From a virus: a stretch of 41,527 nucleotides of DNA. Shown one piece after another: positions 1 to 41,527 of this stretch. Location: positions 1-41,527 of the IMG/VR virus record IMGVR_UViG_3300046616_000152. One strand, 5' to 3'. The notes below the pieces were generated by a model that was not told the origin of the DNA, ran no database searches, and was given only the letters and a program-made list of their open reading frames with translations. Position 1 is the first letter of the stretch. Each line of letters begins with the position of its first letter. A program made the position numbers and the translations under genes.

Positions 1-126
1 CAGTGCCGATGGTGCCGGCGTTGTTGTACGCGCCCACCGCAGCCTCGTGCGAGAGCCCGCCAAACGAACCACCAAGACCACCGGCACCCGTGCCTACACC
101 ACCCCCGAACCCTGCGCCCCCCTGGC
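1..126. repeat. Terminal direct repeat, left copy (circular overlap)
   Basis: These 126 bases are identical to 41379-41504. After that the two copies differ at 127/41505, 140/41518, 146/41524 and 148/41526. The minus-strand gene that enters at 685 continues in frame from base 1 into 41378, which shows that the window is a circular molecule cut open and about 41,378 bp long. The overlap is most simply an assembly overlap; a real terminal redundancy of a headful-packaged genome would look the same. Confidence 0.93.
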
Positions 127-685
127 TATTGCCGTTGCCAGAGCCATTGAACCCGCCAACACCGCCCGACGCACCGTTGCCAATGCCACCAGCGAGCCCG
201 CCAGCAGGCGCAGGAGCGGCTACCGGAGCAGGAGCGGTGTAGACGTAGGGATTGGTCTGCTGCTGCATTGCAGGATTCTGGAAGTTGGTTTGCTGGAGGT
301 TTGGTTGCTGAACCGGGTTCGTCGGCGCGCGCACCTGATTGCTGCCCAGGCTCATCTGACCGGACGTAAATGGGTTTCCCGCGATGGGGGCGCCAAGCAG
401 CGCTTGTCCGAGGTTCTGCTGGTTGGTGTAGCCCTGCGCCGTCATCGGATCGGAGTAAATATTGGCTTGTCGATTCAGACCCGCGACCATCTGCGGATTC
501 AAGCCGCCGCTGTTCTGGTTGAACCAGTTTTGCGCTCCGGGGAGAATGCCGTTCGCACCGTAGATATACGGCTCGATGCGCGGGTCGAGCTTGCTGGTGC
601 TGGTCGTCTGCGGGGCATCCTCGTTGCCACCAAGCAGGCCCCCCAACACCGTAGCGCCTAACGAAAGCCAGTCAGTATCAGCCAT
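1..685 (-). CDS. Glycine-rich virion (ejection-type) protein, N-terminal part
   Basis: The frame opens with ATG at 685 and reads MADTDWLSLGATVLGGLLGG, then a Gln/Asn-rich middle and a long Gly-rich stretch. It has no stop before base 1 and continues in frame at 41378 because the molecule is circular. The full protein is 300 aa as read, or about 328 aa if a frameshift at the poly-C tract is real. A hydrophobic glycine-zipper-like start followed by low-complexity Gln/Asn/Gly sequence is typical of podovirus internal or ejection proteins, and the next downstream genes are large proteins of the same kind. No enzymatic motif is visible. The family is not firmly recognised, so the role is inferred from composition and position. 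Confidence 0.75.
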   Translation of the reverse strand, partial: MADTDWLSLGATVLGGLLGGNEDAPQTTSTSKLDPRIEPYIYGANGILPGAQNWFNQNSGGLNPQMVAGLNRQANIYSDPMTAQGYTNQQNLGQALLGAPIAGNPFTSGQMSLGSNQVRAPTNPVQQPNLQQTNFQNPAMQQQTNPYVYTAPAPVAAPAPAGGLAGGIGNGASGGVGGFNGSGNGNSQGGAGFGGGVGTGAGGLGGSFGGLSHEAAVGAYNNAGTIGT

Positions 686-688
686 GAT

Positions 689-958
689 TTATCCTAAAAA
701 GCGCCATGCACCAGCGCGGTAACCGTAAAAGCCAGAACCAGAGCCAGGGTTCCACGATGAGCCGTCAGCCAGGCGTAGCATCCCGTCGCGCGGCTTGGGC
801 GGCGCAACGGTCGTCACATCCAACTGGCCATCCGCCAGCGTGTTGAAGGCGTCCTGCAACCTGGCCAATTCCTGCCGCAGAAAGCTCGCGATCTCTGCCG
901 GAGAATCGGGCGGGTTGTTCGCTGTGTAGCGCTGAACCGCGCCGGTCTGCGTTCTCAA
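689..958 (-). CDS. Small virion-associated protein (89 aa)
   Basis: The 89-aa product has a helical first half (residues about 18-45, ending in DAFNTLADGQLD) and a Gly/Ser/Trp/Tyr-rich end (PGSGSGFYGYRAGAW). That arrangement resembles small proteins encoded beside tail hub and fibre genes. It overlaps the preceding propeller-like gene by 4 bases (ATGA) and ends 3 bases before the start of the glycine-rich virion gene, so it belongs to the late structural operon. No known domain is recognised. It could be a minor tail component or a chaperone. Confidence 0.75.
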   Translation of the reverse strand: MRTQTGAVQRYTANNPPDSPAEIASFLRQELARLQDAFNTLADGQLDVTTVAPPKPRDGMLRLADGSSWNPGSGSGFYGYRAGAWRFLG

Positions 959-2508
959 AATTTCCCCGCCAGTCGTAGGTCGATGTCGTAGCTGTCCAGG
1001 CGCCAGCTGGTCGAAGTGCCGTTGGCGAACTTCACCGCGATGTACCGGCCGGACACGAAATCATTCACATCGACATCAGATCCGAGCGTGAAAGCAACGG
1101 GTGCGTTGTAGACCGGTGCAGCGTAGGCATCGTCCGAATAGCCAAGGGAGACGTTGACAGTCTCCCCGGCCTTGCCGAAGATGCGTGGCCGAATCTTGCC
1201 GATCAACTTCATCTGGCCAGGTGCACCGAGCGACAGGCCCGCGCGCTCAAGGTAGGCCAAGGGCTGCACACCATCAAAGGACGTGCCGCTATCGAGCAGG
1301 TAGAGCTTTTGCACATTGCTGGCCATCACCGTGAGGCTCAGGCTCAAGCTAGAACCCGTGGCGTCCCAAAGGGTCGTATCCGAGTCCCACGGCGCAGAGT
1401 CACCAGCCCAAATGCTGTTGCTCGAATCGTCCACCGGCCCCGATGCGGCATGGTTCAAATTCGGGATGTCGCGGAAAGAAACCGTCTTGTCCACCGTGTT
1501 CCACACCAACGCCTTGTTACAGAACGAGCTACCCAGCGACGGGTAGCAAACAAAGACTTCGTTGTAGAGCTTGTCCACGAACACAAAGCACCGGCTAGAG
1601 TTGTCCTGGTCGATCTGCTCGAAGAGAAAGCGGCGCGTCTGCTTGTCGAGGACCGAGATTGCGCTTTGCCCGTCATGCAGGATGCAATCGTTGGTCGTGA
1701 GCACGAAGTGGCGGCCATCAAGCTCTGCGATGCAGTTGCGCGACAACGCTCCGGACGCGCCCATCACCTTCTGGAAGCGGTAGACGAACACGCCCCCGGT
1801 GTAGTCCATGCGCCAAATGGACGCTTCCTTGTAGATCATGAAGGAGTCGCGCAGCGTCAGGCCGTCGATGATCTTGTCGTATCCTTCAGACAGGTCGAAC
1901 TCGCCCGCGTCCTTAGTGGCGTCGGCTGTATCCCAGGTGGCAGGCACGGTGCCTGGGTCGGCTGGATGCGACCACTTGACCATGTACGGGTAGTTGATGC
2001 CGGCCTTGGTGACGTTGAGCGCGATCAGGCTGTTCTTGTAGACGCGCATCGCCGAGGTGGTGGTGTTTGCGGGCCAAGCGCCGAGGATCGTTGCCTTGCC
2101 GGTCAGCAGCCACTGCTGCGGTGGATCAGCGCCGTCGTTGAAGATCGGAACACCGCCCAGCGAGCAGGAAGTCCAACTGTTGCGAATGGCGTTGTAGTCC
2201 ACGTCCACGCCGGCCGTCTGCCTGGTAATGTTGGTGTGCACCGCACCGTTGACGACCGTGTACAGCTTCTTGTCGGAGGCGTAGAGCCAAGCGCGCACAC
2301 CCCCGACCGTGACAGGCAGAATGTGGTACGGCACTACGGCAACCGAGGGGTATAGCTCGCGGTAACCAGCGACCTGTTGCGCCATGCCATCGACAAAGCG
2401 GATGTTGTTGGCGTCGGTCCAGGCGTTTGGCGGCATCTCATGGGACGACTGGTCCTTAATGACGCCGATCTTCCCCGTATCGCCGACAGTGATGGTTTTC
2501 ATAGCCAT
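955..2508 (-). CDS. Putative tail hub / stabilization protein (P22 gp10-like)
   Basis: The 517-aa protein is rich in aromatic residues and short beta-strand repeats such as RVYKNSLIALN, GLTLRDSFMIYKEASIWRMDYT and LDGRHFVLTTNDCILHDG. These look like the blades of a beta-propeller. Similar proteins in short-tailed phages (P22 gp10 type) close the portal channel and carry the tail fibres. It lies between the fibre-like gene and small virion genes, with 1-base and 4-base overlaps, in the capsid-to-ejection gene order expected for podoviruses. The start is the first of two nearby ATG codons. The assignment rests on fold-like repeats and position, not on a diagnostic motif. Confidence 0.72.
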   Translation of the reverse strand: MAMKTITVGDTGKIGVIKDQSSHEMPPNAWTDANNIRFVDGMAQQVAGYRELYPSVAVVPYHILPVTVGGVRAWLYASDKKLYTVVNGAVHTNITRQTAGVDVDYNAIRNSWTSCSLGGVPIFNDGADPPQQWLLTGKATILGAWPANTTTSAMRVYKNSLIALNVTKAGINYPYMVKWSHPADPGTVPATWDTADATKDAGEFDLSEGYDKIIDGLTLRDSFMIYKEASIWRMDYTGGVFVYRFQKVMGASGALSRNCIAELDGRHFVLTTNDCILHDGQSAISVLDKQTRRFLFEQIDQDNSSRCFVFVDKLYNEVFVCYPSLGSSFCNKALVWNTVDKTVSFRDIPNLNHAASGPVDDSSNSIWAGDSAPWDSDTTLWDATGSSLSLSLTVMASNVQKLYLLDSGTSFDGVQPLAYLERAGLSLGAPGQMKLIGKIRPRIFGKAGETVNVSLGYSDDAYAAPVYNAPVAFTLGSDVDVNDFVSGRYIAVKFANGTSTSWRLDSYDIDLRLAGKF

Positions 2509-3470
2509 CAGAGCAACGTCGAAGCGGTCCAGTGACCGGAAACAACCACATCAGTTGAAGCGGCCCCAACGCGAAGCAGGAATCCAAATTCGTTGCTGTT
2601 CGCCGCTGCGGCCCCGCGCGAGGTCAGAACGCCGGCAGCGGAATAACTTGACGTCGCATTCGGGTTGGCGTTGGTGTCCCACAACGCAATGACCGGTGCG
2701 AATTTCATCGGCACAGAGAATCGGATGTTGGCGTCGATGGTGTTGGCGACGTTCCCTGTCGCGGTGTAGGCTCCCACAGCGGCGACAGTGCCAGGGAACG
2801 TGCCCATCGCGTAGGTTTTGGCAAAGTCTCGCAGGCATAGCATCATCTCGACGCCTGGCGGTCGGCGCTGGAATGGCGTGGCGATGGTGCCGGCTTCCAG
2901 TTGTGCCCTGCTCACGGTGCCGCTAGCGAATTGCACATTAATGATGGTGTTACCCGGCAATGCCCCTGTGCTGCCGCCGTTCGCGATGGCTGCGCCGTTG
3001 ACCTTCGCCGTCGCCGTCCCCACCCATGACAAGGTGTAGACCCCGGGTGCGACCCACTCGCCCTCGACGATTTGCTCAAGGCCGCCCAATGGGCAATTTA
3101 CGACCCGATCAGGGAAGCCTGGACCGAAGGTAATCGTTTGGCCAGAGGTAACGACGCGCCACCGGTCCAGCGTGACCTGGTTGGCCACAGTGGTCGGCTG
3201 GCCGCTGCCGTACACGCGCTGGTTTATGGCGAAGTTCCCGTTCACGATCAGGTTGCGAAGATCGCCGCCCGTCTGCATCGGGCCGAGCGCACCAGCTAGG
3301 TAGCTGAGTTCGGTATGACTCGCGTTGACCACGCCGGTGACGTTCGGGAACGTGGCTTTGAGCACGCTCTTGAGCAGGCGCAGATGATCGTCACCTTGGC
3401 TCTTAGGGTCAACCGATGTGGGGTTCGCCGGATCGAGTTGGTTGATGGTCGTTGCGACTTCGAGGGCCAT
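2508..3470 (-). CDS. Tail fibre / receptor-binding protein
   Basis: The N-terminal 50 residues (NQLDPANPTSVDPKSQGDDH, then LRLLKSVLKATFPNVTG) match a motif I recognise at the start of many phage tail fibres, where it anchors the fibre to the virion. After it come NLIVNGNFAINQRVYGSG and a Thr/Val/Gly-rich beta-sheet body of about 230 residues, typical of fibre tips. The length is 320 aa. It is downstream of the adaptor gene and abuts the propeller-like gene. A second fibre-like gene lies beside the portal, so the phage probably carries two surface-binding proteins. Confidence 0.82.
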   Translation of the reverse strand: MALEVATTINQLDPANPTSVDPKSQGDDHLRLLKSVLKATFPNVTGVVNASHTELSYLAGALGPMQTGGDLRNLIVNGNFAINQRVYGSGQPTTVANQVTLDRWRVVTSGQTITFGPGFPDRVVNCPLGGLEQIVEGEWVAPGVYTLSWVGTATAKVNGAAIANGGSTGALPGNTIINVQFASGTVSRAQLEAGTIATPFQRRPPGVEMMLCLRDFAKTYAMGTFPGTVAAVGAYTATGNVANTIDANIRFSVPMKFAPVIALWDTNANPNATSSYSAAGVLTSRGAAAANSNEFGFLLRVGAASTDVVVSGHWTASTLL

Positions 3471-3479
3471 GGTGTTGTC

Positions 3480-4094
3480 CTAGCGGGTGTAGCGCGGGCG
3501 AATCTGGAGACCACCACGCATGGGCAGTTGGCGGCGACGATCACGGCGTTGCACTGAATCCATCGCGCGCTGATACAGCGGAATGTTTTGCGCTTGCTCT
3601 TCCGCGTCTTTGGTCCAGATTGCAACCTGAATGTTCAAGGCGTAGAAGTAGAGGTCAGGCGCGTTGAGAATCAGCCAGTTCGTTGGGCTTACTGCGGTGA
3701 TCGGCGACAGGTCAGCGATGTAATAGAGCGTGTAGGTGTACGGGCCAGCGGGGCCAGGTAGCAACGTGATGACGCTGTTTTCCACAACATAGGCACATGG
3801 CTGGCCGACGCCAGAAGGGCGATAGGCGGCGGGCGACACGTAATCGAGCGTGGTGTCGCTGCCGTACATGTTGACGCTCAAACGCTCGATCTGGCCAAGG
3901 CCTGCGGGATAGGCAATCGTGCTGCCCGTGGCGCCGGACGCCGTAGCCTCAAGCTGCAGCAATGGAAGCTCCCGAAACATTTCCATCTCTGCCAGTTGGA
4001 CGAGGCGGTCCATCTGCCCGGTCAACTGCGCATCATTGCGGTGCGCGTTGTTCAGCGCGGCCGTGACGAGCGACGAGTAGTCGTTGATGATCAC
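3480..4094 (-). CDS. Head-to-tail adaptor protein
   Basis: The 204-aa protein begins with alpha-helical sequence (DYSSLVTAALNNAHRNDAQL, then MDRLVQLAEMEMFRELP). A central beta domain (STIAYPAGLGQIERLSVNMYG, YTYTLYYIADLSPI) and a basic C-terminal tail (QRRDRRRQLPMRGG) follow. This resembles the adaptor that docks under the portal in SU10/P22-like podoviruses. It comes after the capsid gene and before the fibre and propeller genes, the usual order. It overlaps the preceding 106-aa gene by 4 bases. Confidence 0.72.
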   Translation of the reverse strand: MIINDYSSLVTAALNNAHRNDAQLTGQMDRLVQLAEMEMFRELPLLQLEATASGATGSTIAYPAGLGQIERLSVNMYGSDTTLDYVSPAAYRPSGVGQPCAYVVENSVITLLPGPAGPYTYTLYYIADLSPITAVSPTNWLILNAPDLYFYALNIQVAIWTKDAEEQAQNIPLYQRAMDSVQRRDRRRQLPMRGGLQIRPRYTR

Positions 4095-4411
4095 TTCAGC
4101 GCCCTATGGAACATCAAAAACTTTGGATTTTCCTTAAGCCAAATGCGGATCGCCTTCTTGCGCTCAGCGTTGTCTTTGATCATCGCGAACTGCGCGTAGT
4201 AGATCGATGGGATGTGCGCAATCATTCGACCGTTACCCCAATCCATCCCGTCAGTTGCCTGACGTGCCTCTTCGGCGTAGCGAAGGTGTGGCTCAGCGTC
4301 AAAGGTCTTTTGAACGATGAATTGATCGCCTTCAAAATGCAGGGTGGTCTTCACGCCGTCTTTGGAGACGCTATCGACAAAGGAGACGTTTTCCGAATAG
4401 CCCGACATCAT
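4091..4411 (-). CDS. Conserved late protein between capsid and adaptor (106 aa)
   Basis: The product mixes charged and aromatic residues (FDAEPHLRYAEEARQATDGM, IRIWLKENPKFLMFHRALK) and has no membrane segment or metal motif. AAGGA lies 3 bases before the first ATG and 6 before the second. The gene follows a terminator-like hairpin placed after the capsid gene and overlaps the adaptor gene by 4 bases. Such proteins are common in this position in podoviruses of beta-proteobacteria, but I know no function for them. Confidence 0.75.
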   Translation of the reverse strand: MMSGYSENVSFVDSVSKDGVKTTLHFEGDQFIVQKTFDAEPHLRYAEEARQATDGMDWGNGRMIAHIPSIYYAQFAMIKDNAERKKAIRIWLKENPKFLMFHRALK

Positions 4412-4422
4412 TAATCCTTGTT

Positions 4423-4448
4423 AAAAAGACGAGGCACTAAGGCCCCGC
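4423..4448 (-). terminator. Terminator-like hairpin after the capsid gene
   Basis: On the minus strand the 7-bp stem GCGGGGC/GCCTCGT (two G-U pairs, 6-nt loop) is followed by CTTTTTAA. It lies between the capsid stop and the next late gene. A leaky terminator here would make capsid protein more abundant than the downstream minor proteins. Confidence 0.6.
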
Positions 4449-4471
4449 CAAAATCCCAACCACGGAGAAAC

Positions 4472-5443
4472 TTAGCCGCCCGAGAGGTCCGCAATCTTGG
4501 CCTGGGCCAGCTCGGAGGTAACGCGCACAGTGGCGTCAACCAAAACCTGCTCCTTCATGCTGTCGCCGGTCTTGCCGAGCTCGGTAGACTGGAACGAGCG
4601 GAGATAGGTCGTGTCGATGTACTCAGGGTTGAGCAGGAACACGTTGGTCGAGCCGGCCATCACGTAGTTCGGCACGATCTCCAGTTCGCCGAAGTCCGAC
4701 ATGTAGACATCAGCACCGCCCACGATGCGGCCCTGCTCCTTCTTGCCGACCTGGTAGCGGTTGACCGCGATACCGGCGAAGGTGGAGAAAACCGACTTGT
4801 GAGCAGGCGACAGAACAACCATCGGAGGCGTGATGCCCGAGGCGACGTAGGTTGCCTGGATGCCGGTCTTCAGCAGCGTTTCGGTGAAGGCGCGAGCAGT
4901 GCCAGCAGTCGGAGCGGTCGTCGGAGCGCCGGAGGTGTGAGCAGCGGTCGAACCACCAGCGCCATGCTGGGCGTTCGTGTAGATCAGCACACCCAGGCCG
5001 CCAGACTTGGCAGCGAGTGCACCGTTGCCAGCGACAGCGGCATTGCTCGAAACCGTCATGGCTTCGATGTCGCGTTGCAGTTCCTTGTAGGCCTTGGCCT
5101 TGAAGTACGCCGAAGCGGTCTTCATGCCGGCCTTCTTCACCTTGTTCGCACGGTCGGACGTGACGATGGTGTCTTGGAAGATCTGGCAGATGTTGGCGAC
5201 ACGCAGAGGCGGGGTCTTCGCGGTGCCAACAGCGTCATCGCCGTCGATGGCCGCGTTGTCCTTGTTCGGCGAACGCAGGTTGTCGCGTTGCCATTCGTGC
5301 AGCGTGTTGGTGGCCGTGGCCGTGCCCGCAGCGGAGACGACAGGCGTCTGCTCAGGGTTGGTCAGCGTGATTTTCTCGATCAGGTCTTCACGAACGTTCG
5401 TGGAGGCGGTGTAGCGCGAGTAGGTATTGGTAGGCTGTGCCAT
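4472..5443 (-). CDS. Major capsid protein (DUF5309 / SU10-type)
   Basis: The 323-aa protein has the hallmarks of the DUF5309 capsid family. REDLIEKITLTNPEQTPVVS lies near residue 20, LHEWQRDNLRSPN near 50, the G-D-D and RVANICQIFQDTIVTSDRA segment near 70-100, KAYKELQRDIEAM near 120, and a GGLGVLIYTN loop near 150. The expected HK97-like fold assembles the shell. Upstream is an acidic coiled-coil scaffold, 9 bases away, and GGAGCC precedes the ATG. Downstream is a terminator-like hairpin, in keeping with a gene needed in high copy. Confidence 0.93.
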   Translation of the reverse strand: MAQPTNTYSRYTASTNVREDLIEKITLTNPEQTPVVSAAGTATATNTLHEWQRDNLRSPNKDNAAIDGDDAVGTAKTPPLRVANICQIFQDTIVTSDRANKVKKAGMKTASAYFKAKAYKELQRDIEAMTVSSNAAVAGNGALAAKSGGLGVLIYTNAQHGAGGSTAAHTSGAPTTAPTAGTARAFTETLLKTGIQATYVASGITPPMVVLSPAHKSVFSTFAGIAVNRYQVGKKEQGRIVGGADVYMSDFGELEIVPNYVMAGSTNVFLLNPEYIDTTYLRSFQSTELGKTGDSMKEQVLVDATVRVTSELAQAKIADLSGG

Positions 5444-5452
5444 GATGGCTCC

Positions 5453-6415
5453 TTACGAATTTGCGATGAATGCGGCGAGGTCGCCCAACTTCGCCCGACC
5501 GCTACGGAAGCGGCCAGCAATGTCACGTTGGGCTTGCTCGGACTTGGGCACGCTCTGACGCTGTGGGGGAAGCTTGGGCGCTTCGGCCACCTTCTTCACC
5601 ACAGACGCCTTCTTGGTCAAAAGCTCTTGGTACGCAGCTGCATCGCGCATGATCTTTACGATGGTCGGGTCGTAAAGCTGGCTCAGCCGCTCCGGCGTTT
5701 CGCCGTACTTGCTGATCATGGTGTCGAAGATGCCCTTCAGCTTGGGTTTGTCGATGCCCTCTTTCGAGAGCACGTCCCAGGCCTTGGTGCGTTGCGCGTT
5801 GACGGCTTCAGCCTGCTGGTTGGCAAGCGCGGCCTTTTGCTGCTGCGTCATCCCCTGCAACTGGTTCAACACTTGGTTGACGTGCGCTTGACGCTGTTGC
5901 TCCTGCACCCATGCGGCAGGGTCAGACTGCGCGAGTTGCGCCATCTGTTGGGGGCTCAGGATGCCCGCGATCTGCTGAATAGCCGCATGTGCGAGTTGCG
6001 CCTGTTCGGCAAGTTGCTCTTGGCCGCGTGCAAGCTTTGCGCTCACTGCCTCGGTAACTTCGCGCTCCTGATCGGCAAGGGCCATCGTCTTCCGGGTGTA
6101 ATCCTGGTGACGCTGGTAACCTGCGATGAGTTCTTTCTGATCCACTTCGACCGTGGACTCAACCCCGTCTTCGCCTTTGACCGGGACTTTAAATTTGAGG
6201 TAGCTTGTCTGATCTTTGGCGGCTTCGGAGGCTTTCACCTCGTCATCAGGGCTTTCCTCTTCTTCGTCGGACTTGTCTTCCTCTTCGGAAGGGTCTTCGG
6301 AAACATCCGCTTCCTCTTCGCCGGCCACGGGAGCATCAGCCTCCGGGTTGTCGGCAAGGAATTGGATCAAATCATCACTGGCGTCTGGGGCCTGGTCGGC
6401 TTGTCCATTGCTCAT
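5453..6415 (-). CDS. Scaffolding protein
   Basis: The 320-aa protein starts with a strongly acidic segment (residues 15-60, dominated by E, D and S). It continues with a long Gln/Ala-rich coiled coil (about residues 110-230) and ends in a basic tail (DIAGRFRSGRAKLGDLAAFI). An acidic N-terminus, helical rod and basic capsid-binding end are the normal layout of podovirus scaffolds, and the major capsid gene follows at once. I see no protease motif. The start codon lacks an obvious Shine-Dalgarno sequence. Confidence 0.85.
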   Translation of the reverse strand: MSNGQADQAPDASDDLIQFLADNPEADAPVAGEEEADVSEDPSEEEDKSDEEEESPDDEVKASEAAKDQTSYLKFKVPVKGEDGVESTVEVDQKELIAGYQRHQDYTRKTMALADQEREVTEAVSAKLARGQEQLAEQAQLAHAAIQQIAGILSPQQMAQLAQSDPAAWVQEQQRQAHVNQVLNQLQGMTQQQKAALANQQAEAVNAQRTKAWDVLSKEGIDKPKLKGIFDTMISKYGETPERLSQLYDPTIVKIMRDAAAYQELLTKKASVVKKVAEAPKLPPQRQSVPKSEQAQRDIAGRFRSGRAKLGDLAAFIANS

Positions 6416-6504
6416 GAAGTACTGCTTTCGTCTGAACCGGCCCCGATGTCGCTAGGGCTGATTTGGGGCGCTTCGCAGCGTGACCCGAATAGGCGAGCGA
6501 CCGC

Positions 6505-6804
6505 CTAGAAACCTGCTCGGCGCAGAAGCTGCTTAGGCCTCGATTCACTGCGCACTCTGTCCACATCAATCTTGTGCTGGGCTAGCTTGCCGTTCTGCAC
6601 AAACCCGCCCAAAATCGCTTCAAAATCATCTGCAAGCTTGGCCATCTGGAGCAACAGCCGCTGACCTTCGGCGTCACGGATAGGAGCGTTGCGCCATTTC
6701 TCAACGACAGCGGCTTTAAGCAGCGCCATGGCTTCTGAGTACGCAGGATTGCCAAGCACCTGCATGGCGTCGTTGCTCATGGTCGCGGTTTGCTGATCTG
6801 TCAT
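6505..6804 (-). CDS. Small late protein preceding the scaffold (99 aa)
   Basis: The likely start is MTDQQTATMSNDAMQVLGNP. The protein is mostly helical (SEAMALLKAAVVEKWRNAPI, LLLQMAKLADDFEAILGGF) and has a basic end. No Shine-Dalgarno sequence lies before this ATG. A promoter-like pair upstream would place the transcript start almost exactly at the ATG, so the gene may be translated from a leaderless mRNA. It is the first gene of the scaffold-capsid block. The function is unknown; a packaging-associated or minor head protein is possible. Confidence 0.65.
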   Translation of the reverse strand: MTDQQTATMSNDAMQVLGNPAYSEAMALLKAAVVEKWRNAPIRDAEGQRLLLQMAKLADDFEAILGGFVQNGKLAQHKIDVDRVRSESRPKQLLRRAGF

Positions 6805-6811
6805 CGCAAGT

Positions 6812-6840
6812 ATTGTTACAAACTTTCGATAAAGTAACAA
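6812..6840 (-). promoter_or_regulatory. Candidate late promoter with inverted repeat
   Basis: On the minus strand, TTGTTA and AACAAT are separated by 17 bases and end 7 bases before the ATG at 6804. The same stretch is a 7-bp inverted repeat, TTGTTAC...GTAACAA with 14 bases between the arms, which could be a regulator site. A terminator lies just upstream, so this promoter would restart transcription for the capsid block. Confidence 0.45.
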
Positions 6841-6871
6841 GGTGTAATGCAAAACGGGAGGAGTTGGCAGC

Positions 6872-6892
6872 AAAAAAACGCCTCAATGGGCG
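6872..6892 (-). terminator. Rho-independent terminator after the small-gene cassette
   Basis: On the minus strand a 4-bp GC-only stem (CGCC/GGCG, loop CATTGA) is followed by seven T. The stem is short, but the T-run is the longest in the region. It would end transcripts from the divergent operator region at 9.05 kb. Confidence 0.55.
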
Positions 6893-6925
6893 GTTGTGGT
6901 CGGTCCTCACCGGCAGGGGATTGGA

Positions 6926-7270
6926 TCAGTGGACACGGAAGCCGCTCGACACCTCTGCCCAATCGGCGAAGGCGCGCAGCTTTTCGACCCAATCGCGGCG
7001 GGCCGGCGACTTGTAGAGACGGCTGGCGTTGTCACGCATGCGCTGTTGCTCGGCCTCGGGGATCTTCTCCCACTCGGCATACAGGCTGTCCTGATACGCA
7101 GCGACCCATCGAGCAAGAGCCGCCATCTGCTTCGCCTCTTCGGCAGAAATATGCGCGCCATCGATGTAGAGCAAGCCGCCTTCGCGCTCATCGAAACGAG
7201 TCGATACCTCGTCCTCTTCCGGCCAGCAGGCCTTCGCGGCCGACTCCAATAGTTCACGGTCTGTTTTCAT
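6926..7270 (-). CDS. Hypothetical phage protein (114 aa)
   Basis: GGAAGAG lies 6 bases before the chosen ATG (MKTDRELLESAAKACWPEED). The product is acidic in the first third and helical afterwards, with many Trp/Arg/Glu residues (WVAAYQDSLYAEWEKIPEAE). No domain is recognised. It is the last gene of the minus-strand cassette that begins at 9043 and is followed by a terminator, so it is probably accessory and not structural. Confidence 0.75.
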   Translation of the reverse strand: MKTDRELLESAAKACWPEEDEVSTRFDEREGGLLYIDGAHISAEEAKQMAALARWVAAYQDSLYAEWEKIPEAEQQRMRDNASRLYKSPARRDWVEKLRAFADWAEVSSGFRVH

Positions 7271-7293
7271 GTCGGCTCTTCCAGGTAGGAGGG

Positions 7294-7548
7294 TTAGATT
7301 GCTTCGGCCGCCACGCGTGCGGCAGCGAGGACGCGCACCCACGAACCGAAATCGATGCCGTGGAAGCCTCGGTCAATTGCCCCGCGCTTGGCTTGCTCTT
7401 CCTCGCCGCGCGCCCAGCGCATCAGCGCGTGCTCGATGACGAATGCAGTTTCGACCGAATCGTCATAGCCGCACGCCTTCAGCTCGCGCATACCGGCTGC
7501 GACATCTATGCGGTCCACGTTGTGGCCTGGGATGAGGTTTCTTGTCAT
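7294..7548 (-). CDS. Hypothetical phage protein (84 aa)
   Basis: The likely start is MTRNLIPGHNVDRIDVAAGM. The protein is 84 aa and of mixed charge, with a helical core (SVETAFVIEHALMRWARGEE). It contains no cysteine pair or membrane helix. It lies 7 bases after the stop of the preceding gene in the same cassette. I do not recognise the family. Confidence 0.7.
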   Translation of the reverse strand: MTRNLIPGHNVDRIDVAAGMRELKACGYDDSVETAFVIEHALMRWARGEEEQAKRGAIDRGFHGIDFGSWVRVLAAARVAAEAI

Positions 7549-7555
7549 GGGCTTC

Positions 7556-7906
7556 TCAGACAGAGGGCGGGAATTTGCGAATCGGCGTGAGCCAAGCCTT
7601 GTCGAATGCCACCATCGCTTCGGCTGGTGTGTCACCGAAGCCCGCAACGCCGGCTTGCAAGTCCGCCCCGTAGAGCGAGCACCACTGGTCGCCGTCCATC
7701 TGGACGCTGGGGCGGAACACGGCGCATGGCCGTCGCTGCTCGATAGAGATTTCATCGGCGCAAGCTGTGACGTACTGGGCCACGGATGAAACCGTCTGCG
7801 AGATATCAAAGGCGTTGCGGGCGACATCAGCGACAGCTTGCCCTATGTCACCACCGCTGATCCGGCTTCGCACTGCGTCGTAGATTGGCTGGTAAGAATC
7901 ACTCAT
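7556..7906 (-). CDS. Hypothetical phage protein (116 aa)
   Basis: AAGGAAA is placed correctly before the ATG. Residues 1-55 look helical and the C-terminal part is compact (CAVFRPSVQMDGDQWCSLYG, GFGDTPAEAMVAFDKAW). The end resembles the GxTPxEAVxxFxxxW pattern of small HicB-like or other phage accessory domains, but the match is too short to name. It lies in the accessory cassette between Zn-rich and helical proteins. Confidence 0.75.
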   Translation of the reverse strand: MSDSYQPIYDAVRSRISGGDIGQAVADVARNAFDISQTVSSVAQYVTACADEISIEQRRPCAVFRPSVQMDGDQWCSLYGADLQAGVAGFGDTPAEAMVAFDKAWLTPIRKFPPSV

Positions 7907-7935
7907 TGAATTTCCTTATATGGTCGGGCAGAGGG

Positions 7936-8250
7936 TTAGATTGCAGGCGTGATGGCGTATTCACGGAAGTTCGAACTGCCGGTTTCGGTGTGCACAAGGT
8001 TGCCTTGACGGTCGGTTTTGAACATGCCCAGCGGCAGGAACGTTCGCGGGAACTCGTCGTGCCACTTACCGAACTTGGTTGGTTCGCCGTCACGATATTT
8101 TGTCGGCGCACACGCACTGCACAACTTCTTACCCTTGCGGTCCTCGCAGCCAGTCCAGTCGAAGAACGATTCGGCATAGCCGTTGCAGCCTTGGCAAGAA
8201 AGCGCTGTGTTTTCACAGCAACCGCAGTGCTGGCATTGGAAGAGGCTCAT
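7936..8250 (-). CDS. Cysteine-rich putative zinc-binding protein (104 aa)
   Basis: The first 50 residues hold nine cysteines in pairs (CQHCGCC, CQGC, CEDRKGKKLCSAC), consistent with two or three zinc knuckles. The C-terminal half is basic and aromatic. It overlaps the 138-aa gene before it by 4 bases (ATGA). Small Cys-rich proteins of this sort occur in many phage early cassettes and often bind host proteins. No specific partner is evident here. Confidence 0.78.
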   Translation of the reverse strand: MSLFQCQHCGCCENTALSCQGCNGYAESFFDWTGCEDRKGKKLCSACAPTKYRDGEPTKFGKWHDEFPRTFLPLGMFKTDRQGNLVHTETGSSNFREYAITPAI

Positions 8251-8663
8251 TTGGATATTCCCGGCAAGGGGGTGGGATTCAACCCGCGCGGCAGAGTTTT
8301 GGCCGCGTGGATCAGCGCCTTTGCCCTGTCTGTTGATTCCATGATGTGGCCGTCATCGTCGCTATTGATGATGGCCAGCCGCTCTGTCACATCCTCCAGC
8401 GATTCAAGCAGTTGCGCGTATGTAGGCACCACACTGAGCTTGGTCTTACGGAAAGGGGGTGGCGGCACCCGCGTGCCGGCTTCGCCCTGCTGCAGCTTGC
8501 CGCTCTCATCGAAGGACATGCCACGCGGGGCGATGGTCACGGCGGTGGGGATCGATGGCAAAGCCGCCAGATGGTCGGCATATTTGACGTACTGGCCATC
8601 ATCTTCGACCTCAACATCGGCCTTGGCGCCGCGAAACTCGTATCGCTTGATTTCTGCAGTCAT
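8247..8663 (-). CDS. Hypothetical protein with EIKRY...YADHLAA N-terminus (138 aa)
   Basis: The N-terminus carries EIKRYEF and then YVKYADHLAAL. The same two blocks start a different gene at 31006 on the plus strand, so the phage has two proteins built on one small N-terminal module. The middle is Pro-rich (TRVPPPPFRKTKL) and is followed by a helical segment (YAQLLESLEDVTERLAII). The function is unknown. Modules of this kind occur in Ea22/Ead-like phage accessory proteins. Confidence 0.75.
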   Translation of the reverse strand: MTAEIKRYEFRGAKADVEVEDDGQYVKYADHLAALPSIPTAVTIAPRGMSFDESGKLQQGEAGTRVPPPPFRKTKLSVVPTYAQLLESLEDVTERLAIINSDDDGHIMESTDRAKALIHAAKTLPRGLNPTPLPGISK

Positions 8664-8701
8664 GGTGATCTTTCAGGCGGTTCGTCGGGCGAAGGTGGGA
8701 A

Positions 8702-9043
8702 TCAGGCGGGCTCGGCCTGTTGCGCAAGGAAGGCTTGAGTAGCGCGGGCGTACTCGCGCATTTGATCGGCGGTGTAGAGCTGGGTGTGCTCATACACGCC
8801 AGGCTGCAGGGATTGAACGGGCAGTTTCTCAAATCTCGTCTTGCCGTCCAAAACGTTTCTGCTTGCCCAACCGGCAGGCTCAGGCAAGTCGAGCGATACC
8901 GCAGTGGGCTCCAGATACGGCGGCGTGTACCCAGCGGCCAGCAACAGGCCCTGCACCTGCACGGGGATGGCGCGGAATTGTGCCACGCAGTTTGGGCAGA
9001 TGACGTGTTGAGCGTTGGGCTGGGCGATGGCTTGATCTGACAT
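8702..9043 (-). CDS. First gene of the accessory cassette (113 aa)
   Basis: A strong AAAGGAG lies 6 bases before the ATG. The product has one CPNC pair near residue 18, a hydrophobic segment (IPVQVQGLLLAAGYTPPYLE) and a helical end (YTADQMREYARATQAFLAQQ). It is transcribed away from the small regulator at 9134, and the twin palindromes between them overlap its likely promoter, so it is probably repressed by that regulator. I do not recognise a family. Confidence 0.75.
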   Translation of the reverse strand: MSDQAIAQPNAQHVICPNCVAQFRAIPVQVQGLLLAAGYTPPYLEPTAVSLDLPEPAGWASRNVLDGKTRFEKLPVQSLQPGVYEHTQLYTADQMREYARATQAFLAQQAEPA

Positions 9044-9061
9044 GGTGGCTCCTTTGGTTGA

Positions 9062-9117
9062 TTTAATTGTCCGGCAATTAAATACCCTTAGCAAGCTTTA
9101 TTTGTCCGGCAATTAAT
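9062..9117. promoter_or_regulatory. Twin palindromic operators between divergent genes
   Basis: Two sites are centred 35 bp apart. Site 1 (9062-9082) is a perfect palindrome of TTTAATTG and CAATTAAA around TCCGG. Site 2 (9097-9117) is TTTATTTG and CAATTAAT around the same TCCGG. Each is followed by a shared TACCCT. On the minus strand TTGCTA and GACAAT, 17 bases apart, form a promoter-like pair overlapping site 1. On the plus strand TAGAAT (9122-9127) lies 7 bases before the ATG at 9134. The arrangement fits autorepression by the adjacent small DNA-binding protein. Confidence 0.72.
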
Positions 9118-9133
9118 ACCCTAGAATCGCGGC

Positions 9134-9340
9134 ATGACCGAACCGACCGAGCCGCCTAAGCCTCGCCGTGGCCGCAAGCCTGGCGCTACTGGCAAAGCGC
9201 GCACCGGCTACATCGAGGGACGGGTCAGCGATGCGCAAGAAGAGACGTGGGTCGCCGCCGGTGGCATCAAGTGGCTGCGCGCCCTGCTCGATCAATACAC
9301 GCCGGACGCGCTCAAGGCACTACTGAAACCCAAGCCCTGA
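9134..9340 (+). CDS. Small basic DNA-binding regulator, RHH/AT-hook-like (68 aa)
   Basis: The N-terminus has PRRGRKPGATGKART, an AT-hook-like basic patch. A short strand (GYIEGRVSDAQEETW) and helix (GIKWLRALLDQYTPDALKAL) follow and could form a ribbon-helix-helix unit. It is the only plus-strand gene in a 24-kb minus-strand block and starts 17 bp after twin palindromes. No Shine-Dalgarno sequence is seen, and a -10-like TAGAAT lies 7 bases before the ATG, as expected for a leaderless repressor mRNA. It probably represses the divergent cassette starting at 9043. Confidence 0.7.
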   Translation: MTEPTEPPKPRRGRKPGATGKARTGYIEGRVSDAQEETWVAAGGIKWLRALLDQYTPDALKALLKPKP

Positions 9341-9343
9341 ACC

Positions 9344-9360
9344 GTCAAGGAATCCTTGAC
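9344..9360. repeat. Perfect 17-bp palindrome after the regulator gene
   Basis: GTCAAGGA and TCCTTGAC flank a single A, immediately after the stop of the small regulator. With a one-base centre it cannot form a good hairpin loop and no T-run follows, so a protein-binding site is likelier than a terminator. Confidence 0.5.
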
Positions 9361-9399
9361 AGTTGCCCGGCTCTTCCGGCAAAGGGGGTGGGATCAGGC

Positions 9400-9425
9400 A
9401 AAAGAAAAGCCACCCGAAGGTGGCT
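9400..9425 (-). terminator. Rho-independent terminator of the terminase-portal-fibre operon
   Basis: On the minus strand the stem AGCCACC/GGTGGCT with the tetraloop TTCG is followed by TTTCTTTT. It lies between the membrane-protein gene that ends at 9455 and the convergent regulator gene. It closes the long minus-strand transcript that carries the packaging genes. Confidence 0.85.
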
Positions 9426-9454
9426 CACTACCCTGTCCAGCGAAGGCTTTTGGT

Positions 9455-9682
9455 TCAGCTCGGGCGAGCGCGCACCTTTTCCACGACGATATACAAGGCC
9501 AGCGCAAGCACGACCGCTGCAAGTAACCAAGCCGCTGCATCGTTGCCCTCAGGGAATGGCATTTCAAGCAAGCTAGGACCCAGAATAACCGCCGCCAATG
9601 GCCGGCCCATGAAATAACCAGCGGCAACCAACACGGCAGCGAAGCGAAGAAAGCCGAAAAGATGACGCTGAATCATTTGCAT
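9455..9682 (-). CDS. Small membrane protein (75 aa)
   Basis: AGGAGG precedes the ATG with good spacing. Three hydrophobic stretches are visible: FLRFAAVLVAAGYFM, LAAVILGPSLL and AAAWLLAAVVLALALYIVV. A short charged tail (EKVRARPS) follows. It is the last gene before a terminator, behind the esterase and fibre genes. A holin role is possible, but two better holin candidates sit beside the endolysin. An exclusion or envelope role is equally possible. Confidence 0.75.
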   Translation of the reverse strand: MQMIQRHLFGFLRFAAVLVAAGYFMGRPLAAVILGPSLLEMPFPEGNDAAAWLLAAVVLALALYIVVEKVRARPS

Positions 9683-9736
9683 GTTTCCTCCTGTAACAGG
9701 CGAAGTATGCACGAGACAGCGCCCGGTGGCCAATCC

Positions 9737-10528
9737 TCAGGCTGGAATCCGACCCAGCGCCGCGGCGATGTACCGCGCGATGTACTGGAAACCAGCATCC
9801 TGCAGATGGGTGTGCTTCGTGGTGTCCGCGTTGTTCGTGTTGTCGGACAGCGACCACATGCCGCCTACGCCGTTCGTGCCCCACAGCTCCGGCGTCTCGA
9901 AGTCGGTCAGCGACGCGGTGGGGATGTTGAAGGCGCTGGCGCCGGTCCGCACGTCGGCCACGGCATGCGCCCCCATCGCCTTGTAGTTGGCCTTCACATA
10001 GGCGTCGAATGCTCGCAGCTCGTTGTTCGCCTGCACGTTCGTCCGGCCGTATGGCTCGGCCCAGCGCGGCAAGGTGGTGACGATCAGATATTTCCACGGG
10101 TGCGTGGCCTGGCGCTCGGCGATCAGTGATGCCATCTGCGCGGCAGCCTGAAGACCCGTCCAGCCCGCGCCGTAGATGGAGTTGGTGGCCTCCCACAGCA
10201 CCATGACGTTGGTCTTGCCTGATACCCATGCGCCATCGATGTCAGCGGTGGACGAGCTGGGCACATCACCACCGCCAGGGTTCGGCGCACCCAAGTTGAC
10301 CTCGGACAGCCCGCGCATGTTGTTGATCGTCTGACCACCAACACCGAGATTCGGGCATGTGAATTGGCTGTTGATGGGGGCCAACAACCGCACCTCGGCA
10401 TTAATGTAATGCGCCGAGCTAGAGGCATTGGCCCCGGCGACGATGGAATTCCCATCGAAAACCACGTTGGTCTTTGCCGCCGAGTATTTGAGCAGCGGTT
10501 TCCCGCCCATGTAGACAGACTTCAACAT
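9737..10528 (-). CDS. SGNH/GDSL-type hydrolase, tail-associated esterase
   Basis: Block I reads VVFDGNSIVAG with the candidate nucleophile Ser28. A central LWEATNSI could supply the oxyanion-hole Asn. The C-terminal NADTTKHTHLQDAG carries the expected Asp/His pair. The protein is 263 aa from the ATG at 10528; a TTG 6 bases upstream is an alternative start. Phage SGNH proteins often deacetylate surface polysaccharide or O-antigen. The gene directly follows a tail-fibre gene, so it probably acts on the host surface as part of, or together with, the fibre. It has GNS where the classical motif is GDS. Confidence 0.83.
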   Translation of the reverse strand: MLKSVYMGGKPLLKYSAAKTNVVFDGNSIVAGANASSSAHYINAEVRLLAPINSQFTCPNLGVGGQTINNMRGLSEVNLGAPNPGGGDVPSSSTADIDGAWVSGKTNVMVLWEATNSIYGAGWTGLQAAAQMASLIAERQATHPWKYLIVTTLPRWAEPYGRTNVQANNELRAFDAYVKANYKAMGAHAVADVRTGASAFNIPTASLTDFETPELWGTNGVGGMWSLSDNTNNADTTKHTHLQDAGFQYIARYIAAALGRIPA

Positions 10529-10530
10529 GA

Positions 10531-12087
10531 TCAACTCACACCCGTGCCGCGCAAGTTCAGCATCGGGTTCAGGTTGGCCTGACTCATGCTGATACCGATG
10601 TAGTAGCGCGATGCTGGCACGCCGCTGAACGTGTGCACGTTGAGCCAGGTGGTGGGTGTGGCAGAGCGCGCGACCTCAATCAGGATGGTGCCCGCCGTCC
10701 TGTCGAAGCGAAGCCGAGCGATGTCGCCAATTTGGCCTGTCACAGAGTTTGTCGCAGCTCCCTCGACGCCAGCCGTGACCGCCCGATAGAAGCCAGTGCC
10801 CGGGTTCACCCCTCGCAAACCGTATGCCATGTTGGCGAAGGTGCCAGGAACTTGCGCAGTTTTGAGGCCCAGGAAATGCGCACCCACCGCAGCGCTGCCG
10901 TTCACATACGAAATGAAACCGTCTGCTGTGGAGGCAAAGCTCAGCGTGGAGATGCCGATACCGTTGAAGCCGGAACCGGATCCGTCGTGTGTGTAGTTCC
11001 AGCCTGCCGTGCCATCGCCCGATTCTGTGACGGCGGTGAGCGTGCCGATCCGCAGCGGCGTATTCACCGATCCGACGTTGTTTGTCACGGCGGTGGCGGC
11101 GATGGAAACCGTTTCGTTGCCGGCCGCGTCCTTCAGGTTGTTCGTGCCGGGCTTGGTGTAGGCCAGGGTCACGGCCTCGCCGAAGTTCACGCCACTGGCC
11201 AGCGTCAGGTTGAAGTGGGTGGAGTCCACCGTGGCGATGCTGTTGATTGCCCGCGCGGAGCCTGCGACGTTCGCGGTGAAGGCACTGGCGGCAGGCAGAG
11301 CACCGGACAGCGCTTCGCTCATGGTGACGTTGATCACGGTCGGCGAGGCATTGGCAACTATGAAGCTGGCGAAGGTCGGCGGCAGCACGTCCACAAAGTT
11401 TGCCGTGGCTAGGTCGGCCGATTGCGTCCAGGAGTAGAAAACCGTGCCAGACCGGCGGTAGATCGCCAAGGTGTTGATCACGCCGCTCACGTTCGCGGTG
11501 CCGACGTTGGAATAACCCGAACTAGTGGCGAGCTCGTGGAAGTCAGCGGAGAAGGTCGGCACATTCACGCCATCGGCGATCACGTCGAGCACCATGCTGT
11601 TGCCATCGACCGCGCCCGTGGCGTTGACCGAGAACGCCAACGCGCCGGTCATAAAGTACTTTCCCATGTCGCCCTGGGAGTAGGTGAAGGGAATTGCAGC
11701 GGCGAACGGAACCGACACACTGCCGCCATTCCCACCCCCTTCCACCGAGAATGCGGCTGCGGTATCAACACCAGTGAGGACGACAGGCACACCATCAGAC
11801 TGGCGCACGAAACGCTGACCAGGCGGGCGAAAAGCGAGCACAGCGCCGGAGTCGTACGAGAACGCACCGATGGCCGAAGCCTTGATGCGGATCACCACCG
11901 CGTTTGTGTACGGCCCAAAGGTTTGATCTGCAGTCGAATTGGCGCTGCCCTGCACTGCCGGAAGGTTGGGCAAACCGCCTGCAACAGCCGTTGCGGTGTA
12001 AGTGCCACCGAGCCACGCGATCTTCAGCGACTGGCCGGCTTGCACCGTCACATCAACCGAGTTGCCATTCTGTACGATCTTGCTCAT
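10531..12087 (-). CDS. Large tail fibre/spike protein with SwmB/Ig-like domain
   Basis: The 518-aa protein starts MSKIVQNGNSVDVTVQAGQS. Its middle has a domain (about residues 245-350) with PPTFASFIVANASPTVINVT, MSEAL and TLAYTKPGTNNLKDAAGNE, which is the SwmB/Ig-like pattern. The C-terminal part resembles a carbohydrate-binding beta-sandwich (GWNYTHDGSGSGFNGIG, RYYIGISMSQANLN). It overlaps the upstream gene by 4 bases and is followed by the SGNH esterase. Together these two look like a receptor-binding and depolymerising cassette, placed unusually between portal and scaffold. Confidence 0.75.
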   Translation of the reverse strand: MSKIVQNGNSVDVTVQAGQSLKIAWLGGTYTATAVAGGLPNLPAVQGSANSTADQTFGPYTNAVVIRIKASAIGAFSYDSGAVLAFRPPGQRFVRQSDGVPVVLTGVDTAAAFSVEGGGNGGSVSVPFAAAIPFTYSQGDMGKYFMTGALAFSVNATGAVDGNSMVLDVIADGVNVPTFSADFHELATSSGYSNVGTANVSGVINTLAIYRRSGTVFYSWTQSADLATANFVDVLPPTFASFIVANASPTVINVTMSEALSGALPAASAFTANVAGSARAINSIATVDSTHFNLTLASGVNFGEAVTLAYTKPGTNNLKDAAGNETVSIAATAVTNNVGSVNTPLRIGTLTAVTESGDGTAGWNYTHDGSGSGFNGIGISTLSFASTADGFISYVNGSAAVGAHFLGLKTAQVPGTFANMAYGLRGVNPGTGFYRAVTAGVEGAATNSVTGQIGDIARLRFDRTAGTILIEVARSATPTTWLNVHTFSGVPASRYYIGISMSQANLNPMLNLRGTGVS

Positions 12088-12584
12088 GCTTGACTTTCTG
12101 ACAGCTTCACAGCGTCTGATGCCGATTCCTCGGCGTTGATGATGATGGGTTCTTCGAGAATTACGTCGCCCCACGGCCCGCGTAGCGCAATAGAAACCTG
12201 CTCCGGGGTATATGGATCTGGCACTTCAGCCAGCGCCAGCAGCGCTTCAAACATCGGCGCGATGACGGGGTTTGACTCAGCAATGGAGCGCATTTGCGAG
12301 CGCGTGCCAGCCATGCCGATATCGAACTTGCCCTGCTTGACCAGATCCATTGCCCAATGCGTGTTGCGGTCCGTCTCACCCATAGACACCAAGCCGTCGA
12401 GGAAAGCACCACCATTCGGCCCGAGCGTTGCAAGGATGGTCCCGACCCCAATCTCGGTAGGCACGATGCGCACCCGTCCGACGCTCAGAATGTCGGCGAC
12501 GGCCTGATCGTCGCCAGTCTCGACAAACGAGTCGCAGGCCGGCGTGGACAGGATCAGGCTCTGCAAGACGCGGCGATGGTTCAT
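12084..12584 (-). CDS. Conserved protein between portal and fibre (166 aa)
   Basis: The 166-aa product is mildly acidic and helical, with SIAESNPVIAPMFEALLALA and ALRGPWGDVILEEPIIINAE among its clearer segments. It overlaps the portal gene by 4 bases (ATGA) and the fibre gene by 4 bases, so all three are translationally coupled. No domain is recognised. Its last codons contain a 14-base sequence that is repeated just before the portal start. Confidence 0.75.
   Translation of the reverse strand: MNHRRVLQSLILSTPACDSFVETGDDQAVADILSVGRVRIVPTEIGVGTILATLGPNGGAFLDGLVSMGETDRNTHWAMDLVKQGKFDIGMAGTRSQMRSIAESNPVIAPMFEALLALAEVPDPYTPEQVSIALRGPWGDVILEEPIIINAEESASDAVKLSESQA
12104..12117. repeat. 14-bp direct repeat before the fibre gene start
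   Basis: GCTTCACAGCGTCT occurs here and at 14847-14860. In both places it lies just upstream (on the minus strand) of a start codon reading ATGAGCAA. Confidence 0.7.
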
Positions 12585-14839
12585 TCAGCCGCTCCTGCTG
12601 GCTCTGGCGCGTTCTCAGCCGCTTGCGCTGACCGCTCGGCATTGCGCTCTGAGGTTTGCGCCGAAAGCGCAGCCGTATCACGAGCGGTGTTGTTTCGCAT
12701 CTCTTCGATGATGATCTTGGTCCGGTTGTCCTGGTCCGTCTTGTAATAGTCGAACTTCAGCTTTTCCTGCTCCAGCTTCGCATCAAACTGCGCTTGCATT
12801 GCAGCCCGGTCGGCGTCTCGCGCATCGTTGGATGCTTGCAATTCGAGCTGGCCGCGCGTCTCTTGCAGCTTGGCCTGCGCCTTCATCTGCTCCATTTCCA
12901 TCGAGAGCTTCGTCTCGGCCTGCATCTTCTGCGCCTCGCCCTGCAGCTTCATCTGCGCGATCTGCAGCTGCGGGTCAGGAGGTGGCTGTTGTGGCGGGAT
13001 GGGCTGCTCACCCGGGTCGGTCCAGAACTCGCCAACGTTCTTGTAGCCCGCTGCCTCGGCCATCTTGGAGTGCACGTTGTAGATTTGCTTCGGCTTGAGC
13101 AGCATCGGACCCAGAGGTGTAGCCATCATGGCCATCTGAGCCTGCGACATGCCCTGCAGCATCGCCATTTGTTGGTTCCGATCACCAGTGCCCAGGCCGA
13201 CATTGATCGTCATGTCGTAGCTGTCGCGCCACTCGTTGGGGTCGTACTCCACGAACTTATCGAGCAGGCGGAAGGCAATCTTCTCCATCTCGCCATCGGT
13301 GAACAGCTTGAGCAAGCCCTGAAACATCGGCTTCATGCCGGTTTCAGCGAAGACGCGTGCGATCAGTTCAACACGGGCTTGTGCGGCGTTGGCCGTCTGC
13401 TGCACTTCAACCGCCGTCTTGTCGTTGCGCAGGACGTTTGCGTCAAGGCCCTGCTGTGCGCGCGAGACACCGGTGCGCCGCTCGCCCATGCTGTCCACGT
13501 ACTCCAGCAGCGGCAGGGTCTGGCCGCCGACAAACGGCACGACCTCGGAGCGGATTGAATCGAGGGAACGGGCGCGGATGATGCCGCCAGCGCGGGAGTC
13601 CAACAAGTCATCGATATTGACCATCGGCGAGCCTGACGCATCCGTCTGCACCACCGTACGCGCGTTGTTCGCCAGGTACGCCGAATCCATCATCTGGCGC
13701 GTAAGCTCGGTCTTCAAGCGTTGCAGATCGCTCATCGTCTCGGCAACCGACATTCCATCGAAGCGGTGCGGGTTCAGGATCGGCGAGAACATCGCCACAG
13801 GAACATGCGAGCACTCTTCCTGACTCAGGATCTTGTCCTTCAGCCGGTAGATTTCCAGGCGCTCAGCAACGCCATCGCCATCGGCATCGACCAGCACCCA
13901 TTCGCGGTACAAGATGCCCTGCGTCTGTGATTCGTCATCGGTCGACGTGCTGATGCTCTCGCCGATGTAGCCCGTTTCCGCCGTGTTGGAGCGGTTCTGG
14001 CGATAAGCCGCGTCAGGGCTCAGGTTCGTCTCGTCGCTGGCGGTCAGGTCGTCGGCTTCAACATCATCGAAGCCCATTTCGTGCAGCTCAGACAGCGTGA
14101 CGGGCATCACCTGGCCGACATACGGGCATTCCGCAAGCAATGGGCTAACCCAATCGCGCTTCACAAGCAGGCGCTCGGGCTGGATGCACTCGACCTTGAT
14201 GGTCTTGCGCTCTTCCATCTTGAACAGGCGAGCATTGATCAGCGACGGCCCCATCATGGGCTGACCCGTCATTGGGTCGATTGCTGGCTGACCATCAGGC
14301 CCTGCCATCGGCTGCGGAGGAAGCTGCTCCGTCGCCTCGATGTCCCAGCCCTCGGTGACGATCAGCATGGCAAGCGACATCTCATCGACGCCACGCACAT
14401 TCTTCACCGTCTTGGTGCGCTTGGTCTCCTTGCGCCAGGTGACAACGCCATTCTTGACGAGCAGAGCGTCCTTGAACGCCGTGTACAGCACCAGGAAGCC
14501 AGGATTCTGCTTGTAGAAAACGTAGTTGCAGACCGATGTAGCCTGCTCAGCGCCGTCAACGTCTTCGGCCTTGGTCGGCTCGAAGCACACAGCCTTGTCG
14601 GTGCTGGAGAAGATCTTCAGGAGCGACGGGAGAATCCACTCAACCGTGTCCTGCACTTCGCTGGTGACGATCTCGGAATGGCCTTCTTCCTCGTTGCCGT
14701 AGGGCTCGCGGTAGTACTCCCGCATAGCTTTCTCGCGCTCGGTGCCGAGCTGGCCCCAGGTGTAGGCCGATGCGTCCTCTTCGTGACGCTGGACGATGGA
14801 GAGAATCTCGTCGTCCTTCATTTTGGTCTTTTTGCTCAT
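12581..14839 (-). CDS. Portal protein (P22-like)
   Basis: The 752-aa protein begins with an acidic helical head (ILSIVQRHEEDASAYTWGQL) and has the conserved SEIVTSEVQDTVEWILPSLL segment near residue 57, typical of large podovirus portals. Regions such as VPVAMFSPILNPHRFDGMSV and GVSRAQQGLDANVLRNDKTA fit the portal core. The last 150 residues are Gln/Ala/Glu-rich coiled coil, as expected for a P22-type barrel. The length is close to P22 portal. It forms the dodecameric DNA gate at the capsid vertex. Terminase genes precede it. Confidence 0.92.
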   Translation of the reverse strand: MSKKTKMKDDEILSIVQRHEEDASAYTWGQLGTEREKAMREYYREPYGNEEEGHSEIVTSEVQDTVEWILPSLLKIFSSTDKAVCFEPTKAEDVDGAEQATSVCNYVFYKQNPGFLVLYTAFKDALLVKNGVVTWRKETKRTKTVKNVRGVDEMSLAMLIVTEGWDIEATEQLPPQPMAGPDGQPAIDPMTGQPMMGPSLINARLFKMEERKTIKVECIQPERLLVKRDWVSPLLAECPYVGQVMPVTLSELHEMGFDDVEADDLTASDETNLSPDAAYRQNRSNTAETGYIGESISTSTDDESQTQGILYREWVLVDADGDGVAERLEIYRLKDKILSQEECSHVPVAMFSPILNPHRFDGMSVAETMSDLQRLKTELTRQMMDSAYLANNARTVVQTDASGSPMVNIDDLLDSRAGGIIRARSLDSIRSEVVPFVGGQTLPLLEYVDSMGERRTGVSRAQQGLDANVLRNDKTAVEVQQTANAAQARVELIARVFAETGMKPMFQGLLKLFTDGEMEKIAFRLLDKFVEYDPNEWRDSYDMTINVGLGTGDRNQQMAMLQGMSQAQMAMMATPLGPMLLKPKQIYNVHSKMAEAAGYKNVGEFWTDPGEQPIPPQQPPPDPQLQIAQMKLQGEAQKMQAETKLSMEMEQMKAQAKLQETRGQLELQASNDARDADRAAMQAQFDAKLEQEKLKFDYYKTDQDNRTKIIIEEMRNNTARDTAALSAQTSERNAERSAQAAENAPEPAGAAE

Positions 14840-14868
14840 CCCGACTGCTTCACAGCGTCTTGGTTCAT
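14836..14868 (-). CDS. Ten-residue leader minigene coupled to portal
   Basis: A short frame reading MNQDAVKQSG starts 4 bases after the stop of the 99-aa gene. Its TGA overlaps the portal ATG as ATGA. AAGG lies upstream of its ATG. The portal start itself has only a weak ribosome site, so this minigene may deliver ribosomes to it. It may also be a chance frame. Confidence 0.4.
   Translation of the reverse strand: MNQDAVKQSG
14847..14860. repeat. 14-bp direct repeat before the portal start
   Basis: This is the second copy of GCTTCACAGCGTCT (first at 12104-12117). It encodes part of the 10-residue minigene ahead of portal. Confidence 0.7.
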
Positions 14869-14872
14869 CGCA

Positions 14873-15172
14873 CTACGCCTTTTTTCGCTTGGGCTTGGCG
14901 GGGGCCGGATCAGGTGGCGGCGGTTCTGGCGCGAAGTACTCGGCGACAACATCAGCCCGGGCTTTCTCCAGTCCAGCCCATGAAGTTGGCGACGGCTCAA
15001 CCTCGATCTCCACCATCTCAGCCTTCACCTCGTCAACCGGTGACGCGTCCTCAACCTTGTCAAGATGGACGTCTGCCGGCTCGGGCATCAGGTGATCCGC
15101 AAGAGCTTCGGCAAAGTTCGGCCGGCCTTGCGCGATCATGCGGATCGTGTGAATCAGTTCATCTTTTGTCAT
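14873..15172 (-). CDS. Acidic/proline-rich protein between terminase and portal (99 aa)
   Basis: A short helical start (MTKDELIHTIRMIAQGRPNF) is followed by an acidic middle and a Pro-rich end that finishes PKRKKA. It overlaps the large terminase gene by 4 bases. Small proteins in this place are common in phages with PBSX-like terminases. Low-complexity ends suggest a disordered linker or assembly factor. No domain is recognised. Confidence 0.75.
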   Translation of the reverse strand: MTKDELIHTIRMIAQGRPNFAEALADHLMPEPADVHLDKVEDASPVDEVKAEMVEIEVEPSPTSWAGLEKARADVVAEYFAPEPPPPDPAPAKPKRKKA

Positions 15173-16425
15173 GCGATTCGCCTTGTCTTGTACACGATGG
15201 GTTTCGCTGCTTCGGCGTTGCCCATCTCATCTACAGCCATCGCGGCATATCGAAACATGTCCGCACCGTGTGAATACTGGTCGTGCATCGGCTCACCCGG
15301 CTCGTTCGTCCGCTGATTGATGAGTCGCTGGTAACGTTTCAGGCATTCTAATAGTCTTTGTAACTTTTCGTAATCAAAATAAACACGCGGAAACATCAAT
15401 CTAGCGGCTTTTATGCCCTCTTCGACGCTGACACGAGGCAAAACCTTCACATTCCGGCCCATCGCTTTCAGGGATTCTTCGGTGCTTTTGCCCGTCTTGA
15501 AGTCCTTGGCCGCCCCGTCGTGAGGAATGAAATCGATGCCCCATCGCCACTTGCGTTTCTCGATCTCCGTCACGTAGTGATCAAGTGTGCGGTAGCTGTC
15601 CTCGATGTAATCAAGACACCGTACTTCCGCGCCAGAACGCTGGAAGAAGCCGATGGCCATGGAGTCGGCCCAGCCCAAGTCCCACACGGTGTGAACGCTC
15701 AGAAGCGGGTCATACGGCACCAGACGAACACGGTTTTCCTCGTACAGCTTGGCGATCTCGTTGCGGTAGATGGCGCCGGCTGCAACACGCTTGGGCACAC
15801 CCTCCCAAATGTTGTCGTAGCTCTCAGGATCGCGGCGCAACGTGTCCTGGCGCTCCTTCTCCAGCACCACAGGGAAGAAAGGGTTGTCCTTCCAGTTCAT
15901 CTGCACGACAAAGGCGTCATCACTCTCCTGCGGCCGGTTGGCGACGAAGCGAACATACGTCTCATCGGTGTCCATGTCAGGATTGAGCGTGACCCACACT
16001 TCGGAGCCATCTTTGCGAATGGTCGGCGTGAGCACATCCCAGGACCGCTTTGTGACAACCTGCGCTTCCTCGATCCACACCCGGTCAACGCCCTCGAAGG
16101 ACTTGATCGATTCCACGGTGTGCTGTGCCAAACCAGCGAACAGGAACAAACTGCCGTTGGCGTGGCGAATCTCGTTCTCCAGCACCTCGAAGCTCGCTCC
16201 CATGCCCAGGGCCTGGATCTGATCGCTCAGCAGCCGGTGCACCGAATCCTTAATTGACTTCTGCACCTCACGAGTGCAGAGAATGCGCAATGGACGCTGC
16301 GAAGCCTGGATCAGCAAAGCCTGAGCGAACGCCCACGACTTGCCACTACCCCGGCCGCCGTGCGCCACCTTGTAGCGCTTGGGCAGGAACAGACAAGACA
16401 GCTTTGCCGGAAATTGGATCTTCAA
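15169..16425 (-). CDS. terL: Terminase large subunit (PBSX/Terminase_3 type)
   Basis: The 418-aa protein has a Walker A motif GGRGSGKS at residues 23-30 and a Walker B VWIEEA at 116-121. The nuclease domain starts near VWDLGWADS (Asp249), with PHDGAAKD (Asp303) and HDQYSHGADMFRYA near residue 390 as further acidic sites. This combination defines the DNA-packaging motor and nuclease that loads and cuts phage DNA at the portal. It overlaps the small subunit gene by 4 bases. The length is normal for the family. Confidence 0.96.
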   Translation of the reverse strand: MKIQFPAKLSCLFLPKRYKVAHGGRGSGKSWAFAQALLIQASQRPLRILCTREVQKSIKDSVHRLLSDQIQALGMGASFEVLENEIRHANGSLFLFAGLAQHTVESIKSFEGVDRVWIEEAQVVTKRSWDVLTPTIRKDGSEVWVTLNPDMDTDETYVRFVANRPQESDDAFVVQMNWKDNPFFPVVLEKERQDTLRRDPESYDNIWEGVPKRVAAGAIYRNEIAKLYEENRVRLVPYDPLLSVHTVWDLGWADSMAIGFFQRSGAEVRCLDYIEDSYRTLDHYVTEIEKRKWRWGIDFIPHDGAAKDFKTGKSTEESLKAMGRNVKVLPRVSVEEGIKAARLMFPRVYFDYEKLQRLLECLKRYQRLINQRTNEPGEPMHDQYSHGADMFRYAAMAVDEMGNAEAAKPIVYKTRRIA

Positions 16426-16853
16426 GGCTCGGCTTTCGTGGGTGGGCTGACGAATTCAACCGTGAGGCTTTGTTGGATCGGCCCGCCATTCAAGCCCGTC
16501 AACTCGTTCTGCACTTTGTCGCCGTATCGACGCGGATTGACGGCCTTAGCGCGCCACCGCAAATGCGTGGCCAACTCCTTCGCTTTGGACAACTCAAACA
16601 TGTCCGAAGCGCTTTCGATCTCTTCCTGCGCACGTTCTTCATGAGCCTGGCCGGAAATCTCTCTCGCGCGCGCGCACGCCTGAGAGCGTTCAGGGTTGGA
16701 CTCAATCCAAGAGCAGAGCACGCCCAGACTCACGCCGATCTCAGCGCAAATCGCCCGGTATGTCGTGCCCATAGCAATCAGATCGGCGATGTAGATCTCG
16801 CCTACTGCGTCTAGCTTGTTCTGCGCGACTGGCGCTGGTCCTGTCTTTGCCAT
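16422..16853 (-). CDS. terS: Terminase small subunit
   Basis: The 143-aa product has an N-terminal helix-turn-helix (IADLIAMGTTYRAICAEIGV, SLGVLCSWIESNPE) followed by a helical oligomerisation region (CARAREISGQAHEERAQEEI). NPRRYGDK and a C-terminal tail complete it. This is the usual plan of the small subunit that binds the packaging site and hands DNA to the large subunit. The 4-base overlap with terL supports the assignment. Confidence 0.92.
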   Translation of the reverse strand: MAKTGPAPVAQNKLDAVGEIYIADLIAMGTTYRAICAEIGVSLGVLCSWIESNPERSQACARAREISGQAHEERAQEEIESASDMFELSKAKELATHLRWRAKAVNPRRYGDKVQNELTGLNGGPIQQSLTVEFVSPPTKAEP

Positions 16854-16854
16854 C

Positions 16855-17031
16855 TCACCCTCCCCTCTTGATTGGCTGGTCTTCCAGCAGAACTAGCATT
16901 TCCTCGCGCAAGCCTTTCAATTCGGCGCGCAAGGCGTTGATTGCTTCCCAGATCGCTATATCGGGCGAACGTGTGATGCCCTCCAACGTGGGGAACGCGA
17001 ATGGGACCGTGTTGGTTGATGGAAGGTTCAT
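16855..17031 (-). CDS. Small hypothetical protein before terS (58 aa)
   Basis: I chose the ATG at 17031 because AGAGG lies 6 bases upstream. An ATG 6 bases further upstream touches that site and is less suitable. The product ends in a helical segment (IAIWEAINALRAELKGLREE). It could be a short coiled-coil partner. No family is recognised. Confidence 0.65.
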   Translation of the reverse strand: MNLPSTNTVPFAFPTLEGITRSPDIAIWEAINALRAELKGLREEMLVLLEDQPIKRGG

Positions 17032-17044
17032 AGTCATCCTCTGT

Positions 17045-17320
17045 TCATGCCGATTGGGGGCGGGTTGGTACTGGAAATTGAATGGCGATCTCGAACGGCA
17101 TCTGCTTCCCGAGGCCAACGAATGGGCCGTATAGCTCCATCAGGCTCCACAGTTGCCATTTGGATAGACCCTCTGCATCCTCGATGGGGGCGCGATACTC
17201 GATTGGGACTGTCACCCGGCTCGTCCAATCGTCAAAATCCTCGCGGTGGATCTTCCGGCCCAAGTCATTCAGTCGGACCTGAACGTAATCGTTTAGATTG
17301 AAGTCGATATGCGCGGTCAT
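17045..17320 (-). CDS. Hypothetical phage protein (91 aa)
   Basis: The start MTAHIDFNLNDYVQVRLND is supported by AAGGAAGAG 2-4 bases before the ATG. The product contains DDWTSRVTVPIEYRAPIEDA and KWQLWSLMELYGPFVGLGKQ, with many aromatic residues and no cysteine. I recognise this sort of protein as common in phage early-to-late junctions but not its function. It overlaps the preceding 74-aa gene by 4 bases. Confidence 0.75.
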   Translation of the reverse strand: MTAHIDFNLNDYVQVRLNDLGRKIHREDFDDWTSRVTVPIEYRAPIEDAEGLSKWQLWSLMELYGPFVGLGKQMPFEIAIQFPVPTRPQSA

Positions 17321-17541
17321 TTCTCTTCCTTCACGTTTGATCGATGGCGGCACCCTAAGCACCCTGCGTCAGCCTGGCCGAGCGAGCTGCGGGTGTATTC
17401 GCAGCGGCGCGACATGACGAACGGAACAAAAATCGCATTAATCATGGGCATCAGGGCGATCTCTGGTCGAGGGCGAAAGTGGGTGCTGTCGCTCATCTCT
17501 ATGGACTTGACGAATTCGCGGCGGTTGTGGCACCCATTCAT
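17317..17541 (-). CDS. Small protein with C-terminal cysteines (74 aa)
   Basis: The frame starts at an ATGA overlap with the HTH gene upstream and ends in an ATGA overlap with the gene downstream, which argues that it is real. Residues CEYTRSSLG and CLGCRHRSN near the end could bind one metal ion together. A hydrophobic middle (ALMPMINAIFVPFVMS) may be buried or membrane-associated. The function is unknown. Confidence 0.62.
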   Translation of the reverse strand: MNGCHNRREFVKSIEMSDSTHFRPRPEIALMPMINAIFVPFVMSRRCEYTRSSLGQADAGCLGCRHRSNVKEEK

Positions 17542-17855
17542 GCCATTGCTCCCCATGCTTTTTGCAGTGCACAAGGCTTGGCTTTGTAGACGGGCGCTAC
17601 TGGTTCACGCTTGGGCCGCTTCTCTTGCCGGTCTGGCTCCGGGCAGTGCGCAGGCACAGCGACAACGCGCCAGACGGCGGCCCAGCGGCGTGGCCCTTTC
17701 GCCCATCGATCAATGTAGGCATCTGGCATGGTGCGCAGAGAAGCGTTGAGCTGCTTGCGGTCGATCCCCGTCTGCTCGGACAGCATCTGCACTGTTGCGC
17801 CGTCAGTCAGTGAGCGCAGGGCCTCTCTGAGCCTGATGTGGTTTGACTTCCTCAT
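17538..17855 (-). CDS. Putative HTH DNA-binding protein (105 aa)
   Basis: Residues 8-45 (LREALRSLTDGATVQMLSEQ, TGIDRKQLNASLRTMP) fit a helix-turn-helix in which a recognition helix follows TGID. A Trp/Arg-rich stretch (DRWAKGPRRWAAVW) and a basic tail follow. The start is the second ATG, at an ATGA overlap with the gene before it. The location late in the leftward transcript, just before the packaging genes, would suit a late-gene regulator. That role is inference. Confidence 0.65.
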   Translation of the reverse strand: MRKSNHIRLREALRSLTDGATVQMLSEQTGIDRKQLNASLRTMPDAYIDRWAKGPRRWAAVWRVVAVPAHCPEPDRQEKRPKREPVAPVYKAKPCALQKAWGAMA

Positions 17856-18301
17856 GCAAGCCCCCTTGCCAGATTCCACTTGTAGAACGGGCCAACGATT
17901 TTCTTCAGGAAGACGCTCTTGGCCGGCTCGGAGTCCAGCTGCCGGCGCGAGTCAATGTCGCACTCGCTCAGGATCAGCGCCTTGGCTTCGGCCTCATCGC
18001 GGACGCGGCAGCCGCCATTGGTCAGGAACTTCCAGAACTCGGGGCTCTGACACCACAGGATGGCCTTCATCTCTAGATCGCCCTGCTCCCGGCGCGGCTT
18101 CGGTTCGGCCATGGGATTTCCCATATCCGCTTTGGGGATGGCGTACCCCGGCGTGAGGGCGGCAATCGCCATCGGCGCACCTGGGCGGCCGAACAGCGCG
18201 AATGCGGCCTGAGCGTCGTTTGGCTCGACCTCGCACTCGATCCGAAGCGATCCATCCGCCATGGTGCGGACTCGCATTGCTGCGGCAGCTATAGCGCTCA
18301 T
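17852..18301 (-). CDS. Conserved phage protein (149 aa)
   Basis: The N-terminal half includes GSLRIECEVEPNDAQAAFAL, then FGRPGAPMAIAALTP. The C-terminal half includes SPEFWKFLTNGGCRVRDEAE, AKALILSECDIDSRR and FLKKIVGPFYKW. This second block recurs in phages of beta-proteobacteria as I remember them, next to NinG, but no activity has been given to it to my knowledge. Both ends overlap their neighbours by 4 bases. Confidence 0.78.
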   Translation of the reverse strand: MSAIAAAAMRVRTMADGSLRIECEVEPNDAQAAFALFGRPGAPMAIAALTPGYAIPKADMGNPMAEPKPRREQGDLEMKAILWCQSPEFWKFLTNGGCRVRDEAEAKALILSECDIDSRRQLDSEPAKSVFLKKIVGPFYKWNLARGLA

Positions 18302-18552
18302 GCCAGCCTCCCAGCCACCAGTTGCGCATACCCGGCAATGTCCACCCAGTTGTCGGCATAGTGCGGGTCACCGTTCAGGACGCGCGCCACCTTGTGCTGA
18401 ATCATCTCCAGCGCTTCCATCTGGTCGGCGTCGAGCTTTTGCCAGCTTGGGGCAGCACGCATTACGTCCTTCAGGTCTTGCGATATGGCGGCATGGCCGA
18501 CGAACTGGCCGTAGCGCTTGCCGCGTTCTTCCAAAACTGATTCGATAGTCAT
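18298..18552 (-). CDS. DUF6378-like phage protein (84 aa)
   Basis: The start MTIESVLEERGKRYGQFVGH is fixed by a 4-base overlap with ninG. ERGKRYGQFVGHAAISQDLK and the end HYADNWVDIAGYAQLVAGR match a small phage family seen beside replication and recombination genes. The short core DPHYADNWVDIAGYA suggests a MazG-like helical bundle fragment, but the nucleotide-pyrophosphatase metal motif is not evident. The role is unknown. Confidence 0.78.
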   Translation of the reverse strand: MTIESVLEERGKRYGQFVGHAAISQDLKDVMRAAPSWQKLDADQMEALEMIQHKVARVLNGDPHYADNWVDIAGYAQLVAGRLA

Positions 18553-19187
18553 GTGTCCCATCCTTGTTGCTGGCCGAAGTCTGAAATTTCCTGAAGGGAA
18601 CGGTCTTGCAGGCGCTTTTTCATCCGGCGCACCCTCTTGGCGAACACGGCACGCAAACGCTCCAGATACTCGCGGCTGTACTTTGTGACCTTGTTCTGCG
18701 CCCGCAGCCAGTCCAGCTTTTCCTGACCGATGCGGCGGATGATCTCGGGCTCGTACTGGTCGATCCGGCCGCTGTAGAGCTTGTTGCAGATCCAGCAAGC
18801 GGAGTGAATATTCCAGAGGTTGAACCGGACGGCGGTAGCAGCGCCGACACTGCGGAAGTGCGATGCGTGCCACTGGCCGTCCCAACTGGCGGGCTTATCG
18901 CAACTGACGCAACCTAGGCCCTTGCACCTGTCGCGCAGCCTCACATACTCGTTCACCACCTTCTCGGCGCGCTTCTCGAATACGCTGATCTTTTCGATAG
19001 CCTGCAGCTTCTCTTTAACCGCACGGCGCTCCGCCATCTCCCGCTTACGCTGGCTGCGTGCGACATGCGCCTCGGCAAACTTCTGCTGGCACTCGCCCGG
19101 ATGGACGGGCAGCATGGAGTTGAACGGTGTGCACGGCAGGTGGCAGACGCGGCACGCCTTCTCTTTGGGTGGCTTGGTGCTGATCAT
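18549..19187 (-). CDS. ninG: NinG/Rap-type recombination protein
   Basis: The 212-aa protein begins with a zinc-binding pair (CRVCHLPCTPFNSMLPVHPG) and then a long basic helix. CVSCDKPASWDGQWHASHF and HSACWICNKLYSG give the second cysteine/histidine set, a folded HNH-like centre. This is the layout of lambda NinG (Rap), which binds branched DNA and aids recombination. The ATG at 19187 overlaps the upstream stop and gives a normal family length. Confidence 0.92.
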   Translation of the reverse strand: MISTKPPKEKACRVCHLPCTPFNSMLPVHPGECQQKFAEAHVARSQRKREMAERRAVKEKLQAIEKISVFEKRAEKVVNEYVRLRDRCKGLGCVSCDKPASWDGQWHASHFRSVGAATAVRFNLWNIHSACWICNKLYSGRIDQYEPEIIRRIGQEKLDWLRAQNKVTKYSREYLERLRAVFAKRVRRMKKRLQDRSLQEISDFGQQQGWDT

Positions 19188-19762
19188 GCGGCTACCCTTT
19201 CGCAGCGGCGGGCGACTTCTACCAACCATTCAGCCAGGGCAGCCGGCGTATGCTCGCGCTCTGCATGGGTAACCCATGGCTTCAGATTCGTATCGCCGCG
19301 ATACCACCGGCGCGAGCTGCTGATAACGTGCGAAGCCTCACCTAGCGTCATCGGGTAATCCGGCAGGTCGTGGTGCGTGACGCCGACGATGTAGAGAAGC
19401 GTTTTCTTTTCGGCCCGATGCCCCCACCAGTTCTGGCAGATCGGCATCGTCCATCCGCCGTACTCGTCCACCTGGCCCACGGGTGGCAGCTGCTGGTCTG
19501 CCCACAGCTTCGACTTTGCCGGGTGCTCCAGCACGCCGCCGAACTGGCGCAGCATCTTCACCGACCACCTGGCCAAGTCCTTCTCATCGGGCCGCGGCTT
19601 TGCCATATGCGACAGCTGACCCCATGCGCGACAAGGCGGGTGATAGACCGCAGGAGCACCACCAGGCCAGGTGCGCGCATCGCGGGCCATGTCGTACACA
19701 TCCGTGTCTGGCAGCGTCTTGTAGTAGCTGTCAGCGCGGGCGAACAGAATTGCGACAGTCAT
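19184..19762 (-). CDS. Methyltransferase-fold-like phage protein with HPPC motif (192 aa)
   Basis: VYHPPCRAWGQLS (near residue 39) resembles the PPC catalytic loop of cytosine-C5 methyltransferases. GGVLEHPAKSKLW (near 76) resembles the following ENV/EHP strand. The usual glycine-rich SAM-binding motif is not seen at the start, where AILFARADSYYK stands instead. The protein may be a shortened methyltransferase-like fold without catalysis, or a nucleotide-binding relative. It overlaps ninG by 4 bases. Confidence 0.65.
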   Translation of the reverse strand: MTVAILFARADSYYKTLPDTDVYDMARDARTWPGGAPAVYHPPCRAWGQLSHMAKPRPDEKDLARWSVKMLRQFGGVLEHPAKSKLWADQQLPPVGQVDEYGGWTMPICQNWWGHRAEKKTLLYIVGVTHHDLPDYPMTLGEASHVISSSRRWYRGDTNLKPWVTHAEREHTPAALAEWLVEVARRCERVAA

Positions 19763-19766
19763 TCCA

Positions 19767-20021
19767 TCACCTCGAACGCGGCGGCGCTGCGCCTTCTGAT
19801 TTCGCCGACGACATCGCGTCCTTCAAGGCTTGCGGTCTGAGCCATGCCACGCGTGCAGCTTCCGCACCGGCCGGCGCTGGTTCGTGCTTCGGGCAGACGT
19901 TGCGCGGCGACAGGAAGACATACGCCGGCCCTTTGAGGCACAGCGCGAAACCCTGCTTCGCCATCGCTCCCGATTTCTTCAAGTTCCACTGACTGCAGTT
20001 CACACATTTTTTGCTTTCCAT
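19767..20021 (-). CDS. Small cysteine protein before the methyltransferase-like gene (84 aa)
   Basis: The start MESKKCVNCSQWNLKKSG has AGGGA upstream. CVNC, FALC and VCPKHEP provide four cysteines and a histidine, enough for one zinc site. The rest is Ala/Pro-rich. An alternative overlapping frame of similar length has no such pattern and less natural composition. The gene lies directly downstream of a structured RNA candidate, which would be in its 5' leader. Confidence 0.72.
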   Translation of the reverse strand: MESKKCVNCSQWNLKKSGAMAKQGFALCLKGPAYVFLSPRNVCPKHEPAPAGAEAARVAWLRPQALKDAMSSAKSEGAAPPRSR

Positions 20022-20081
20022 CTAGATCCCTAAGAGGGTTCATAAACATCCAAATACCGTTAACTCCCTATGCAATCCCTT

Positions 20082-20229
20082 GAGCGGACAGACCTAGCCT
20101 TCCTTAGCTAGGCCTTCACATGTCTCGACAATCCCCGTCGCGTTACATGACCCGGTAGCCTTTTCGTTCACAGGTGCTGCCTTCGCCGCCTGCCGGGGTG
20201 TTTCAGAACTTCCTCACAGTTCCCCGCTC
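20082..20229 (-). ncRNA. Candidate structured RNA, multi-helix junction
   Basis: Read on the minus strand, 148 bases fold into a closed multibranch structure. P1 pairs GAGCGG (20224-20229) with CCGCTC (20082-20087). P2 is GAACT/AGTTC (20218-20222 with 20206-20210). P3 pairs ACCCCGG with CCGGGT (20193-20199 with 20150-20155, one bulged C). P4 abuts P3 and has CATGT/ACATG plus inner CGAC/GTCG (20145-20149 with 20119-20123, 20137-20140 with 20126-20129). P5 is a 9-bp stem AGGCCTAGC/GCTAGGTCT (20107-20115 with 20090-20098, one G-U). It lies between primase and a small Cys protein gene with no good coding frame. It could be a leader, a processed sRNA or a cis element. It matches no family I can name. 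Confidence 0.62.
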
Positions 20230-20263
20230 TTCCCTTGCTGCTGCCGTTATTGCTATTCCGACC

Positions 20264-20282
20264 GGCAAGGTGCTTTGTTGCC
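20264..20282 (-). other. Hairpin just after the primase stop
   Basis: A 5-bp stem GGCAA/TTGCC with a 9-base loop begins 7 bases after the primase stop codon and precedes the larger structured RNA. No T-run follows, so it is not a standard terminator. Confidence 0.35.
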
Positions 20283-20288
20283 CCGTGG

Positions 20289-21119
20289 TTAACTCATGGG
20301 GGCGCGCACCTTACCCAGGCTCTGCGCGGCGGCGAACGTGCCCACGCGCTGTGCAAAATCGTTGAAGTCTTCGCCGACGCTAGGGCTCATCCAGTAGGGC
20401 CAGCCGATCTGCTTGGCGACACGCTCACCGGTGCCGCTGGCGTCGTTGTCGGCCAGGATCACGCCGCCCTGCAAAGCGCTGGCGACCTTGACCATGTTCC
20501 CGGCGCTGAAGCACACATGCAGCGTGAACTTGCGCTTGAGGTTTCCAAGGGCCTGGCGGGCGCTCAGTGCGGTCGCGTAGCCTTCGGTGAGGTAATGTGG
20601 GCCGCTGCCGCCCAGCACGAACTGAGCGTGTCCTGAGCGTTGGCCATAGAGAAATTTCTTGTCGCCGGATTCGCTGATCTGCTGCACACCGACGACATCG
20701 CGGCCGATCCGCATAGGGATGAGGCACAGCGGGCCGTTGTCGGTGTCCAGCACATTCGCCACTTCATCGGGGAAGCCCTTGGCAGCGAGATAAGCGTGCG
20801 TGGTAACGCGGCACTGGCGGAGCATGTGACCGGCTTTGTCCGCTGCCTGGGCATTCATGCGGATCGTTTCGCGTGACGCTTCCAAAGCGATCCGGCTGAC
20901 TTCCTGCCGGGCGATCTTGGTCATGCCGGTGTCCTGCCAGAGCGACACCTCGACGGCGGTCGCGTGGTTCTGAACGAAACCATGCGTGCCCATGTACTTG
21001 ACGGCGCCATTGCGGTGCATCGGCTTGTCTACGGTCTTGTAGCGCTTCCACACGCCAACGGGTGGAAGCGTGTCGATGATCACATCGTGCAAGCGGCAGA
21101 AGTCGATGAACGTGGTCAT
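20289..21119 (-). CDS. DNA primase, Toprim domain
   Basis: The 276-aa protein has a C-terminal Toprim domain. The Glu motif is YLTEGYATALSAR (Glu179) and the Asp motif is ILADNDASGTGE (Asp224, Asp226). The N-terminal part (FCRLHDVIIDTLPPVGVWKR) is typical of phage DUF7146-like primases and lacks a clear zinc finger. It would synthesise primers at the phage fork. The ATG at 21119 overlaps the helicase stop (ATGA), so both are made together. Confidence 0.88.
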   Translation of the reverse strand: MTTFIDFCRLHDVIIDTLPPVGVWKRYKTVDKPMHRNGAVKYMGTHGFVQNHATAVEVSLWQDTGMTKIARQEVSRIALEASRETIRMNAQAADKAGHMLRQCRVTTHAYLAAKGFPDEVANVLDTDNGPLCLIPMRIGRDVVGVQQISESGDKKFLYGQRSGHAQFVLGGSGPHYLTEGYATALSARQALGNLKRKFTLHVCFSAGNMVKVASALQGGVILADNDASGTGERVAKQIGWPYWMSPSVGEDFNDFAQRVGTFAAAQSLGKVRAPMS

Positions 21120-22618
21120 GCTGGCACTCCCGCGGAGACTGGTACCGATTGGCGCGACTTGGCCCAAGCAATGGCGCGCGAGGTGATCCACTTCGAGACT
21201 TCACGGTTTGGCGGCTTCATGGCATCGGACATGCCGCGCGGCCACACGCCAAACTTCTCCTTGTATTTGTTGTCAGCCCAGCCCGGCTTGTATGCCCGGC
21301 TCTCGGCGTAGTAGCGCAGCTGGGAGTACCAGTCTTGCTTAAGCTCTTTGGCAGCACCGGCGCCCTTGAGTTCTTCCATCTCACCTGGCACGGCGGATAC
21401 AGCGTTACGGCGCTCACGGACGTGGCCGCAGGATGGGCACATGTCGGCGTTGCCCGGCCACAGACGCAAGCATTTCGGGCACTTCGATGCCTCTTTCTCG
21501 TTCTGCGTCGGCTCTTTCTTCGCCTTTTCCTTGCCGTCATCAAGTGCGGACACGCCGTTGTCGAAAACGTCATCCCACTCTTCACGGAAGCGAAGGTAGT
21601 TGCCTGAATGGTCCAGCCACAGCGCAAATTCCTTGCCAGGATGCGAGCGCATGACGCGGCCCATCTGCTGGATGTGCGAGCTGAGCGACTTGCTGAAGGG
21701 ACGGGCCGACACGCCAATCTCGACATCGGACACATCGAAACCCTTGGTCAGGATGTCGGTTGCGATCAGGCCGTGAATCGAGGAATCAGGCTTGGCAAAC
21801 TCTTTCACCGCGTCCTGCTTGTACTGGTCATCATCCTTGTACGACAGGCTCACGAAGTTGTAGCCTGCCTCGGCGAACTTGACGGCCAGATCAGCGCCGT
21901 GGGCGACACCGGCGCAAAAGACAACCGTCTTGCGCGGGCCACCAAAGACCTCGTGCGTTTTCTTGACCCACTCGGTCACGATGTCGCCGGTGATCTTCAG
22001 GCCGCGCTCGGTCACCTCATCCTGCGCCCACTCCCCGGCCACCTTCTTTGCGCCGGTCATGTCGATCTCCTTGGCGACATAGACGCGCAGAGGAACAAGG
22101 CGCTTCTTCTCCACCAGTTGCCCGGTGGTCACGCTGGAAATGACCTTGGTGTAAATCTTGCCGAGGCCCTTGGTGAACGGCGTGGCGGTTAGGCCGACGA
22201 CCTTGACGCCAGGGTTGTTCTTGATGAATTCAATCGTGGCCTTGCGCGTCTGGTGTGCCTCGTCCACGATCAACACCTTCAAGCCCGGGAAGCTGCCGCG
22301 CTTTTCCAGGGTCTGCGCGCTGCAGATCTGAATGTGCTCGTAAGGGCGGAAGCGCCAGTGGCCCGACTGCATGACGCCGTGGTCAATGTTGTACTTCTGC
22401 AGACGCGCGCTGGTCTGGTCGCACAACACCACGCGGTCCAGCAACATGGCGGCACGGTTGCCGCGCTCGGCGCATGCCTGCAGCAATGCGATTGCCATCT
22501 CGGTCTTGCCTGCGCCGGTAGGTGCAACAAGAATCTGCGAGCGGTGGCCTTCGAGAAAGCCATCACGCAGCAAGTCGAGAATGCCCGATTGAAAGTCGTA
22601 CAACTGAAGTTCTTGCAT
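21116..22618 (-). CDS. SF2 DEAH-type helicase
   Basis: The 500-aa protein shows motif I APTGAGKTE (residues 32-40), motif II VDEAH (118-122), motif III TATP (144-147) and motif VI QQMGRVMR near residue 325. After the helicase core comes a zinc ribbon (CPKCLRLWPGNADMCPSCGH) and a helical tail. This is the DEAD/DEAH replicative or recombination helicase found beside phage primases. It follows the ParB-like gene by 2 bases and overlaps primase. Confidence 0.92.
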   Translation of the reverse strand: MQELQLYDFQSGILDLLRDGFLEGHRSQILVAPTGAGKTEMAIALLQACAERGNRAAMLLDRVVLCDQTSARLQKYNIDHGVMQSGHWRFRPYEHIQICSAQTLEKRGSFPGLKVLIVDEAHQTRKATIEFIKNNPGVKVVGLTATPFTKGLGKIYTKVISSVTTGQLVEKKRLVPLRVYVAKEIDMTGAKKVAGEWAQDEVTERGLKITGDIVTEWVKKTHEVFGGPRKTVVFCAGVAHGADLAVKFAEAGYNFVSLSYKDDDQYKQDAVKEFAKPDSSIHGLIATDILTKGFDVSDVEIGVSARPFSKSLSSHIQQMGRVMRSHPGKEFALWLDHSGNYLRFREEWDDVFDNGVSALDDGKEKAKKEPTQNEKEASKCPKCLRLWPGNADMCPSCGHVRERRNAVSAVPGEMEELKGAGAAKELKQDWYSQLRYYAESRAYKPGWADNKYKEKFGVWPRGMSDAMKPPNREVSKWITSRAIAWAKSRQSVPVSAGVPA

Positions 22619-22620
22619 GG

Positions 22621-23427
22621 TCAGGCCCGTGCTTTCTTGAGTTCCTTGGCGTTCAAGGAGACTTGCTTCATAAGTTCGGCGTTGGTGCGCTGCAGGCTGT
22701 CGCGGCTGATACGCATGGCATCAAGCTCAGCGTTGAGCGTCTTGATCTCGGCACGGAGATCAGCGATGGTGTTGGCAGCCTCGGCCTTCTCTTCGGGGGT
22801 GGCATCCATGTTCTCGATGGCCAACTTGGTGCGGGCCTCGTCGAGTTCGGTGGACAGCGTGTGAATCGCCTCGTTGGCCTCGGCCAGCTCGTGTGAATCG
22901 TTCGCGGCGGGAGCGGTGAAGTTGCTCTTCGGAGGCTTCACGGTTTCAGCCGCCTTCTTTACGGACATCGCGCCAGACTTGACCGCGGCCTTAACTTCCG
23001 GCGTGGCCTTGGCCTCTACCTCCTTCGCCCGCTCAATAGTTCTGGCACCGACGCCAGCAATCTCCGCAAGCTGCTTGGTCGACTTTGGGTCCGCCCCGGG
23101 GGCGGACCCTCCGTGTTGATTTGCCCCAAGCGGGCGCCATTGGTACACGGCCACGACGGCAGCCGCGATTTGCCCCTGCGTGATGTGACGGCGCGCCTTG
23201 TTTTGCGCGATAACGAAGTCTTGCGGGTCATGTCCATCGAGATCTACCGACGGGCAGTCCATGCCAAGCTCATTTGCCGCGCTGTAGCGGTTCCACCCAT
23301 CCAGCACCATGCCCTCGAACGTGGTGATTGGATTCAGGACGCCGGCATTCGAAATGCTGTCCTTAAGCGACTGGTACTCGTCGGCCGACATGGCCGGGAA
23401 TGCTGCGGAGAGTGGATGCTGCTTCAT
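22621..23427 (-). CDS. ParB/Srx-fold protein with coiled coil (268 aa)
   Basis: Residues 1-60 contain the ParB-like pattern (LKDSISNAGVLNPITTFEGM, VLDGWNRYSAANELG). DFVIAQNKARRHITQGQIAA and a helix-turn-helix (TKQLAEIAGVGARTIERAKE) follow. The last 100 residues are coiled coil (ELDEARTKLAIENMDATPEE). Phage ParB-fold proteins are usually CTP- or DNA-binding or nuclease-like. Its position ahead of the helicase suggests a replication initiation or loading role, which is inference. Confidence 0.87.
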   Translation of the reverse strand: MKQHPLSAAFPAMSADEYQSLKDSISNAGVLNPITTFEGMVLDGWNRYSAANELGMDCPSVDLDGHDPQDFVIAQNKARRHITQGQIAAAVVAVYQWRPLGANQHGGSAPGADPKSTKQLAEIAGVGARTIERAKEVEAKATPEVKAAVKSGAMSVKKAAETVKPPKSNFTAPAANDSHELAEANEAIHTLSTELDEARTKLAIENMDATPEEKAEAANTIADLRAEIKTLNAELDAMRISRDSLQRTNAELMKQVSLNAKELKKARA

Positions 23428-23531
23428 TTCCAGTTCTTTCCTTCAAAGGACGTCACCCACTTCGCGCTGGACCACGACCGGTGCACGCAGAGCGCACGGA
23501 CGAACGACACGATGTAGGCGGTGCGGTTCAT
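23424..23531 (-). CDS. 35-aa gene bridged by ATGA overlaps
   Basis: The frame MNRTAYIVSFVRALCVHRSW, then SSAKWVTSFEGKNWK, fills exactly the gap between the HTH gene and the ParB-like gene. Its ATG overlaps the upstream stop and its stop overlaps the ParB ATG, both as ATGA. AAGGAAAG within its last codons serves as the ribosome site for the ParB gene. The peptide is basic with three Trp and no membrane segment. The function is unknown. Confidence 0.72.
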   Translation of the reverse strand: MNRTAYIVSFVRALCVHRSWSSAKWVTSFEGKNWK

Positions 23532-23878
23532 GCGATTGCTCGGGTGGCGGTAATTTCTTCCAGCACGGTCAACTTGGAGCGAGCAGCCAGCCACTGGCTA
23601 ACCAGCGTGTTGCCGACAACCGACTCGAAACGAGCGATGGCATCGGCGGGCAGGTCACGGCGGCTCGGCTTGTCGTCCTCGTGCAGGTAGTCGGTGACGT
23701 GCTGGGCATAGAGGCCAGCCTCAGCAGACAACTGCTGCCGCGTCATGTAGTGAACGCGCTTCAACTTCCACGACAGGCGCACGGCCTGGCGGTAGGTCTT
23801 CGCGCTGTTGATCCAGTGGTGCGGGGCAACGCTTGGCGCGTCGATCCGTCCCATCAGTGGGAACTCAAGTTGGTCCAT
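23528..23878 (-). CDS. HTH-like protein at the CII position (116 aa)
   Basis: The start MDQLEFPLMGRIDAPSVAPH has GGGAGG upstream. Residues 40-70 (VHYMTRQQLSAEAGLYAQHV) fit a helix-turn-helix, and FESVVGNTLVSQWLAARSKL follows. The gene is second in the leftward operon after cro, the position of cII in lambda-like phages, ahead of the replication genes. It may act as an activator or replication regulator. The frame stays open far upstream across the C4-like region, but that part has no proper start. Confidence 0.7.
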   Translation of the reverse strand: MDQLEFPLMGRIDAPSVAPHHWINSAKTYRQAVRLSWKLKRVHYMTRQQLSAEAGLYAQHVTDYLHEDDKPSRRDLPADAIARFESVVGNTLVSQWLAARSKLTVLEEITATRAIA

Positions 23879-23980
23879 TGGGGTGCCTCCCGATAGAGAA
23901 ATACAAACGTCTAACCAGTTGCCTAACCGGTTGGCTTGGCGCAAAAAATAAGGGCCATGACGACGCTCAAAATCAAACCC

Positions 23981-24063
23981 TTTTTGATGTGCCCTGCCCA
24001 CGCGGCAAGCACCCTGGGAGGCACCCCGCAGGCGCAGAGCCTTACGGGAGGACACATCAAGAA
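23981..24063 (-). ncRNA. Candidate C4-type antisense RNA / immunity region
   Basis: An 8-bp inverted repeat TTGATGTG/CACATCAA (23984-23991 with 24053-24060, extendable to 11 bp with one wobble) encloses two hairpins. One is TGCC/GGCA (23995-24007). The other is a two-part stem CCCG/CGGG with AGGC/GCCT inside (24025-24048). This layout in the leader of the cro operon resembles the C4 or P4 CI antisense RNAs, which silence a downstream gene by pairing. I remember very similar leader sequences, with open frames in two phases, from other proteobacterial phages. The identification needs a covariance search. Confidence 0.45.
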
Positions 24064-24115
24064 TGGTTCGGGTTGGGTGACTGCCCACGCAGCCGCGCTG
24101 GATGGTCTGCATGGC

Positions 24116-24199
24116 TTACTTGCCAAAGATCGCGGCAATGAGCGCGATGGACGAGATGAGCAGGGAAACGATGACAAACCAGAGGTCGACGTTCGACAT
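24116..24199 (-). CDS. 27-aa membrane peptide after cro
   Basis: The frame begins MSNVDLWFVIVSLL and ends AAIFGK, with a single hydrophobic helix of about 19 residues between. Its ATG is 3 bases after the cro stop. Small hydrophobic genes in this place of the early left operon are sometimes host-killing or exclusion factors (Kil-like). That is only an analogy. It is too short for routine gene callers. Confidence 0.65.
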   Translation of the reverse strand: MSNVDLWFVIVSLLISSIALIAAIFGK

Positions 24200-24202
24200 G
24201 GC

Positions 24203-24409
24203 TCAGGCTTCCTGCGCATCGAGGCCGAGAAGCCGCTCGCGGCAACCGGGTTCGGCTTTGAGCTCGCCCGCGGTGAGGCGCTCAATTTGAAGTTGACGCT
24301 TGTCAGGCGGAAAGTCAGACCAGCCAGCTACGGACGCCTGGGTGATCCCCAGTGCCTCAGCTGCCTTCTGTTGGGTCTGGTAATGCTTGATGACAGATTC
24401 GGTACGCAT
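24203..24409 (-). CDS. cro: Cro-like repressor
   Basis: The 68-aa product reads SVIKHYQTQQKAAEALGITQ, ASVAGWSDFPPDKRQLQIER, the pattern of Cro proteins (helix-turn-helix, then a short dimer strand). It is divergent from the cI-like gene with operators between. The -10-like TATAAA ends about 7 bases before the ATG and only a weak TGGGG precedes it, so the mRNA may be leaderless. An ATG 7 bases upstream, inside the promoter, is unlikely to be the start. Confidence 0.85.
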   Translation of the reverse strand: MRTESVIKHYQTQQKAAEALGITQASVAGWSDFPPDKRQLQIERLTAGELKAEPGCRERLLGLDAQEA

Positions 24410-24416
24410 GCCCCAT

Positions 24417-24444
24417 TTTATAGGCAAGCCAATATATGTCGCAA
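24417..24444 (-). promoter_or_regulatory. Leftward early promoter for cro
   Basis: On the minus strand TTGCGA (24439-24444) and TATAAA (24417-24422) are 16 bases apart. Operator 1 overlaps the spacer and -10. The expected start lies next to the cro ATG. Confidence 0.6.
24420..24433. promoter_or_regulatory. Operator 1 (cro side)
   Basis: ATAGGCAAGCCAAT is an imperfect palindrome that belongs to the series found again at 26.65-26.73 kb. It covers the cro promoter -10 region. Confidence 0.6.
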
Positions 24445-24454
24445 GTCTTAATTC

Positions 24455-24468
24455 ATAGGTGCGCCAAT
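24455..24468. promoter_or_regulatory. Operator 2 (cI side)
   Basis: ATAGGTGCGCCAAT lies 35 bp centre to centre from operator 1 and just before TAATAT (24468-24473), a possible -10 for the cI-like gene. Confidence 0.6.
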
Positions 24469-24498
24469 AATATTTGGCTATCGACTCGGCAGAATCCG

Positions 24499-24924
24499 AT
24501 GATGGAAACCATCGGGTCACGAATCAAGGGGCTGCGTAAGTCCAAACACCTGACCCAGGGTGAGTTGGCTAAGCGAATAGGCATCAAGCAGCCAAGCCTG
24601 TCTCTCATCGAATCGGGCGGCACCGTCACGATTGCCGGCACCACACTTGCTGCGCTGTGCAGTGAGTTGACGACGACCCCGAGTTTCATCATGCTCGGCG
24701 TTGAGGATGGCGACGCGCATGAAACCGCCATGCAAGAGGCTGAACTTATTGCCATCTTTCGTGCGTTACCGCGCCAGGCCCAGGATGCACTGATCCACTC
24801 AGCCCGCACGGTTAAGGAGGCGTTGTCCACTTCCAGCGCCTGGGTCAAGCCGGTGAAGAATGCGCCACCCGTCGAATTAGGCGGGTCGGCACAGAAACCT
24901 GCTCGCCGCACCGGGGGGCACTGA
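24499..24924 (+). CDS. cI: CI-like XRE repressor (141 aa)
   Basis: The N-terminal HTH is clear: IGSRIKGLRKSKHLTQGELA, KRIGIKQPSLSLIESGG (residues 5-41). The C-terminal part is helical (AELIAIFRALPRQAQDALIH) and there is no LexA/CI-type Ser-Lys peptidase domain, so induction by RecA cleavage is unlikely in the lambda manner. Two ATG codons in a row (24499, 24502) are possible starts. It is divergent from cro with two operators between them and heads a five-gene plus-strand operon. Confidence 0.88.
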   Translation: MMETIGSRIKGLRKSKHLTQGELAKRIGIKQPSLSLIESGGTVTIAGTTLAALCSELTTTPSFIMLGVEDGDAHETAMQEAELIAIFRALPRQAQDALIHSARTVKEALSTSSAWVKPVKNAPPVELGGSAQKPARRTGGH

Positions 24925-24925
24925 C

Positions 24926-25177
24926 ATGCCGCTGAAACTCATACGGGACACCGTGAGCCGGGACGTCATAGAGGCACTTAGGACACTGCTGGATGGCGCA
25001 GAACGTGGCGAAGTGACGGGCTTGGCTTATGCGGCCACCCTCAGGCGCCACAGGTACATTACGAACGTCGCAGGTATCTGCTTCAAAAATCCGACGCTGG
25101 CCCGGGGCATGGTCGGATCTTTGACCGACGAGATCGCCACCATCATTCACCAACGCGACCCCGAGGAAACACGCTGA
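24926..25177 (+). CDS. Small protein in the cI operon (83 aa)
   Basis: The ATG follows the cI stop by one base. The product (LIRDTVSRDVIEALRTLLDG, then AERGEVTGLAYAATLRRHRY) looks globular and helical without cysteine clusters or a membrane segment. I recognise the motif ALRTLLDGAERGEVTGLAYA from other phages and prophages of beta-proteobacteria, without a known function. Cotranscription with cI would make it active in the lysogen. Confidence 0.78.
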   Translation: MPLKLIRDTVSRDVIEALRTLLDGAERGEVTGLAYAATLRRHRYITNVAGICFKNPTLARGMVGSLTDEIATIIHQRDPEETR

Positions 25178-25506
25178 TGCCTTTGATCCATTGTCCCGAC
25201 TGCAATACCGAAGTGAGTGACCGCGCTCCGGCGTGTGTAAAGTGCGGCGCACCGCTTCATGCAGCCGCGGCGATCCCACCTGTGACTGTACGGCTGGAGC
25301 CCAAACCAAAAAAGGTCAAGTGGTGGCTGTGGGTGCCGCTGGGAATCTTTGCTGCAGTGTTAGCTTTTGGATTTTCCATTCCAGAGTACAAATCACAGGC
25401 GATGGCTGAGCGGCGGGCATGCGAGGAATTTGTGAAGAGAGGCATGGCGTCGCAGTATCAATGTGATAGCAACTACTCGCAGGCAATCGCACGGGGGGCA
25501 AAGTGA
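25177..25506 (+). CDS. Zinc-ribbon membrane protein in the cI operon (109 aa)
   Basis: An N-terminal zinc ribbon (CPDCNTEVSDRAPACVKCGA) is followed by a basic linker and one membrane helix (KWWLWVPLGIFAAVLAFGFS). The tail after the helix contains CEEF and QYQCD. It starts on the last base of the preceding stop codon. A membrane protein made with the repressor is a candidate for superinfection exclusion or another change to the lysogen. That role is inferred from context alone. Confidence 0.8.
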   Translation: MPLIHCPDCNTEVSDRAPACVKCGAPLHAAAAIPPVTVRLEPKPKKVKWWLWVPLGIFAAVLAFGFSIPEYKSQAMAERRACEEFVKRGMASQYQCDSNYSQAIARGAK

Positions 25507-25763
25507 CTTCGGAAATCCAGGAGGGGAAGACTCTTATTGAGTGGATGAACGAAGACCGTCCGGCTGTGGAACCGGTAGAACGAACTTGCAGGTACGGGCA
25601 CGGTCGCTTGCGTAACCTACCGGGCCTCTGGGCTATGAATGGCTTTGACGTCCCTGGAGAAGTCGACGTCGGTGTAGCTGGGATGAATGCATCCGACCTG
25701 GTTTACACGGCTCGCATCTACTCGTGTGGCCGATGCGGGTACGTTGAGCTGTCGGAGGTCTAA
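25503..25763 (+). CDS. Zinc-binding protein in the cI operon, GTG start (86 aa)
   Basis: The start is GTG inside GTGA, overlapping the previous stop. The product has CRYGHGRLRNLPGLW and a C-terminal CGRCGYVELSEV, so three cysteines and a histidine could hold a zinc ion in a degenerate ribbon. The sequence between is rich in Val/Asp/Gly. No enzyme motif is seen. The 4-base overlap ties it to the membrane protein before it. Confidence 0.72.
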   Translation: MTSEIQEGKTLIEWMNEDRPAVEPVERTCRYGHGRLRNLPGLWAMNGFDVPGEVDVGVAGMNASDLVYTARIYSCGRCGYVELSEV

Positions 25764-26063
25764 ATGGTTGTGAGACTAGCATCCGACAATGGAAAAAATA
25801 CATCAGGCGACGAGCCGCCGCATAATGGCGACATGGAAGCTCGCGTCGTCAAACTTGAAGCCTTGGTAGGAAATACCACTGAACGCCTCACCTCAATTGA
25901 TCTGCGGCTGACGCGCATCGAGGGCAAGCAAGAAGAGTTCACCAAGCATTACGCAACCAAAGCCGACTTAACTGAGGCCAAGAACAGCATCATCATGTGG
26001 GTCGTAAGCGCGGTATTGCTTGCGCAATTGCTCCCAGCAATTTTGAAAAAGTTCGGCATGTAG
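25764..26063 (+). CDS. Coiled-coil protein with C-terminal membrane anchor (99 aa)
   Basis: Residues 24-65 form heptads (EARVVKLEALVGNTTERLTS, IDLRLTRIEGKQEEF). A hydrophobic anchor follows (IIMWVVSAVLLAQLLPAIL) and ends in KKFGM. This topology resembles XhlA-like or other small anchored coiled coils. It is not next to lysis genes here, so a holin role is doubtful. It is the last gene before a strong terminator in the cI operon. Confidence 0.78.
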   Translation: MVVRLASDNGKNTSGDEPPHNGDMEARVVKLEALVGNTTERLTSIDLRLTRIEGKQEEFTKHYATKADLTEAKNSIIMWVVSAVLLAQLLPAILKKFGM

Positions 26064-26085
26064 CCGTCCTAGCACCTATCACCCG

Positions 26086-26108
26086 GCCCGCCTTGAGCGG
26101 GCTTTTTT
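26086..26108 (+). terminator. Rho-independent terminator of the cI operon
   Basis: The stem GCCCGC/GCGGGC with the loop CTTGA is followed by six T. It ends at the stop of the convergent second regulator gene. Confidence 0.93.
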
Positions 26109-26430
26109 ACGACCGTACCCAGGCTTGAACCAACCCTCGAAAACCCTCCATCAACTTATGGAGACGGGTGCACTGCTCCCCCTCTTCGGTGTCCAACAGC
26201 GCCGTTGGTATGGTCCGGAATCCGAACAGCATGTAGTCGGCGGACATTCCGTAGAGAACGACCAGGCTCGCTAGCTGCGTGGCTGTCGGCATCCCCTTCC
26301 CAGCCTCCCACGCGGCCACCGCTTGGCGACTGTTGAGTCCCAGGGCCTCGGCAACCTCTTGCTGTGAGTATCGAGATTCATTTCTTGAGTGCTGGAATCT
26401 CTTTCCGATTCCTGTTCGTGTCATGGGCAT
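26107..26430 (-). CDS. Second XRE-family regulator (107 aa)
   Basis: The start MPMTRTGIGKRFQHSRNE is chosen because upstream codons give unnatural sequence, although no clear ribosome site precedes it. The HTH is RYSQQEVAEALGLNSRQAVA, AWEAGKGMPTATQLASL, followed by VVLYGMSADYMLFG, which is typical of XRE dimer helices. It is convergent with the cI operon and divergent from the early promoter at 26.7 kb. It may co-control that promoter or act as an anti-repressor partner. Confidence 0.82.
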   Translation of the reverse strand: MPMTRTGIGKRFQHSRNESRYSQQEVAEALGLNSRQAVAAWEAGKGMPTATQLASLVVLYGMSADYMLFGFRTIPTALLDTEEGEQCTRLHKLMEGFRGLVQAWVRS

Positions 26431-26644
26431 GTCGCAATGGTGACTAACTATTTGTTGAGTTAGCGCGGCTGCAGTCGCGTGATCCGTCCAAGTGCCGGTT
26501 TTTTCACACAAGACCCCGAAAAAGAGCAAACCACATTTGCGAAATAGTGTGATTTCAACCACACGACGTACCTCATTTGGGGGTTGCACTGTCGCCCAAA
26601 GCCGCCAGAGGCGTCACAAACAACCCTTCCGATAGAACGGGCCT

Positions 26645-26658
26645 ATCGGCACACCAAT
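26645..26658. promoter_or_regulatory. Operator 3
   Basis: ATCGGCACACCAAT is a weaker member of the ATAGGYNNGCCWAT series. It lies 42 bp from operator 4. Confidence 0.45.
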
Positions 26659-26686
26659 ATCCATCGAAACATATTGATGCTTTCAT

Positions 26687-26700
26687 ATAGGCAGGCCTAT
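26687..26700. promoter_or_regulatory. Operator 4
   Basis: ATAGGCAGGCCTAT is a near-perfect palindrome that ends on the first base of the -35 box of the early promoter. Confidence 0.68.
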
Positions 26701-26728
26701 TGACCACTTGTATAGGCTCGCCTATGAT
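26700..26728 (+). promoter_or_regulatory. Rightward early promoter
   Basis: TTGACC (26700-26705) and TATGAT (26723-26728) are separated by 17 bases, a strong sigma-70 match. Operators 4 and 5 overlap the -35 and the spacer/-10, so a bound repressor would block polymerase. The transcript would start near 26735. Confidence 0.82.
26712..26725. promoter_or_regulatory. Operator 5
   Basis: ATAGGCTCGCCTAT is a perfect palindrome around TC/CG within the promoter spacer and -10. It is 25 bp from operator 4. Confidence 0.72.
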
Positions 26729-26772
26729 TCATCCCAAGGCGCAAACGAAGCCTACCAACCTAAAGGATGAAC

Positions 26773-26994
26773 ATGAGAAGCATCGCACTGAGAGCTGCCC
26801 TGATTGCCGGAGTGATGGGCATGGCCTCCACGTCGCTAACCGCAAGTGGCGTAGCCGAATCCGTCGTATCGAGCCGTTCGCTGCTGACGGGCCTGGGCGG
26901 TCGCCCTTCCAGCTCGCCGAACAAGCGCGCACCGGGCGCAGGCATGGCCTTCATCCGCAAGGCTCGCAAGCTGCGCAACAAGCGTCGGTCCTAA
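26773..26994 (+). CDS. Small basic protein with signal-peptide-like start (73 aa)
   Basis: AAAGG is 6 bases before the ATG at 26773; an ATG at 26767 touches the ribosome site. The N-terminus (MRSIALRAALIAGVMGMAST) looks like a signal peptide or membrane anchor. The C-terminus is very basic (FIRKARKLRNKRRS). It is the first gene of the rightward early operon. A secreted or membrane-active cationic peptide is possible. It could also be a nucleic-acid-binding protein if the hydrophobic part is internal. Confidence 0.65.
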   Translation: MRSIALRAALIAGVMGMASTSLTASGVAESVVSSRSLLTGLGGRPSSSPNKRAPGAGMAFIRKARKLRNKRRS

Positions 26995-27040
26995 CCCCCT
27001 CTATCGCAAACGAAGAGCCTAACCAATACAAAGGATTGAT

Positions 27041-27241
27041 ATGGCAACCAAGCGCACAAATTACCTCAAGTTCAAGGCCATTGGCAAGGATGGCAACTCC
27101 ATCGAAATGGAGGGCAACCTGAACTGCGTGGCGTACGTCTTCTATTCGATGACTGCGGCTCAGCGAAAAGCAACCATCGCTGAAGTCGCGCGCATCGATG
27201 CCAAGCTTTCGGCGGATGAACCTGCGGTGGAGGCAGCATGA
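27041..27241 (+). CDS. Small early protein (66 aa)
   Basis: AAAGGA precedes the ATG at good spacing. The product (RTNYLKFKAIGKDGNSIEME, then GNLNCVAYVFYSMTAAQRKA) looks like a compact beta-alpha domain. It overlaps the following gene by 4 bases. No family is recognised. Early position suggests host-directed or regulatory use. Confidence 0.72.
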   Translation: MATKRTNYLKFKAIGKDGNSIEMEGNLNCVAYVFYSMTAAQRKATIAEVARIDAKLSADEPAVEAA

Positions 27242-27945
27242 GCACGCCAACCGCTGCGCATGGAGCACTGCCCGAGGCGGGAGAGCGGGAAGCATTTGAA
27301 GCGACCATCGGCAAGGGCCGGGCGCTAATCTTGGATGCGCAAGGAGACTATGCAAGTCCCTGGGTGCAAAACGATTGGGAGATATGGCAGGCCCGCGCTG
27401 CTCTCCCCCCCGCATCGCCAGCACCTGCGGACCCTTTGGCCCTAGCGATTTTGGCCGGCATGACCTACGCCGAGTTACGCGAGAAAGCCCTTTACCTGAT
27501 GGACCTCAACGCCAATCAAGCGCGAACCATTGACGCATTGCAGCTTGCCGCCACCCCCGCGCAACAGACGCAGAGTGACGCTGTAGCAGGGGCGGTGGAC
27601 TTCGAACGTGCTGCTTGGATGCTGGACTGCTATGTCGAACACATCCGAAAGAATGTGTTGTCAGCCGACATCGAGATGCACCCGTATCTGCCGGAAATGG
27701 AGGGCATGGCGGAAGACCTGCGAGCTGCCGCCACACCGCCCCAACAGGCCACGCCATCAGACCCCTGGCGCGAAGCCGTTCTCGATGCGCTGGCGAATTC
27801 CGGCCTGGACGCTCCAATAGGTGAGGCGCCAGCCGCGATCCTGAAGCGCGTGATTGATTGCGCCCTGACATTTAACGCGGACATGGAAGCTGCTTTGGCA
27901 CCGGCTGCATCCATCAAGCCAGATGTGCAGGGGGAGGCGTCATGA
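27238..27945 (+). CDS. Early accessory protein, Ea22/Ead-like (235 aa)
   Basis: The product has the WVQNDWEIWQARAAL segment near residue 40, which I recognise as common in phage accessory proteins of this kind. Ala/Pro-rich linkers and helical parts (DFERAAWMLDCYVEHIRKNV) follow, and the end is PWREAVLDALANSGLDAPIG. Such mosaic proteins seem to be built from swappable modules. The function is unknown. It overlaps both neighbours by 4 bases. Confidence 0.75.
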   Translation: MSTPTAAHGALPEAGEREAFEATIGKGRALILDAQGDYASPWVQNDWEIWQARAALPPASPAPADPLALAILAGMTYAELREKALYLMDLNANQARTIDALQLAATPAQQTQSDAVAGAVDFERAAWMLDCYVEHIRKNVLSADIEMHPYLPEMEGMAEDLRAAATPPQQATPSDPWREAVLDALANSGLDAPIGEAPAAILKRVIDCALTFNADMEAALAPAASIKPDVQGEAS

Positions 27946-28196
27946 ACGCGCGCCAAGAGGACCTTTATCCGCTGCTGACTCTGTATCCCACGTTCGACAA
28001 GCTCACCGCAGCGTGCGCCTGGATCGTAGTGGAGGGGATCACTTCTGGTCAGCCGCTCAAGTCAGCCATGTTTCAGGCATGCGACATGACGATTCGCTGG
28101 GGCTTGGAAGTGAAAGCTCGGAATGGCGCTTCCGCCTCCAAGGCAAAGCGCAAGTCTCGCGCAGCACTCAAGGAAGCACCAGGGGGTGGGCAATGA
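27942..28196 (+). CDS. Small early protein (84 aa)
   Basis: The first 55 residues are mostly hydrophobic and aromatic (YPLLTLYPTFDKLTAACAWI, VVEGITSGQPLKSAMFQACD). The tail is very basic (KAKRKSRAALKEA). There is no clear membrane helix. It is in an uninterrupted chain of ATGA-linked genes. The function is unknown. Confidence 0.7.
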   Translation: MNARQEDLYPLLTLYPTFDKLTAACAWIVVEGITSGQPLKSAMFQACDMTIRWGLEVKARNGASASKAKRKSRAALKEAPGGGQ

Positions 28197-28291
28197 ACGC
28201 CTACTGGCCCGTCATGACCACAGCCGAAGCAGAAGCACTGCGCCGGCTCGTCGAGCAACAACTTCACCAACCGTTTGGAGAGCCAACATGA
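28193..28291 (+). CDS. 32-aa early gene
   Basis: The frame reads MNAYWPVMTTAEAEALRRLV and ends QPFGEPT. It is joined to the genes before and after by ATGA overlaps, which supports translation. It is a short helix without distinguishing motif. Confidence 0.62.
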   Translation: MNAYWPVMTTAEAEALRRLVEQQLHQPFGEPT

Positions 28292-28467
28292 GCAAATTCC
28301 TTGTTGTCCACGACGAAGACTACTCAGATTTTTGCGCGTCGTACGAAGAGGCTGAAGTCCTCGCAAAGAACTGGGCGGAACAGCACCCGCGCAAGGAGGC
28401 CGAGATTTTCCAACTGGCCGCCACTGTGAAAGTCGAGATCAACGTGACCGTGAGGAACGAATCATGA
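28288..28467 (+). CDS. Small acidic early protein (59 aa)
   Basis: The start MSKFLVVHDEDYSDFCASYE is set by the ATGA overlap. The product is acidic with a helix (EEAEVLAKNWAEQHPRKEAE) and an end strand (TVKVEINVTVRNES). Acidic small early proteins sometimes mimic DNA, but charge here is moderate. No family is recognised. Confidence 0.68.
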   Translation: MSKFLVVHDEDYSDFCASYEEAEVLAKNWAEQHPRKEAEIFQLAATVKVEINVTVRNES

Positions 28468-28649
28468 GCACGTCCAACTGGTCAGGCCGCATCGCTCGCA
28501 CGACAACCGAGGCCTTCGGGCCATACGCAAAGCTGAGCGTGCCGAATGAGACGCCTAAGACGCCGCTCCGTGACCGCGTGCTCTACCTGGCCGTGGTGGC
28601 TGCTGCTGTCGCTGTCGCTGTGATGGCTGATTTGGAGATGCTGCCATGA
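28464..28649 (+). CDS. Small membrane protein (61 aa)
   Basis: A soluble N-terminal part (SNWSGRIARTTTEAFGPYAK) is followed by one membrane helix (VLYLAVVAAAVAVAVMADL). ATGA overlaps link it on both sides. It is followed by another short membrane peptide, so the two may act as a pair. The role is unknown. Confidence 0.68.
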   Translation: MSTSNWSGRIARTTTEAFGPYAKLSVPNETPKTPLRDRVLYLAVVAAAVAVAVMADLEMLP

Positions 28650-28768
28650 ACAACATCTACCCCCTACGCCAGTACCGCAGTCACACGCCGGTGCAGCCAG
28701 CTTGCCGCAACTTCTGGATCGGCTATCTGGCGGTGGTCGCTCTTCATGTCGTGTGGTGGCTCACATGA
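28646..28768 (+). CDS. 40-aa membrane peptide
   Basis: A basic N-terminus (YPLRQYRSHTPVQPACRN) is followed by a single membrane helix (FWIGYLAVVALHVVWWLT) that ends the protein. It is coupled to its neighbours by ATGA overlaps. It is too short for many gene callers. Confidence 0.62.
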   Translation: MNNIYPLRQYRSHTPVQPACRNFWIGYLAVVALHVVWWLT

Positions 28769-28956
28769 AGCTCAAAAACTCAATCTTCAACCAGCTGGAA
28801 AGCGACCTGCTCGCCTACGGTGGTTTCGACCCGGAATATTTCAAACAAGGAGTGAATGATGAAGCAAATCTCAATGGCGTTCGTGAAGGCAAAGCGGGAG
28901 TTCGGCCCAGCGCTGAAGGACAAGACAAACCCAGCATTCCGCAGCAAGTACGCTGA
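28765..28956 (+). CDS. Small early protein overlapping the ERF gene (63 aa)
   Basis: The start MKLKNSIFNQLESDLLAYGG is joined by ATGA to the membrane peptide. The frame runs 98 bases into the ERF gene in another phase. The first 32 residues look natural, while the overlapped part (NGVREGKAGVRPSAEGQDK) looks like read-through. A recent loss of an earlier stop codon would explain the odd tail. Confidence 0.55.
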   Translation: MKLKNSIFNQLESDLLAYGGFDPEYFKQGVNDEANLNGVREGKAGVRPSAEGQDKPSIPQQVR

Positions 28957-29425
28957 CCTGGGCGCGTGCATCGACGCCGTGGAAGACGCATTGCTGACCA
29001 ACGGCATCGCGTTCTATCAGGAGACTTCGGAAGATGCCACAGGCGTGACCGTAGAAACCGTGCTCTTGCATGAATCCGGCGAGACGCTGCGATGCGGCAA
29101 GCTCCACGTTCCCGCGGCCAAGCAAGACCCGCAGGGCTACGGCTCGGCGCTCACGTACTGCCGCAGGTATTCGCTCATGGCTGCATGTGGCATCGCGCCA
29201 GAGGATGACGATGGAGCCGCAGCATCCCGCCCACGGCAGGCCGAGCAGCGCCAGCCAGATGTGGCGGCGATCTTGCGCGGAATCAGCGCAGCAACCACTG
29301 TTGAAATTCTCAAAAGCAATTTCGAGGCTGCGATGCAGATGCTTGACGCTTCGCACCACCCGGCTGTAACCAAGGCCAAAAACACCCGCTACAAAGAACT
29401 CACCCCACAAAAGGAAACCGCTTAA
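28859..29425 (+). CDS. erf: ERF-family single-strand annealing protein
   Basis: AAGGAG is 6 bases before this ATG; the ATG 3 bases earlier is a weaker choice. The ERF pattern is plain: AFVKAKREFGPALKDKTNPA, YADLGACIDAVEDALLTNGI and the hallmark DPQGYGSALTYCRRYSLMAA. The C-terminal 60 residues are a variable helical tail. The protein anneals complementary single strands in phage recombination and genome circularisation. SSB follows directly, as in many phages. Confidence 0.94.
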   Translation: MKQISMAFVKAKREFGPALKDKTNPAFRSKYADLGACIDAVEDALLTNGIAFYQETSEDATGVTVETVLLHESGETLRCGKLHVPAAKQDPQGYGSALTYCRRYSLMAACGIAPEDDDGAAASRPRQAEQRQPDVAAILRGISAATTVEILKSNFEAAMQMLDASHHPAVTKAKNTRYKELTPQKETA

Positions 29426-29427
29426 TC

Positions 29428-29907
29428 ATGGCATCGCTTAACAAAATCCAAATCATCGGCAACGTGGGGCGCGACCCCGAAGTGCGCACGTTTCCGTCTG
29501 GCGACCGCGTTGCAAATGTCACAGTGGCGTGTACCGAATCGTGGAAGGACAAGCAAACAGGCGAGAAGCGCGAAGCGACCGAATGGTTCCGCGTGGTGTT
29601 TCGCGCTGGTCTGGCCGGGGTCGTTGAGCAGTACGTTCGCAAGGGCTCGCAAATCTACGTTGAGGGATCGCTGAAGACCCGTAAGTACAACGATGCGGCC
29701 GGGGTTGAAAAGCAGATCACCGAAGTGATGGCGAACGAAATGAAAATGCTCGGCGGGCGGCCAGAGGGTTCAGCGCCTGCGCCAGCAACGCGCCCATCGT
29801 CGGCGCCAGCACCAAGCGGCGGAAGTAGCTTCGATGACTTCGGCGACGGAGGAGACATCCCTTTTATCGACCCCCTGCACCACCGCGCATTGTGCCTTGC
29901 CATTTAA
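29428..29907 (+). CDS. ssb: Single-stranded DNA-binding protein
   Basis: The OB fold is clear (NKIQIIGNVGRDPEVRTFPS, EWFRVVFRAGLAGVVEQYV, GSQIYVEGSLKTRKY). A Pro/Ala/Ser linker and the acidic tip with DIPF follow. Unlike cellular SSB, the chain does not stop at DIPF but continues 13 residues (IDPLHHRALCLAI). That would hide the C-terminal Phe that normally docks partner proteins. It is 2 bases after the ERF gene. Confidence 0.95.
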   Translation: MASLNKIQIIGNVGRDPEVRTFPSGDRVANVTVACTESWKDKQTGEKREATEWFRVVFRAGLAGVVEQYVRKGSQIYVEGSLKTRKYNDAAGVEKQITEVMANEMKMLGGRPEGSAPAPATRPSSAPAPSGGSSFDDFGDGGDIPFIDPLHHRALCLAI

Positions 29908-29921
29908 CAAAGGAACATCCA

Positions 29922-30260
29922 ATGACGACCCGTAATGAATTGATCGAAGCAGTCAAAATTGCGACTACGGCTTTGAACCTTGCCGAGGTCGCGCTCGCCG
30001 ACTTCGATGGCCTAGCCGAAAACAATGTTTATTCCACGCTTGCCGAGGCGCTGGACAAGGTGGAGGACAGGCTTAGAGGCATGGCTAGCAGCGATTGCGA
30101 AGGCGCGCACAACTGCGGCGCCGATCTCTACACGCAAGACTTCATCGTAGGCGGCGTGGTCTACACGGGATCACTGCAAGTTGAGTACAACCGCCATGAC
30201 AAGACCTACTATTACATTGACAGCAGCGACTTCACTTACGAGCAGAAGGCTGCATCATGA
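29922..30260 (+). CDS. Hypothetical early protein (112 aa)
   Basis: AAAGGA precedes the ATG. The product is helical at the start (RNELIEAVKIATTALNLAEV, ALADFDGLAENN) and beta-rich with many Tyr at the end (YNRHDKTYYYIDSSDFTYE). CEGAHNCG may bind metal. It overlaps the Gp157-like gene by 4 bases. I do not recognise the family. Confidence 0.72.
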   Translation: MTTRNELIEAVKIATTALNLAEVALADFDGLAENNVYSTLAEALDKVEDRLRGMASSDCEGAHNCGADLYTQDFIVGGVVYTGSLQVEYNRHDKTYYYIDSSDFTYEQKAAS

Positions 30261-30757
30261 CTTCGATCTCACTTTTCCGCGCCACCGAAGACCTGCGCGA
30301 TCTGCTCGACCAAGTAGACGAGTCCACCGGCGAGCTGCCCGAGGGCCTGGGCGATGCTCGCGCTCTGGTGGTGAACAAAGCCGTTTCGGTCACGGCGTAC
30401 ATCCTCAACGAGGAAGCGCAGATTGAAATGGTGAAGGCTCGCGCCAAAGACCTGACGGAAGCCGCCAAGCGTGCAGAGCGCCGTGTTACCTGGCTGCGCG
30501 CCTACCTGCAGGAGAACATGGCCGCCACGGGCATTCTCAGCATCAAGAGCGATGACGGCACGTTCTCGGCCAAGCTGGAGCGCGAGCGTGATGCGTCCGT
30601 CGATGTGTTTGATGAAGCGCAGTTGCCGCAGGATTACATGGTGGAAGTGCCGGCCACGTCCAAGCCCGACAAAAAGCTGATCGCCAAGGCCATTAAGGAC
30701 GGGTTTACCGTGCCCGGCGCGCGGGTGGTGAAGTCCGATAGACTGACCTTGAAGTGA
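30257..30757 (+). CDS. Gp157-family protein
   Basis: The 166-aa product has the Siphovirus Gp157 plan: a helical N-terminus, then AKDLTEAAKRAERRVTWLRA, YLQENMAATGILSIKSDDGT, FSAKLERERDASVDVFDE and the end KKLIAKAIKDGFTVPGARVV. The family is common in phage recombination operons and was first linked to phage resistance in Streptococcus. The biochemical role is not settled. Its position between SSB and zinc proteins is typical. Confidence 0.9.
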   Translation: MTSISLFRATEDLRDLLDQVDESTGELPEGLGDARALVVNKAVSVTAYILNEEAQIEMVKARAKDLTEAAKRAERRVTWLRAYLQENMAATGILSIKSDDGTFSAKLERERDASVDVFDEAQLPQDYMVEVPATSKPDKKLIAKAIKDGFTVPGARVVKSDRLTLK

Positions 30758-30939
30758 CCGCCATGCTTGACGATGAACTTGCTCCACGCGAAAAACTCTC
30801 ACCCACAGAAGATGTCATCGTGCGCATCCAGGGAAAGATCTTCCGCTGCCCCTGCGGATGCAACGTGTTCCGCCATCCGGACGGCCTGCCGAACATCTAC
30901 CGCTGCAACTCATGCGGCAATGAATACGAGGGAGGCTGA
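30754..30939 (+). CDS. Zinc-ribbon protein (61 aa)
   Basis: The start is GTG at a GTGA overlap with the Gp157 gene; an ATG at 30763 is an alternative. CPCGCNVFRHPDG and YRCNSCGNEYEGG make a complete zinc ribbon. It may bind a host or phage replication protein. It is followed after one base by a still smaller zinc-like peptide. Confidence 0.75.
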   Translation: MTAMLDDELAPREKLSPTEDVIVRIQGKIFRCPCGCNVFRHPDGLPNIYRCNSCGNEYEGG

Positions 30940-30940
30940 T

Positions 30941-31009
30941 ATGCATCCATGCCCCTACTGTGGCGAGCCGCACAGCTTGAGCCAATGTTTTCGCTGGAGG
31001 TTGAAATGA
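30941..31009 (+). CDS. 22-aa zinc-finger-like peptide
   Basis: The frame reads MHPCPYCGEPHSLSQCFRWR and ends LK. GGAGG lies 6 bases before the ATG. Three cysteines and two histidines in 16 residues could bind one zinc. Its stop overlaps the next ATG. It is below the size limit of most gene callers. Confidence 0.6.
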   Translation: MHPCPYCGEPHSLSQCFRWRLK

Positions 31010-31269
31010 GCGAGATCAAACGGTACAAACACGACCACTACGGAATACGCGAACACGTCGATGGCCTGTTCGTCACCTACGCCGACCACCTTGCAGCCGC
31101 AGAGGCCGCAGTGATGGCTGAGCGGGAAGCGTGTGCTCAGATCGCCGACGACTTGTACAAACTCGGCAACCACTTAATCGAATACGACGCCGGATACAAC
31201 TGGGGCGTTGAACATGTCGAGCAGACCATCCGCGCCCGCACCACCCAACCAGCCGAGGGATCGAAATGA
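31006..31269 (+). CDS. EIKRY...YADHLAA protein (87 aa)
   Basis: The N-terminus (SEIKRYKHDHYGI, FVTYADHLAAAEAA) shares its module with the minus-strand gene at 8247-8663. The rest is a helix (VMAEREACAQIADDLYKLGN) and the end HVEQTIRARTTQPAEGSK, a pattern seen in many phage accessory proteins. It is joined by ATGA to both neighbours. The function is unknown. Confidence 0.75.
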   Translation: MSEIKRYKHDHYGIREHVDGLFVTYADHLAAAEAAVMAEREACAQIADDLYKLGNHLIEYDAGYNWGVEHVEQTIRARTTQPAEGSK

Positions 31270-31613
31270 CGACACTCATTTCTGCCGCAGAGGTCGCTGC
31301 CCGGCTCGGCATCAGCGCCCGCAAGGTATACGCTCTGGCCAATGCGGGCTCCCTGCCCTGCTACCGAATCGACAGCTGCGTGCGGTTCGCCCCTCTTGAC
31401 GTCGAGCAATTTCAAACATCATGCCGATCAGCTACAACCAAAGAAACCGCCGTTGGGTATTCCAGTTCAACCGTGTCATTGCGGGCAAGAGGCACCGGGC
31501 TGACAGACTACTTCCAAAAGGCTGGACTCGCACCCAGGCGGACGAGTTCGACCGCACGGAAGTCGCGCGACTCTACGCCCTTGCAACTGGTATCTCAAAG
31601 CCAGACCAGCTGA
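31266..31613 (+). CDS. Excisionase-like HTH protein overlapping integrase (115 aa)
   Basis: Residues 3-52 (LISAAEVAARLGISARKVYA, LANAGSLPCYRIDSCVRFAP, LDVEQFQ) are a MerR/AlpA-type winged helix used by excisionases. It would direct excision with the integrase. The last 62 residues overlap integrase in another frame and are Ser/Thr/Arg-rich (SSSTVSLRARGTGLTDYFQK), with no sign of a fold. An earlier stop may have been lost. Confidence 0.78.
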   Translation: MTTLISAAEVAARLGISARKVYALANAGSLPCYRIDSCVRFAPLDVEQFQTSCRSATTKETAVGYSSSTVSLRARGTGLTDYFQKAGLAPRRTSSTARKSRDSTPLQLVSQSQTS

Positions 31614-32434
31614 TCGAAGACGCGGTGTTGCTCTACCTTGAAAAGCACGCGCCGCAGCTGAAGAACTTCGCGAACATCCGCCGAGAGCTGGCAGCCTGCC
31701 TGCCGGCCTATCAGGAAAAGCTCTTCGGGGACCTTCCTGAGATTGCACAGAGCTACCGGCCCGTCCACGTCGAGGGACCGAAGAAGGGGGCGCCGCTGGC
31801 TGCAGCGACGGTTCGCAACCGCTTGGCATACCTGCGGGCAGCCTGCCGGTATGCATGGAAGACGCACGGCATGGGCGAGCACAACCCGGCCGAGCGCGTG
31901 GTGATGCCGATTGTTCGCAACGAGCGACAGGTGTACCTGGGCCGGCCGGAATTCCTTTCCGTGCTGCGCGAGATGGCGCCGGGGAGCGCCCGCGCCGCCG
32001 TGCGTATCGCCTTCTACAGCGGCATGCGCGCCAACGAGGTGCAAACCGCAAAGGTGAAGGGCTCAACGTTTGAATTGGCCGACACGAAGAACGGGCGGCC
32101 CCGCCATGTACCCATCCATCCCAAGGTGGCCCATGTGGTGCGTAATCCGACCCTGTGGCCGATCAAACCAACCCGCTGGACCGTGAGCATCAAATTTCGT
32201 GGGGCGGCCGATGCAGCAGGCTTCCCGGCCGTCAGGCTGCACGACATGCGGCACAGCGCCGCTAGCGCCATGATCAACGAGGGTATTGACCTGTTCACCG
32301 TAGGCGGGGTGCTCGGGCACAAAAGCGCGGTAAGCACACGACGATACAGCCACTTGGCGACCGACACGCTTTCGGCGGCAATTAACACGATTGGCAAAAA
32401 TCGTCGGACACTGGCAAAGAAAAAGGCTGCGTAA
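31421..32434 (+). CDS. int: Tyrosine integrase
   Basis: The 337-aa enzyme has an N-terminal arm-binding region, a core-binding SAM-like domain and the catalytic domain. Active-site residues visible are Arg203 (YSGMRANEV), His274 and Arg277 (LHDMRHSA), His300 (LGHKS) and Tyr309 (RRYSH). It inserts the phage DNA at a host tRNA-Lys gene. The attP core follows 18 bases after the stop. The stop codon lies in the loop of a terminator-like hairpin. Confidence 0.96.
   Translation: MPISYNQRNRRWVFQFNRVIAGKRHRADRLLPKGWTRTQADEFDRTEVARLYALATGISKPDQLIEDAVLLYLEKHAPQLKNFANIRRELAACLPAYQEKLFGDLPEIAQSYRPVHVEGPKKGAPLAAATVRNRLAYLRAACRYAWKTHGMGEHNPAERVVMPIVRNERQVYLGRPEFLSVLREMAPGSARAAVRIAFYSGMRANEVQTAKVKGSTFELADTKNGRPRHVPIHPKVAHVVRNPTLWPIKPTRWTVSIKFRGAADAAGFPAVRLHDMRHSAASAMINEGIDLFTVGGVLGHKSAVSTRRYSHLATDTLSAAINTIGKNRRTLAKKKAA
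32392..32411. repeat. 20-bp direct repeat, left of attP
   Basis: TGGCAAAAATCGTCGGACAC is found exactly here (inside the integrase end) and at 32581-32600, 189 bp away, on either side of the attP core. Such paired sites could be arm-type integrase binding sites. Confidence 0.7.
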
Positions 32435-32444
32435 AAGCAGCCTT
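32423..32444. terminator. Hairpin at the integrase stop
   Basis: An 8-bp stem AAGGCTGC/GCAGCCTT with loop GTAAAA contains the integrase TAA. Downstream the T-run is weak (TTAT). It may stop transcripts before attP or protect the mRNA end. Confidence 0.55.
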
Positions 32445-32451
32445 ATAAGAA

Positions 32452-32496
32452 TGGTGGGACGTGCGGGGGTCGAACCCACGACAAACGGATTAAAAG
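32452..32496. other. attP core: 3' half of tRNA-Lys(UUU)
   Basis: On the minus strand these 45 bases read from the anticodon loop (CTTTTAATCC) through the T-arm (GGGTTCGACCC) to the CCA end, as in beta-proteobacterial tRNA-Lys. The 5' half of a tRNA is absent. It is therefore the attachment core that restores the host gene on integration. It lies beside the integrase and between two 20-bp direct repeats. Confidence 0.9.
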
Positions 32497-32580
32497 CGGC
32501 GTGCACGCTATAGGCAAGGAGGCTTTCAGGGGAGAAAACTTTCGCACCGGTCGCCGAAGCCGCCTGTTTCGCTACCCGGA

Positions 32581-32600
32581 TGGCAAAAATCGTCGGACAC
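32581..32600. repeat. 20-bp direct repeat, right of attP
   Basis: This is the second exact copy of TGGCAAAAATCGTCGGACAC. It lies in a gene-free stretch before the next small gene. Confidence 0.7.
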
Positions 32601-32683
32601 CTCCCGCCTGGAAAGATGCGGCACCGGCTGACACCCTCATCCCTGCCGAAAGTCAGATACTGGCGAGCCTACCCGGAGGCACC

Positions 32684-32932
32684 ATGGACGACAACATCAT
32701 CCCATTCCCCGAGCGCGAGCCAGCGCCAGAAACACACGAGCCGCTGGAGGTGTTCACCGCACTAGCAGTAGAGCACGGCTTGATCCGGCCAGGCGACAAG
32801 CTGGACCAGAACGTGATCGACTTCGCATTTTCCATCGTGGCCAAGTGCGCAGCCATCGGTGATGAGTACCCGGACCACCAGAATGACGGCTCAGCAGGGG
32901 ATCACATAAGGGCTATCTACGGTGAGCCTTGA
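32684..32932 (+). CDS. Small protein right of attP (82 aa)
   Basis: CGGAGG precedes the ATG (MDDNIIPFPEREPAPETHEP). The product is acidic, with a helical core (LDQNVIDFAFSIVAKCAAIG) and an end DHQNDGSAGDHIRAIYGEP. The start IIPFPERE looks like a short peptide motif that could dock on a host protein, but I have no family. It overlaps the following gene by 11 bases. Confidence 0.75.
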   Translation: MDDNIIPFPEREPAPETHEPLEVFTALAVEHGLIRPGDKLDQNVIDFAFSIVAKCAAIGDEYPDHQNDGSAGDHIRAIYGEP

Positions 32933-33131
32933 CTACTCCGACTTCTGGCAGAAGCGCAAAGAACGCGGCCCGCGTCACTGCCAATGGTGCGAGCATTGGG
33001 GCGGCCCCACCAATCAGGCTGACCCTGACGGGCCTATCTGGTGCTTGGATGGGAAGTATGTAAACCCGATCCCGCGCGATGGCTGCGCGTTTTGGTCTAG
33101 AGCGCCTGGGGTTGACGACCTCAGGGTGTGA
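32922..33131 (+). CDS. Cysteine/tryptophan-rich small protein, GTG start (69 aa)
   Basis: The product (LDYSDFWQKRKERGPRHCQW, CEHWGGPTNQADPDGPIWC) has CQWCEHW, WCLDG and GCAFW, which gives four cysteines and two histidines for a zinc site. It starts at a GTG inside the preceding gene. It is the last plus-strand gene before the convergent late operon. Confidence 0.7.
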   Translation: MSLDYSDFWQKRKERGPRHCQWCEHWGGPTNQADPDGPIWCLDGKYVNPIPRDGCAFWSRAPGVDDLRV

Positions 33132-33453
33132 GTGACGGCGGCCAGGTGCTCCCAACCCTACGCCGCTGGGGCGCTTGACCATCATCTTCATTTTACAGAT
33201 AGGGCAAGCCGAGTCTCCTGATCCCTCTGGAGACTTCACCCGGCCTAAGCCCAGTGCACGCATGACGTTTGCATTCGATTGTCCACCGCCCGTATCGTGG
33301 GCCAAACGCTTGTCAGTCGATTGGTGGTTTTCGCAGTCCCTGCAACAAGGCTGCGCCGGCGGCTTGCCATTACCGGCATCACTTTTCTCTTTGGCCTCCG
33401 TGACATGGAGCGCTGCTTCGTCAAGCCTGCGAAAGGTACGTGCAGAAAGCAAA

Positions 33454-33521
33454 AGGGCCTTGGTCCAAGCTTTCCGTGCTGCAACACGTCCCCTTCGGGT
33501 AAAAGCTCAGGCCAAGGCCCT
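33454..33521. terminator. Large stem-loop, likely bidirectional terminator
   Basis: AGGGCCTTGG (33454-33463) pairs with CCAAGGCCCT (33512-33521) over 10 bp, and AGCTTT/AAAGCT (33468-33473 with 33502-33507) extends the stem inside. On the minus strand it is followed by TTTGCTTT and lies 66 bases after the end of the late operon. A CCCGAAGGGG mini-hairpin sits in the loop. It may end both converging transcripts. Confidence 0.62.
33476..33487. repeat. Inverted repeat B (loop of the large stem)
   Basis: GTGCTGCAACAC is the exact reverse complement of 33536-33547. Both fit the palindrome GTGYTGCARCAC, so they could pair with each other in RNA or serve as two protein sites. Confidence 0.6.
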
Positions 33522-33535
33522 CGTCATTTTGTCTT

Positions 33536-33547
33536 GTGTTGCAGCAC
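33536..33547. repeat. Inverted repeat B' (loop of a second stem)
   Basis: GTGTTGCAGCAC lies in the loop of a 6-bp stem TCGTCA/TGACGA (33521-33526 with 33549-33554). It is complementary over 12 bases to the sequence in the loop of the larger stem. Confidence 0.6.
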
Positions 33548-33587
33548 TTGACGATACAGATTTTACAACAATTGTTACGTCTTGTAA

Positions 33588-34028
33588 CTAGCTTGGCATG
33601 AGCGCGATGCAGCACACCTTCACGCCCGAAGCAGCCCCAGCGTTTGGATCGAACCCCGACAAGGCGGTGATCAGCGGCCCGATGAGGATGATTCCGCTCA
33701 ACGCCGGAAGAAGTTGAGCCCTGCGGCCTTTGATCGTGCAGCCGGTGTAGACAGCACCGGTCTGTATGAACGTCACCACTTCAAGCACGACTTGCTGGCC
33801 GGCAGGATTGACCGGGCACAGTGCTATCACCGGCTCGCTGGGGAATATGCGGGTGAATGTCACCGTGGCTAGGCCAGAGCCGTCTAGGACCACGTTGGAC
33901 GAGCTGCTGAGCCTTGGATGGGCATGGGCCGAATCAGCGGCTGTGGCGGCTGCTCCCGCAACGCCAGCGGTGGATTCGGGCAGAGGTGTTCCGGTCCCGA
34001 TCAGGACGGGCGGCATGAAGACTGGCAT
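33588..34028 (-). CDS. Late structural protein, fibre-like (146 aa)
   Basis: The start MPVFMPPVLIGTGTPLPEST is followed by an Ala/Ser-rich linker and a beta-rich domain (LATVTFTRIFPSEPVIALCP, VVLEVVTFIQTGAVYTG). The motif FPSEPVIALCPVNP recalls tip or knob domains of phage fibres, where similar strands occur. It is the last gene of the late operon. It probably decorates the virion or assists a fibre. Confidence 0.7.
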   Translation of the reverse strand: MPVFMPPVLIGTGTPLPESTAGVAGAAATAADSAHAHPRLSSSSNVVLDGSGLATVTFTRIFPSEPVIALCPVNPAGQQVVLEVVTFIQTGAVYTGCTIKGRRAQLLPALSGIILIGPLITALSGFDPNAGAASGVKVCCIALMPS

Positions 34029-34029
34029 T

Positions 34030-34416
34030 TCAGTACTCCCGCGCCGTGAACGCCTGCCCCGTGGTGGCCCCGATGATCGAGATCGCACCACCTGGCGGCA
34101 GACCGACCGGCGACTCGTAGAACGCATTGGCGATCAGCTTGATCGAAGGTTGATTCAGCACGGCGGTGGTTTCGGTAGAGATCCACAGATCCCCAGCGCT
34201 CACGTTCTGCACGAAGTAGCCACGGCGGGCAGCATTGGCGGGTGCGACGGTCTGAGCGGCGCCGCCTGTCGTGAGTGCGCCGCTGCGATTGGTGTATGTC
34301 ACCGGGGCAACGGAGGCGGTGAATGCCCCGGCGTATGGCGTGCCGTCTGGCGCAATGAGGATGACCGTTTGAGGCCGGTTCTCGGCCGCCAGGACGGAGG
34401 ATGCAGGAATAGGCAT
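34030..34416 (-). CDS. Late structural protein (128 aa)
   Basis: The product contains AENRPQTVILIAPDGTPYAG, a Thr/Ala-rich central part and ARRGYFVQNVSAGDLWISTE, PGGAISIIGATTGQAFTA. The latter block is typical of small beta-sandwich virion proteins (decoration or fibre-associated). It ends one base before the next gene. It has no membrane segment. Confidence 0.72.
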   Translation of the reverse strand: MPIPASSVLAAENRPQTVILIAPDGTPYAGAFTASVAPVTYTNRSGALTTGGAAQTVAPANAARRGYFVQNVSAGDLWISTETTAVLNQPSIKLIANAFYESPVGLPPGGAISIIGATTGQAFTAREY

Positions 34417-34427
34417 GATGGCTCCAG

Positions 34428-34706
34428 TTAGAGCGGCATCGGGCCTGTGTCAAATTCCTTGGGCCTGGTGTGCCGCTCGGTTTCAATCTTTTCGATACCG
34501 AACTGTGTCCGCATCAGCACGCCCAAATCAATCCAATCGGCTTTGCTGATCTTGCTGCCATCGCTCAAGAACCCCGAGACGAAGGCGCGCTTTCCACCTA
34601 GCAACTGGGCAGTAGCGACCGCAGCGAACCGATCTCTATTCTCAAAAGTCTCGCCGGGGTGGTATCGGCGAAGGGTGATCGTGATGGGTTCTGCGTGCCA
34701 CGGCAT
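34428..34706 (-). CDS. Hypothetical late protein (92 aa)
   Basis: The product reads ITITLRRYHPGETFENRDRF, AAVATAQLLGGKRAFVSGFL, and ends in a charged tail. The short compact form and the position between the spanin genes and fibre-like genes give no function. AGGAG precedes the start. It has no signal peptide or cysteine motif. Confidence 0.7.
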   Translation of the reverse strand: MPWHAEPITITLRRYHPGETFENRDRFAAVATAQLLGGKRAFVSGFLSDGSKISKADWIDLGVLMRTQFGIEKIETERHTRPKEFDTGPMPL

Positions 34707-34716
34707 GGGCGTCTCC

Positions 34717-35226
34717 TTATGGCGCTGCTGGCATCCGTGCGTGATCTTGTAGAGCCTTCACTTGGGCGGTGATGACCTCTATTTCGCGTCGGAGATCGAT
34801 ATAAGCCGATTCAGCGTCTTCGCTAAGTCGGGGGGCGGGAGCAACGTCCAGGCCGGGGGCGGTGGGGGTGCTGGGCAGATCGTCGCGACCGACTGCACAA
34901 CTGGCGTTGACGTGCAGCCTGCGCTTGCCAATACGCAGATCGTTGCGAAGACTTTCAATGGAAGCGAGTGCATTTTCTTTCTCCTGGGTACGTTGAGCGT
35001 CAAAGGCCGCGAGGGTCTTGTTCCACATCGCCATGCTGGCCAGCGACTTCTGATAGGCCACGTTCGCCTTCTCGCTGATGCCCTGCAAAACATGCGCATG
35101 CTCCGTGCGCACGTTGGCCAGTTCTGTCTGGCCCTGCGCAATGCGCAAGGTTTGGATGCCGCACGCGGTCAGCAGGACCACCAGCAGCACGGCAAGCCAG
35201 GCTTTAGGGCTCAGGAAAGCGAACAT
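34717..35226 (-). CDS. Rz: i-spanin (Rz-like)
   Basis: The 169-aa product starts with one membrane anchor (AWLAVLLVVLLTACGI), followed by a long periplasmic helix (QTELANVRTEHAHVLQGISE, AMWNKTLAAFDAQRTQEKEN) and a globular end. This is the layout of DUF2514-type i-spanins, which bridge inner and outer membrane at lysis. The o-spanin is nested inside it in another frame. The ATG overlaps the TGA of a small membrane gene by one base. Confidence 0.85.
   Translation of the reverse strand: MFAFLSPKAWLAVLLVVLLTACGIQTLRIAQGQTELANVRTEHAHVLQGISEKANVAYQKSLASMAMWNKTLAAFDAQRTQEKENALASIESLRNDLRIGKRRLHVNASCAVGRDDLPSTPTAPGLDVAPAPRLSEDAESAYIDLRREIEVITAQVKALQDHARMPAAP
34779..34973 (-). CDS. Rz1: o-spanin lipoprotein (Rz1-like), nested in Rz
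   Basis: The 64-aa product has a lipoprotein signal ending in LASAGC (lipid-bearing Cys20) and a proline-rich mature part (APPPPPAWTLLPPPDLAKTL). It lies wholly within Rz in another reading frame, as in lambda. Rz and Rz1 form the complex that fuses the membranes after holin and endolysin have acted. Confidence 0.88.
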   Translation of the reverse strand: MHSLPLKVFATICVLASAGCTSTPVVQSVATICPAPPPPPAWTLLPPPDLAKTLNRLISISDAK

Positions 35227-35318
35227 CAGGGCACGATCACGCCAGCGACAGCAGCCAGGGCCACGATCACAACCAGCACCCAAATGAGGTCGATCAGCTC
35301 GTAGGGAATTCCCATCAT
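35226..35318 (-). CDS. 30-aa membrane peptide in the lysis cassette
   Basis: The peptide (MMGIPYELIDLIWVLVVIVA, then LAAVAGVIVP) is a single hydrophobic helix. Its ATG overlaps the endolysin stop and its TGA shares a base with the Rz ATG. Exact coupling on both sides supports that it is real. It could modulate the holin or act as a pinholin-like partner. No experimental analogue is known to me. Confidence 0.68.
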   Translation of the reverse strand: MMGIPYELIDLIWVLVVIVALAAVAGVIVP

Positions 35319-35749
35319 GCAGCCCCGGTGAGGAACAACATCCGTTCGGCCGTCCTGCGCTTGACCAGGCCGTCTAAAACACGGTTGCCGGCCATCGTCC
35401 ATTTCAGCATCTCGTCGGCCGCGCCGTCATAGTCCGAGGCGTTCAGGCGCTTCAGCAGGGTGGACTTGGACAAAGCACCGCCGCCGAGGTTGAACGTCCA
35501 CGACACCAGCGCGTCGAACTGCGCTTGATTTAGCGGCACAGTCACGCAGCGGTCGATAGCTCGCTCGGCGTCCATCAGGTCAGCCGTCAGAAACTCGTCC
35601 ACCTGGGCCGGGCTGATGATGTCGCCCATTCGCACGCCCTTGGTATGCCCTACTCCAATCGTCGGCACTTTCACCGAATCAAGATAGGCATTCAGCCGCA
35701 CGCCTTCAAAGCGCTTGATCAAGTCTTTCCCGGCTTCGGATGTGTTCAT
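35315..35749 (-). CDS. Endolysin, GH24 lysozyme (T4/RrrD-like)
   Basis: The 144-aa enzyme shows the GH24 catalytic set: Glu15 (IKRFEGVRLNAYLD), Asp24 and Thr30 (VPTIGVGHT). NQAQFDALVSWTFNLGGGAL is the usual second block. It has no signal-anchor N-terminus, so it needs a holin for release. It cleaves peptidoglycan at the end of infection. Neighbours are holin-like membrane proteins and spanins. Confidence 0.94.
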   Translation of the reverse strand: MNTSEAGKDLIKRFEGVRLNAYLDSVKVPTIGVGHTKGVRMGDIISPAQVDEFLTADLMDAERAIDRCVTVPLNQAQFDALVSWTFNLGGGALSKSTLLKRLNASDYDGAADEMLKWTMAGNRVLDGLVKRRTAERMLFLTGAA

Positions 35750-35750
35750 T

Positions 35751-36056
35751 TCAGTGCTCCGGTAAATCGCCAGGCACGGTCACGCTGTCTGGCGGGCCGT
35801 GATGCCACTGAAAGGAATCAGCCAGTAGCATGAAGAGCACCGCTAGGGCGAAGATGACGGACGGCCAGCCAGGGAAGCCCCATTCGGCCAGTGGCGCGAT
35901 TGCCTTGACGCCTGCTGCCACCAGCAGGATCACGTACTGGTAGCCGATCCGCAGCCGCACCTTCTTGTTGATCTGGTTCAACCTGCAGACGCACACGGTC
36001 ATGATTGCGACGGAGACGATGAGGTTTGCAAGGGCCGCCAAGTAGATGTAAGTCAT
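35751..36056 (-). CDS. Holin-like membrane protein (101 aa)
   Basis: Three membrane helices are visible (YLAALANLIVSVAIMTVCVC, YQYVILLVAAGVKAIAPLAE, VIFALAVLFMLLADSFQW) with basic residues after the first. The hydrophilic end is acidic. Three helices before an endolysin match class I holins. The neighbouring protein is also a candidate, so one may be holin and the other antiholin. Confidence 0.75.
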   Translation of the reverse strand: MTYIYLAALANLIVSVAIMTVCVCRLNQINKKVRLRIGYQYVILLVAAGVKAIAPLAEWGFPGWPSVIFALAVLFMLLADSFQWHHGPPDSVTVPGDLPEH

Positions 36057-36448
36057 TCCTTGGTCCTCGCCTGGATCAGCGCATCAACGATGGCGTTGAC
36101 CTTGGTCATGCACCATTTGAAGATGGCCCCCCATCGGTCACCGGCATACCCGAGCGCCATGGCCATCGGGGCGAAAAGCCAGTGCTCCTTGAGCGATGGA
36201 TACACCGACGACAACGCCATTGCCAGTGGCACCGCCAGTAGCAGAGCGATCAATGTAGATCCAGCAAAGAAAAGCATGGCGTTTGCCCTCGTGCTTGCAG
36301 GCCGCTGCATGAGTGCTACCGCAACCCCGGCCATGGCTGCGAGCAAGATCACCGAATAAGGGCCAACAATGTCAGCCACTGCGGGCGCAAAAATCGTCGA
36401 GGCAAGAACCGTCGCAACGCTGATGGGCGTAAGGTCAGCCTGGTTCAT
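36053..36448 (-). CDS. Holin-like membrane protein (131 aa)
   Basis: The start MNQADLTPISVATVLAST is preferred over an upstream in-frame ATG at 36490, which has no ribosome site. Helices are about ATVLASTIFAPAVADIVGPY, SVILLAAMAGVAVALMQ, AMLFFAGSTLIALLLAVPLA and LFAPMAMALGYAGDRWG. It overlaps the 101-aa gene by 4 bases and is preceded by an 8-codon minigene. It is probably part of the lysis timing system. Confidence 0.75.
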   Translation of the reverse strand: MNQADLTPISVATVLASTIFAPAVADIVGPYSVILLAAMAGVAVALMQRPASTRANAMLFFAGSTLIALLLAVPLAMALSSVYPSLKEHWLFAPMAMALGYAGDRWGAIFKWCMTKVNAIVDALIQARTKE

Positions 36449-36471
36449 GACGCCCAACGTGCGAATTTCAT
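36445..36471 (-). CDS. Eight-residue leader minigene of the lysis cassette
   Basis: The frame MKFARWAS has a strong AAGGAA upstream, whereas the following holin-like gene has a poor site. Its TGA overlaps the holin-like ATG as ATGA. It is likely to load ribosomes for that gene, or to set its rate. Confidence 0.5.
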   Translation of the reverse strand: MKFARWAS

Positions 36472-36557
36472 TTAGATTCCTTTGTTGCATGATTTTACAA
36501 TTTAAGGCGTGATTCTGGCTACTAGCAAAGCTGACAGGGGGCGGTTACATTGGCGGG

Positions 36558-36641
36558 ATGGAGAACTTCAACCCTGGGCTTTTAGGCTGGATCGTCGCGC
36601 TGTGCATCGTGGCGCTATGGCGATCCTGGCGCGGCAAGTAG
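36558..36641 (+). CDS. 27-aa membrane peptide on the opposite strand
   Basis: The frame starts MENFNPGLLGWIVALCIVAL and ends RSWRGK. GGCGGG lies next to the ATG. It is a membrane helix followed by a basic end, on the plus strand in the gap between the ejection protein and holin-like genes; its last 27 bases overlap the ejection gene. The only possible promoter (TTTACA near 36492) is weak. It could be an independently expressed gene of the lysogen. Confidence 0.45.
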   Translation: MENFNPGLLGWIVALCIVALWRSWRGK

Positions 36642-38735
36642 CCCGCCGAGTGCAATCCCAGGGGCGAGCAGGCCAGACTGATACTGTGGGCGCTGTGGAG
36701 CCGCCAACAGACCAGGCAACACGTTCTGCGCTTGCCGGTTCGATAGGCTGACGTTCAGGCTTTCCAGCGGGTCGGCAAGGAACAGCTTTCCGGCTGGAAT
36801 CTTCTTCGCCAAGTTGGTCAGCAAGTCAGCGCCACGCCCCAACACCAGCGCGCCCGAGTTGCTGTTGTTGACCGCCGAACCTACTGGCTGAGCCTGCATA
36901 TAGCTCGCCACGCGACCGGTGCGTTCCAGTTGGCTAAGTTCTTCAGGACCGAAGAAGAACGACAACTTCTCTCGTCCAAGGCCGTTGATCACCGAGTTGA
37001 GCCGAGATTGCGAAACCTTGCCTACCTCATCCGCTGCACCACTCAAAGCCTGCTTCTTGATGTAGGTCGCCAAGACATCGCGGATTACCGGCAGGTCGGC
37101 CGGATTCAACTCGCGCGCCACCGTTGCTGCCTCGTCGGATGTGCCGCCGATCACAAAACGCTTGGCGATGCGCGCGGGGTCCGATGTGGCGCCATCAGAC
37201 AGGACGCTGCGCACCAGCGGCGAAGACCCTTCATATTCATAAGCCGCCCGGGTAGCACCACGCGCACGGTCAACCGCTGCAATCCCATCACCTGCCTGCC
37301 CATCAAGCCCGCGAAGCTGCCCCGCCATTTGAGGCGTAACCATTGCGTTGCCGAAGTCTCGGCCGCCCGGGTTGGTGATCGGACGCATGGGGGTAGCTTC
37401 CATAGCGCTGCGGGCCATGCCTGCCGCTGCCGCCTCGTTGCCGCCCTTCGCCATCTCCTTGGAGAGCATCGATTGCAGGTTACGGTAAGCCTGCGGGGTG
37501 AACGGTTGTTGGCCCGTCTGGAAAGCCGCCATGTACTCGCTGATCGGTTTGGACATAAAGCCCATCATTCCCTCGTCGCCCAGCCGCCGATTGATGGCGT
37601 TTAGCGCTTCCGGGTAGATTGGCTGCGTGTAGCCTGGTGCGTTGCGGGCTTCGTTCCATGCGGATGTCTCCGCTGAGCGCAGACCGCCCTGGGTCCCGAG
37701 GACGCGGCTATTCAGTAGGCGGCCGGCCACCACGGGCTCCAGCTCGGAGCGCCCGCCCAGGCCATTCAGGCTACCGATCAGAGCCGAGTTGTTTTGATTC
37801 TGCAAGCGCGGCAGTCCCTGCAAAGTGCCATCGCTGCTGTTGGCGGCCATCTTCGCAAGGTTCTGTTCGCGGGTGATTTGCACCGGGTCGAGCGTCACCA
37901 AGCCGCGCGTTGGAGTGCCGCCAACCGACACGATGTCGGCCATGCGCCGCACAGCCTGCGGGTCCAACTCTTTTCCGGCCTGTAGCGAACTGCGCAGTTC
38001 GGTGCGGAGAGCGCGCCTCGCCGCTTCGGGAATAGCTGCGTAGTCCGTGTCCACGGTCGCGAGCGTGCGCGTCAAGGTGGCGTCAATCTGCGCGTTGTCC
38101 ATGGCTGGCGTGATGGCTCGGCGCATGAGATTGCCTGCCGATCCCACGGCGCCCGGGACCATCATCCCGCCGATGCCACCCAGCGCACCAGCCGCAGCTT
38201 GGAGAACAGCACCGCCGCCAGCTTCGCGCGATGCACCGGAGGCTAGGCCAGCACCAGCAGCGCCAGACAACTGCTGCAGCCCGTTCGCGGACATAGCAGC
38301 GCCAGCGCGGCCAGCCATCCCCGGCAGTTGACTTGCGAGTGCGCCACCGCCCAGCGTGAGGCCGGTGCCAGCCACAAGGCGCGATGCGTCACCAATAACC
38401 CGCTCGTTAGCTCCTTCCGGTTTCGGTAGCCCCATCCAATCCGCCAACTTAGAGGCTTGGACGCCGAGCGGCGTGGATTTTGGCGGCGCGGGTTGCCCCG
38501 TCACCAAATTGCCCATAGTCGGCGCCCGATCCGGCACAAGCTTGTCGGTCAGGTATCGCAGAGGTTCGCTGACGATCTGCAGCGCATTTGCCGGACCTTC
38601 CATGGCATAGCGAGCAGTGAGCCCGAGCTGACGCGGTATGCTGTTGATGGCGCGGCCGGCGCTGACGGAAACCGGAGTCGAGGGCAGTTCCTCGTATCGA
38701 CCCCGAGGCGCATCGTCAACAAATTCATATGGCAT
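36615..38735 (-). CDS. Large virion internal / ejection protein (706 aa)
   Basis: The N-terminal 130 residues are mixed. A long Gly/Ala-rich hydrophobic segment follows (about residues 120-200, TGLTLGGGALASQLPGM, GAALGGIG-like repeats). The remainder is helical (ATLTRTLATVDTDYAAIPEA, LNAINRRLGDEGMMGF). This matches the internal virion proteins of podoviruses that enter the cell with DNA. No lytic transglycosylase catalytic motif was found. It follows directly after the 527-aa gene. Confidence 0.75.
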   Translation of the reverse strand: MPYEFVDDAPRGRYEELPSTPVSVSAGRAINSIPRQLGLTARYAMEGPANALQIVSEPLRYLTDKLVPDRAPTMGNLVTGQPAPPKSTPLGVQASKLADWMGLPKPEGANERVIGDASRLVAGTGLTLGGGALASQLPGMAGRAGAAMSANGLQQLSGAAGAGLASGASREAGGGAVLQAAAGALGGIGGMMVPGAVGSAGNLMRRAITPAMDNAQIDATLTRTLATVDTDYAAIPEAARRALRTELRSSLQAGKELDPQAVRRMADIVSVGGTPTRGLVTLDPVQITREQNLAKMAANSSDGTLQGLPRLQNQNNSALIGSLNGLGGRSELEPVVAGRLLNSRVLGTQGGLRSAETSAWNEARNAPGYTQPIYPEALNAINRRLGDEGMMGFMSKPISEYMAAFQTGQQPFTPQAYRNLQSMLSKEMAKGGNEAAAAGMARSAMEATPMRPITNPGGRDFGNAMVTPQMAGQLRGLDGQAGDGIAAVDRARGATRAAYEYEGSSPLVRSVLSDGATSDPARIAKRFVIGGTSDEAATVARELNPADLPVIRDVLATYIKKQALSGAADEVGKVSQSRLNSVINGLGREKLSFFFGPEELSQLERTGRVASYMQAQPVGSAVNNSNSGALVLGRGADLLTNLAKKIPAGKLFLADPLESLNVSLSNRQAQNVLPGLLAAPQRPQYQSGLLAPGIALGGLLAAPGSP

Positions 38736-40319
38736 TTATTCTTCCTTCCACTGCATTCCGTTTGACACAAGAATTTTGCCGGTCGTGGTATCTCTGATGC
38801 GCTTTCCTTTGTTGTCGTTGTTGGCCGGTGGCAACGACTGCAACAGGTTTCCGGCTGGCTTGCTGGCGCCATCACCGCCTGCGGCTTTGGCCTGAAGGCG
38901 TTTGACCTCCTGAGCAGCAGAGATTCGCTGATCCACTGGTAGCCCACGGTCCGCCACGCGGCCTGCAGCACTTTTATATTGGTCTACATCCTTGTCGGAC
39001 TGTGGCCCCTCAAAACGCGGCACGTTTTTCACGATGTCGGCAGACACTACGTCTAGTTGCGCCGCGACATCAGCCGCAGGGGTGCTCTTCCCAAAATACG
39101 CGTTAACGTTGTCGCGCAATTGACCAACACCGCTCCCAGTCGGGTTCTGCCCGAGCAGGTCAATCGCTCGATCCACGCTGGACACCGTTTCGTTGGCGTT
39201 CTTCACTTTAGCCCGAGCTACAGTGTCGCGCGCAACATCAGCCTTGGCCGTGTCCACCGCGCGAACCTCTGCCGCCTTGTTCGCCGCAGCCTCTGCCGCC
39301 GAGGGACCGGCAGCAACACCGCCCGCTTGTGGCAGCTGCGCATTGGTGATGCCGGATTGCATTTGCAGGCGCTGGATCTCACGGCCGAAAGCCGCCTTGT
39401 CCTGCTCGGTGACGCCGGGTTTCTGTGCCTCCGCCTGGATCATGCGGATTGTTTCCACGTTGGCCGCGTTGCGGTCGCCACCGGAATAGGCCGACGATTG
39501 CACGTTCCCACGGGGGCCAGCCATCGGGCCAGGTGCACGACCGACAGCAGCGGCCTCGCTGGTGAATTCCTCTCGCTGCGTTTCAGGGTTGAAAACCTTG
39601 ATCGGCTTGAAGGAGGCTTGCGCGCCTTGGTAGCCGTTGAAGGTATCGAGCGCACCGCGTGGAGCCGAGACGACTGGCAAGCCATCTGCACCGATCTGGA
39701 CCATGCTCGTCTTGCCATCCTGCGACGTGGACAGGCTTGGCAGGTAACCCGCACCCAGGCGGTTCTTGTCGTACGCGTACCCGTTCGACACCTGCATGTC
39801 AGGCGTGCCACGCTTGGCCAGCATCTCAGCGATGCCCTTCCCGCCGTTGTTCAAGTAGTCGGTGACAAGCGCATCCTTGGGAATTCCGAACTGACGCGAC
39901 CATTCATCGAACTTGCCCATCCCAGGAGCGCCGGCAGGAGCACCGCCAGGCATTGGAGCAGTGCCGCCAGCGCTCGTAACACCTTGCCCGGGCATAGGGG
40001 CTGTACCACCTGACCCCGTTACGCCCTGCCCCGGCATTTGTCCAGCCGAAGACGCACCGCCAAGACCCTCGCCGAAGAAGTACGCATCCTGCTTCGCCTG
40101 GCGTGCGAGAGTGGATTTGCGAATGGCGTTCTGCGTGGCGTTTTCCTCGATCTGCGACTGCAGGTAAGCCTGCTTCGCCTTGCGATCACTCGCCCCATCG
40201 AGCGTGCCCTGATACCCCAGCAGCCCGCGATTCAGCGCCTGGCCGAATGAGCCACCGCCCAGCAGGCCCGCGCCAAGCTGGAGTTGCGCCATTGTGTTCG
40301 GATCGTCTAGAAGTCCCAT
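38736..40319 (-). CDS. Large virion / ejection-type protein with repeats (527 aa)
   Basis: The protein starts with a glycine-rich helical segment (MAQLQLGAGLLGGGSFGQAL). Two tandem 14-residue units (MPGQGVTGSGGTAP and MPGQGVTSAGGTAP) follow near residue 95-122. Later come a beta-rich segment and a long Ala/Lys helix (AAANKAAEVRAVDTAKADVA). The end GKRIRDTTTGKILVSNGMQW is a small compact motif. Role by position and composition: internal or ejection protein. Confidence 0.75.
   Translation of the reverse strand: MGLLDDPNTMAQLQLGAGLLGGGSFGQALNRGLLGYQGTLDGASDRKAKQAYLQSQIEENATQNAIRKSTLARQAKQDAYFFGEGLGGASSAGQMPGQGVTGSGGTAPMPGQGVTSAGGTAPMPGGAPAGAPGMGKFDEWSRQFGIPKDALVTDYLNNGGKGIAEMLAKRGTPDMQVSNGYAYDKNRLGAGYLPSLSTSQDGKTSMVQIGADGLPVVSAPRGALDTFNGYQGAQASFKPIKVFNPETQREEFTSEAAAVGRAPGPMAGPRGNVQSSAYSGGDRNAANVETIRMIQAEAQKPGVTEQDKAAFGREIQRLQMQSGITNAQLPQAGGVAAGPSAAEAAANKAAEVRAVDTAKADVARDTVARAKVKNANETVSSVDRAIDLLGQNPTGSGVGQLRDNVNAYFGKSTPAADVAAQLDVVSADIVKNVPRFEGPQSDKDVDQYKSAAGRVADRGLPVDQRISAAQEVKRLQAKAAGGDGASKPAGNLLQSLPPANNDNKGKRIRDTTTGKILVSNGMQWKEE
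39954..40037. repeat. Tandem repeat, two 42-bp units
   Basis: The units at 39996-40037 and 39954-39995 encode the two 14-residue repeats (MPGQGVT..GGTAP) of the 527-aa protein. A partial third unit (MPGGAP) follows. Copy number may vary. Confidence 0.75.
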
Positions 40320-40328
40320 GATGGATCC

Positions 40329-41066
40329 TTATTGCTGGCCGGAGAGGCTGTTGTAGTTCGTGCCGTAGTTCGCGTATGGGCTGCTGTTCTGCATGACGCC
40401 GCTTCCCGAGCTGCCGCTATTCCACAGGTTGGCCAGCGCATTGCCCGCCGTCGCGCCGCCCAGCACGTTTGCCGCAGTGCTGTTTTGGCCGGTGTTCACG
40501 CTGGACTGCCCGTAGCCGGTGTAAGGACTGATCGTGCTGCCGTACTGCTGCAGCGCCGTCAAAGGCGCGTTCTGGTACGTCTGGCCAGTGTTGTACATGC
40601 CCTGGCCGAGGCCGACATTGCCTTGCACGCCAGCGTTGTAGAGGTTCGACCCCAATTGATATTGGTTCAGATCAAGCCCGCGTTGCTGGGTGTAGAAGTT
40701 CTGGTTCTGCGTGGTCGCAGCATTGGACAACTGGCCTTGCCCAAGGTTGTAATTCAACTGCTGGCCCTGCGCGGTAACGCCAAGCTGCCCGAGCCCCAGG
40801 CCGTAGCTGTTGTTGATGGATTGTTGCTGAAGCCCGGCGCTGGTGTCCGTTGCATAGTTGTTGCTGTACAGGTTACCCAGCGCGCTATTCAGCCCGGTCT
40901 GCGCCTGCCCCGCAGCGACACCCTGCGCGATGCCCTGACGCGTGCCGCCGTACTGCCCTGCCGCCTGCGCACCAGAGTTGATGCCCGGCATGACGTTGGT
41001 GGCGAGGTTGTTGTTAGACGCAGCCGTGAGCGCCTGCGCTTGCATGTCGGAGTATGGATTTGCCAC
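40329..41066 (-). CDS. Gln/Asn/Gly-rich virion protein (245 aa)
   Basis: The protein consists mostly of Gln, Asn, Gly, Ser and Tyr (NLGQGQLSNAATTQNQNFYT, QQRGLDLNQYQLGSNLYNAG). The start is helical (ANPYSDMQAQALTAASNNNL). Low complexity of this sort is seen in the small internal proteins of podoviruses. It lies between the glycine-rich virion gene and the larger ejection-type proteins, 9 bases before the latter. No motif is known. Confidence 0.75.
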   Translation of the reverse strand: MANPYSDMQAQALTAASNNNLATNVMPGINSGAQAAGQYGGTRQGIAQGVAAGQAQTGLNSALGNLYSNNYATDTSAGLQQQSINNSYGLGLGQLGVTAQGQQLNYNLGQGQLSNAATTQNQNFYTQQRGLDLNQYQLGSNLYNAGVQGNVGLGQGMYNTGQTYQNAPLTALQQYGSTISPYTGYGQSSVNTGQNSTAANVLGGATAGNALANLWNSGSSGSGVMQNSSPYANYGTNYNSLSGQQ

Positions 41067-41160
41067 GATGTTTCCTTAAAAACCGCCAGAGTCGCCGCCG
41101 TTGCGACCGCCGTTACTGCTTTGCGATCCACGGCCCGAGTCACCGCCGCCAGTCGATCCG

Positions 41161-41527
41161 CTACCTGCCCCCCCCCCCCATCCCGGCTTGGTTCGCTGCG
41201 GCGCTGATGCCTGCGTTGACCGCCCTGTCGCTAATCGAGCCGTAGTTGTGAATGCCCCCAACAGAGTTAGGCGCGGTAGCGCCAGATGACCAGCCATCAC
41301 CACCAGTGAGTTGGCCGAGTGCGAAGCGGCCAATCTGCGCGGCCAGACTTCCCATCGGTCCACCTACGACGCCCATTGCAGTGCCGATGGTGCCGGCGTT
41401 GTTGTACGCGCCCACCGCAGCCTCGTGCGAGAGCCCGCCAAACGAACCACCAAGACCACCGGCACCCGTGCCTACACCACCCCCGAACCCTGCGCCCCCC
41501 TGGCGATTGCCGTTGCCCGAGCCCTGG
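41161..41527 (-). CDS. Glycine-rich virion protein, C-terminal part (possible frameshift)
   Basis: This is the remainder of the gene that starts at 685 (bases 41379-41527 repeat the first bases). After the helical part (MGSLAAQIGRFALGQLTGG, SDRAVNAGISAAANQAG) the frame reaches 12 consecutive C (41168-41179, Gly codons on the minus strand) and stops at once (MGGGGR). With one base fewer, the chain would continue with GSGSTGGGDSGRGSQSSNGG and end at 41076, 9 bases before the next start. The shorter form may be a sequencing error or a slippery site. Confidence 0.75.
   Translation of the reverse strand, partial: QGSGNGNRQGGAGFGGGVGTGAGGLGGSFGGLSHEAAVGAYNNAGTIGTAMGVVGGPMGSLAAQIGRFALGQLTGGDGWSSGATAPNSVGGIHNYGSISDRAVNAGISAAANQAGMGGGGR
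41168..41179. repeat. Homopolymer of 12 C
   Basis: A run of 12 C (G on the coding strand) lies at the 3' end of the glycine-rich virion gene. Its length decides between a short and a long C-terminus. Confidence 0.85.
41379..41504. repeat. Terminal direct repeat, right copy
   Basis: This copy is identical to 1-126. The last 23 bases of the window align to 127-149 with four differences. Confidence 0.93.

What the first reader, a model, noticed from the sequence alone, without database searches (positions are those of the whole stretch)
20082..20229. Compact five-helix RNA candidate between primase and a small zinc-like gene
Read on the minus strand, five stems fit together with very few unpaired joints. 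A 6-bp (7 with a wobble) closing stem encloses P2, P3, P4 and P5. P3 and P4 abut without a linker, P5 is a 9-bp stem with a purine loop (TAAGGAAG), and P5 joins P1 by 2 bases. Nothing in the region codes. A closed multi-stem fold of this sort is unlikely by chance and I can match it to no RNA family. It may be a 5' leader that controls the downstream genes (Cys protein, methyltransferase-like, NinG), a processed sRNA, or a decoy of host machinery.
Basis: partly seen in the sequence, partly recalled or inferred. Interest (0 to 1): 0.85.

Follow-up and report, generated by a model that had tools for sequence, protein, structure and literature searches.

The report
Pseudoknotted phage RNA with self-matching repeat
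The flagged stretch is part of a roughly 200-base folded RNA that many bacterial viruses carry beside their DNA-replication genes; it belongs to a catalogued RNA family whose function I found described nowhere, and it carries an unexplained short repeat that stays matched to itself as the viruses diverge.

Summary
A real structured RNA is present, but it is not unmatched to any family and not the five-helix fold drawn. Positions 20150-20272 (minus strand) hit Rfam RF02932 "Betaproteobacteria-1 RNA" (78.5 bits, cutoff 49.4). It is built on P1, P2, P3 and P5, a 3' hairpin P8, and three covarying pseudoknots (PK1, PK2, P4).

New feature: a 5-12 nt direct repeat, R1 in the P5 loop and R2 at the 3' edge. 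It is arbitrary in sequence between phages but matched within each one (mean 6.8 nt against 4.5 for swapped partners; confirmed in 25 new sequences). No complement of R is enriched in the RNA or its flanks.

Context: single copy in 29/29 phage contigs, usually in the early operon beside replication genes; stand-alone copies also sit in host chromosomes. Best mechanistic guess, unproven: the R1 loop pairs with template-strand DNA at R2, as in ColE1 RNAII, forming an R-loop that helps start replication. Rivals: put-like antitermination; a free-standing RNA.

The parts
20073..20272 (-). Whole conserved RNA (about 200 nt), from the first base of the P1 hairpin to the end of repeat R2
   Evidence: RF02932 match 20150-20272 plus a 3' half conserved in phage AP1 and about 150 homologues
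20233..20271 (-). P1 hairpin: 5' strand about 20263-20271, 3' strand about 20233-20241
   Evidence: 79% canonical against 54% shuffled; 57 double changes on the tree
20195..20225 (-). P2 hairpin: 20222-20225 with 20195-20198
   Evidence: 94% canonical against 52% shuffled; 61 double changes
20216..20244 (-). PK1: P1-loop 20241-20244 with P2-loop 20216-20219
   Evidence: 98% canonical, 22 double changes
20166..20209 (-). PK2: P2-loop 20206-20209 with 20166-20169
   Evidence: 83% canonical against 45% shuffled; 39 double changes
20171..20192 (-). P3: 20189-20192 with 20171-20174; interleaved with P4
   Evidence: helix seen in homologues (e.g. ATCGG/CCGAT in L090, AATTGG/CCAATT in L101); window register read by eye; partly scored
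20154..20181 (-). P4 (H-type pseudoknot with P3): 20176-20181 with 20154-20159
   Evidence: 99% canonical; four pair types at one pair, three at another; 49 double changes. One mismatch (C-A) in the window copy
20119..20149 (-).
   Evidence: 83% canonical against 57% shuffled; 30 double changes
20129..20135 (-). Repeat R1, GGGATTG, in the P5 loop
20090..20115 (-).
   Evidence: alignment-free pairing 6.83 against 5.72 for swapped partners, z 9.7
20084..20141 (-). PK3 (tentative): 20139-20141 with 20084-20086
   Evidence: seen by eye between sequence classes; swap test not supportive
20073..20079 (-). Repeat R2, GGGATTG, at the 3' edge of the RNA
20289..21191 (-). Toprim DNA primase ending about 17 nt upstream of the RNA
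   Evidence: phrog_2249 E 9e-28; same arrangement in 29 loci
21116..22618 (-). ResIII/DEAD helicase
   Evidence: phrog_16 E 8e-74; PF04851
22621..23427 (-). ParB-like protein
   Evidence: phrog_4715 E 4e-22
18549..19229 (-). NinG, downstream in the same operon
   Evidence: PF05766 E 1.5e-41

Best explanation
What it is (confidence about 0.97): a member of Rfam RF02932, a family for which I found no described function, whose full-length form is a multi-pseudoknot RNA of about 200 nt with a matched direct repeat R1/R2. It lies in the early operon of temperate phages beside the replication genes. How it works (inferred, confidence about 0.35): while being transcribed the RNA folds and displays R1 in the P5 loop. 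As RNA polymerase leaves R2, R1 (same sequence as R2) pairs with the template DNA strand at R2. This anchors the transcript to its own gene and seeds an R-loop in the G-skewed, AT-rich stretch that follows. The R-loop opens DNA and/or supplies a primer for initiation of replication of the element, as ColE1 RNAII does through its G-stretch and the C-stretch of the template. Shown here: the fold, the R1=R2 identity, the genomic context and the downstream base composition. Inferred: the RNA-DNA pairing, the R-loop and the replication role.
For: Family. Fold: compensatory double changes on a tree, PK1 22, PK2 39, P4 49; slid controls much lower except P4 at +3 (83%). R1=R2: longest common match 6.8 nt against 4.47 +- 0.10 with partners swapped, 86 distinct loops; 6.56 against 4.52 +- 0.22 in 25 independent sequences; joint identical-to-identical changes on the tree at all three columns examined. 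No complement of R enriched in the RNA, 250 nt upstream or 280 nt downstream. The longest R words occur exactly twice in their phage genome, e.g. CCAAAAAGCAAC in G006 and G008. R is purine-rich (0.74); the 60 nt after R2 are G-skewed (0.23 against 0.05 upstream of ORFs, p 3e-8), purine-rich (0.60 against 0.54) and AT-rich (GC 0.37 against locus mean 0.51). Beside replication genes in many loci; single copy in 29/29 contigs. Precedent: the rG stretch of the ColE1 transcript with the dC stretch of the template is essential for the R-loop, and R-loops prime T4 origins (PMC4412123).
Against: GC-skew minima do not consistently coincide with the RNA. The wobble-asymmetry test expected if R1 RNA pairs with the complement of R2 was inconclusive (right flank 17 against 15). 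Stand-alone chromosomal copies are in regions with no known autonomous replication. The RNA is found with at least three different replication modules, some with their own initiator. R can be as short as 4-5 nt. A purine-rich stretch after R2 partly overlaps ribosome-binding sites of next genes, and the control ORF starts were called crudely.
Confidence: 0.4

Rival explanations
1. Nascent-RNA processive antiterminator (works like HK022 put): the RNA folds on RNA polymerase and lets it read through terminators in the long early-late operon.
For: Terminase large subunit lies on the same strand and 0.7-11 kb downstream in 16 of 17 contigs with a phrog_2 hit, also in AP1 and MW202545; no terminator directly after the RNA in most loci; no single protein family accompanies it, so a host machine such as RNA polymerase is a plausible partner; in many phages it sits near the start of the operon after cro. 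put RNAs work without dedicated proteins (PMC9378689).
Against: In 32 of 88 loci a strong terminator lies immediately UPSTREAM of the RNA, where a nascent antiterminator cannot act; few same-strand terminators follow for kilobases; R1=R2 is unexplained; stand-alone chromosomal copies; HK022 has two put sites while this RNA is single copy.
Confidence: 0.2
2. Free-standing trans-acting RNA (bound by a host or phage protein), excised from the operon transcript; R1 and R2 are needed for maturation, for example as twin sites of one process.
For: Large conserved pseudoknotted fold, variable position and neighbours, stand-alone copies in host islands near restriction-modification and toxin-antitoxin-like genes.
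Against: R words are arbitrary between phages yet matched within one, which a fixed-specificity protein does not explain; no promoter of its own and rarely a terminator directly 3' (4 of 88).
Confidence: 0.25
3. RNA-guided mobile or recombining element: R1 is a short guide and R2 the target-side copy next to the insertion, as with bridge RNAs of IS110 elements.
For: Guide-like length (5-12 nt), identity with the flanking sequence, sporadic occurrence (7 of 399 genomes sampled from the order of Burkholderia sp. Bp9142), degenerate chromosomal relics (L226, L207).
Against: No recombinase or nuclease family accompanies it; position after the primase is fixed in many phages; no empty site found; the only relative in 65 genomes with the full flanking locus also has the RNA.
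Confidence: 0.08

Closest known systems
Rfam RF02932 Betaproteobacteria-1 RNA
   Same: Same RNA: all 120 model positions match, 78.5 bits against a cutoff of 49.4
   Different: Rfam's model stops before P5, P8, R1 and R2, has no pseudoknots, and draws P4 as a simple hairpin; no function found described
ColE1 RNAII replication preprimer
   Same: Loop sequence identical to the non-template strand at a downstream site, so it can pair with the template; G-rich, R-loop-prone surroundings; linked to replication
   Different: No homology; repeat words are arbitrary rather than G-tracts; no antisense RNAI identified; located in phage operons; no origin shown
HK022 putL/putR antiterminator RNAs
   Same: Structured RNA in a lambdoid-type early operon, no dedicated protein
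   Different: put is about 70 nt with two stem-loops and two copies per phage; this is about 200 nt with three pseudoknots and a single copy
IS110 bridge RNA / seekRNA (from memory)
   Same: Loop-borne short guide-like sequence matching adjacent DNA
   Different: No IS110-type recombinase or element ends seen

Membership tests
RF02932 Betaproteobacteria-1 | Covariance-model score above the curated cutoff over the full model | tested here: met
   78.5 bits against 49.4, positions 1-120 of 120
RF02932 Betaproteobacteria-1 | The three consensus helices pair in the window copy | tested here: met
   P1, P2 and P4 pair, with a few mismatches marked in the cmscan alignment
RF02932 Betaproteobacteria-1 | Expressed as an RNA (typed 'Gene; sRNA') | not testable with these tools
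   No transcript data available
ColE1 RNAII-type preprimer | Loop of the transcript can pair with a downstream template-strand stretch | tested here: met
   R1=R2 direct repeat; pairing itself not shown
ColE1 RNAII-type preprimer | Origin of replication directly downstream | tested here: inconclusive
   GC-skew not consistent; AT-rich, G-skewed downstream DNA
ColE1 RNAII-type preprimer | RNase H-processed primer and antisense RNAI | not testable with these tools
   Needs experiment
HK022 put RNA | About 70 nt, two stem-loops, two sites per phage | tested here: not met
   About 200 nt with pseudoknots; single copy in 29/29 contigs; put features from PMC9378689
IS110 bridge RNA | Encoded beside an IS110-type recombinase | tested here: inconclusive
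   No conserved protein neighbour in 90 loci; recombinase profiles not searched specifically

The most novel reading that the evidence does not exclude
A widespread phage RNA class that recognises its own gene: a loop word R1 pairs with the DNA strand at R2 to build a programmed R-loop that starts replication, with the R1/R2 word freely changing between phages like a private key.
Probability: 0.3. Interest if true: 0.9.

Novelty: new member of a known kind. Interest (0 to 1): 0.6.

Why it matters
The RNA family is in Rfam with no function that I could find described. This work gives its likely full length, three covarying pseudoknots, its home in phage early operons beside replication genes, and a strong, testable clue: a matched internal repeat whose only likely partner is its own DNA. 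If the R-loop model holds, it would be an RNA-encoded, sequence-private way to start phage DNA replication. If not, the repeat still constrains any other model.

Tried and rejected
Alternative pairing switch (R1 and R2 competing for one RNA partner): no complement of R in the RNA or flanks above swapped controls. Third target site of R in the phage genome: the longest words occur only twice. Wobble-asymmetry test for RNA-DNA pairing: first looked striking (G>A 61 against A>G 3), but the excess sits at one fixed structural position and the right flank is symmetric, so not used as evidence. PK3: suggestive by eye, failed the swap test. GC-skew as origin marker: inconsistent and confounded by gene strand. 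Own promoter of the RNA: none better than shuffled. Empty-site search in the genus of Burkholderia sp. Bp9142: no empty site, only one relative with the locus and it has the RNA. Plasmids: no convincing matches. Literature: no paper in the held library names the family.

Full report
OBSERVATION. The five stems exist as the best computed fold of exactly 20082-20229(-), -58.1 kcal/mol, z -3.1, but the signal drops to z -1.25 when flanks are included. cmscan places Rfam RF02932 (Betaproteobacteria-1 RNA) at 20150-20272(-), 78.5 bits, all 120 model positions.

HOMOLOGUES. Acidovorax phage AP1 has the same RNA right after its primase gene, not annotated as a feature, and the similarity continues about 75 nt beyond the Rfam model, through P5 and P8. 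Loci around relatives of the window primase gave about 18 further copies, some 3' of the primase and some about 3 kb upstream of it. A later scan with a pattern for the 3' half alone returned 29 scorable new loci: 28 have the CGGGT junction directly upstream, and the 5' half is present wherever enough upstream sequence is held; one (L328) is a chance match. The two halves are one RNA.

FOLD. On 81 non-redundant homologues the conserved structure is P1; P2; PK1 between the P1 and P2 loops; PK2 between the P2 loop and the segment after P3; P3 interleaved with P4 (an H-type pseudoknot); P5; and P8. Double compensatory changes counted by parsimony on a tree built without the tested columns: P1 57, P2 61, PK1 22, PK2 39, P4 49, P5 30. 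Sliding the 3' partner lowers pairing strongly in nearly every case (P4 at +3 stays at 83%). The alignment was not fitted to the structure. Caveats: the core pattern fixes some P4 positions (the free ones vary and compensate, and one search shows compensated changes at a position the pattern had fixed), P3 was only partly scored, and PK3 (P5 loop with the segment after P8) is suggestive by eye but fails a partner-swap test.

THE REPEAT. A short word R1 in the P5 loop recurs as R2 just 3' of P8; in the window both are GGGATTG (20135-20129 and 20079-20073). Across 86 distinct loops the longest common word averages 6.8 nt against 4.47 +- 0.10 when partners are swapped between phages, and 6.56 against 4.52 +- 0.22 in 25 new distinct sequences. 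Words differ widely (AAAAGCAA, GAGCAG, TCCAGCAT, GGTTCATG, CAGGAATC, GTGCCATA), so a protein of fixed specificity is an unlikely cause. No complement of R is enriched in the RNA or its flanks, and the longest words are present only as R1 and R2 in their genomes. The remaining partner is the complementary DNA strand of the locus, or an antisense transcript.

CONTEXT. All 29 phage contigs tested hold exactly one copy. The window is lambdoid in layout on the minus strand: P22-type Cro (24203-24520), ParB-like, ResIII/DEAD helicase, Toprim primase, the RNA, a small Cys-containing ORF, phrog_12600, NinG, later TerL. In 29 of 90 non-redundant loci the primase homologue ends a median 17 nt before the RNA; in about 8 the RNA instead precedes the ParB-helicase-primase cassette; others have the RNA after a Cro-like gene, upstream of a replication-initiation-type gene (phrog_270), or upstream of a large primase/helicase-like protein. 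TerL is on the same strand and downstream in 16 of 17 contigs (G014 is the exception). A long-P5 subfamily lies in chromosomes (Burkholderia, Thauera, Azonexus, Deefgea, Paraburkholderia and others) without a conserved neighbour, with degenerate copies. Only 7 of 399 genomes sampled from the order of one host carry it.

MECHANISM. I commit to a ColE1-RNAII-like model: nascent R1 pairs with template DNA at R2 and seeds an R-loop that assists replication initiation. Support: the repeat logic, the neighbours, and the composition after R2 (G-skew 0.23 against 0.05 before ORF starts, p 3e-8; purine 0.60 against 0.54; GC 0.37 against 0.51). The ColE1 precedent is from PMC4412123. Against: GC skew does not mark the RNA as an origin, the wobble test was inconclusive, and the chromosomal copies are unexplained. 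Confidence in the mechanism is about 0.35. put-like antitermination (0.2) fits the operon position but not the terminator that directly precedes the RNA in 32 of 88 loci against 37 of 961 random windows, nor the repeat. A free-standing RNA (0.25) and an RNA-guided mobile element (0.08) remain.

NOVELTY. The sequence is a member of a known Rfam family, so the label is 'new member of a known kind'. What appears new, as far as the tools show, is the family's full length, the pseudoknots, the phage replication-gene context and the R1/R2 repeat. A 2017 survey of candidate structured RNAs that I looked for as a possible source was not held in the library, so I cannot say whether earlier authors noted any of these.

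Noticed in passing
L083, L088, L090, L091, L102, L108, L134, L161, L188 and others, within about 130 nt 5' of the RNA: A strong intrinsic terminator with 12-14 bp arms, often enclosing a second hairpin, abuts the 5' end of the RNA in 32 of 88 loci (37 of 961 random windows; p 5e-19).
   Followed up: partly
G038 (Paraburkholderia metrosideri): L207, L226 and C2:174663-174782: Three chromosomal copies of the RNA, one below the Rfam cutoff with a broken 5' domain (L226), another lacking the R2 end (L207).
   Followed up: partly
L208 / L294 (two Burkholderia species): Stand-alone RNA followed on the same strand by a gene whose product begins MLNxNEFLYFAYGSNM, resembling gamma-glutamylcyclotransferases (motif read by eye); about 1.1 kb locus 82% identical.
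   Followed up: partly
L310 (Deefgea), L308 (Comamonadaceae), L218 (Burkholderiaceae MAG): Chromosomal copies sit near restriction-like, type I RM-like and Xre/HipA-like genes (read by eye from sequence), i.e. hypervariable islands.
   Followed up: no
alignment columns 172 and 269 (first base after CGGGT and after GGCTAGGT): These two bases also co-vary as identical bases across homologues (MI 0.82), a possible leftward extension of the R1/R2 relation or a subfamily effect.
   Followed up: no
window 19184-19762 (-): 192-aa ORF matches phrog_12600 (E 3e-67), unknown function, not a recognised methyltransferase in Pfam.
   Followed up: no
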